Positions 1-20,951 of a stretch of 20,951 nucleotides of DNA are shown here, piece after piece (the first letter of the stretch is position 1; each line of letters opens with the position of its first letter). This DNA is from a virus, in IMG/VR virus record IMGVR_UViG_3300025082_000096, positions 1 to 20,951 of that record, one strand, 5' to 3'. Both the position numbers and the translations under genes were made by a program. The notes under the pieces are model-generated. The model ran no database searches, was not told where the DNA came from, and worked only from the letters and a program-made list of their open reading frames with translations.

Positions 1-1970
1 TCGTATAACCCGATAAGAATAGTCCATTTTTCACCCTGAATTGTAGTGTGGTGAATATCGCAAAAAAGCTCTTTTGGTCTTTTTGGTGCGCCATTCTGCG
101 GAAAAGAGCCATCTGAGCTGTCTGTCACCAGTACACCACTTCTACTTCCATCAACATATACTGTAATGCCTTTAAGCCCCTTTTTCCACCCTTCAAAGTA
201 AAGTTTACCAACAACGCTTGGATCGGTGCCTTTTGGAAGATTGATTGTTGAACTAATAGAATGATCAATACTTTTTTGAATCGCAGCCTGAACATCTATT
301 CTCTTTGGCCACACAATCTGATCACTCTCGACAAAGAAGTCTGGAGTTTCCTCTGTCTTCAACAAATTAAGATATTCCTGCAAATTATGATGGAACACAT
401 CGTATTCTAACCATTTGTCTCCGAGTTCATCAACGTAATCCGGCGTGACATCTTTTTCATTGTGAGAAAGCTTTCTTCTGCGTTTATAGGAGTTCCTAAA
501 AACAGGCTCAATGCCAGAACTAGTCTGAGACATAATAGAAACAGAACCGGTAGGAGCGTTCGTTAAAATGGAAATATTGCGCCTTCCAAATCTAGAAATT
601 TTTTCCCGCAAAATTTTCGGCAGTCTCGAGATATAGGAATTCGTTTTCTCTTTGTCCCAATCAAACACTGGGAACATGCCTCGTTCCTTGGCCATGTTGA
701 CACTTTCGGTATATGCAGCATCTCTCAAAGTTTCATAAATCTTTTCTATTACTTTTAAAGCTTCATCAGAATCGTATCGAAGGTTTAAACAAGCAATCGC
801 ATCAGCCAACCCGTGTGTACCTAGGCCTGTCCTTCTGCCGTCGCGGCAAGCTTTTAAAAGATTTTTCCATAACGCTTTTTCATCTTTTGTGTCGCATGTC
901 TTAATAATTTTTTCAAGCTTTTCGATTTCAAGTTCAACCAGATCGTCTGAAAGCCTCATGGCCTGAGTTACCACTTCGTAAAATTTATAGAAATCAAATT
1001 TTGGACCCTTAAACGGGTTGATGACAAAGTTCTTTAAATTAATTGATATCAGCCTGCAACTGTCGTAAGCAGAAAGAGGAATCTCTCCACAGGGATTAGT
1101 CGTTAATGTTTTAAACCCAACATCGGCATAATTCTCTGCCGGCAGGTTATTAATAATATTGTCCCACATCATTAAACCGGGTTCAGCTGTTTTGGTGGCT
1201 GATTCTACAATAAGATTCCACAAATCTTCTGCTTGAATCTCTTTCGTTATAGCTGGATTGTTAGAGTCGACAGGAAACTGCAAAGTGAATGGTTGCTTGT
1301 CCTCTACCGCTTTCATAAACTCGTCACTTATCTTCACAGAAACATTAGCGCCGGTAACCTTGGTTAGATCATTTTTCATTGCCACAAATTGTTCGATATC
1401 TGGATGCTTTATATCCATCGTGATCATAAGTGCGCCGCGTCTTCCATTTTGCCCAATCATGCGACATACGTAAGAGTAGAAATCTGCAAAAGACCAGGCT
1501 CCAGTTGTGGTGCCTGCAGAATTGTTGACGGGGGCATTTTCGGGACGCAGTTCAGAGATGTCGAGCCCTACACCGCAACGACGCTTAAACAGGTTGGCAA
1601 GATATTTGCCTGAGTCAACAATTGAAGAAATATTGTCCTTTGGAGAATCGACGACCACACAATTTGATAAAGAAACGTTAACGTAATTGTTTCCAATACC
1701 CATCATTGGAGACCCTTGAGGAACTACGTATTTGAAATTTTTTAGCAGTTCATATATATCGTCTTGTGAAAGCGCACCTTTTCCGCCAAACTTTTGCTCC
1801 ATTCTGGCAAATTCTTTCGCCATACGAACGTGCATATCGTTAGGGCTCTCTTCTACGAAGTCGCCTTTCTTATTTTTTAAGGCATACTTGGTCATCCAAA
1901 CGTTAGCAGCCAATCGATCATCATTAAAATATTTTAATGCAGTTTGTCGCACATGTTCTTCACTATGCAT
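1..1970 (-). CDS. nrdJ: Class II (adenosylcobalamin-dependent) ribonucleoside reductase, 3' end cut by window
   Basis: Makes deoxyribonucleotides from ribonucleotides using coenzyme B12, feeding phage DNA synthesis. About 656 residues are visible from ATG 1970, and the C-terminus lies beyond the window edge. The active-site motif NPCGEIPL is at residues 292-299, giving thiyl radical Cys294 with Asn292 and Glu296. Cys104 (in SLSNCVVVD) and Cys305 fit the redox cysteine pair: Cys305 lies 11 residues after the radical cysteine, as in the Thermotoga enzyme. The motif VYVDGSRSGVL near residues 600-612 is typical of NrdJ. The protein begins directly in the catalytic fold, with no room for an N-terminal ATP-cone, so activity-level allosteric control is probably absent. 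The start overlaps the helicase stop by 8 nt and has a strong Shine-Dalgarno GGGAGG about 10 nt upstream (1981-1986). The host must supply cobalamin. The class assignment is secure. Confidence 0.95.
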   Translation of the reverse strand, partial: MHSEEHVRQTALKYFNDDRLAANVWMTKYALKNKKGDFVEESPNDMHVRMAKEFARMEQKFGGKGALSQDDIYELLKNFKYVVPQGSPMMGIGNNYVNVSLSNCVVVDSPKDNISSIVDSGKYLANLFKRRCGVGLDISELRPENAPVNNSAGTTTGAWSFADFYSYVCRMIGQNGRRGALMITMDIKHPDIEQFVAMKNDLTKVTGANVSVKISDEFMKAVEDKQPFTLQFPVDSNNPAITKEIQAEDLWNLIVESATKTAEPGLMMWDNIINNLPAENYADVGFKTLTTNPCGEIPLSAYDSCRLISINLKNFVINPFKGPKFDFYKFYEVVTQAMRLSDDLVELEIEKLEKIIKTCDTKDEKALWKNLLKACRDGRRTGLGTHGLADAIACLNLRYDSDEALKVIEKIYETLRDAAYTESVNMAKERGMFPVFDWDKEKTNSYISRLPKILREKISRFGRRNISILTNAPTGSVSIMSQTSSGIEPVFRNSYKRRRKLSHNEKDVTPDYVDELGDKWLEYDVFHHNLQEYLNLLKTEETPDFFVESDQIVWPKRIDVQAAIQKSIDHSISSTINLPKGTDPSVVGKLYFEGWKKGLKGITVYVDGSRSGVLVTDSSDGSFPQNGAPKRPKELFCDIHHTTIQGEKWTILIGLY

Positions 1971-3372
1971 CTTTCTTGTTCCTCCCGTTTTTAAATTGCT
2001 TATACTTCTCTTTCAGTATAATCGCTTGCTCTTTAGTTTCCTTTGCTGCTCTGTCCCTAGCTGCTTTAGCATTAATATCTTCAATAGAATCATCAGTAGG
2101 TTCAAACACTTTAATGCTAACACTTGAAGTGTCCATGAATATAGGGTGTATCAGCCCATCGGGTCCGAATCTATTTTTAGCAACAAACAATTTTCCAGTG
2201 TTTGTATTTTTGTGCTCAATTGTCCTAGAAATAGAAAAAATAAAATCTGCAACGAAGCACTTGTTAAAAGCTTCGGAAATAGATTCCATTGTTATGACTT
2301 CAGCATTCAATCCGGACCTATTAGTTTGTGAAGCTGTCCAAACAGGACAGTCGAATACTTGAGCAATTGCTCTTAACTCTTCATAAATAGATTCTAATTC
2401 CATTCTTTTCTCTTTGCGAATAACATTTGGTTTTAAAAGATCTCCGTAATCAACAAGAACCATATCAACATTAAAATCTCGTTGCCGTAATTTTTCAAGA
2501 TGATTTTCTAAAGTTCTTGTAGAGGCTGACTTTGTTGGATATTCTTTAACAATCAAGCCACCTTCAAGGTCTTGAACATTCTCATAAATCTGTTCTTTGA
2601 ACACAAACAAGTCTTTAAGTGGTACTCCCGTTATACAACTGTCATATCTTGATGCTACCATAGTATCGGATAATTCTAAAGTGTAATGGACAACATTTTT
2701 TCCTTCTTTTATTGCTTGAGCACCAAGATGAACCAAAACCATAGATTTTCCTGCTCCAGTCGGCGCAACAACCACTCCAAGCTCCCCTCTGCCAAGCCCG
2801 CCTTTCGTTATGTCATCAATATAATCCCACCCAGTCGTCACAGGGTTTCTAGATCTAATCTGAAATCTTTTTTCAAAATCCTTCAGGTAATCATAGCCAA
2901 AATTGTTATCACATCCTAATTTGAGAGCATCGTTAATTGTACATGCAATCTCATCAAATGAAGAGCTTTTGAGAAGCCCAACACTTTTAAGCATGGCCTC
3001 TTTCAGTACTTGTTTCCTACAAAAATCAAGAGCAGTGTCCTTAATATACCCCTCTCCCTCAACTTCCATATCAGATTTATGAATTCTAGAAAAATAATCT
3101 CTCACTTGTTTTTGTGTAGCGTCATTTTCATCATCTAATTCAGAACGCATTATTGTTAGCATGATGCGAACTGTTGGGTGGACTTTATACTTCTCTCTGT
3201 AAGAGAAAACTTTCTCAATAAAAACACGAAGATACTTGAGTTCCAAGAACTGTATATCTAACACCTCTTCGATTTGATCGCAAAAAATTCTGTCTTGCAG
3301 AATCAGTTGGCATAATTTTTCTTGAAAATCTTTGCCGTATTTTGAAAAATCTACTCTCTCTTCTCTTGTCAT
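1963..3372 (-). CDS. DnaB/T4 gp41-type replicative DNA helicase
   Basis: Hexameric ATP-driven helicase that unwinds DNA ahead of the fork, and probably recruits a primase. The 469-aa length is near the DnaB/gp41 norm. Residues 1-110 match the helical N-terminal domain. The RecA-like motor follows: Walker A APTGAGKS at 203-210, Walker B DMVLVDYGD at 303-311, a sensor-like TASQTNR at 346-352, and KNRFG near 399-403 consistent with the arginine-finger loop. The last ~40 residues are a Lys/Ala-rich helical tail. ATG 3372 lies 20 nt after the tRNA gene, with a weak AAGAG about 5 nt upstream. It is co-directional with nrdJ, which it overlaps by 8 nt. No primase is fused to it. Confidence 0.93.
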   Translation of the reverse strand: MTREERVDFSKYGKDFQEKLCQLILQDRIFCDQIEEVLDIQFLELKYLRVFIEKVFSYREKYKVHPTVRIMLTIMRSELDDENDATQKQVRDYFSRIHKSDMEVEGEGYIKDTALDFCRKQVLKEAMLKSVGLLKSSSFDEIACTINDALKLGCDNNFGYDYLKDFEKRFQIRSRNPVTTGWDYIDDITKGGLGRGELGVVVAPTGAGKSMVLVHLGAQAIKEGKNVVHYTLELSDTMVASRYDSCITGVPLKDLFVFKEQIYENVQDLEGGLIVKEYPTKSASTRTLENHLEKLRQRDFNVDMVLVDYGDLLKPNVIRKEKRMELESIYEELRAIAQVFDCPVWTASQTNRSGLNAEVITMESISEAFNKCFVADFIFSISRTIEHKNTNTGKLFVAKNRFGPDGLIHPIFMDTSSVSIKVFEPTDDSIEDINAKAARDRAAKETKEQAIILKEKYKQFKNGRNKKDA

Positions 3373-3391
3373 AATTACTCTTTTTTTTAAG

Positions 3392-3465
3392 TACGCCCGC
3401 CTGGACTTGAACCAGGGACTTCCACCTTATAAGAGTGGCGCTCTAACCTACTGAACTACAGGCGC
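3392..3465 (-). tRNA. tRNA-Ile, anticodon UAU
   Basis: A complete cloverleaf can be folded by eye. There is a 7-bp acceptor stem with G-U pairs at 1-72 and 6-67, a 4-bp D stem, and a 5-bp anticodon stem. The 7-nt loop CTTATAA places anticodon TAT at 3429-3431, followed by a 5-nt variable loop. The T stem CCTGG/CCAGG closes loop TTCAAGT, and the discriminator is A. The 3' CCA is not encoded (ACTT follows). It sits 6 nt after a 57-aa reading frame and 20 nt before the helicase start, so it is probably processed out of a polycistronic transcript. UAU would read AUA isoleucine codons, which AT-rich phage genes use readily. tRNA identity is clear; the isoleucine assignment rests on the anticodon. 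Confidence 0.93.
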
Positions 3466-3471
3466 AAAATA

Positions 3472-3645
3472 CTAACTGTAATAATACTTTATATTATAAT
3501 CGTACACCTTTTTAATCTTTTTTATAATTGCCTTCGCAACCATTCTTCTTGATGTTTCTGAGGAAATATTCGTTGAAAACTTATTAAACTCTTCAAGTAT
3601 CTCGAGAATAAGCTCCTCCATCTTTCTGTCTTTGTCATGAATCAT
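3472..3645 (-). CDS. 57-aa lysine-rich hypothetical protein
   Basis: This short frame starts at ATG 3645 and ends at TAG 3472. It lies 15 nt after the 5' nuclease stop and 6 nt before the tRNA. The product starts MIHDKDRKMEELILEILEEF, predicted helical and acidic, then becomes basic (KAIIKKIKKV) and ends in a tyrosine-rich tail. No membrane segment or known motif is visible. ATG 3645 has no Shine-Dalgarno sequence, and the candidate promoter at 3653-3681 would start RNA almost on it, so translation may be leaderless, come from read-through transcripts, or use the inner ATG at 3621. Position, strand and tight fit support a real gene, but the function is unknown. Confidence 0.55.
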   Translation of the reverse strand: MIHDKDRKMEELILEILEEFNKFSTNISSETSRRMVAKAIIKKIKKVYDYNIKYYYS

Positions 3646-3652
3646 TTTATTT

Positions 3653-3681
3653 ACTATAACTCATTTTTGACTAGGTGTCAA
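3653..3681 (-). promoter_or_regulatory. Sigma70-like promoter before 57-aa gene, tRNA-Ile and helicase
   Basis: Minus strand: perfect -35 TTGACA (3681-3676), exactly 17 nt, then -10 TATAGT (3658-3653; 5 of 6 matches). The predicted start is near 3646. It lies in the last codons of the 5' nuclease gene and would drive the 57-aa gene, tRNA-Ile, helicase and nrdJ. It belongs to a recurring promoter pattern in this window. Confidence 0.7.
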
Positions 3682-4626
3682 GCAAAATCTTTTCATTGTT
3701 GCAAACATTTCTGACCAATCGTATGCGCCAATTCCATCTTCAATCATTAAACCAATGCATTGGGTTTTGTTTAATTCGGGCGTCATTTCCTGAATCGCGT
3801 ATTTAATCTTTTGACTCGCCTGGACAGAAACAAGAGGAGTATACAGCTGCATCATCTTATAATTTCTTATTATTTTCTTCTCTCCGCTTAAAATATTGTG
3901 ATGAACTTTTAATGGCTTTTCCACTGATTCACAAGCTTCAAAAAGTGTCTGGATCTCATGCGGATTAGCCTCTGAGAGGAACGGAAATCGCTTAGCAACG
4001 GTCTTTAAGCCGGCTCCACCTACACCGTCTAGATTGTCGCTCTTATCGCCGCAAATGGCCCTTGCGAGGGCGAAGTTGTTGGGGTGGATACCGAACGTCT
4101 CAACCAACCTTTTGACGTTTATGAACTCAATTTGGACCGGTCTATAAACTACTGTTTTATCATTACAGAGTTGATAAAAGTCTTTATCACTAGAAATAAT
4201 AACTTTTTGAGCGTCTTTAAAGTGCTGCATTTGAGCGACATAACTTATTATGTCATCCGCTTCAATTTTCTCGATCATAATTTGAGAAACTGGAAGGCAA
4301 TTAAGATAAGTGATAAGTCTTTGCTGTTGCCATACTTTATTGTTTAGTTCTTCTTCTTCAGACATAATACGAACATTTCTATTGAGACGAATGGGTTTTC
4401 TTCCCTCTTTATAACCTTTGTGCATTGTCTTTCTTTTTCTGCTTCCATCAGGACCATCCCAGCAGATCACAATATGATCAGGTTTCATCTCTCTACAATA
4501 TTTTTGGAGAGATTTAAGAAATCCAAATGCGCCACCGATAGGCTCACCATTTAAAGCAATTGAAGGGTTTGATATATAAGCTCTCAAATAAATGTTGAGG
4601 GCATCAATTATTAATACTCTTTTCAA
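3661..4626 (-). CDS. 5'-3' exonuclease, T4 RNase H / FEN family
   Basis: Structure-specific 5' nuclease that would remove RNA primers and flaps during lagging-strand synthesis. From the TTG start the protein is 321 aa, close to T4 RNase H. Metal-binding acidic residues are in the right order: Asp8 (LIIDALN), Asp57 (ICWDGPD), Glu122, Asp124 and Asp125 (IEADDI), Asp147 and Asp149 (SSDKDF), Asp194 and Asp197 (GDKSDN). GVGGAG then marks the helix-3-turn-helix DNA-binding region. The open frame extends to GTG 4632. TTG 4626 is preferred because it gives the family-typical MKRVLIID start, has AAGG about 5 nt upstream, and overlaps the preceding stop as TTGA, a coupling arrangement. The free-standing nuclease complements a polymerase that has no 5' nuclease domain. 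Confidence 0.9.
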   Translation of the reverse strand: MKRVLIIDALNIYLRAYISNPSIALNGEPIGGAFGFLKSLQKYCREMKPDHIVICWDGPDGSRKRKTMHKGYKEGRKPIRLNRNVRIMSEEEELNNKVWQQQRLITYLNCLPVSQIMIEKIEADDIISYVAQMQHFKDAQKVIISSDKDFYQLCNDKTVVYRPVQIEFINVKRLVETFGIHPNNFALARAICGDKSDNLDGVGGAGLKTVAKRFPFLSEANPHEIQTLFEACESVEKPLKVHHNILSGEKKIIRNYKMMQLYTPLVSVQASQKIKYAIQEMTPELNKTQCIGLMIEDGIGAYDWSEMFATMKRFCLTPSQK

Positions 4627-4919
4627 AACCACCTTTTTTTGGGATAAAGTTTGTTAATTTCGCCCATGCAATCACCTAACAAACGTTGATAATATTTCTC
4701 ATCTTTAATTTCTGATATTGGAGGACTCCAGGATGATTTGAGCTTTTTTCTGCCGGCTTTGAGTGTCTGTCTTTCTGTACAGCCAAAAAGTGGACTAGGA
4801 AGGTCTATATTGATGAGAGTAAATTTCATTTTTGGGAAGCTTCCCCTGAGATCCTCTAAAAATCTATCTTCCATACTGTAATTAGAATCACAATTTGTAG
4901 TATTCAATAGTGCCATCAT
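4623..4919 (-). CDS. 98-aa protein of unknown function
   Basis: Not recognised. The frame overlaps the deaminase gene by 32 nt at its start and the 5' nuclease start by 4 nt (TTGA) at its end, so it is embedded in a coupled operon and probably translated. ATG 4919 is followed directly by ATG 4916, and neither has a good Shine-Dalgarno sequence; Met16 (MEDRFLEDL) is a further possible start. The protein is mixed in charge: a hydrophobic strand FTLINIDLP near residues 33-41, a basic stretch KAGRKKLKSS near 55-64, and a C-terminus ending KKRW-F. There is no signal peptide or membrane segment. Lying between two DNA-metabolism genes suggests a nucleic-acid-related accessory role, but that is inference from position only. 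Confidence 0.6.
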   Translation of the reverse strand: MMALLNTTNCDSNYSMEDRFLEDLRGSFPKMKFTLINIDLPSPLFGCTERQTLKAGRKKLKSSWSPPISEIKDEKYYQRLLGDCMGEINKLYPKKRWF

Positions 4920-5286
4920 CTGTAGTATAATATATCCTTTTTATTCCAACGTGTTTTAAAGCTGATTCACACATAGAGCATGGCTTGCTCATTCTAAACT
5001 CTCCTGCTCTATCAACTCTAACAACATAGATGTCTGTTCCTTGTGTTATAGATCTGTCTAAGTTAAGAACAACCGCCAACTCGGCATGTAACGTTGATAT
5101 GCCCTTATCTCTCTCGCGAAATCTTTTACCAAAAGAAGAATAGGACCACTTGTTATGCGCGGCATTTATAACGTTGCCGCCCTTTACTAATATTGCGCCA
5201 TGGCTAGTTTTTTCACAATCACCTTGTTGAGCTATCTTCTTTGCAGCAGACAAATAACGCTGAATTCTGTTCGACATTTTTACCAT
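4888..5286 (-). CDS. Zinc-dependent CMP/dCMP deaminase family protein
   Basis: A 132-aa member of the cytidine/deoxycytidylate deaminase fold. The zinc site is complete: HAE at residues 67-69 (His ligand, Glu69 proton shuttle) and PCSMC at 102-106 (Cys103 and Cys106 ligands). The N-terminal part (TSHGAILVKGGNVI) matches the first strands of the fold. In a phage nucleotide module the likeliest role is deamination of dCMP to dUMP for dTTP synthesis, next to ribonucleotide reductase. At 132 aa it is shorter than typical dCMP deaminases, and no dCTP/dTTP allosteric region is visible, so a different nucleoside or a nucleic-acid base cannot be excluded. The start is ATG 5286 or ATG 5277, neither with a strong ribosome site. 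Confidence 0.82.
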   Translation of the reverse strand: MVKMSNRIQRYLSAAKKIAQQGDCEKTSHGAILVKGGNVINAAHNKWSYSSFGKRFRERDKGISTLHAELAVVLNLDRSITQGTDIYVVRVDRAGEFRMSKPCSMCESALKHVGIKRIYYTTDDGTIEYYKL

Positions 5287-5296
5287 CCACAGTACT

Positions 5297-5644
5297 TCAA
5301 ATTGATATCAAGAAACCAGATCCGGATTTGTGACGTCTGTGTGGACGCTTCATGCGTTTAAGTGGGCGTGGGATACGGCGGAGATATTGATAACCTGATT
5401 TGTAAAAGCCGTGCCACGCATAAGAATGAACAATAGGATAACTTTGGCGATATCTCACTACTTTTGTACACGGCACCACATCTCTGTACCACACTTGATC
5501 GTCAAGCGGCCACGGGAGAATTAGTCCGTTGTAACTTGTTACAACAAAGTCAATTTCACAATATTCTGCAGAAGGCGCATCCTCGACGTAAGTCACGCAA
5601 CTAATGCTAAACAATACAAACAACAAAGAAGCTAGTTTTTTCAC
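5297..5644 (-). CDS. Small putative lipoprotein, GTG start coupled to recA
   Basis: This 115-aa protein has a type II signal peptide pattern: basic MKK, hydrophobic LASLLFVLFSI, then Cys16 in the lipobox-like sequence SISC. Valine at +2 favours outer-membrane sorting over inner-membrane retention. The mature part has Cys29 and Cys59, many aromatic residues, and a strongly basic C-terminal third (PRPLKRMKRPHRRH). The GTG start overlaps the recA stop as GTGA, with GGGAG about 8 nt upstream, so translation is probably coupled to recA. A secreted lipoprotein inside a DNA-metabolism operon is odd. Phage lipoproteins can act in superinfection exclusion or as outer spanins, but no specific family is recognised and there is no partner inner spanin beside it. 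Confidence 0.68.
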   Translation of the reverse strand: MKKLASLLFVLFSISCVTYVEDAPSAEYCEIDFVVTSYNGLILPWPLDDQVWYRDVVPCTKVVRYRQSYPIVHSYAWHGFYKSGYQYLRRIPRPLKRMKRPHRRHKSGSGFLISI

Positions 5645-6762
5645 TTCTGTTCTCCCTGTTCAATATCATAAAAGTCGGAAGCTTCCCCCTGCCTTTTATC
5701 AAATTTAAGTATGACTTCTTCATCCATTATTTCTAACACTCTATCACGAAATTTTTTACTTGTCAACATGTTTTTCCATTTTGATGGCTGAAATTTTTCT
5801 TCTGTGTCATCCTTATATTTAAGAGTGTACCACGCGCCGCTCTGGTTAAGGTGTTCCGATCCTTTGATCGCCTCAAACCAGCTTTCCTCGTCTTGTACGC
5901 CTATGTCATCTCCCCAGAGAATTTTAAAGCTAGCCTGTCTTCCTTGAGTGCCAAAGCGGCTCTTTTTTAAGGTAGCCTTAACTTCTGACCCCACCCTAAA
6001 CCCTCTCTCATCAAGCACATAGCTGGCCTTTGCTTTTCTTCCTGTAAGCCAAATGCGGAGAGAATAAGCATAAATCATAGCCTTCCCGCCAGGCGTCATA
6101 TACGGCTCAACCATGGCTTCAGAGGGACTTCTAGTGATGTTGGTTTTGAGCTGGTTGAGAACGAGAAATGTCGATTGACTATTCGCAATTGGAACAGTTA
6201 ATTTAGACATTCCTTTCGCAAGAATGCGAGCTTTCACAGCCATGGAAGAAAGGGGATTAAAATCACCCTCAACGTCACTAACAGATGGAGTCAGAGCAAG
6301 GCTGTCCCATATAAAAAGCATACGGTTATCATTATTGGCAAGAAGATCTTCAATTGTTTCAAGTACAAATTCTACGCTCTGTGCTTGAATATAAAGCAAG
6401 TTTTCTAAGATGCAACCGGTTCTCTCCAGGAAAGTCGGGTCTATTGCGGATTCAGAATCAAAGTAAATCACATCAATGCCCATATTTTGGGCGTTGGCAG
6501 CAATCTGCGCTGCCATATAAGATTTACCAGTTGACTCTAAGCCTGCAATTTCAACAACCTTACCTATAGGGACACCTGTTAATTTCCCGCGACATACAAT
6601 CGAATCCAGCCAGCGGGATCCAGTGGGAATCCAATCTTTCACTTCTGTTGGATTAGCGTTAGTTAAATCATGTGCAACGGACATGCCGGCCTTTTTATTA
6701 ATAAGGTTGCGCATATCTGACATGGAAAGCTTTCCTGCTTTGTTTTTAGTGCTTCTAGCCAT
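5641..6762 (-). CDS. recA: RecA/UvsX-type recombinase
   Basis: ATP-dependent strand-exchange protein for recombination-dependent replication and repair. With the chosen start it is 373 aa. Walker A GLESTGKS is at residues 74-81, the RecA-type catalytic glutamate is in DSES (Glu104), Walker B MLFIWD is at 148-153, and the L2/DNA-binding stretch with LVLNQLKTN is at 200-208. The C-terminal ~100 residues are charged. The frame is open to GTG 6807 and ATG 6801, which would overlap the FKBP gene by up to 32 nt. ATG 6762 is preferred because AAGGAG lies upstream (16 nt, a long spacing) and homologues of this type start with a short basic leader before a region like MSDMRNLINKKAG. It is the upstream partner of the GTGA-coupled lipoprotein gene. 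Confidence 0.93.
   Translation of the reverse strand: MARSTKNKAGKLSMSDMRNLINKKAGMSVAHDLTNANPTEVKDWIPTGSRWLDSIVCRGKLTGVPIGKVVEIAGLESTGKSYMAAQIAANAQNMGIDVIYFDSESAIDPTFLERTGCILENLLYIQAQSVEFVLETIEDLLANNDNRMLFIWDSLALTPSVSDVEGDFNPLSSMAVKARILAKGMSKLTVPIANSQSTFLVLNQLKTNITRSPSEAMVEPYMTPGGKAMIYAYSLRIWLTGRKAKASYVLDERGFRVGSEVKATLKKSRFGTQGRQASFKILWGDDIGVQDEESWFEAIKGSEHLNQSGAWYTLKYKDDTEEKFQPSKWKNMLTSKKFRDRVLEIMDEEVILKFDKRQGEASDFYDIEQGEQK
5738..5766 (-). promoter_or_regulatory. Candidate promoter inside recA, upstream of lipoprotein gene
   Basis: Minus strand: TTGACA (5766-5761), 17 nt, TAGAGT (5743-5738; 4 of 6 to TATAAT). It lies about 95 nt before the lipoprotein GTG and matches the spacing rule of the other promoters in this window, but the -10 box is weak. 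Confidence 0.4.
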
Positions 6763-6775
6763 AATTAAAGCTTTG

Positions 6776-7279
6776 CTACTCCTTTTCTGAGACTTGTTCA
6801 TCGACACTCAAGAGTTCAATTTCAAAATTTAATGTCTTACCTGCTAACGGATGGTTGAAGTCTAAAACAACTGACTCTTCGCCGACTGAATCAACCCTTG
6901 CAGTTATCATGCGACCTTCGGGGTTTTGCCCTCGAACCATAGCACCTTCTTGAAATTCGAAATCAGGAGGAAATGACTTGATAGGCACCGACTGAACATT
7001 TTCAGAACTTGTGTCGCCATAAGCTTCTCCTGGCTGCAGTGTAACGCTTTTTACTTCACCTATCGACATACCCGACAAGGCCGCATCGAACCCAGCAATC
7101 AACTGGCCCGAACCAACTTCAAAAGACAGAGGTTCTTCGCGGATGCGCGAACTATCAAATTCAGTTCCATCTTCATACGTGCCAACATAATGCACGCTTA
7201 CTGTTTGCCCTTCTTCTACTTTTTTCTTTTCTACTTTTTTCTTTTCTACTTTTTTCTTTTCTACTTTTTTCTTACTCAT
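6776..7279 (-). CDS. SlyD-like FKBP-type peptidyl-prolyl isomerase with KKKVE repeat tail
   Basis: A 167-aa predicted prolyl cis-trans isomerase and folding helper. Residues ~24-85 carry the FKBP half-barrel (VSVHYVGTYEDGTEFDSS, then SGQLIAGFDAALSGM). After GEAYGD comes the insert-in-flap chaperone domain typical of SlyD, closed by VVLDFNHPLAGKTL and a final FEIELL strand. The histidine/cysteine-rich metal tail of E. coli SlyD is missing. Instead, residues 3-22 are four perfect KKKVE copies, a strongly basic tail that might bind nucleic acid. There is no signal peptide, so it is cytoplasmic. The gene follows ssb after a hairpin, and AGGGGTG lies about 6 nt before ATG. Phage-encoded prolyl isomerases are uncommon; the client could be a virion or replication protein. 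Confidence 0.92.
   Translation of the reverse strand: MSKKKVEKKKVEKKKVEKKKVEEGQTVSVHYVGTYEDGTEFDSSRIREEPLSFEVGSGQLIAGFDAALSGMSIGEVKSVTLQPGEAYGDTSSENVQSVPIKSFPPDFEFQEGAMVRGQNPEGRMITARVDSVGEESVVLDFNHPLAGKTLNFEIELLSVDEQVSEKE
7214..7273 (-). repeat. Four perfect 15-bp tandem repeats encoding (KKKVE)4
   Basis: The 15-bp unit (plus strand TTCTACTTTTTTCTT) is repeated four times without a mismatch, in frame, encoding residues 3-22 of the SlyD-like protein. Identity at every third base shows recent duplication or slippage, so copy number may vary between relatives without breaking the frame. Confidence 0.97.
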
Positions 7280-7306
7280 TATAATTCACCCCTTTTTGTT
7301 AAATTT

Positions 7307-7330
7307 GAGGCACCTGTAACCCCGTGCCTC
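7307..7330 (-). promoter_or_regulatory. Intergenic hairpin between ssb and the FKBP gene
   Basis: A perfect 7-bp inverted repeat, GAGGCAC/GTGCCTC (7307-7313 and 7324-7330), encloses a 10-nt loop. It starts 19 nt after the ssb stop and ends about 28 nt before the FKBP start, in a locally GC-rich patch of an AT-rich genome. On the RNA it is followed by AAATTTAAC rather than a U-run, so it is not a classic terminator. RNA processing, 3' protection of ssb mRNA or partial attenuation are possible. Confidence 0.55.
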
Positions 7331-7348
7331 CCTGCGGGTGAGAGAGAT

Positions 7349-8089
7349 TTATGAAAGAAGCTCACTAAAAGCTTTATCCACTGAGTCGCCAGACTCAGTG
7401 TTGTATTTCTCTACGTTGTCAGAAGAAACATCATCAACATTTCCCGATAAATATTCATCAAGGATAGTCTCTACTTCTTCCGGCGACTTGCGATCAAAGA
7501 GCTTATCAAGGCTAGGAATTGTATCCAGCCATTCAGCGCATTGAGCTTCGTCTTCACACAGTGGCGAAGGTCGACGTCGTGGAGTAATCTCCGTTTGTGG
7601 AAAGGATGCCCCTGCGGGCTTTCCGTAGCGAATTACAAGATCCGTTCCAGTTTCAGAATCTGTAATGTCACCATACTCAGGATTCAAAACAAGATTGAGA
7701 AGCTTTTCATAAGCCATCTTGCCGAAACCCCAAATACGCACGCCCTTTTCTTCTTCACCGCGTACAACCACGGGTGCGAAGAAACGTTGCCTAGCTGACA
7801 AAGACTTAGCCACCTTAATGCTTTCTTCCGTACCTTCTTTATAAAGTTTGCGAACGAAAGAATCAAGCGCGTCGTCTTCTCCAAAGTTTTTCTTTGGACT
7901 CAGAAAGCCTGAGTTGTTTCCAACGTTATAGTGAAACCAATAATCCTTAAACGGATCGCCATCTGGAGTGGGAACGATGCGAATCGTTGTTTCCCCATCC
8001 TGCGGCTTCCAAAAAGATTCTCGGTTATTACCGCCTCTGTTGTCTAGCTCGATGCGACGTGCGCGCATTTTTTCCATATCAATACCCAT
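7349..8089 (-). CDS. T4 gp32-like single-stranded DNA-binding protein
   Basis: Coats single-stranded DNA at the fork and during recombination. The protein is 246 aa. A short basic N-terminus (MRARRIELDNR) is followed by the OB-fold region (SFWKPQDGETTIRIVP, DYWFHYNVG, RFFAPVVVRG, VRIWGFGKMAYEKLL) and a strongly acidic C-terminal tail from about residue 179, ending FSELLS, as expected for a protein-recruiting gp32 tail. The cysteine/histidine zinc cluster of T4 gp32 is not present in the corresponding part (FLSPKKNFGEDDAL, residues 62-75). It has the best ribosome site in the window, AAGGAG 7 nt before ATG, plus its own promoter and a leader hairpin, consistent with high, regulated expression. 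Confidence 0.85.
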   Translation of the reverse strand: MGIDMEKMRARRIELDNRGGNNRESFWKPQDGETTIRIVPTPDGDPFKDYWFHYNVGNNSGFLSPKKNFGEDDALDSFVRKLYKEGTEESIKVAKSLSARQRFFAPVVVRGEEEKGVRIWGFGKMAYEKLLNLVLNPEYGDITDSETGTDLVIRYGKPAGASFPQTEITPRRRPSPLCEDEAQCAEWLDTIPSLDKLFDRKSPEEVETILDEYLSGNVDDVSSDNVEKYNTESGDSVDKAFSELLS

Positions 8090-8115
8090 ATTGTTTCTCC
8101 TTTTTTGAGTAAAGT

Positions 8116-8139
8116 CAGAATGACCAATTTCTCATTCTG
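8116..8139 (-). promoter_or_regulatory. Hairpin in the ssb mRNA leader
   Basis: A perfect 8-bp inverted repeat CAGAATGA/TCATTCTG (8116-8123 and 8132-8139) has an 8-nt loop. With the promoter at 8148-8176 the RNA would begin near 8141, so the stem would form the extreme 5' end of ssb mRNA, 26 nt before ATG. It could stabilise the message, or act as an autoregulatory site, as the T4 gene 32 leader structure does. As DNA it could also be an operator. Confidence 0.6.
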
Positions 8140-8147
8140 CTATATTC

Positions 8148-8176
8148 ATAGTAACATAATAAATTCTACTTGTCAA
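8148..8176 (-). promoter_or_regulatory. Sigma70-like promoter for ssb
   Basis: Minus strand: perfect TTGACA (8176-8171), 17 nt, TACTAT (8153-8148; 4 of 6). The -35 box overlaps the stop codon of the tubulin-like gene. It sits in the 83-nt gap before ssb and would start RNA at about 8141. Confidence 0.72.
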
Positions 8177-9072
8177 GTGTTTTTTTCATTTTTTTGTCGC
8201 TGAATTTCTGATGTATGAGCGACAGTATAAACGTAGTCCTGTTCATAGTTCGTTGCAAATATTCCATAACTGGTTTTTACATCACTTTTAATTTGTTCTT
8301 TGATCTTTTTGAACAAGTCGCCCTTTTCTTCTAATTTTTTCTTGTTTATAGCATAATAATATCGCAATTCTTCTATTTTGTCAAGTGGATAAAATAATTT
8401 CTTTTCACCGTCTTCGCCATTGGCAATTCCAATTGTGGAAATTCGATTTATGTCATCAGGAGCTGAAAAATTGGATACTACAGCTTTATTGTGATTATAG
8501 ACATTCATCATATGAAATGTTGAAACGATCATTTCATTCAGTCTTTCATAATATCCAATAACCGGTACCTCCCCTAAGTGCTTTTCAACTTCGGAATTAC
8601 TAACAAGGTAAATTCTCTTAAACAACCCTGACCTAGCGTACTCTTGCAAAATATTGAACATCACCCATTCATGTACACTTTTAATTTGTGAAAGAAGTTC
8701 TATCTCTGGTCTTATATATAGAACACTTACCTCTTGACTTTTTACAGATTCCAAAATTTTCAAAGAGGCGCCGGCTATAGTCGCAGAGCCCCCAACAATA
8801 AAAAGAATCGGCCCTTTAACCTCCTTAAAAAAATTATTCATATTTGGACACAACTTTTCATACTCTTCTGGACTTTGTTGGCGAGGAAGTTTATATACCC
8901 CTTTTTTTTGATGATTGTTAATTTCTCCTTCAACATCATATGACGCCCACGACCAATCCGCCCCTTCGTCATGATCTCCGGCATCAATTTTATAAACTTC
9001 ATACTGATCGTATTTTGCAAACTCATCAGCAATATTGCAACCTACCTGCCCTAACCCTATAATAGTTTCCAT
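8173..9072 (-). CDS. Divergent tubulin/FtsZ-superfamily protein
   Basis: A 299-aa predicted nucleotide-binding cytoskeletal-type protein. T1 loop: IIGLGQVGCNI (residues 4-14) fits the GxGQxGxxI pattern of tubulins, TubZ and archaeal CetZ. T4 loop: VGGSATIAG (93-101) stands where GGGTGTG/GGGTGSG is usual. T6-H7: LVSNSEVE (156-163) and RLNEMI (177-182) fit the guanine-contacting region. T7: HMMNVYNHNKAVV (187-199) lines up with FtsZ MNVDFADVRTVM, but both catalytic aspartates are replaced. IGIANGEDG (214-222) corresponds to the conserved GxGxASGEDR that opens the C-terminal domain. The length is short, with a lysine-rich tail. Translation should be good: AAGGAG 11 nt upstream, start overlapping the polymerase stop (TAATG). 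Phage relatives (PhuZ, TubZ) position DNA or a replication compartment; this one is only remotely similar. Confidence 0.72.
   Translation of the reverse strand: METIIGLGQVGCNIADEFAKYDQYEVYKIDAGDHDEGADWSWASYDVEGEINNHQKKGVYKLPRQQSPEEYEKLCPNMNNFFKEVKGPILFIVGGSATIAGASLKILESVKSQEVSVLYIRPEIELLSQIKSVHEWVMFNILQEYARSGLFKRIYLVSNSEVEKHLGEVPVIGYYERLNEMIVSTFHMMNVYNHNKAVVSNFSAPDDINRISTIGIANGEDGEKKLFYPLDKIEELRYYYAINKKKLEEKGDLFKKIKEQIKSDVKTSYGIFATNYEQDYVYTVAHTSEIQRQKNEKNT
8356..8384 (-). promoter_or_regulatory. Candidate promoter inside the tubulin-like gene
   Basis: Minus strand: TTGACA (8384-8379), 17 nt, TATTAT (8361-8356; 5 of 6). It lies within the last third of the tubulin-like gene, 208 nt upstream of the ssb promoter and in the same direction, so it could be a second promoter for ssb and the genes beyond. 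Confidence 0.55.
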
Positions 9073-10271
9073 TATTTCATAAGCTCCTTAAGATCGCCAA
9101 AATTTTTACCAGTACTGACACTGGTTTTAAATTTCCCAAATCTTGTATTAGAAAATTCATCTACAATATTTTTCATAAGATGTTTGTCCTCTGCGTGCAA
9201 ATCAATAACTATGCTGTCGTGTATACAGAAAGCAACGTTTGATTTCCTACCCTCTAGTATATCATAAATTTTAATCATTTTTTGCAAAATTAGATCGGCA
9301 CAGGTGCTCTGGATTATATAGTTTAAAGCATGATGTTTATCTGCTGGTATTTCTCTATTGAAACAAGTCTTTACAGTTTCACCATCCCAATATTCGTTTA
9401 GAACTTTGTCCTTGTCAAACATTTTTCTTAATACTTTTTCGTTCGAATGTTTTTTTGAATTATAAAGCCATGCAAAAATAGAATTTTTCACTTCTTGTCT
9501 TGATAAAATCTTGTTCCCGGGCAAATGTCTCCTATTCCACTCATGAATATCCATTGTTGGTTGGTTCTTATCTGACAACGCCAAAAGCGTTCTTAGTTCA
9601 GCTCCATTATAATCCAATTCAACAAACAAATCATTATTTGGCTTAAGAATGGAGCGGTATTTTTTTGGGAAAGTAAGAATTGGAAAACTGTATTTTTTCG
9701 TTGTTAATCTGCCAGTTTTAGTTCCAAAGATATCATATCTTATGTACGGAGCGATGTTGTTAATTTTCTTTCTCCACTGTCTTGCCTTGTGCTCGGCAAG
9801 ATATGGCTTAAATTCATTTATATCTATATTTAACTTTTGCTGATTTATGTCTTCAACTACTTTTGCTAACAAAGTCAAAAATCTCAAATTTTTGGGTGGC
9901 AAAAAATTTTCGAAAACATGTTTTGTAATTCGATTTTTTATTTCACAGAATTCAAGTAAAAATTTCTTCGGAACCAAGTCGTAAAAGCAATTATCATCTA
10001 GAGACACTTTCGACAAATGAAAAGATCTCAAGAAAGCTTTAAGCTTGTTATTAACTCTATCCCAATCATCTTTTAAATGGGGGGGGCAAACATCATCAAG
10101 AGATAAGCCGCCGCACTGCAAATGACCGTATCTAATTTCCCTATCCCTGAGAAAAGATGCAGAAGACCATGTCTCGCTAATTCCGTCAGGAAGTTCATGA
10201 TTAAAATAAAGCTCCCCGTCATAATATACTCCTATACATTTATTTTTATTGTCTAGTGTTTGAAATAACAT
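9072..10271 (-). CDS. polA: Short family A (PolA-type) DNA polymerase, polymerase domain only
   Basis: Template-directed DNA polymerase of 399 aa, much shorter than full Pol I. TGR is at 186-188 and motif A DYNGAEL at 220-226 (catalytic Asp220). The O-helix motif B is R258-K262-F266-Y270 with the usual four-residue spacing, but Asn replaces the glycine after Tyr. LNYIIQSTCADL (316-327) precedes motif C HDS at 351-353 (catalytic Asp352). Residues 1-130 show no 3'-5' exonuclease motifs, and there is no 5' nuclease domain (a separate 5' nuclease gene lies downstream). Proofreading must come from elsewhere or be absent. Phe266 aligns with E. coli Phe762. There is no Shine-Dalgarno before ATG 10271, although a promoter lies about 100 nt upstream. 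Confidence 0.9.
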   Translation of the reverse strand: MLFQTLDNKNKCIGVYYDGELYFNHELPDGISETWSSASFLRDREIRYGHLQCGGLSLDDVCPPHLKDDWDRVNNKLKAFLRSFHLSKVSLDDNCFYDLVPKKFLLEFCEIKNRITKHVFENFLPPKNLRFLTLLAKVVEDINQQKLNIDINEFKPYLAEHKARQWRKKINNIAPYIRYDIFGTKTGRLTTKKYSFPILTFPKKYRSILKPNNDLFVELDYNGAELRTLLALSDKNQPTMDIHEWNRRHLPGNKILSRQEVKNSIFAWLYNSKKHSNEKVLRKMFDKDKVLNEYWDGETVKTCFNREIPADKHHALNYIIQSTCADLILQKMIKIYDILEGRKSNVAFCIHDSIVIDLHAEDKHLMKNIVDEFSNTRFGKFKTSVSTGKNFGDLKELMK

Positions 10272-10287
10272 TAACTAATCTAGAAAT

Positions 10288-11643
10288 TTATTCTTCACAT
10301 TGTGGATCTGTTGGATTTAGTGGAACAGTTGAAACATTCGAGTTTACTTCTGGGAATTCTCTTAGTGCTCTATTAATATACATCACTGCAGAGTTTTTGT
10401 CAAGCTTTTTTGCCATTCTTTGAGCACTTCTCAATATGCGTCTAAATTTTGGTTCTTTAAAAAATACTTGTTCTTCTGCTATTCGAATATAAAAATAAAT
10501 TTTCAACCAATGATCATCATCGTATCTATCATCGACAGCTTGCATACTAATTTGTTCTCTAGTCACAACTTTGTGGACTAGTTTATCAGTTTTCAGCCCG
10601 TATACACATCTTTTGGTGTCGACTATTTTCACTCTTGGGTTCTTTTCAACAAATTTATTATAATTGTTGACCATGTTTTTCTTTAGTTCGCCTATGTCAC
10701 TAAAACAAGATTTAGTGTAATACGAATCAAAAAAATGTTTCGAGGTTTCCGGAAATACGAAATCTTTATAGCAGACTTCGTTTGGCTTCTTGAGCCATTC
10801 ACTAACTGAATCTGTAGTGTTGATACACCCGGGCACCATGGTGCCCATTAGCATTTCTTCACTGGATTGTTTCGTTGTCCGGTCCCACTCTTTCCAAATC
10901 CAATTTTTTAGCATGTTGGGGGAAGTTATATTGGCAATTAATCTCCATGGAGCGTGCATATCGACCATAAATCCAAACTGTCTAGCCGTGTTAGTATAAA
11001 GTTTAAAATTTGGATCGCTCAGCCAGACGCCTCGAGCTTCGTCGGAATCGTGATCTTCATTTGCAAGCCTCACCATCAAGCCGCTAATCAAGGGGGTACA
11101 TATGCTATTTTTAATAAAGAAAGTCTTAGTGATAGCACTTGTTTTGGCATATTCTGTAGCGAAGTGTATAAAAAGTCTAGAATAATCATCAAAATTTTGC
11201 ACTACTCGTGTTTTCACAGAGGTTTTAAGATAAGTATCAGAAAAAATAGAATATATTTTTTCCACATATGATTTGTACAAGGTCTTTGCGTCTATATAGC
11301 CGCCGGTAGGTTTTTGTATAGCATCCCTTATGATACCACGACGGATGACTTTACCAAAGTCGTCGCCTCTCACGAAATAAGTCTGAAATTTTTTAAAGGC
11401 CACTGCTACAAAATCTATTAAAAGTATATCTCCATATCTATTAGAAAATGCATCCGTTGGTTGTACGATTTTTAGTCTTCTCTCTAATTTAGCTTTGTGG
11501 CTAACATGAACTACATTGCCCTGCTGATCGATCTTGCCATATAAAACCCTATTATACCACATGTTTAGCGGGCCAGGGGCAGAAATGGGATAACCAGATA
11601 TTTCATATCTTTTTTTATCTTCGAAATTTTGCATTGTCCCCAT
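10288..11643 (-). CDS. Putative virion structural protein, 451 aa
   Basis: Not assigned to a named family. It is mixed alpha/beta, rich in aromatic and charged residues, with no signal peptide, membrane segment or nuclease/ATPase motif. A conserved-looking block reads MHAPWRLIANITSPNML around residues 228-243, and the N-terminus has SGYPISAPGPLNMWYNRVLYG. It is the last gene of the tail/baseplate run, 15 nt after the 1076-aa gene, with AGGAG about 10 nt before ATG. This suggests a late virion or baseplate component rather than a replication protein. The start is ATG 11643 (MGTM), with Met4 as an alternative. Its 3' end contains the promoter for the polymerase gene. Function is inferred from neighbourhood only. 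Confidence 0.75.
   Translation of the reverse strand: MGTMQNFEDKKRYEISGYPISAPGPLNMWYNRVLYGKIDQQGNVVHVSHKAKLERRLKIVQPTDAFSNRYGDILLIDFVAVAFKKFQTYFVRGDDFGKVIRRGIIRDAIQKPTGGYIDAKTLYKSYVEKIYSIFSDTYLKTSVKTRVVQNFDDYSRLFIHFATEYAKTSAITKTFFIKNSICTPLISGLMVRLANEDHDSDEARGVWLSDPNFKLYTNTARQFGFMVDMHAPWRLIANITSPNMLKNWIWKEWDRTTKQSSEEMLMGTMVPGCINTTDSVSEWLKKPNEVCYKDFVFPETSKHFFDSYYTKSCFSDIGELKKNMVNNYNKFVEKNPRVKIVDTKRCVYGLKTDKLVHKVVTREQISMQAVDDRYDDDHWLKIYFYIRIAEEQVFFKEPKFRRILRSAQRMAKKLDKNSAVMYINRALREFPEVNSNVSTVPLNPTDPQCEE
10375..10403 (-). promoter_or_regulatory. Sigma70-like promoter upstream of the polymerase gene
   Basis: Minus strand: TTGACA (10403-10398), 17 nt, TATATT (10380-10375; 5 of 6). It lies in the 3' end of the 451-aa gene, about 100 nt before the polymerase start. 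It marks the switch from structural to replication genes and could serve polA and the tubulin-like gene. Confidence 0.65.
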
Positions 11644-11658
11644 TACTAAAAATTCTCC

Positions 11659-14600
11659 TTATTTTTTCTTCTTCTTTGGTTTAATTTTGATATGCCCAAC
11701 TCTGGCATTGTGTTCTTCCACAGTTTCCGTTGGCGCGGAGGTCTTTTTCACTGCAACTTTATCTTTTACTTTCGCTGTGTTCTTTTCGTGGGTGTCACTT
11801 CTATCTTTGACTTTGATTTTCTCTCCCGTTTGTTCGGTGCCTACCGGTTTGATCTTTTGTTCCGGCTGTTTGCATTGTTCATCATTAGGATTATCTTTGC
11901 AGAACATTTTTAGCTGGGCTTCGTGTTGGAGTGCGCGCATACCCTTGGGGATCCGGTGGCCGGTGTTGGTGCCGGGGAGGTCTTTGAAGCTTCGCTCCGG
12001 AGCGTAGCGGTCGAACACCTTCGAGGACGGCACAACAATTGGCTTACTGCCATGACCAGAATTAGATACCGGCTTTTTGTTACCTCCAAAAGACTGCCAC
12101 AGACACTGCATATTTGTTGTCCACTCTAGCCTGGCCTCCATAGATTTAACCTCGTTTTTTGTTTTAAGTACCATACAATAACCACCGACTCCAAGACCCT
12201 TTTGTTGCTCTGCGCTCCACCAGGTGACGGGAAAAGAAATATTTACATGTTTACCAGGAATTAAAAGCGCATTGCCAAACATTGTAATGTCATAATTATA
12301 TGGCTCACCAAAGTGTTCAGTGTCGTCAATTCCAGCAGACTCTAACTTTGCTTCCAAATAATGAGGTTGATTGGAACGATTCATTGTAAAATTAATGATT
12401 GTAGAATTTTCTCTTCCTAATTCAATGTGATAAACGCCGCGTTGATTATCAACAGTTTTGTTTTTTGTATACCATTTGCCAGAATTTGATGAACCTTGCA
12501 CAAAAATAAGCTCTCCAGACTTTGCTTTAGATGCATCACTTTTGGCCTTTGTTTTTTTTGGACTCGATTTGGCGCCGTGAGAATAATAATATGCATTATC
12601 TTTTTTCGCTTTCCCTTTGGGTTTAGAAAAAATTACTCTATTAGCTATGCTGTTTATTGTCAAATAAGATGGGTACCCAAGCACATTCACGTTAATGTTG
12701 CCTTCTTCTTTACACCTTCCTGTTAGCGCTTCTAATACTAGTTGACTCAGGGAATCATTGAGAAACGAATCAAAAAGGTATTCTGTTCTCCACTGATCGA
12801 TAACATTTTCAATCCAAAATTCTTGCCAAACTTTTAAAGTAATCGGAATTCTAGCTAAATTTTCTTTTACCGCAATACGCTTTTGAGGATGTTGAAATTC
12901 TACATCTCCTAATAAAAACTTTACAACACCTTCTGTATCACTTGCACTCCACCAGTCTAAATCCATTTGTCCTTTAAACTGATATAATCTTTCCAAAACT
13001 GTATCCAAGAGATCACCATAATAGAAAAAATATATATTTCGCCACGCTAAAGGTGCAGCGCCAGCCATTTCAGTGTGCGGGATTCTAGAGTCAGGGCCGG
13101 CGTCTTGTTCTTTTTCCGCTTCTGTTCTTGATGCGGCGCGGGCTTGATCCGCTGCAGCGTCGTCGGTGGCTTTGTTGCTATCTGCAACCGCCGGCGAGTC
13201 TGAGGCACCGTTTTGGACCGGTTTTGCCACTGCTCCTTTGGCCGCCCCTGTTCCAGTTTTTGCGGCTTTTGCATTGTCTTCCAGGACTGTTTTTTTCTGG
13301 TTTAATACACGTAATTGTTCTGCATCTTTTTCGTCTTTTGGGTCTTTTTTTTTCAGAGTTGCTATTTCTTTATTAACTTCTTCCAACTCATCCTCTTCTG
13401 ATTCTGCTTTCACTCTAGCTTTCTTTGCAGCAAACCACGAATAAAGATCAGATTCTGGAACTTGAATAAAATGCAATTGTTTCTTTTCTGATAACCTATC
13501 TAAAATTTGGCTATACATTCTAGACAATTTTTTAGCTTTATATATAACTTGTCCAACTTCATTATTATTTTTAAAATCTACATGATCCAAATAAGTTCTG
13601 ACACGACCCATCTCCTTGTCGCCTGATACCCCAAATTCATTTTTAATAACTTTTTTAGCTGCAGCAGCTTCTGTCTTTGCTTTCGGATCAATCTTCATTC
13701 TAACCGGCTTGTTGCCACCTTCCGCAATTTTTTCTTCCATTTTTTCCGTTTCGGATCCGGGGGCGTAATATTCCACGGTTTCATCGAGAACTTTCGCAGC
13801 TGTGCTCTTCGTCTCCGCTGTCTTCGCCGATTTTACCTGCTCCTGCCTGACCATCGCTCCAAAATCTCCCTTAGCGTCAACAAATGCAGTAACTTTTCCT
13901 TGCTCTTCTTCGGTGAGACCTTCATATGCTTTATCTCGTCTCGCTATCGCGTCAGCTTTTAGTTCCCTCTCTCTGGCGGCTGCAGCCTTGTCAGTAGGAG
14001 CATACAATATATCAGCGGCTTTTGATTTAAAAGACGTCTCAATGGACCCAACATAATCTATACTTAATTCAAACCCGCCATCCGGAGCGTCATAAACCGG
14101 CGTTATAGAATGCTTGAGAAGATTCAGATAAAGCTGCATTTTGTTGGCAGCAAGAGCAGCTCTTAAACTGCTCGCTTTATCCTTTGGTTTGGAGAACCCA
14201 GCAGATCTATAAGCCTCAATGAGTCGCGACGTGGCTGGCAGGTTGTATCCAACATCAACTCTGATTCGATAAACTGTTTCATCATATAATCTGTGAGTTT
14301 TATCAGGATTGGGGCTTCTTCTCTTTTTGCTAATAACTGATCTTCTGATCAGATCTGCAAATGAGTATGTATGCTTCCTGGTTATGTATTCCTTAAAGAG
14401 AGCTTTAGGGGATTCAAAATAAAGCTTTAAACTACATCTTAAATATGTGTCAACCTCAACAGGTCGAGTGCCTTCGAAATCAAAAGTAAACGAGCGAAAG
14501 GCAACTCCCAACTTATTGGATGTCATTCGATCTAAGTTTCTAAGGTTGTTAAACTTAAGAGGAATGAGTATTTCATTATCCTTGCTTTTCGTTGTGCTAT

Positions 14601-14889
14601 CAGGAATTACTTTATATATTTTAATATAAGGTTGAAGATCTCCAGCAATCGATTTGGGTACGTCTTGAAAAAAATCTTGGCCGGCGGCTCCATGGCCTCT
14701 AAGCCCGTTCAATATGGTGGTTGAATCGTGAGTATCCGGATCTGTTAAAGCCAAATGTTTATATTTTTGAGGGATTTCGCCCCCTTTCAAGTTTGCATAC
14801 CAGTCGATGTTTTCAGCTACGTAACACGCCTCTGCATACTCAGGTAATTTTGTCCGAGATTCATGTAATATGTTAGTAGTTTGTGGCAT
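11659..14889 (-). CDS. Large putative baseplate/tail structural protein, 1076 aa
   Basis: The product is unrecognised by name. Three ordered regions alternate with low-complexity ones. Residues 1-290 look globular (PVEVDTYLRCSLKLYF around 160-175). Residues ~290-420 and ~485-605 are Ala/Lys/Glu-rich and probably helical or disordered. Residues ~605-755 are globular; ~756-793 are another Lys/Ala/Ser linker. Residues ~795-960 are strand-rich, with LLIPGKHVNISFPVTWW and GVGGYCMVLKTKN, patterns that recall beta domains of baseplate hub proteins. The last ~80 residues are charged and end in PKKKKK. It follows the LysM-like baseplate gene and precedes the 451-aa gene, so a baseplate or tail-tip role is likely. 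Codons around 11925-12010 and 13080-13270 are unusually GC-rich. A weak Shine-Dalgarno (TTGGAT) precedes ATG 14889. Confidence 0.72.
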   Translation of the reverse strand: MPQTTNILHESRTKLPEYAEACYVAENIDWYANLKGGEIPQKYKHLALTDPDTHDSTTILNGLRGHGAAGQDFFQDVPKSIAGDLQPYIKIYKVIPDSTTKSKDNEILIPLKFNNLRNLDRMTSNKLGVAFRSFTFDFEGTRPVEVDTYLRCSLKLYFESPKALFKEYITRKHTYSFADLIRRSVISKKRRSPNPDKTHRLYDETVYRIRVDVGYNLPATSRLIEAYRSAGFSKPKDKASSLRAALAANKMQLYLNLLKHSITPVYDAPDGGFELSIDYVGSIETSFKSKAADILYAPTDKAAAARERELKADAIARRDKAYEGLTEEEQGKVTAFVDAKGDFGAMVRQEQVKSAKTAETKSTAAKVLDETVEYYAPGSETEKMEEKIAEGGNKPVRMKIDPKAKTEAAAAKKVIKNEFGVSGDKEMGRVRTYLDHVDFKNNNEVGQVIYKAKKLSRMYSQILDRLSEKKQLHFIQVPESDLYSWFAAKKARVKAESEEDELEEVNKEIATLKKKDPKDEKDAEQLRVLNQKKTVLEDNAKAAKTGTGAAKGAVAKPVQNGASDSPAVADSNKATDDAAADQARAASRTEAEKEQDAGPDSRIPHTEMAGAAPLAWRNIYFFYYGDLLDTVLERLYQFKGQMDLDWWSASDTEGVVKFLLGDVEFQHPQKRIAVKENLARIPITLKVWQEFWIENVIDQWRTEYLFDSFLNDSLSQLVLEALTGRCKEEGNINVNVLGYPSYLTINSIANRVIFSKPKGKAKKDNAYYYSHGAKSSPKKTKAKSDASKAKSGELIFVQGSSNSGKWYTKNKTVDNQRGVYHIELGRENSTIINFTMNRSNQPHYLEAKLESAGIDDTEHFGEPYNYDITMFGNALLIPGKHVNISFPVTWWSAEQQKGLGVGGYCMVLKTKNEVKSMEARLEWTTNMQCLWQSFGGNKKPVSNSGHGSKPIVVPSSKVFDRYAPERSFKDLPGTNTGHRIPKGMRALQHEAQLKMFCKDNPNDEQCKQPEQKIKPVGTEQTGEKIKVKDRSDTHEKNTAKVKDKVAVKKTSAPTETVEEHNARVGHIKIKPKKKKK
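11993..12004. repeat. 12-bp perfect palindrome in a GC-rich island
   Basis: CGCTCCGGAGCG is a perfect palindrome inside the 1076-aa gene, encoding part of the YAPERSF stretch. It lies within roughly 85 bases (11925-12010) far richer in G and C than the surrounding sequence. A protein-binding site or chance are both possible. Confidence 0.6.
12635..12663 (-). promoter_or_regulatory. Weak promoter-like site inside the 1076-aa gene
   Basis: Minus strand: TTGACA (12663-12658), 17 nt, TAGAGT (12640-12635; 4 of 6). It shares the spacing of the other sites but lies about 1 kb from the next gene start, so it may be fortuitous. Confidence 0.25.
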
Positions 14890-14896
14890 CTAATTT

Positions 14897-15232
14897 TTAT
14901 CCAAGATTGAAATAAGTCAATGCCGTTTCTAACGGTAGAGGAACATGTATGGTGTCGCCAAGGTTAAAGTCTGACTCCAAAGGCTTTTTGTTAAACCATG
15001 GTATGACCCACCAAAAATCTACACTACCGTAATGTTCGTCAGAAAGCTTATAAAACTTATCTCCAAGTGTCCACACATGAGAAATGATAGTAAAATCATC
15101 TAATTCCTCATGTGTTGGATATCTAATAATTGGTGTAGAAAACTGTGTTATTTGAACAACACTTCTCTTGCGAAATTGATCGATATATATGGGATTCTCA
15201 TTCAACATCAATATTCTACCATCATTTCTCAT
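14897..15232 (-). CDS. LysM-like baseplate wedge protein (T4 gp53 / tail protein X type)
   Basis: A 111-aa protein. The C-terminal half (HVWTLGDKFYKLSDEHYGSVDFWWVI, then NLGDTIHVP) has the LysM pattern: a GD-x-x-x-x-L start, HYG, an aromatic WWVI core, and a final GDTIHVP strand. T4 gp53 and P2 gpX use this fold at the baseplate or tail end, so a baseplate wedge or tail-completion role is likely. The N-terminal half has no recognised motif. ATG 15232 overlaps the preceding stop as ATGA, implying coupled translation with the 236-aa gene. Position, after tape measure and before the large structural gene, agrees. Confidence 0.75.
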   Translation of the reverse strand: MRNDGRILMLNENPIYIDQFRKRSVVQITQFSTPIIRYPTHEELDDFTIISHVWTLGDKFYKLSDEHYGSVDFWWVIPWFNKKPLESDFNLGDTIHVPLPLETALTYFNLG

Positions 15233-15939
15233 TGTGGGTCTGTTAATCCTTTTGCTGCTTTTATGGCTATTCCACTTGTTGGATCATACGCGGCTCCAAG
15301 CACAGCAGCTTGGGGTACTTCATGAAGGAAGCGACCTTCTTTATAGGGATACCCCTTGTAATTAAACTTCTTATTAATCCAAGCTGGGCTTTTTTCATGG
15401 ACAGGGTAGTAGTTAAAATTAGCTTCTATATTCTTTGGCAATGCTTGACCAGAAGCATCTAGGAAAAACCCTTCATCAAGTGTAAAATTATAATTAAAAC
15501 CATCTATGTAACCCAGCAAGCCACTTTCAGAAGCCGCAGAATAAGTGTGCACACCGGATGTTGAAGTGGAACGTACAAAGTTAACAAGTCTTAATTTAAA
15601 TATTGGGCTGCCGCCAACTTTTGGATAAAACCCGCCGGCAGAGGGCACTTGCTCTGGATATAGCATGTTAGACAAGAGAGACATTCTGCCTAAATTAAGG
15701 CTCGCTTCTTGGCCATTAACAGCTGGTATGTCCCAAGAAATATTTATCACTCTTACAGTGCTCTTATGCTTTCTAACCGGCTGCTGATTCATAACGAAAT
15801 ATTGTTCATCATAAGACGTGTTGAAGTTTTCGCTATAGTTTGTCAAAAAAGCTTTAAAAGTAACATTTTTCCCACTATTGACATGATGAATGTCAATATA
15901 TAATTTATGATGTTCTCCGAATCCATGTGTGACGTCCAT
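15229..15939 (-). CDS. Putative baseplate / tail-tube initiator protein, 236 aa
   Basis: Virion protein candidate without a named match. The N-terminal part VTFKAFLTNYSENFNTSYDEQYFV, followed by RKHKSTVRVINISWDIPA (~residues 58-75) and LLSNMLYPEQ, is a strand-rich pattern seen in conserved myovirus tail proteins encoded beside the tape measure gene. No signal peptide or enzyme motif is present. It lies 12 nt after tape measure, has AGGAA before ATG 15939, and ends in an ATGA overlap with the LysM-like gene. A tube cap, baseplate-tube junction (gp48/gp54-like) or hub role is inferred from order. Confidence 0.65.
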   Translation of the reverse strand: MDVTHGFGEHHKLYIDIHHVNSGKNVTFKAFLTNYSENFNTSYDEQYFVMNQQPVRKHKSTVRVINISWDIPAVNGQEASLNLGRMSLLSNMLYPEQVPSAGGFYPKVGGSPIFKLRLVNFVRSTSTSGVHTYSAASESGLLGYIDGFNYNFTLDEGFFLDASGQALPKNIEANFNYYPVHEKSPAWINKKFNYKGYPYKEGRFLHEVPQAAVLGAAYDPTSGIAIKAAKGLTDPQ

Positions 15940-15951
15940 TTTTAATTTTTC

Positions 15952-18198
15952 CTAACTTGCTGTTTGTCTAGATAACCCTAAGTTGAGTTTTTTACCAGTA
16001 TCATTATCACCATATATAACTCCATTTGGATAATCAAAAAGTACGCTTCCTAAGTCTCTTTCATTAAGTTTTAGTACTATTTGTATAGGCGTAGTGCTGG
16101 GCTTAGCTGCCGCGCGCGCCGGTTGGCCGCCCTGGTTGGCGAGAGCAGTTGGAGCACCTTTAGCAGCTTTGCCCATCCCCTCCATTAACCCTCTATCCAC
16201 TGTCGTTTTTGTCGCGCTTTTAACTTTGTCAGCTGAAACAACATATTCACCTTTTTGTAGCATATGAGGGCCATCTTCTTCTACGGGGCCTCCATCATGC
16301 ATAGTTTTCCACTTTTTATCAAACTGTTGCTTTGATAACTTTCCTGGTGTGGATCCAAAAGCTCCGCTTACCTTCTCTCCAGCCTCTTCAGCTGAATCTC
16401 CCCACCAGCCAAAATGTTTGGTAAGCCATGCTATACCAGCTATGATAGCTGTAATTGCTGCCACTATCGCAGTCCAACCTATCGCTGTTAATGCTATGGC
16501 AGCTGCAGTCGTTGCACCAGCGAGGGCTGTCTTTGCAGCTGCCCATGCCCATATCCAACCCTGTACAATCTTGATGCCAGTCCACATCGCTTTTAACAAC
16601 GGTAAGAAAAGACCTACCTTCATCATAAACCCAGCAATAATCATTGTCCAGAAAAATGTTACCTTGCCGCCTTCGCTCATCCCGTTAATAAATCCTGTAA
16701 TCGAAACCACGGCCGATCTTATTGATTCAATAAATGGTTTCATTTCTATGACAAGTCCCATCATAGCAAATTTAAGTTCATCAAACATTGTAGTTGCTTT
16801 ATGTGCCATCTCAGATAGATTTTTTTCTTTGTCTGCTGCTATTTGTGCTTCTTTTTGTATTTTCTTGTACTCTGATGCAGAGCTGCCAAGCAGTTTCATA
16901 GCTTCGGCCTGATCAGTGATCCCTGCAGCGTTCATAACACTCAATTGTGCATGGTGTCCCAAATTTTTAAACACTGTTCCAGACTGTTTAAGACTCTTTC
17001 GAACCTCCTCTATTCTTTCGTCCTCTTTCATCATGACCATTTCAATGCTGTTTAGGTAAGGTCCTCCTAATATACCGTTTAACCTTGCAACAGCCTCGGC
17101 AGAACTATCAAATGTATCAAACTTTTCTGCCACTCCCAATAATGTATCCATTGACGCTCCAGTGGCTCGAACTTGAGCTTGTAGATTAATGAACACCTTC
17201 TCCATCTGTGGGCCGCGTGAAGCTAGTTTTTTTGACGCCGTAACAAACTCTGAATAAAACTGGTTTAAAGGAACATCTAATTTTTCTGCTACCTTAGCAA
17301 ATTTCTTAAGTTCTGATGTACCCTTTTTTCCGAGTACTTTGGTGAAAACATCGAAGGCAGCAGCTGTTGTATTAGAACTCACCCCTGCTTGTTCAAGTTT
17401 CGCAACCGTGTCTATTATTTCGTCCCTGGCATCACCTTGAGCATTTTTAAAAGCCACTGAAGTTGATATCAAGGCTTGCGATGCCTTATAAGCTGTCTCC
17501 ATATCAAGCCCTTGCTGTCTTAAAGCTTCACTAGCGCCCAACACTGAACTTGCCATTTCATCACTAGCCTGTGTTGCTTTGTGGAACCCGGCAACAAACT
17601 TGTCTTGCATGCCAATGATCTCTTCGGCTTTAGCAAGCATCATTGCTGCCATTCGATCCCCAATTTGTGCAAAAGCATTCCCTACTATCTCTCCTGTAGA
17701 CTTGCCTTCCTCTTTCAGTTTCGCAAATGTTGCTTGAAGATTCTTCATCTTGGCGCCAATATTTAAAAGTCCGCCTGTCCACGTGGCACTAAGTTTCGCT
17801 CCAAAGCCAACAAGCGCCATAACTTTATTGCCCCATGAATCAAACTCACCAGAAAGTTCTTTAGTTGCTTCTATTTCTTTCTCAATCGCTTTAATACGCC
17901 CTAATCTAGCTTTAAGTTCTTCTTTTTCAGCCTCTGTCGTTTGCTGAAGTGCCCGTAGTTCATCCTCGCTCAGAGCTAGCAATTCTCGGCGCACTTCTAG
18001 TTCTTTCATTTTTGCGAGGTAGGCCTGTTCGTCAATTTCTCCAAGTGCTAATTTCTGACTGTACTCTACTTCGAGTGCGGCGGTTCTATCTTTGACTGCC
18101 TTTCGATTATTTATTATCGCAGCTGTTATAGCCTCTTCAGCTTTAAGCGCAGCAAGTTGTTTTTCTAGTTTTTGTTGTCCAGTTTCTTCTTCAGCCAT
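15952..18198 (-). CDS. Tail tape measure protein
   Basis: Sets tail length and is likely ejected through the tube to help DNA cross the host envelope. The protein is 748 aa. Residues 1-~110 are highly charged coiled coil (Lys/Glu/Ala/Leu). A long helical body follows, with KLSATWTGGLLNIGAKMKNL and phage-tape-type TAAAFDVFTKVLG segments. A strongly hydrophobic block lies at ~509-597 (FFWTMIIAGFMMKVGLFLPL through IAAITAIIAGIAWL-like stretches), the usual membrane-active part. The tail DGGPVEEDGPHMLQKGEYVV is typical of tape measure C-termini. At about 0.15 nm per residue it predicts a tail of roughly 110 nm, close to T4. AGGGG precedes ATG 18198. It is the largest gene after the overlapping chaperone-type pair, as expected. 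Confidence 0.93.
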   Translation of the reverse strand: MAEEETGQQKLEKQLAALKAEEAITAAIINNRKAVKDRTAALEVEYSQKLALGEIDEQAYLAKMKELEVRRELLALSEDELRALQQTTEAEKEELKARLGRIKAIEKEIEATKELSGEFDSWGNKVMALVGFGAKLSATWTGGLLNIGAKMKNLQATFAKLKEEGKSTGEIVGNAFAQIGDRMAAMMLAKAEEIIGMQDKFVAGFHKATQASDEMASSVLGASEALRQQGLDMETAYKASQALISTSVAFKNAQGDARDEIIDTVAKLEQAGVSSNTTAAAFDVFTKVLGKKGTSELKKFAKVAEKLDVPLNQFYSEFVTASKKLASRGPQMEKVFINLQAQVRATGASMDTLLGVAEKFDTFDSSAEAVARLNGILGGPYLNSIEMVMMKEDERIEEVRKSLKQSGTVFKNLGHHAQLSVMNAAGITDQAEAMKLLGSSASEYKKIQKEAQIAADKEKNLSEMAHKATTMFDELKFAMMGLVIEMKPFIESIRSAVVSITGFINGMSEGGKVTFFWTMIIAGFMMKVGLFLPLLKAMWTGIKIVQGWIWAWAAAKTALAGATTAAAIALTAIGWTAIVAAITAIIAGIAWLTKHFGWWGDSAEEAGEKVSGAFGSTPGKLSKQQFDKKWKTMHDGGPVEEDGPHMLQKGEYVVSADKVKSATKTTVDRGLMEGMGKAAKGAPTALANQGGQPARAAAKPSTTPIQIVLKLNERDLGSVLFDYPNGVIYGDNDTGKKLNLGLSRQTAS

Positions 18199-18210
18199 TT
18201 AAATTATCCC

Positions 18211-18537
18211 CTATTTAAATGGCCACTTCAAGCCAGTTGAAACCTCAAATGTTCTCACTGCTTTATCTAAAGCATGTTTTGAGGTAAAAGTTTCAGTACT
18301 GTTTAAGCCATTTGTCATATATGAATCCATATATTTTTTTTCTGAAGTTAGCGCGGCCATAAAAGCCTTAATTTGTGGAGGCTCGCCTCGTACTCTTAAA
18401 GCATTACCAAAAATTCCTGGTGCAAACATTCTCTCAAGAGACATCTTTATGAGCGCACCGTATTGAGTCAGCATGCTCTCATTTAATTGACCATTCTTTG
18501 CAACAGTTAAATCTAATATTTTATCTTCAAAATTCAT
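18211..18537 (-). CDS. 108-aa hypothetical tail-module protein
   Basis: Not recognised. It is soluble and mostly helical by pattern, with no signal peptide, membrane segment or cysteine. The stretch MFAPGIFGNALRVRGEPPQIKAFMAAL (starting near residue 37) looks like a conserved core, and the C-terminus reads FEVSTGLKWPFK. It lies between the chaperone-type pair and tape measure, 12 nt before the latter, with GAGG about 9 nt before ATG 18537. A small role in tail assembly is likely from position alone. Confidence 0.7.
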   Translation of the reverse strand: MNFEDKILDLTVAKNGQLNESMLTQYGALIKMSLERMFAPGIFGNALRVRGEPPQIKAFMAALTSEKKYMDSYMTNGLNSTETFTSKHALDKAVRTFEVSTGLKWPFK

Positions 18538-18578
18538 TAACGCATTCCTCGACTAACAAATATAAATAGTTCTTTAAA

Positions 18579-18598
18579 ACTAAATTATTACTAAATTA
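18579..18598 (-). repeat. Short direct repeat in the AT-rich gap before the 108-aa gene
   Basis: The 9-mer TAATTTAGT (minus strand) occurs twice with an 11-bp period (plus-strand ACTAAATTA at 18579-18587 and 18590-18598). The second copy overlaps the stop codon of the 69-aa frame. The spacing is about one helical turn. It is too short to assign a role. Confidence 0.4.
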
Positions 18599-18805
18599 AC
18601 GCTTCTGAGAATTTTCCGATTGGGCGCGTTCACTTTCGATTTGTTTCAAGAGCCTTTTTGCGAACCAATTTCGCACTTTAACAGGCAAACTGTACGCTTC
18701 GGTAAAGCTCCATCCTCCATGATACTTCATAAAGAAGAACATTTCATACACCTGTTCTATGTATTCTTCACTTAGGCCAAAAAAACGCGGTAGTAAAAGG
18801 AACAT
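18596..18805 (-). CDS. 69-aa overlapping frame, probable frameshift extension of the gp26-like gene
   Basis: The frame overlaps the gp26-like gene by 38 nt, in the +1 (equivalently -2) frame. ATG 18805 has no Shine-Dalgarno, which argues against independent initiation. After the overlap it reads GLSEEYIEQVYEMFFFMKYHGGWSFTEAYSLPVKVRNWFAKRLL, amphipathic and aromatic, then a charged tail. In myovirus order it sits exactly where the T part of a G/GT-type tail chaperone is found, just before tape measure. A frameshift at the seven-T run would give a fusion of about 342 residues. It could instead be translated alone by coupling. It is conserved-looking and clearly not a random shadow, since it extends 170 nt beyond the upstream stop. 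Confidence 0.7.
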   Translation of the reverse strand: MFLLLPRFFGLSEEYIEQVYEMFFFMKYHGGWSFTEAYSLPVKVRNWFAKRLLKQIESERAQSENSQKR

Positions 18806-19625
18806 CTATTGTAGAAGATGCACTGCATTCTTGACATTCAAAGTCGCACTCCATTTGAATATTTGGTGCTATTTCCGTATAAACTTTTCTTAAATACCTA
18901 GAATCGTATGCCGGCATATTGTTCACAAATGAACTAATGACATCCTTTTTTCCTTCGCCGTTAACTGAAACAACAAATAATTTAATCTGATCCGTTGAAA
19001 GAGATTCTGGTAAATTATGTTTCTTTCTGTTTTCGCTTGAAAGCAAATACCCTTTTTCGTCTCTTCCAGTTAATAACTTGACCTCAACATTTACTTTAGA
19101 GCGTGGAAGGTGAATAATGAATGTGTTGTTCTGTGTTTTTTCAATATTAAGATCTTCCAGCAAACGTTCATCAAACTTGTTTGTTTTCAAGTTAGATAAA
19201 TCAATCACATGCGAATTTGTACTCGAACAATTCGGACAAGTCAACGACACTTCATAGTCTTCTCCGTATCCAGTTATTCTGGCAGCTACTACTAATGCAT
19301 TTTTATCACCAACATACAAATCATCTATTTTAATTGATTTATCAATTATTATATTCTCAAGCAAGCGATCAATGGCAATTCCTTTCTTCAATAGAGTCTG
19401 AGAAGTTAAGATATCCTCATCTTTCGCTGTCATATATCGAATTTCAATTGAGTCTTGGTTATGTAAAGGGTGACCATCAGGATAGAACAGTCCGCCACTT
19501 GGCAAGTCAACAAAGTCAGTTGGGGTTGTAAAAGAAAAATCACCTGACTTGTTTGATTGTTCTACAGGGGCATCCGCATCGGGATTTGAAACACCTAAAC
19601 GCGTTTCATTATTTCTAGCTGACAT
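18768..19625 (-). CDS. T4 gp26-like baseplate/tail-assembly protein with zinc ribbon
   Basis: A 285-aa member of the T4 gp26-type family. Core features: a start of the family pattern at FVDLPSGGLFYP (38-49), IRYMTAKDEDILTSQTLLKKG (62-82) and DRLLENII (86-93). These are followed by Cys130-PN-Cys133 and, far downstream, Cys264-QE-Cys267, which together make a plausible four-cysteine zinc ribbon. The ~35-residue N-terminal leader is polar and probably disordered. T4 gp26 is needed for hub assembly. Here the gene sits between tail tube and tape measure with an overlapping short frame at its 3' end, which points to a tail-assembly chaperone role. GAGGT lies just upstream of ATG 19625. Confidence 0.82.
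   Translation of the reverse strand: MSARNNETRLGVSNPDADAPVEQSNKSGDFSFTTPTDFVDLPSGGLFYPDGHPLHNQDSIEIRYMTAKDEDILTSQTLLKKGIAIDRLLENIIIDKSIKIDDLYVGDKNALVVAARITGYGEDYEVSLTCPNCSSTNSHVIDLSNLKTNKFDERLLEDLNIEKTQNNTFIIHLPRSKVNVEVKLLTGRDEKGYLLSSENRKKHNLPESLSTDQIKLFVVSVNGEGKKDVISSFVNNMPAYDSRYLRKVYTEIAPNIQMECDFECQECSASSTIDVPFTTAFFWPK
18779..18785 (-). other. Candidate programmed frameshift site (seven-T run)
   Basis: Within the 38-nt overlap, the minus strand reads GCG TTT TTT TGG in the gp26-like frame. A +1 or -2 slip of the Phe tRNA on the homopolymer re-pairs perfectly and enters the 69-aa frame. The run lies five codons before the zero-frame stop, a typical setting for tail-chaperone frameshifts. 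Confidence 0.5.
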
Positions 19626-19639
19626 TTATACCTCTTCTT

Positions 19640-20152
19640 TTAGTGTATTGTAGCATAATCATATTGTAATGTTAAGGTAATTTCTACCATCTCATCACTA
19701 GTATAATCTAAATCTCCAAACTTAACAGATTGGATCCATGGGTTCCAAAGTTTAAAAACTTCAATCACTTTGTTACCGGCGCCAAGCTGTTCTAATCTCA
19801 CTTGTCCATTCAAAACGCCGGTGGCGCCCTTCTTTGACAATGTGTATGCAGCGTCATTAGTAGTGTTGTCGGGAGTTCGATATCCACCGCGAGTTAAAGA
19901 CTTATATAACTCATGACCTACAAACGGATCAACTGGGTCAACCAAAGTTATATCGACAGGATCCCATGTAACAATTCCAGGATAATAGAACTTATGTCCA
20001 AAGTACATATGTTCTGCTGCGTTAACTGTAAACGAAGGCTTCGCTGCTGTCTTTATAACATAAACAGGAATGTCTGTTTGTCCTAAGTACAAGAGCCATC
20101 TATGTTTTCTTTTTGGTTCTAAACCTTTATCTGCCCAAAATTTCTCTGCCAT
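19640..20152 (-). CDS. Tail tube protein, T4 gp19 family
   Basis: Builds the inner tube of the contractile tail through which DNA passes. At 170 aa it matches gp19 (about 163). The N-terminal FWADKGLEPKRKHRWLLYLG (5-24) is the gp19-type start. Strand-forming segments follow (VYVIKTAAKPSFTV, WDPVDITLVDP), with the C-terminal WNPWIQSVKFGDLDYTSDEMVEITLTLQYDYA typical of the tube fold. It lies directly after sheath, in the usual order. The ribosome site GGGAG is about 12 nt before ATG 20152. The 57-nt gap before it is very AT-rich. Confidence 0.9.
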   Translation of the reverse strand: MAEKFWADKGLEPKRKHRWLLYLGQTDIPVYVIKTAAKPSFTVNAAEHMYFGHKFYYPGIVTWDPVDITLVDPVDPFVGHELYKSLTRGGYRTPDNTTNDAAYTLSKKGATGVLNGQVRLEQLGAGNKVIEVFKLWNPWIQSVKFGDLDYTSDEMVEITLTLQYDYATIH

Positions 20153-20209
20153 TTTCTTATTATTCTCCCTCTATAATATAAGTAGTAAAATGTTTAAAAA
20201 ATAATTTTT

Positions 20210-20951
20210 TTAATCATCAAATGCAGCTCCAGTATCCGTAATAATGAAGTCAAGAGCGATGAATTCAATAGCTCTTGCAGGCTTCAAAAACACCTTAGCA
20301 TATAGAATATTTCTATCAATCATCTCTGGCGTTGTTGTAGTTTCATCGAGCACCACTTTAAAGTCAGTAAGACCGAATCCAGCTTTAATATCATTAAGGA
20401 AAGTTTCAACTTGAGTACTAAATTTATTCCAAGTTGCGCGTACATTTTGCTCGAACAATGTCGTTGCTGCAATTCGAGAAACTTGTTTCTTTGTATGAAT
20501 TAGCAGTCTACGAACATTAATTCTATCCAAAGCTGATGGAGTGACTTGAAGTGTTTTCTGTCCAAATATCACGATCCCTTCAGCTGGGAATGAGGCAATT
20601 GGATTAACGTTTGCAGAATAAAGCCTGTCTCTGTCTTGAGAAGTAAGATGTTGTCGAACTCCTATAACATTGAGACCAGATGCACCCATAGACAATCCGC
20701 CTCTTGTGAAGCCGGCGGGAGCAAACCAAAGTGCTCTTTCTGCTTCACTGAAAGACATTACTCCGAGAGCAACAACAGAAGGAGGCATCCAAAGAATAGC
20801 GTCTGAAAGAGAATCTCTAACTTGTACCCATGGATAATAAGCGCATCCATAACTGGTGTTCAAATTTCTATTTTTCATCTCTGTTACAGCTTGATCCACA
20901 TCTCCTCTGCGTGCAGTTTCTGAGTCTGTGCCTTCTGAATCGGCAATGTGA
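20210..20951 (-). CDS. Contractile tail sheath protein, C-terminal part (5' end cut by window)
   Basis: Forms the contractile sheath around the tail tube. The frame is open to the window edge, so about 246 C-terminal residues are visible. The GTG at 20899 is internal, because the upstream codons read through without a stop and look sheath-like (DSETARRGDVDQAV). Diagnostic segments are SYGCAYYPWVQVRD, PAGFTRGGL, NPIASFPAEGIVIFGQKTL, LDRINVRRLLIHTKKQVSRIA and LFEQNVRATWNKF. These form the conserved C-terminal sheath domain that contacts the tube and carries the inter-subunit arm. Tail tube follows at once, as in most myoviruses. Confidence 0.93.
   Translation of the reverse strand, partial: HIADSEGTDSETARRGDVDQAVTEMKNRNLNTSYGCAYYPWVQVRDSLSDAILWMPPSVVALGVMSFSEAERALWFAPAGFTRGGLSMGASGLNVIGVRQHLTSQDRDRLYSANVNPIASFPAEGIVIFGQKTLQVTPSALDRINVRRLLIHTKKQVSRIAATTLFEQNVRATWNKFSTQVETFLNDIKAGFGLTDFKVVLDETTTTPEMIDRNILYAKVFLKPARAIEFIALDFIITDTGAAFDD

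Follow-up and report, generated by a model that had tools for sequence, protein, structure and literature searches.

A tail gene cluster on the minus strand of a viral contig (IMG/VR record IMGVR_UViG_3300025082_000096; the window, i.e. the whole stretch analysed, measures 20,951 nucleotides) raises the question of how a short reading frame that overlaps the end of a gp26-like gene is expressed. It could encode a separate small protein, or it could be joined to the gp26-like protein by a programmed frameshift, in which case the direction of the shift and the role of the products have to be considered as well. An earlier note on this DNA proposed a frameshift by +1 or -2 at a run of seven Ts. 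Our comparison of related loci indicates that this is very probably one gene read in two ways by a +1 slip, similar to lambda G/GT, and that the two forms are likely tape-measure chaperones.

Features of the locus are listed in Table 1. The gp26-like protein scores 52.3 bits against PF12322, above the curated Pfam cut-off of 24.5, and its gene ends in the 0 frame with GTT CCT TTT ACT ACC GCG TTT TTT TGG CCT AAG TGA. Several elements described in the earlier note are readily recovered: the ORF coordinates of the 69-aa frame and the gp26-like gene overlap, no Shine-Dalgarno sequence precedes the ATG of the 69-aa ORF (the bases upstream are GTGCATCTTCTACAATAG), and the overlap contains the seven-T run (18785-18779, minus strand), which begins five codons ahead of the gp26-like stop. 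The second frame (T) is +1 relative to the gp26 frame, and the ATG of the 69-aa ORF sits 27 nt 5' of the +1-frame GGC codon. A fusion of 342 residues had been expected for either direction. This is correct for a +1 slip at the run, which yields exactly 342 residues (...TTAFF-GLSEEYIEQVYEMFFFMKYHGGWSFTEAYSLPVKVRNWFAKRLLKQ... in the computed translation), but a -2 slip would give 343 residues due to one extra Phe. The local gene order is sheath, tube, gp26-like/T pair, 108-aa ORF and 748-aa ORF. As for the claimed order, sheath, tube and gp26-like genes are confirmed by phrog or Pfam matches, whereas family searches with the 748-aa ORF gave no match and its label as tape measure follows from position and size.

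Table 1. Coordinates of the gp26-like/T locus and its neighbours in the window
Feature	Coordinates	Strand	Basis
748-aa probable tape measure protein	15952..18198	-	position and size only
108-aa protein between T and the long ORF	18211..18537	-	homologues 3' of T in 71/238 loci
T domain, +1 frame, GGC to stop, 60 aa	18596..18778	-	+1 in 239/241 viral and 10/10 genome-assembly loci; DUF6760-like
69-aa ORF (+1 frame, carries T)	18596..18805	-	
342-aa fusion (GT form) via +1 slip	18596..19625	-	predicted
0-frame stop TGA of the gp26-like gene	18768..18770	-	sequence
gp26-like protein, short (G) form, 285 aa	18768..19625	-	PF12322 E 8e-14, phrog_150 E 3e-17; AlphaFold2 pLDDT 90.7, pTM 0.83 (gp26-only alignment)
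CCT directly after the shift site TTT TTT TGG	18774-18776	-	
Shift site TTT TTT TGG	18777..18785	-	near-invariant in 97 clusters; synonymous constraint
ATG assumed earlier to start the 69-aa ORF; probably unused	18803..18805	-	without Shine-Dalgarno; ATG here in only 5/97 clusters
Tail tube protein	19640..20152	-	phrog_4542 E 1e-24
Tail sheath protein, C-terminal part, runs past the window edge	20210..20950	-	phrog_23 E 1e-56

About 250 relatives were collected in four scans, three covering viral contigs and the fourth genome assemblies, and the loci with both parts were recognised among them by profiles for the gp26 part and the T part; dereplication at 80% over 300 nt resulted in 97 clusters. 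Among the 241 viral loci having both parts, 239 place T in the +1 frame with an overlap of the gp26 end; the 10 genome-assembly loci whose gene end is complete all have T in the +1 frame too. Judged by sequence comparison, a pattern kept in 249 out of 251 relatives is far beyond chance, and the existence of two frames and their fixed +1 relation are established. The surroundings are similar across relatives as well, with sheath and tube upstream and a long ORF downstream (at least 400 aa in all 152 loci with enough downstream sequence).

Two of the viral loci are exceptions. In one, the jumbo phage L005, TAATG may provide the start of T; this is the single occurrence of a separate second gene with its own start, a pattern that the earlier note had set against its own proposal. 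In the other (L020) the T frame is broken after the site. This locus was considered as a -1 exception and rejected: since its +1 frame reads GQVNSEYI like the relatives and then breaks, a small insertion behind the site seems more likely than another type of shift. A complete gp26-like/T pair is also present in the 2.8 Mb assembly of a WOR-3 bacterium chromosome (L250, CP070664.1), and this copy would belong to a prophage or, alternatively, to a phage that was misbinned. Gene prediction tends to miss or shorten T: the GenBank annotation of Flavobacterium phage immuto (L001, 4701-4943) cuts it to a 36-codon ORF, and that of Microcystis phage Mel-JY01 (L002, 4773-5009) has it as a separate hypothetical gene.

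Translation of T as a separate small protein, with initiation (internal or coupled) within the gp26 gene and no frameshift, would be in line with the ATG in the T frame of the window, with the TAATG of L005 and with the ATGA or GTGA overlaps of some injection systems. It would also fit a purine block resembling a Shine-Dalgarno sequence (SD-like) that precedes the slip codon by 18-33 nt in 73/97 clusters and is kept by synonymous codon choice: Glu codons in the block are GAG in 106/151 cases (70%) against 509/1836 (28%) elsewhere in the gene. However, the comparison also establishes that a T start codon is absent in many relatives. No ATG, GTG or TTG occurs in the T frame of 34 clusters, and because the SD-like block is present in 27 of these it is not simply the ribosome site of T. 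In addition, the Gly-Leu right after the slip is conserved, and in 11 clusters the T frame opens just 9 nt ahead of the slip. Separate initiation is consequently very unlikely in our view. Frames that lack a start, or that open so close to the slip, place the shift within the few codons holding TTT TTT T.

The junction TTT TTT TGG CCT is almost frozen among the relatives. TTT serves as the slip codon in 86 of the 97 clusters, CTT in 8 and CTA in 3; the slip codon is preceded by TTT (91), TTC (3) or CTT (3) and followed by TGG (93), TAC (3) or TTC (1), after which comes CCT (95), ACT (1) or GTT (1). The Phe slip codon is never TTC (0/86), against 13-32% TTC at five further Phe columns conserved in these genes, and the Pro after the site is CCT in 95/95, against 20-38% at other conserved Pro columns (Fisher 4e-8 and 2e-45, respectively, shared ancestry not being corrected for). 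CCT is frozen because its third position doubles as the second position of the T-frame Leu codon in Gly-Leu, and this Leu is retained even where Thr or Val replaces the gp26 residue. The entropy at each codon position follows the gp26 frame before the site and the T frame after it. Selection on the site is thereby established from the alignments; that slippage takes place, and how often, is inferred. With a fixed +1 relation and selection on the site, the comparative evidence for the programmed frameshift proposed earlier is strong, close to the most that an alignment of relatives can offer.

To compare the possible directions, we determined for each cluster if one tRNA can re-pair without mismatch at +1 and at -2. 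At +1 this is the case in 97/97 clusters, at -2 in 91/97. A -2 shift, in which tRNA-Phe steps back by two of the seven Ts and reaches the same T frame with one more Phe, is thus feasible in most relatives, and phage Mu uses -2 (PMC5009743). It would also account for the observation that the Phe codon in the E site likewise avoids TTC (3/94). P-site slippage by +1 alone does not need such avoidance, which counts against our best explanation. Nevertheless, the six remaining clusters (three with TTC TTT TGG and three with TTT CTA) cannot re-pair at -2 and still retain the T frame. The direction is therefore probably +1, which we clearly prefer, and a -2 shift seems unlikely; for the TTTTTTT majority we infer +1 rather than -2. 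Of the two directions that had been offered, +1 is thus the favoured one, and it would be an example of a shift other than -1, as had been suggested.

A third option is that RNA polymerase slips on the T run, such that part of the mRNA has an extra or missing base. Most relatives do have the seven-T run, but seven bases is short for polymerase slippage in bacteria. Moreover, 14/97 clusters interrupt the run (CTT, CTA and TTC variants) and yet keep both frames, which argues against this option and makes it extremely improbable. The alignment of the overlap suggested in the earlier note confirms conservation of the frame, and of the T run in most relatives. Loss of the homopolymer with both frames kept, named there as evidence against the proposal, does occur in these 14 clusters, but their site is still +1-slippery. 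This refutes the homopolymer mechanism and not the frameshift.

Regarding possible stimulators, the 60 nt downstream of the site are no different from control and give no indication of a 3' stimulatory structure. This result weighs against the best explanation, and so does the SD-like block 18-33 nt upstream in relatives, which the mechanism does not account for and which is absent from the window itself.

How does the locus compare with known frameshift systems? As in lambda gpG/gpGT, two overlapping frames are located between the tube and tape measure genes (the latter here by position and size), the overlap carries a conserved slippery site, and a short form is accompanied by a predicted frameshifted long form with a C-terminal T part; the second frame lacks its own start in about one third of the clusters and has an ATG without ribosome site in the window. 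Unlike lambda, the G part is PF12322, without sequence relation, and the second frame is +1, with a site of a Phe or Leu codon before Trp, whereas lambda and related chaperones usually shift by -1. The re-pairing of CTT T to TTT in RF2 (prfB) has its counterpart in the CTT TGG variants found here, and the slip codon of the present site can re-pair at +1 in every cluster. However, the A site in RF2 is occupied by a stop codon and a Shine-Dalgarno sequence lies 3 nt upstream; here the A site holds Trp TGG, and most relatives have the more distant SD-like block instead. Probable or shown +1 shifts in tail genes have been described for archaeal virus HSTV-2 and Listeria phage PSA (PMC5009743), but these concern other genes and the PSA site is a proline codon (CCC). 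A search of the open-access literature retrieved no report of a frameshift in gp26/PF12322. The locus appears to represent the known G/GT arrangement with a new protein family and a +1 site of the Phe/Leu-before-Trp type.

Other lineages display related patterns. Phages of Gram-positive hosts (SP-15, L330; LIS04, L006; GXN1, L004) and contig L331 have a +1 frame after Glu-Phe-Phe with a helix pattern similar to T; L331 has no start codon ahead of the conserved part, and both L331 and L004 match PF12322. In a separate PF12322 lineage (L249/L332 and L335, 73% nucleotide identity in the gp26 region) the same Asp-Phe-Phe place reads GAT TTT TTC, which provides the canonical -1 heptamer T_TTT_TTC, and T is in the -1 frame without a start codon (loci L249 3001-3663 and L332-L337). 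The same two parts would thus be joined by two shift directions.

Similar parts are observed in extracellular contractile injection systems. The T domain of the window scores 19.6 bits against DUF6760 (PF20546), below the curated cut-off of 27. In profile-profile comparison T reaches a probability of 94% and a score of 37 against DUF6760, where shuffles reach at most 18.6 (n=150, on the ungapped block; an earlier single column shuffle had an outlier of 127). The window T would thus be related to DUF6760 at the profile level only. No open-access literature on 'DUF6760' was found, and neither was DUF6760 in four genomes holding phage loci. The injection systems share the order sheath, tube, G, T, and the last 45 residues of their short G protein resemble the gp26 segment just before the slip (probability 92%, score 49; shuffles at most 29, n=30). 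Instead of a +1 frame, the gp26-like part and DUF6760 are fused in frame after ...QSFF in two Bacteroidota genomes (L262, L263), DUF6760 overlaps the short G protein in the -1 frame in L261, L264, Nostoc and Rhodococcus, and ATGA/GTGA overlaps are seen in Haloferax and Streptomyces. In L261, L264, L269 and L273 the -1 overlap with the G gene is at G GGG GA(A/G), and several loci with this motif lack an ATG, GTG or TTG ahead of the conserved DUF6760 block.

Structure prediction gave a well-defined model of the gp26-like protein (Table 1). The first AlphaFold model, of the fusion, was poor in the middle, probably because the short T rows diluted the alignment; it represents the T domain as helices 286-303, 307-311 and 315-341. 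A fold search with the fusion model and the good gp26 model returned no PDB match with E <0.001. The HK97 tail chaperone (2ob9) came up at E 3.7, which is not significant and no evidence of similarity, and sequence search gave no meaningful PDB relatives. That no known tail chaperone was matched structurally counts against the best explanation.

Taken as a mechanism, most ribosomes would halt at the gp26 stop and release the short form. Some would slip forward one base at TTT TTT TGG, where tRNA-Phe, with the Trp codon still unread in the A site, would leave its TTT and pair with the TTT one base further on; reading would then go on in the +1 frame (GGC CTA AGT...) and produce the long form with the C-terminal helical T domain. 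Both forms would most likely serve as tape measure chaperones in tail assembly, with the T domain recruiting tube subunits. Gene order and the homology to injection-system G/T pairs support such a function for gp26-family proteins, as the earlier note had suggested. If the frameshift is real, both forms might instead act in hub or baseplate assembly as in T4, whose gp26 and gp51 have been described as chaperones of hub assembly (PMC3004832). The position of the gene between tube and long ORF argues against this, and the T4 tape measure gp29 is itself a hub component, such that the two roles overlap. We regard a hub role as rather unlikely and retain that of tape measure chaperones.

T4 deserves separate attention, since a review describes G-T frameshifting as conserved in long-tailed phages 'except T4' (PMC5009743). 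Both T4 gp26 and gp51 belong to PF12322 and are paralogs (L088, 3803-4429 and 4480-5229; also L280-L328). The gp51 protein runs approximately 45 residues past its PF12322 match. This extension scores 22-26 against the injection-system DUF6760 profile, compared to at most 14.8 for shuffles (n=100-150) and 11.8 for four other gp51 segments; against the phage T profile it performs no better than shuffles. Unlike the pair described here, gp26 and gp51 are two separate genes, and to our knowledge they involve no frameshift. Given the paralogy and the resemblance of the gp51 extension to DUF6760/T, the data suggest that in T4 the two forms may come from separate genes, gp26 being the short one and gp51 the long one. 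It is about an even chance that the T4 exception vanishes altogether: gp26-family proteins would then be the G chaperones of many contractile tails, duplication would have replaced the frameshift in T4, and relatives among both phages and bacterial injection systems would reach T in several ways: a +1 or -1 slip, a fusion in frame, a coupled start or a duplication.

Summarizing, a short/long frameshift pair is identified in the family of T4 gp26, whose members carry the annotation of a hub part with an obscure role in the one phage group that a review names as lacking G-T frameshifting. The finding adds a widely conserved +1 site at which Phe or Leu codons would slip before a Trp codon, and it predicts that a large group of uncultured myoviruses makes a gp26-like tail protein in a short and a long form. 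The arrangement offers a direct test of the role of T4 gp26 and gp51 and, with it, a testable answer to the question why T4 seemed to be without the G-T arrangement.
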